Part shown: positions 1 to 7,506 of the stretch, one piece after another
Layout: the number at the start of each line of letters is the position of its first letter
Numbering within the stretch: the first letter of the stretch is position 1
Origin: a bacterium
Lineage (GTDB): Bacteria > JAJVIF01 > JAGGVT01
DNA: 7,506 nucleotides
Assembly (NCBI GenBank): GCA_021157815.1
Contig: JAGGVT010000165.1
Span: forward strand, 1-7,506
Reading direction: 5' to 3'
Notes under the pieces: generated by a model
The model's database searches: none
Told to the model about the DNA's origin: nothing
Seen by the model: only the letters and a program-made list of their open reading frames with translations
Program-made: the position numbers and the translations under genes

Positions 1-181
1 GTCTCATAACTCAATTATAAGCAAAAAGGTTTGTCATTCTGAGCGCAGCGAAGAATCTATTTGCTACTGTGTTGATGATTAAACCTGATGAAATTAATCT
101 ACACTATCTAAAATAGATCCTTCGCTTCGCTCAGGATAACAGAAAAAGCCAGGTTCTGAGACAGTCTCCTCATTAACCGGG
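1..181. repeat. Palindromic repeat module 1 (GAGCGAAGCGAAG-type inverted repeat)
   Basis: Arms at 32-61 and 112-141 are inverted copies matching at about 26 of 30 positions, around a 50-base AT-rich loop. Both arms carry the GAGCG(A/C)AGCGAAG core seen in dispersed repeats of many bacterial phyla (known from general experience). The module appears framed by GTCTCATAAC at 1-10 and GGTTCTGAGAC at 152-162, which are inverted to each other with one mismatch, so it may be a small non-autonomous element cut by the window edge. It has no coding potential. Confidence 0.7.
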
Positions 182-233
182 GTAATGCGTAGATATTACC
201 CGTGTTTTCCCGGCTAATGAGGAGGCTGTCTCA
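157..233. repeat. 25-bp inverted repeat with nested hairpin, joining the two repeat modules
   Basis: The arm at 157-181 (TGAGACAGTCTCC...CCGGG) pairs with 209-233 (CCCGG...CTGTCTCA) with two mismatches over 25 bases. The 27-base loop contains GGTAAT (181-186) and ATTACC (195-200), which can form a competing inner hairpin. The arms are also the outer ends of the palindromic modules on either side, so this structure is probably the junction of two adjacent elements. A bidirectional terminator is possible, but there is no clean T-tract. Confidence 0.75.
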
Positions 234-358
234 AAACTTTCAAACAGTAAGAAAAACGTCATTCCGACATCCAACGAGCGAAGCGAGAAGGATGGTCGGT
301 TCGCGAATGTCGGAATGACGATTTTGGCAGGTTTTAGACAGCCTCTTGAGAAGCCGGG
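209..358. repeat. Palindromic repeat module 2, MITE-like, about 150 bp
   Basis: The outer ends at 209-237 and 331-358 are inverted copies, differing at about four positions and one gap, and both end in CCCGG at the outside. Inside them is a perfect 14-bp inverted repeat, 257-270 (CGTCATTCCGACAT) against 307-320. The centre carries GAGCGAAGCGAG. Terminal inverted repeats, small size, no ORF and a neighbour of the same architecture suggest a non-autonomous mobile repeat. No target duplication is obvious. Confidence 0.7.
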
Positions 359-510
359 CTACAATATAATGAGTCTTTCAGAGATCTCATCTCAATAAAT
401 TATGGAAAATCCCTGTCAAGTAATGTCAAGTTGCATAATTGGGTTAGCGCCATGGCATAATCCCCCTTTTTGAGGATTTCAAAAGAAACATCTCTTTTGC
501 ATCAGTCTCA

Positions 511-519
511 TGTTATAAT
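511..519 (+). promoter_or_regulatory. Extended -10 promoter for the + strand operon
   Basis: TGTTATAAT matches the TGnTATAAT extended -10 consensus exactly. No good -35 box lies 16-18 bases upstream, as is usual for extended -10 promoters. Transcription would start near 526, leaving about ten bases before the ATG at 537. A second TATAAT at 365-370 lacks a -35 partner and sits next to the repeats. Confidence 0.5.
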
Positions 520-536
520 TTCCGCTTGTTTTTACT

Positions 537-1271
537 ATGCGAATAGCTATCGTTTCAGATATTCACTCTAACCTGCACGCGCTTGATGCCGTACTACAGG
601 ATGCCGACAATCGATCAGTGGATTTGTATCACTGCCTGGGAGATATTGTCGGGTACGGCGCATTTCCACAGGAATGTTGCAATCTTATTCGGGAAATTTG
701 CGACGAGACGGTTTTCGGCAATCACGAGCACGCAGTTTTATTTCCTGAACATTCAATGTCATTCAACCCCGATGCGAAAAAGGCTATTAATTACACTATC
801 GATCAATTAAACGAGGATACAATCAACTGGTTTCACAGCCTTGAACCTCATCTCGTTCTCGATGATTTCACTATCGCGCACGGTTCATTACGCAGCTTTG
901 ACGAGTATGTCTCCGATGCCACAATCGCGCGGCTGAGTTTGGAAATCCTTCAAACGGATTTGCTTTTTGTCGGGCATACGCATTATCCAGAAGGTTACCA
1001 GTATGACCTTGAGACCAAATCAGCCCGGGCAATGGATTTGATTGGCGAAGGTGAAGCTGTTCTGGAAGATGGTTTACGTTATCTGATTAATGTCGGGTCA
1101 GTAGGGCAGCCTCGGGATGGCGATCCCAGAGCAGCCTACGGAATCTATGACACGGAGACATCCAAAATCGAAATCATTCGCGTTAAATACAATCTCAAGG
1201 CGGCAGCGGATGCAATTATCAAAGCAGGCTTGCCGCCACATTTGTCAAAACGACTGTATGCCGGAAGGTGA
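537..1271 (+). CDS. Calcineurin-like metallophosphoesterase
   Basis: A 244-residue cytosolic phosphoesterase of the calcineurin-like superfamily, resembling the YfcE/MJ0936-type Metallophos_2 group. These enzymes use a two-metal centre to hydrolyse phosphomono- or diesters. The metal-ligand motifs are present in order: D8-x-H10, G35-D36, G61-N62-H63-E64, H115 in AHG, and G146-H147-T148-H149. Length and motif spacing are normal, and there is no signal peptide. The ATG at 537 places DxH at residue 8, as is typical, so the start is secure, yet no Shine-Dalgarno precedes it; the nearby extended -10 suggests a leaderless or very short-leader mRNA. It heads a four-gene run on the + strand. The substrate cannot be read from the sequence: phosphodiesterase, phosphoprotein phosphatase and dinucleotide hydrolase activities all occur in this family. 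Confidence 0.9.
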   Translation: MRIAIVSDIHSNLHALDAVLQDADNRSVDLYHCLGDIVGYGAFPQECCNLIREICDETVFGNHEHAVLFPEHSMSFNPDAKKAINYTIDQLNEDTINWFHSLEPHLVLDDFTIAHGSLRSFDEYVSDATIARLSLEILQTDLLFVGHTHYPEGYQYDLETKSARAMDLIGEGEAVLEDGLRYLINVGSVGQPRDGDPRAAYGIYDTETSKIEIIRVKYNLKAAADAIIKAGLPPHLSKRLYAGR

Positions 1272-1289
1272 TTTTTTTTTTTAATCGGA

Positions 1290-1688
1290 ATGCTTGAACT
1301 CATTAGAAATAATCCACATACCGCAATAATACCACTGATACTGGTAACAACATTTCTCGCGGTTGGCGGCCAGCTATGCCTTAAACAAGGGATGACAGCT
1401 CTTGGCGAGATTGGCGGTTTCAAATTGCTGATTAAAAGCCTTCCAAAGGTCGCGACAAACATCTGGGTTCTGCTTGGGCTTGGGCTGTATATCTTATCCA
1501 CTCTTATATGGATGATGATTCTTACTAAAACGCCACTCAGTTTCTGCTATCCGTTTATCAGTTTGTCTTATGTGTTCGTGATTTTCGCATCGCGAATAAT
1601 TTTCAAGGAAAGAATCGACGGATACAAAATAATGGCAATAATACTGATTATCGGTGGTGTGGTCATGCTGTCGATGTCACGCTCGTAA
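1290..1688 (+). CDS. Small four-helix DMT/SMR-superfamily membrane protein, ArnE/F-like (first of a pair)
   Basis: A 132-residue inner-membrane protein with four hydrophobic helices at about 12-32, 57-79, 84-104 and 110-129. The pattern GGQLCLKQG at the end of helix 1 and the CYPFISLSYVFV stretch in helix 3 recall ArnE, a subunit of the flippase that moves undecaprenyl-phosphate-linked aminoarabinose. By hand alignment with EmrE, the proton-coupling Glu14 position is Ala24, which argues against a drug/proton antiporter. The gene starts 18 bp after the phosphoesterase stop, in the same reading frame, behind a run of eleven T. A GGAAGGTGA Shine-Dalgarno-like sequence overlaps that stop but lies rather far from the ATG. 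The next gene is a clear paralogue. Transport of a lipid-linked sugar or other polar lipid is inferred; the substrate is unknown. Confidence 0.83.
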   Translation: MLELIRNNPHTAIIPLILVTTFLAVGGQLCLKQGMTALGEIGGFKLLIKSLPKVATNIWVLLGLGLYILSTLIWMMILTKTPLSFCYPFISLSYVFVIFASRIIFKERIDGYKIMAIILIIGGVVMLSMSRS

Positions 1689-1689
1689 T

Positions 1690-2118
1690 ATGGACGAACA
1701 ACGCGAAAGAAATATCAAGGCAATTCCCATGATACTGGTTTTCACTGTGCTGGTGGTCGCGGGGCAGCTTTTGCTCAAATACGGGTTGAGTAATTTCGTT
1801 GTTGATGGGCTAGGCGAATTAATGAAACAGATTTTCGCGATTATCTTCAATCCCTTTGTTTTTATCGGTCTGGCGCTTTATGTTGTTTCGACCGGTGTAT
1901 GGCTGATTGTGCTGTCACGAACCAGTTTGAGTTTCTGCTATCCGTTTATCAGCATCTCATACATTCTGATAATTATCACATCAAGAATATTTTTCAATGA
2001 AATAATTGATTTATATAAGGTCATTGCGATAGTCCTGATTATCGCAGGGGTTTTCATGCTTTCGATGTCCCGCACCGAAAAGGAAAAAATACTCGTTGAC
2101 AAAACAAGGGGCGAGTGA
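1690..2118 (+). CDS. Small four-helix DMT/SMR-superfamily membrane protein, ArnE/F-like (second of a pair)
   Basis: A 142-residue paralogue of the preceding gene, sharing the ILV...GQL.LK helix-1 motif, the SLSFCYPFIS stretch, SRI(I/F)F and the terminal IAGVFMLSMSR. Helices lie at about 11-31, 52-76, 80-101 and 108-127, followed by a charged tail of about 15 residues that the partner lacks. EmrE Glu14 corresponds to Val22. The ATG at 1690 comes one base after the upstream stop, and an in-frame ATG at 1654 would only add residues overlapping the first gene. No clear Shine-Dalgarno is seen, so translation is probably coupled. Adjacent SMR-fold paralogues commonly form heterodimers (ArnE/ArnF, EbrA/EbrB), the likeliest reading here. 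Duplication of one ancestor is evident; function beyond membrane transport is inferred. Confidence 0.83.
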   Translation: MDEQRERNIKAIPMILVFTVLVVAGQLLLKYGLSNFVVDGLGELMKQIFAIIFNPFVFIGLALYVVSTGVWLIVLSRTSLSFCYPFISISYILIIITSRIFFNEIIDLYKVIAIVLIIAGVFMLSMSRTEKEKILVDKTRGE

Positions 2119-2130
2119 GGAGTGTGTGAT

Positions 2131-3207
2131 GTGAAAAAAAAACGATTTCATAAAGCGCTTATCACCATTTTCCTTCTCACATTCATTATTACTCTACATT
2201 GGACAAATTTATCATTTGCGCAAGATGAGCAGCCTGAAACAGTAGATACATATAAAATCGTACTCTATGCCAATAACACGCTATTTATGATGAGTCCCGA
2301 CGGCTCGAATAAATCAAAGCTACTCGAACAGGCTCAAATATTGGATTTCATCCCTCTCAGCGATGGCAGGATTTTCATTCATTCGAAGCAGTATGAGGGC
2401 AACTCGCTTGAGATATTTGAACCTGAAACCGGAGTCCGGGCGCTTGTCGAATTTTCCGAGGGCATTTTCCCGCATATATCTGTTTCAGATGATGGTTCGA
2501 TTGTGGCATATGAGGTCAAACATCTTCCAATCTCCACCAGCGGCGATGGTGTCTGGCTGTATAAAGCTGAGGGCGTAAAATCGCATGTTAAAATCACCGG
2601 AAGCGCGCTATCAATTGAATCTATCAGCCTTTATAAAAATAGATTGCATATGCTTTATCATGAACTCGATTTAGTCAGCGATGATGCCGGCTTGTTCATA
2701 GAGAGTCTTCCTCTGAGCAGATCATCGAAATCAAGAAGGAATAAAATCCCAGAGGGAATGAAAACATTTCTTGCGGGTGGTTACACATTGGGATTTACGT
2801 ATCCAACATCGGGGCGATGCCTTTCGCTGAGTCATTTGCATTCAGGCAGAACGGTTGATATCGCTGTTCCGAACGGGGATATTGTCCTGGATGATAAAGC
2901 GTTTTACAGCAGCGACAAACCAATGCTTGTGTTGAGTTCATATTCCTTTGATTTCGATGGGGAAGAAGAGCATGAAACGTATTTATGGATAACCTCAAGT
3001 AATAAATTAGAACCTCTCACCTTTGACAACATGGCTGACATCGGCAATTTCAGATGGTCACCGGACGGTTTTTTATATTTCACCGCACGCTATGAGGATT
3101 TATCGGGCGAAAGTTCTCAATTGATGCTGTTTAGAGAAGACATCAAATCCGAGGATATCCGGCTTGTTTCAGTACTGGGCGGACCTGTAGCGTTTTCTTT
3201 CCAATAA
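2131..3207 (+). CDS. Exported TolB-like beta-propeller protein, function unknown
   Basis: About 358 residues. It starts with a Sec signal peptide: KKKR, a hydrophobic stretch at about 9-29, and a likely signal peptidase site after S-F-A (residue 30). The mature part contains short propeller-type repeats such as LFMMSPDGSNKSKLL, ISVSDDGSIVAYE and FRWSPDGFLYFTARYE, which resemble PD40/TolB blades, so a periplasmic or surface-exposed propeller is likely. I chose GTG at 2131: GAGGAG (2117-2122) lies eight bases upstream and overlaps the previous gene's stop, and this start gives a proper signal peptide. GTG at 2122 in the same frame is the alternative and would lie inside the Shine-Dalgarno. No catalytic motif is seen. 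Its position behind the transporter pair suggests an envelope role, but this is inference. Confidence 0.75.
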   Translation: MKKKRFHKALITIFLLTFIITLHWTNLSFAQDEQPETVDTYKIVLYANNTLFMMSPDGSNKSKLLEQAQILDFIPLSDGRIFIHSKQYEGNSLEIFEPETGVRALVEFSEGIFPHISVSDDGSIVAYEVKHLPISTSGDGVWLYKAEGVKSHVKITGSALSIESISLYKNRLHMLYHELDLVSDDAGLFIESLPLSRSSKSRRNKIPEGMKTFLAGGYTLGFTYPTSGRCLSLSHLHSGRTVDIAVPNGDIVLDDKAFYSSDKPMLVLSSYSFDFDGEEEHETYLWITSSNKLEPLTFDNMADIGNFRWSPDGFLYFTARYEDLSGESSQLMLFREDIKSEDIRLVSVLGGPVAFSFQ

Positions 3208-3225
3208 AAACAAACACCAATGAAA

Positions 3226-3248
3226 AATCCGGTGTTAATCACCGGATT
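3226..3248 (-). terminator. Rho-independent terminator of the ferredoxin gene, possibly bidirectional
   Basis: A perfect 9-bp stem, AATCCGGTG (3226-3234) with CACCGGATT (3240-3248), closes a 5-base loop. Read on the - strand it follows the ferredoxin stop by about 30 bases and runs straight into a T-tract (complement of 3223-3227). On the + strand it stands 18 bases after the propeller gene, with only a scattered T-rich tail, so it may stop both convergent units. Confidence 0.85.
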
Positions 3249-3279
3249 CAGCATTATTAAAATTACATTTTCAGGGGGA

Positions 3280-3450
3280 TTATCCCTTGCTGATAGCGCC
3301 CATCGGGCAGACATCAGCACAAGCGCCGCAATCCGTGCAGATTTCCGGGTCGATAATGTAGATGGGATCGCCTTCGCTGATCGCGCCAACCGGGCATTCA
3401 TCAATGCATGTGCCGCATGCGATGCATTCTTCAGAGATAACGTGAGCCAT
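3280..3450 (-). CDS. 2[4Fe-4S] ferredoxin, clostridial type
   Basis: A 56-residue soluble electron carrier. It has two CxxCxxCxxxCP cluster-binding motifs: C9, C12, C15, C19-P20 and C38, C41, C44, C48-P49, each followed by (V/M)GAIS, giving the pseudo-twofold repeat of bacterial 8Fe ferredoxins. The usual length in this family is about 55 residues, so it is complete. An AAGGAGG Shine-Dalgarno (complement of 3457-3463) lies six bases before the ATG. A consensus-like promoter and a hairpin terminator bracket the gene, so it is probably monocistronic and well expressed. Such ferredoxins serve low-potential partners such as 2-oxoacid:ferredoxin oxidoreductases and hydrogenases, which suits anaerobic or low-oxygen metabolism. 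The partner enzyme is not in this window. Confidence 0.95.
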   Translation of the reverse strand: MAHVISEECIACGTCIDECPVGAISEGDPIYIIDPEICTDCGACADVCPMGAISKG

Positions 3451-3456
3451 CAGTGG

Positions 3457-3463
3457 CCTCCTT
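3457..3463 (-). promoter_or_regulatory. Strong Shine-Dalgarno of the ferredoxin gene
   Basis: The complement reads AAGGAGG, seven bases complementary to the 16S rRNA tail, with six bases before the ATG. It fixes the start codon of this short gene. Confidence 0.9.
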
Positions 3464-3494
3464 GGGGTTAGTTATCACAATTAAAAACACGGTG

Positions 3495-3523
3495 ATTATC
3501 TATCACAAAATATAAGCTGTCAA
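3495..3523 (-). promoter_or_regulatory. Sigma70-type promoter of the ferredoxin gene
   Basis: On the - strand, TTGACA (complement of 3518-3523) is a perfect -35. A 17-base spacer leads to GATAAT (complement of 3495-3500), which matches five of six -10 bases. Transcription would begin near 3488, giving a leader of about 38 bases. A dyad, GTGAT-N5-ATCAC (3492-3506), overlaps the -10, and a further GTGATA lies just downstream, so repression at this site is possible. Confidence 0.8.
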
Positions 3524-3612
3524 GGCATCAATTTAGCAAATGGAAAATAAATGCAAATTTGTTAGATGCGCCTAATAATCAGCGATGCCAAGCTTTTTCT
3601 TATAGTACGTGT

Positions 3613-3741
3613 AATTGTAACCCGGCGTCCCCTCGCCGGGGTTTTCCTTCGAATACAAATTGTAACCCGGCATCCCCTTGCCGGGGTTTTCCTTCGAATA
3701 CAAATTGTAACCCGGCATCCCCTTGCCGGGGTTTTCCTTCG
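3613..3741. repeat. Three tandem 45-bp hairpin repeats
   Basis: Units begin at 3613, 3658 and 3703, with an exact 45-base period. Units 2 and 3 are identical over their shared length; unit 1 differs at a few positions, and unit 3 is cut after TTCCTTCG. Each unit reads AATTGTAACCCGGC, a short loop, then GCCGGGGTTTTCC, so each can form a 6-bp GC stem. The repeats end seven bases before the mutase stop codon and may shape the 3' end of its mRNA. There are no variable spacers, so this is not a CRISPR array. Because 45 is a multiple of three, they open artefactual frames on the + strand. Confidence 0.9.
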
Positions 3742-3747
3742 GAAATC

Positions 3748-5409
3748 TCACAACACGACATTCTCCCGATACTCGCCAAACACGATTTTCATCTCCCCTA
3801 TTACCTCGCCGAGCGTTGCTTTTACCTTGACCGCATCGATTATTGTTTCGAATATTTCACCTTTGGATTCCGCTGTCTGGCGCACTTTCGCCAGCGCGTT
3901 TTTTACTGCATCGTTGTCACGATTTGCTTTCCACGCTTTCAGCTTATCAACCTGTCGTTTTTCCACAGCCGCATCGACACGAAGGATATCGCCCGGCTCT
4001 TCCTCTTTTTCAGGCTGGAATTTATTGACTCCCACAATCACACGCTCGTTATTTTCAATTTCACGCTGCCATTCATAGGCGGATTGCTGGATTTCAGACT
4101 GCTGGAATCCCTTTTCGATCGCCTTCAACGCGCCGCCGAGATCATCGATTTTCTTAATATACTCCCACGTTAGTTTCTCGATTTCATCTGTCATTGCCTC
4201 GATATAATATGAACCTGCCAGCGGGTCAACGGTATGAGTTACGCCGGATTCATGCGCGAGTATCTGCTGCGTTCGCAGAGCGGTGCGGACTGAATCCTCA
4301 GTCGGAAGCGCGACCGCCTCATCTTTCGAATTTGTGTGCAGCGACTGCGTCCCCCCAAGAACCGCTGCCAATGCCTGCATCGCGACACGAACTATGTTGT
4401 TATCGGGATTCTGGCTCGTGAGCATCGACCCCGCGGTTTGAGTGTGGAATCTCATGGTCCACGTTTTAGGATTTTTCGCCCCGAATCTCTCCCGCATTAT
4501 TTTAGCCCAGATTCGCCTGGCAGCGCGGAATTTCGCGACTTCCTCGAACAGATCATTATGCGCATTGAAGAAGAAACTCAAACGCTGGCCGAAGACATCG
4601 ATGTCCAATCCGGCATCCAGAGCGGTTTTGACATATTCGATTCCATTCGCGAAAGTGAACGCAAGTTCCTGAACCGCGGTCGAACCAGCCTCGCGGATAT
4701 GGTAACCGGATATGGAAATCGAATTCCATTTCGGAAGTTCCTTCGACAGGAAACGGAACGTATCGGCAATTAAATACAGCGACGGCTCCGGCGGAAAGAT
4801 ATACGTCCCGCGCGCGATATATTCTTTCAGAATGTCATTCTGAACCGTGCCCCTCAAAGCATCGCGCGGAATGCCCGTTTCATCGGCGACAGCGATATAC
4901 ATCGCGAGAATCACACTCGCGGGTGAATTTATTGTCATGCTCGTTGAGACATCGCCAAGTGGAATTTGATTGAACAAGGTGCGCATGTCATCGAGAGTGT
5001 CAATCGCGACACCGGTCTTGCCGACCTCGCCCTTCGCGAGTTCGGAATCCGAATCAATCCCGACCTGCGTAGGCAAATCAAACGCGACCGAAAGCCCGGT
5101 CTGCCCCCGCTCCAGAAGGAAACGATACCGCTCGTTCGTATCCTCCGCGGAGCCGAATCCGGCGTACTGGCGCATTGTCCAGTAGCGTGTGCGATACATC
5201 GGCGGATGAATCCCGCGCGTAAACGGATAGAATCCGGGAAACTCATCCTGACGTTTCGCATCGCCGCCCGAATATAACGGCGCGACAGAGAATCCCGACG
5301 TCGATTTAAAATCCTTCAACTCCGCTTTCTTCGATATAAACTTGTCATACTGCTCGCCATATTCCTCGATTGAACCCTCAGGTTCAACGTTCTTCGTTTC
5401 ATCAGTCAT
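3748..5409 (-). CDS. mcmA1: Methylmalonyl-CoA mutase, large (substrate-binding) subunit
   Basis: A 553-residue TIM-barrel catalytic subunit of adenosylcobalamin-dependent methylmalonyl-CoA mutase, which interconverts (R)-methylmalonyl-CoA and succinyl-CoA in propionate metabolism. The family signatures [56 protein letters not shown] and [10 protein letters not shown] are present in order. Specificity residues, matched by hand to the Propionibacterium enzyme, are Y82 (Tyr89), R200 (Arg207) and H237 (His244). These favour methylmalonyl-CoA over isobutyryl-CoA. At the CoA-channel positions Tyr75 and Thr77 this protein has H68 and P70. The B12-binding domain of about 130 residues is absent, as in split mutases, so a separate small subunit must be encoded elsewhere. 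The ATG at 5409 has a GGGAG 14 bases upstream and a good promoter. There is no meaB-like or epimerase gene here. Confidence 0.95.
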
Positions 5410-5448
5410 AGTTTTTTATCTTTCTCCCAAGTTTGAAAACGTCCGCCA

Positions 5449-5477
5449 ATTATACTGCTTTAGCGCTGGTTTGTCTC
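5449..5477 (-). promoter_or_regulatory. Sigma70-type promoter of the mutase gene
   Basis: On the - strand, GAGACA (complement of 5472-5477) matches four of six -35 bases. A 17-base spacer precedes a perfect TATAAT -10 (complement of 5449-5454). The start would be near 5442, giving a leader of about 33 bases. The mutase is therefore probably transcribed separately from the small genes upstream. Confidence 0.65.
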
Positions 5478-5535
5478 TTGTGAAGTGGGATGGGGGGGAG
5501 GTGACCGGCAGATATCACTACTTTGCATAACACGC

Positions 5536-5570
5536 AATCCGGGGACGCTTCCCCGAGTTACAAATTGCCG
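5536..5570. repeat. GC-rich hairpin repeat related to the 45-bp repeats, inverted
   Basis: CGGGGA (5540-5545) and TCCCCG (5550-5555) form a 6-bp stem around a 4-base loop. The reverse complement reads CAATTTGTAACTCGGGGAAG, closely matching the opening AAATTGTAACCCGG of the three tandem units at 3613-3741. It looks like a diverged single copy of the same dispersed family in the opposite orientation. The rest of the 242-bp gap (5410-5651) holds the mutase promoter and no gene I can support. Confidence 0.55.
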
Positions 5571-5651
5571 AATAATGAGGTTGTCCGATATATTCTATTA
5601 ACCCGTTTTTTCCAGATACTGCACTCTTTACTTTTATGAAATACTATTCCA

Positions 5652-5942
5652 TCACTCTCCTCCAAGACTTATTAACCAATATAATATAGCAATAACAAAA
5701 ATAATAAATACACCACAACCGAAATTGTATGCGAAGGTTTCGACTTTGCAATCCGGGCAATAGCAATTACCCTCAGGTATCAGCCAGTGACGTATCATCC
5801 ATTTTTGCTTCAAGACGTCATCAATCACCATATATTTATTCTGCTTTGGCTTTGATTTTCTTCCGCATTTATCACATTCCGCAAACCATTGCCCTTCGTA
5901 TTCTGGTGGTAATCTGTCTTGTTGGGTCGTCGTCCGTATCAT
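5652..5942 (-). CDS. Small zinc-ribbon protein with one C-terminal membrane helix
   Basis: A 96-residue protein of no family I recognise. C23-x2-C26 (CDKCGRKS) and C62-x2-C65 (CYCPDC) form a split zinc-ribbon pattern; C60 and C76 are extra cysteines. Between the pairs is a basic, Trp-containing stretch (about 28-58). Residues 72-92 are strongly hydrophobic (FIIFVIAILYWLI) and should anchor the protein in the membrane, leaving a very short tail. The ATG at 5942 has only a weak GGGGC upstream, so the exact start is less sure; a nearby ATG on the same strand is out of frame. It sits alone, about 88 bases after the repeat protein. A membrane-tethered metal-binding adaptor is a guess; no enzyme motif is visible. 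Confidence 0.65.
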   Translation of the reverse strand: MIRTTTQQDRLPPEYEGQWFAECDKCGRKSKPKQNKYMVIDDVLKQKWMIRHWLIPEGNCYCPDCKVETFAYNFGCGVFIIFVIAILYWLISLGGE

Positions 5943-6030
5943 CGCTTTTGCCCCATTCTAAAAACTGACTATGGAGGATGTCCAAGATAAAAAAACTAGT
6001 GTAACAGGCTTTATTCATAATATACCTTTG

Positions 6031-6369
6031 TTATGGCAAATTGAAAATGATTTCTCCATTTTTGTTTCTCAATGAGAGCCCCGGTTCATCCTTAAAAATA
6101 CATAGCTTGGCACGGACTTCACCGTTATTGTCCCTCAACGTAAGACTCGGTTCACCCTCATAATCGGTGAGCATAACGCGAGGGTTTCCGTCCTTTCCAA
6201 ATATAACTAGACCCGGCTCATCATCCACAACGGTGAGCATGGCGCGGATCACCTCGTCCTCATCCGTAATAACAAGTTTTTTTGCCCAGATTTCATCCTT
6301 AATATCTGCCTGTCCACTGCTAGCGCCAAGCATCTTCTCAAGGCGTTCAATACGTTCTTCAACCGTCAT
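6031..6369 (-). CDS. Small protein of 22-residue beta-type repeats with N-terminal coiled coil
   Basis: A 112-residue protein. Residues 1-14 (TVEERIERLEKML) form a short heptad-like helix that could oligomerise. From residue 31 there are three and a half repeats of 22 residues: 31-52, 53-74, 75-96 and 97-112. Each follows roughly LxLxDxxGxxRxxLxxxxDEP, with an aliphatic-alternating strand, a turn with Asn/Asp-Gly, Arg, a second strand and an acidic (D/G)EP end. This suggests a stacked beta-hairpin or solenoid fold. GAGAGGTG (complement of 6375-6382) lies five bases before the ATG, so the start is well supported. No signal peptide or catalytic motif is seen. Proteins with comparable repeats are usually annotated hypothetical; function is unknown. 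Confidence 0.75.
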   Translation of the reverse strand: MTVEERIERLEKMLGASSGQADIKDEIWAKKLVITDEDEVIRAMLTVVDDEPGLVIFGKDGNPRVMLTDYEGEPSLTLRDNNGEVRAKLCIFKDEPGLSLRNKNGEIIFNLP

Positions 6370-6374
6370 CTCTA

Positions 6375-6382
6375 CACCTCTC
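6375..6382 (-). promoter_or_regulatory. Shine-Dalgarno of the 22-residue-repeat protein
   Basis: The complement reads GAGAGGTG with five bases before the ATG, which supports this small gene as real. The gap 6370-6566 otherwise holds only a weak GGCTTG/CAAGCC hairpin (6412-6428) without a T-tract, and AT-rich sequence. Confidence 0.7.
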
Positions 6383-6566
6383 AGTTCTGTTTTGATTTAT
6401 TTATATTCTCAGGCTTGCCACACAAGCCGTACTAATTGGGTGCAAGGTACCAAATTAATTTAATAGGACCTCTTTCACTACAATCTAGCATGTAACCTCT
6501 TATACCATCTGTATGAATGTTAATTATAGCCATCAAAGGAAACTGTATGACATGCTACGTGGATAA

Positions 6567-7352
6567 TTATATTTTATTTGTCTTGAAATAATCAATTAAT
6601 AAGTATAATCTTTTGCAATAAATCGGGAACAAAATCATATTCGATATAATGGTATCTCGATAAATAAATTTCCCAGTTGGATGACCTGCATCGTTTCTTG
6701 TTCTTCTTATCATATTAAATATTTGGTCAAGTTTTATGTCAATTTCATCCCTCAATTCGTCAGGTAAACTAGGTATAATGGGTTTAAACTGTTTCGAAAA
6801 TTCATCATATTTTACTTTTATAAAGCGCTTCTCACTAGTCTTATTTTCATATTTACTCCTTTTTTTCGGGTCCGAAATTGCTTGTCCAAAACCATCAATC
6901 AACAATAACATCGCCTTTTCAGCTGCACATCCCAGCATTACAGCAGCAGCTAGTAAATAATTATGCCGAAGGCAATTTTGAGATTCAGTGAGATAGAGCA
7001 AAATATTTTCATCAATATCAGGATTTTCACTTATCAACCTATCCCTGTAATCTTCAGCATCATATGGATCATATTCATCAATATCGCTAATTGATTTTCC
7101 AAAATCTGTTAATCTCATTCCATCAGACCAATCTAAACCCCATGGTGATGAATTCTCAAAACCACCACTAACAATAATTCTATCAAGATATAAATCATGA
7201 AGAACCTGTAGTATGGTTGATTTATCAAGTAATAGACCAGAGTGTGGGGCTAATAAATAATTCAAGTCTCCTTGACTAAATGAATTATTTGAATTTCTGC
7301 CTTTTAAATAATCAAGTATTAATTTTCTTGCTTTCGAATAATTATCATTCAC
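6567..7352 (-). CDS. Winged-helix plus HEPN-like protein, possible RNase or defence-related
   Basis: A 261-residue cytosolic protein of unknown function. Residues 1-88 look like a winged helix: helical start, then ILQVLHDLYLDRIIVSGG and a wing-like strand pair ending in MRLTDFGKSI. Residues 115-255 are helical and HEPN-like: an N-terminal amphipathic helix with HNYLLAAAVMLGCAAEKAMLLL, a charged linker (about 160-185), then R219-N220-DAG-H224, which fits the Rx4-6H catalytic motif of HEPN ribonucleases, followed by a long closing helix. The start is GTG at 7352, with GAGGTGAT (complement of 7358-7365) five bases upstream. The gene is clearly richer in A+T than the mutase. No MNT nucleotidyltransferase antitoxin is adjacent. 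HEPN domains occur in toxins, Abi proteins and anticodon nucleases, but some are inactive scaffolds; RNase activity is inference. Confidence 0.75.
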   Translation of the reverse strand: MNDNYSKARKLILDYLKGRNSNNSFSQGDLNYLLAPHSGLLLDKSTILQVLHDLYLDRIIVSGGFENSSPWGLDWSDGMRLTDFGKSISDIDEYDPYDAEDYRDRLISENPDIDENILLYLTESQNCLRHNYLLAAAVMLGCAAEKAMLLLIDGFGQAISDPKKRSKYENKTSEKRFIKVKYDEFSKQFKPIIPSLPDELRDEIDIKLDQIFNMIRRTRNDAGHPTGKFIYRDTIISNMILFPIYCKRLYLLIDYFKTNKI

Positions 7353-7357
7353 TTGTA

Positions 7358-7365
7358 ATCACCTC
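7358..7365 (-). promoter_or_regulatory. Shine-Dalgarno that fixes the GTG start of the HEPN-like gene
   Basis: The complement reads GAGGTGAT, eight bases complementary to the 16S tail, five bases before GTG. The nearest ATG downstream of it is out of frame, so GTG is the start. Confidence 0.75.
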
Positions 7366-7407
7366 AAATTCAGTAACTTGGGGATGCTTTCTTGGACTGC
7401 TACGCAC

Positions 7408-7506
7408 CTAAACTATCTCCACCAGATGCACTTCAAACGTTAAATCCTGGCCGGCGAGGGGGTGGTTGGCATCGACTGTCAGGCTTATTTCAGAGACTTC
7501 AACCAC
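7408..7506 (-). CDS. slyD: SlyD-like FKBP-type peptidyl-prolyl cis-trans isomerase, C-terminal end (partial)
   Basis: Only the last 32 residues lie in the window; the gene runs off the right edge and its frame is open to base 7506. The stretch [21 protein letters not shown] is the characteristic C-terminal strand region of SlyD-type FKBPs, where NHPLAG is near-invariant. These enzymes catalyse prolyl cis-trans isomerisation and act as folding chaperones in the cytosol. The protein stops directly after the FKBP core (V, then TAG at 7408-7410), so it lacks the His/Cys-rich metal-binding tail of E. coli SlyD. The HEPN-like gene begins 55 bases downstream with no promoter visible between them, so cotranscription is possible. 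Confidence 0.85.

Follow-up and report, generated by a model that had tools for sequence, protein, structure and literature searches.

Does an AT-rich bacterial gene that joins a winged-helix-like N-terminus to a putative HEPN RNase, and that has no evident partner gene, encode an autoregulated toxin, an abortive-infection effector or an ordinary host protein? The question arises from a contig of 7,506 nucleotides, which was analyzed at its full length and is called the window here, and for which an earlier note, made from the letters alone, had put forward the first two of these possibilities.

The gene and its surroundings

The open reading frame (ORF) begins with a GTG codon and follows, after 55 nt and on the same strand, the end of a neighboring gene; the 32 C-terminal residues encoded there match SlyD/FKBP in a phmmer search. 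The features concerned are:

6567–7352, minus strand: gene for the winged-helix plus HEPN protein of 261 residues (ORF, homologues, foreign composition)
7360–7365, minus strand: likely ribosome-binding site GAGGTG, 7 nt 5' of the GTG start, read from the sequence
7408–7506, minus strand: final stretch of a prolyl isomerase gene of SlyD/FKBP type, encoding the C-terminus and truncated at the contig end (phmmer against SlyD/FKBP chains, best E 3e-5)

The window is the entire contig, which ends inside the FKBP gene, 154 nt upstream of the start of the 6567–7352 ORF. The FKBP neighbor is a possible source of read-through transcription into this ORF; promoter and terminator scans gave nothing above shuffled sequence and the Rfam search no match. 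On the 3' side two small ORFs without family precede a methylmalonyl-CoA mutase gene. The earlier placement of the gene between core genes is therefore right as regards the FKBP end upstream and the mutase further downstream, but the two unassigned ORFs come first on the downstream side. Its description as a lone gene suits the visible DNA, up to the contig end 154 nt upstream: no defence genes were found in the 7,506-nt window, whose end hides the upstream side, and the 112- and 96-residue downstream ORFs gave no antitoxin match in Pfam, PADLOC or NCBIfam.

The first of these ORFs (6031–6369, minus strand, 112 residues) consists of short β-type repeats (DEPGLVI, EPSLTL, DEPGLSL) and has no family match, and the second (5652–5942, minus strand, 96 residues) combines a CxxC...CxxC zinc-ribbon-like part with a hydrophobic C-terminal stretch and has sub-threshold family matches only. 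Elsewhere in the window, a 45-bp tandem repeat (3613–3741, 2.9 copies, 97%) lies just 3' of the mutase stop, its unit including the palindrome-like CCCGGCATCCCCTTGCCGGGG, and two overlapping small EamA-type membrane proteins are encoded in tandem at 1290–2118 (plus strand), possibly forming a paired small transporter.

Composition and distribution

The AT-rich patch reported earlier is real. The gene has a GC content of 0.310 and a GC3 of 0.225, compared with 0.445 ± 0.039 and 0.457 ± 0.063 for 122 host ORFs; it lies about 3.5 standard deviations under the mean, and none of the 122 sampled ORFs is lower in GC or GC3. The case for foreignness rests on these two measures, because by a codon-usage log-likelihood score the gene does not stand out from its host. 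Homologues were found in 6 of 385 genomes across the domain (own genome included, two of them fragments), in 3 of 294 genomes of a Planctomycetota set (one truncated) and, in the sister architecture only (see below), in 2 of 249 genomes of another phylum, while none was present in the three class relatives searched. The family is rare and patchy, occurring in 1–2% of the genomes surveyed. In the class relatives the methylmalonyl-CoA mutase was found, and no insertion site is shown because its neighbors are not syntenic there. The PF04851 helicases, of which the host genome has nine, were set aside as too unspecific to serve as evidence. Composition and sparse distribution together support the proposed lateral arrival, and lateral gain of the gene is likely.

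Homologues and the conserved motif

Full-length or nearly full-length homologues are present in two Planctomycetota metagenome-assembled genomes at 44–51% identity (44% over the full length, about 50% over residues 45–261). Relatives elsewhere, on plasmids and viral contigs and in further genomes, are at about 22–36%, among them plasmid proteins of Agrobacterium vitis, Mycobacterium marseillense and Paenibacillus polymyxa at 27–28%. Six viral-contig relatives were recovered with an alignment as query, none when viral contigs were scanned with the single window sequence; the search of a phage collection gave no match and that of PDB sequences chance matches only. Three relatives are broken: one keeps the winged helix but has lost the HEPN part (L032, 9574–10164), one is a stretch interrupted by a stop (L024), and in one a HEPN fragment follows repeats (L030, 9455–9829).

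The window protein was aligned with 17 relatives, which come from several phyla and include plasmid and viral-contig members (n = 18, median pairwise identity 23%). Seven columns are invariant (Y120, E123, G141, E145, R219, H224, and P225), and the probability of finding the R and the H of the motif by chance within a set of seven such columns out of approximately 244 is, by a rough estimate, 0.0007. The earlier note had singled out R219-N-D-A-G-H224; its numbering is correct, with codons at 6698–6681, and the conservation of R219 and H224 that it called for is found in all 18 sequences. This sequence evidence shows the 6567–7352 ORF to be a real gene and not a chance frame. The corresponding features are:

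6681–6698, minus strand: R219-N-D-A-G-H224, which is the Rx4H motif of HEPN, with the invariant P225 directly after it (R, H and P in 18/18 sequences)
6918–6920, minus strand: E145, invariant acidic residue of HEPN helix 2 (18/18), matching the helix-2 acidic residue described in PMC3710099

The residue after R219 is nearly always N across the aligned family. According to PMC3710099, an invariant R and H, an N after the R and an acidic helix-2 residue form the arrangement proposed for metal-independent HEPN RNases, the acidic residue, typically within Ex3[KR], occurring in many but not all HEPN families. E145 lies within the model helix 133–158 and the Ex3[KR] spacing is absent. The active site of the window HEPN domain is predicted to be intact.

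Fold of the two halves

An AlphaFold2 model built from ten sequences has a mean pLDDT of 79.7 and a pTM of 0.67, and divides the protein as follows:

7077–7352, minus strand: N-terminal winged-helix-like domain, residues 1–92, ending in a wing and L-T-x-x-G-K (AlphaFold2, VIA-align)
6579–7019, minus strand: C-terminal HEPN domain, residues 112–258 (AlphaFold2 helices mostly at pLDDT 84–97; VIA-align; sub-threshold DUF4145 and HEPN_Apea matches)

The C-terminal half consists of helices 115–129, 133–158, 204–223, and 232–258, with extra helices between the second and the third, a layout that fits the HEPN description in PMC3710099. The R219–H224 motif stands at the end of helix 204–223, that is helix 3, the same position as in proven HEPN RNases. 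VIA-align places HEPN proteins on top, namely 2hsb (Z 11.2, rmsd 3.2, 119 aligned), 2q00 (Z 10.9, rmsd 2.8, 121 aligned), and 4nqf (Z 9.1, rmsd 3.5, 122 aligned), with the ROQ region of Roquin also among the top matches (Z 10–11); by the program's own note a Z near 11 is only moderately diagnostic for a helical bundle. Foldseek, by itself, returned nothing at E ≤ 0.001 for the window protein model. Because Foldseek alone is weak, the assignment is based jointly on the fold, the motif and where the motif lies, sequence and position of the motif carrying much of the weight. On the modeled structure we are confident that the C-terminal half has the HEPN helical fold, an assignment that is well supported and agrees with the earlier expectation.

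The winged-helix N-terminus expected from the sequence is also supported, at lower confidence. Helices 3–18, 27–37, and 44–56 and strands 60–62 and 79–81 provide the three helices and the two-stranded wing of the winged-helix fold, and residues 1–95 align with PadR/MarR winged helices (Z 8–9.6) and with the winged helix of the retron-Ec86 effector (Z 9.2, rmsd 2.5, 75 aligned). A BFVD fold search gave mainly generic winged helices with poor E-values. This assignment is of moderate confidence because pLDDT in the N-terminal half is only about 54–75.

Family status and a sister architecture

No model of Pfam, NCBIfam or PADLOC matches the window protein above cut-off. The best Pfam match, although sub-threshold, is DUF4145 (PF13643; 16.1 bits, gathering cut-off 23.1, E 0.012), and HEPN_Apea (PF18739) gives 14.2 bits (gathering cut-off 24.4, E 0.06). 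HEPN_Apea scores 21.1 bits (E 4e-4) with relative L026, below the cut-off, and the same relative has weak matches to Swt1-like HEPN and Ymh. None of the PADLOC 2.0 profiles matches the window protein at E ≤ 1, with scattered weak matches among its relatives. Since the protein lies below the Pfam cut-offs and has nothing in PADLOC or NCBIfam, it is, judged by its sequence, an unmodeled subfamily of HEPN with the signature RNxAGHPTG.

Some relatives (L006, L012–L014, L034, and L035) share the HEPN signature, as RNxSGHPTG or RNEAGHPTG, and have an N-terminal domain that differs from the winged helix and is predicted, at lower confidence, to be α/β. In a BLASTP comparison the window protein matches the L035 member of this sister architecture at E 5e-14. 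When the sister architecture was modeled separately, HEPN proteins again came first in the fold list, which also includes the HEPN toxin 7ae8, Csm6, and MtlR. Two of these sister HEPN proteins adjoin restriction genes:

L035, 1105–1953: between HsdS and the start of HsdR
L034, 1456–2304: adjoining an HsdR-like fragment

That relatives carry the same HEPN domain with a different N-domain suggests an exchangeable N-terminal module with a sensing or control function.

Genomic context of the relatives

Several relatives lie in defence or mobile surroundings. L026 lies next to genes for an N6/N4 DNA methylase and a ResIII helicase, and the island around it also contains PHP-ATPase, DUF2326, ABC-3C, and ThiF; L009, on a viral contig, is near a DUF499 ATPase, a marker of BREX-related systems (PMC12839542); the L035 sister protein has HsdS on one side and HsdR on the other; L004, on an Agrobacterium plasmid, has UvrD and PD-(D/E)XK nucleases, AbiEii and CBASS nearby; and L005 is on a mobilizable plasmid with a recombinase beside it. 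L028 and L031 have ordinary neighbors (housekeeping or unassigned genes), and no constant partner gene was seen across the neighborhoods. Directly 3' of one viral-contig relative is an ORF of 196 residues (L010, 1391–1981) with no Pfam match, whose start, by its sequence, is reminiscent of proteasome-like Ntn hydrolases. The defence context suspected earlier is thus met with in restriction, BREX-related, CBASS or mobile surroundings of several relatives, but not at the window locus.

Comparison with known HEPN systems

With the DUF4145-like HEPN proteins (PF13643) the window protein has in common the HEPN fold, an Rx4H motif with N after R, and the occurrence of some relatives in restriction-modification operons (PMC3710099). 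It differs in falling below the gathering cut-off and in its RNxAGHPTG signature, and the available portion of that source gives no simple fusion of just a winged helix and a HEPN domain for DUF4145. The EC042_2821 family (wHTH-HEPN-REase), as described there, likewise has a winged helix before HEPN in some members and occurs in restriction-modification operons; it has, however, a C-terminal REase and overlaps DUF3644, whereas the window protein stops three residues past the last HEPN helix, with no REase and no DUF3644 match. ApeA (PF18739) is a HEPN abortive-infection effector to which the window protein and L026 have sub-threshold matches, but its large β-rich N-domain (PMC3710099) is absent here.

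In type IX retrons a HEPN RNase is restrained within a complex containing a winged-helix module (PMC13405049). These consist, in contrast, of two separate proteins with RT and msDNA and have a non-canonical H64/R122 active site, and the window has no RT; by analogy they may be taken as a precedent, built from different parts, for winged-helix control of HEPN.

In logic, the nearest systems are Tha-1 and Tha-2, which are tail-activated (PMC11087260). Tha-1 of phage 80α is a single protein of 301 residues with a C-terminal HEPN domain and the motif RNSIMH; phage triggers the RNase activity of Tha, and protection is lost in the mutant H270A (PMC11087260). Shared features are a single protein of about 260–300 residues, an N-domain followed by a C-terminal HEPN with RNxxxH, and the lack of a separate antitoxin gene of the usual kind (PMC11087260), whereas the N-domain of Tha has no recognized fold. 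An hhalign comparison with Tha was marginal (probability 13%, E 0.0022, 47 columns, in the helix 1–2 region); because of this marginal similarity a Tha-like working is proposed here and membership is not claimed. The window protein is an addition to the well-known HEPN toxin superfamily, as a new, unmodeled branch.

Proposed mode of action and alternative explanations

We consider it reasonably probable that the gene was acquired laterally and encodes a HEPN RNase that works on its own as an effector of abortive infection, with Tha as its nearest counterpart in logic; RNase activity, dimerization, trigger, and outcome are inferred. In favor of this reading are the invariance of R219, H224 and P225 across 18 divergent sequences, the defence or mobile surroundings of several relatives, the rare and patchy occurrence, the broken copies, the lack of a constant partner gene and the precedent of Tha. 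The C-terminal domain would be a metal-independent RNase of the Rx4H type, acting as a homodimer that joins two R219/H224 pairs over the RNA, with N220 and E145 assisting catalysis. The winged-helix-like domain would keep HEPN inactive, or aim it, pending a signal linked to phage or to failing restriction; the triggered domain would then cut RNA (tRNA or mRNA), and the cell might die or stall before phage release. Counting against this reading, the window shows no defence gene up to the contig end, no family model reaches its cut-off, the Foldseek and Z-score evidence for the fold is limited, and the genes around the window gene, L028 and L031 are housekeeping or unassigned ones.

MNT or other antitoxins serve as partners of many HEPN toxins (PMC3710099), and the protein could be the toxin half of such a pair, its partner missing, unrecognized or past the contig end, 154 nt upstream of the start; relative L004 is followed by a DUF6088/AbiEii pair. 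Yet the gene immediately upstream is FKBP and no antitoxin, the two downstream ORFs are without antitoxin match, and no constant small partner gene was seen across the relatives, which makes a toxin-antitoxin pair rather unlikely. An MNT-HEPN pair in particular was rejected, as no MNT gene is visible.

An autoregulated toxin or regulator, with a HEPN domain controlled through binding of the winged helix to its own promoter or to foreign DNA, would agree with the PadR/MarR-like layout and with type IX retrons, in which a HEPN RNase is accompanied by a separate winged-helix protein on msDNA (PMC13405049). However, of 12 members examined, 10 have a winged-helix region with a net acidic or neutral charge (the pI of that region is 5.1 in the window protein) and 11 have a net negative segment around its helix 3, only short palindromes and no operator-like inverted repeat were found near the start, and relatives carry the same HEPN with a different N-domain. 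We regard this explanation as improbable, and the DNA-sensing or autorepressing winged helix of the earlier note is disfavored by the acidity of the domain and by the finding of no operator-like repeat near the start. For the stand-alone effector, the same two observations make it more likely that the winged helix has a role in protein contact or control than that it binds DNA or represses its own gene.

A catalytically inactive HEPN acting as an RNA- or protein-binding regulator has a model in the non-catalytic proteins of the MtlR kind (PMC3710099), and MtlR is in the fold list of the sister-architecture model; against this, the catalytic pair and the acidic helper, which inactive HEPN families lose according to the same source, are invariant here, so that we think it highly unlikely. 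A mutated, dead HEPN was rejected, the motif being intact. A host RNA-processing or stress gene outside defence, which might share a transcript with the FKBP gene 55 nt ahead on the same strand, is very hard to reconcile with the foreign composition, the absence from three class relatives and nearly all other genomes, and relatives on plasmids, on viral contigs and within defence islands.

Implications

HEPN RNases are among the commonest killing modules of bacterial immunity, and for single-gene HEPN RNases silencing and infection sensing are known for few cases, of which Tha is one. The present family is compact, unmodeled by Pfam, NCBIfam, and PADLOC, and has no separate antitoxin in the neighborhoods seen. 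More speculatively, and with considerable doubt, it might constitute an unnamed family of one-protein immune effectors, in which a common HEPN RNase (RNxAGHPTG) with interchangeable N-terminal sensors (acidic winged helix or α/β) guards restriction, BREX-like or other defence by protein contact rather than DNA binding, the RNase being released when the guarded machinery is attacked. One conserved RNase occurs with at least two N-domains, so the family offers a clean comparison for sensor swapping, and a new profile built from it would fill a gap in defence annotation.
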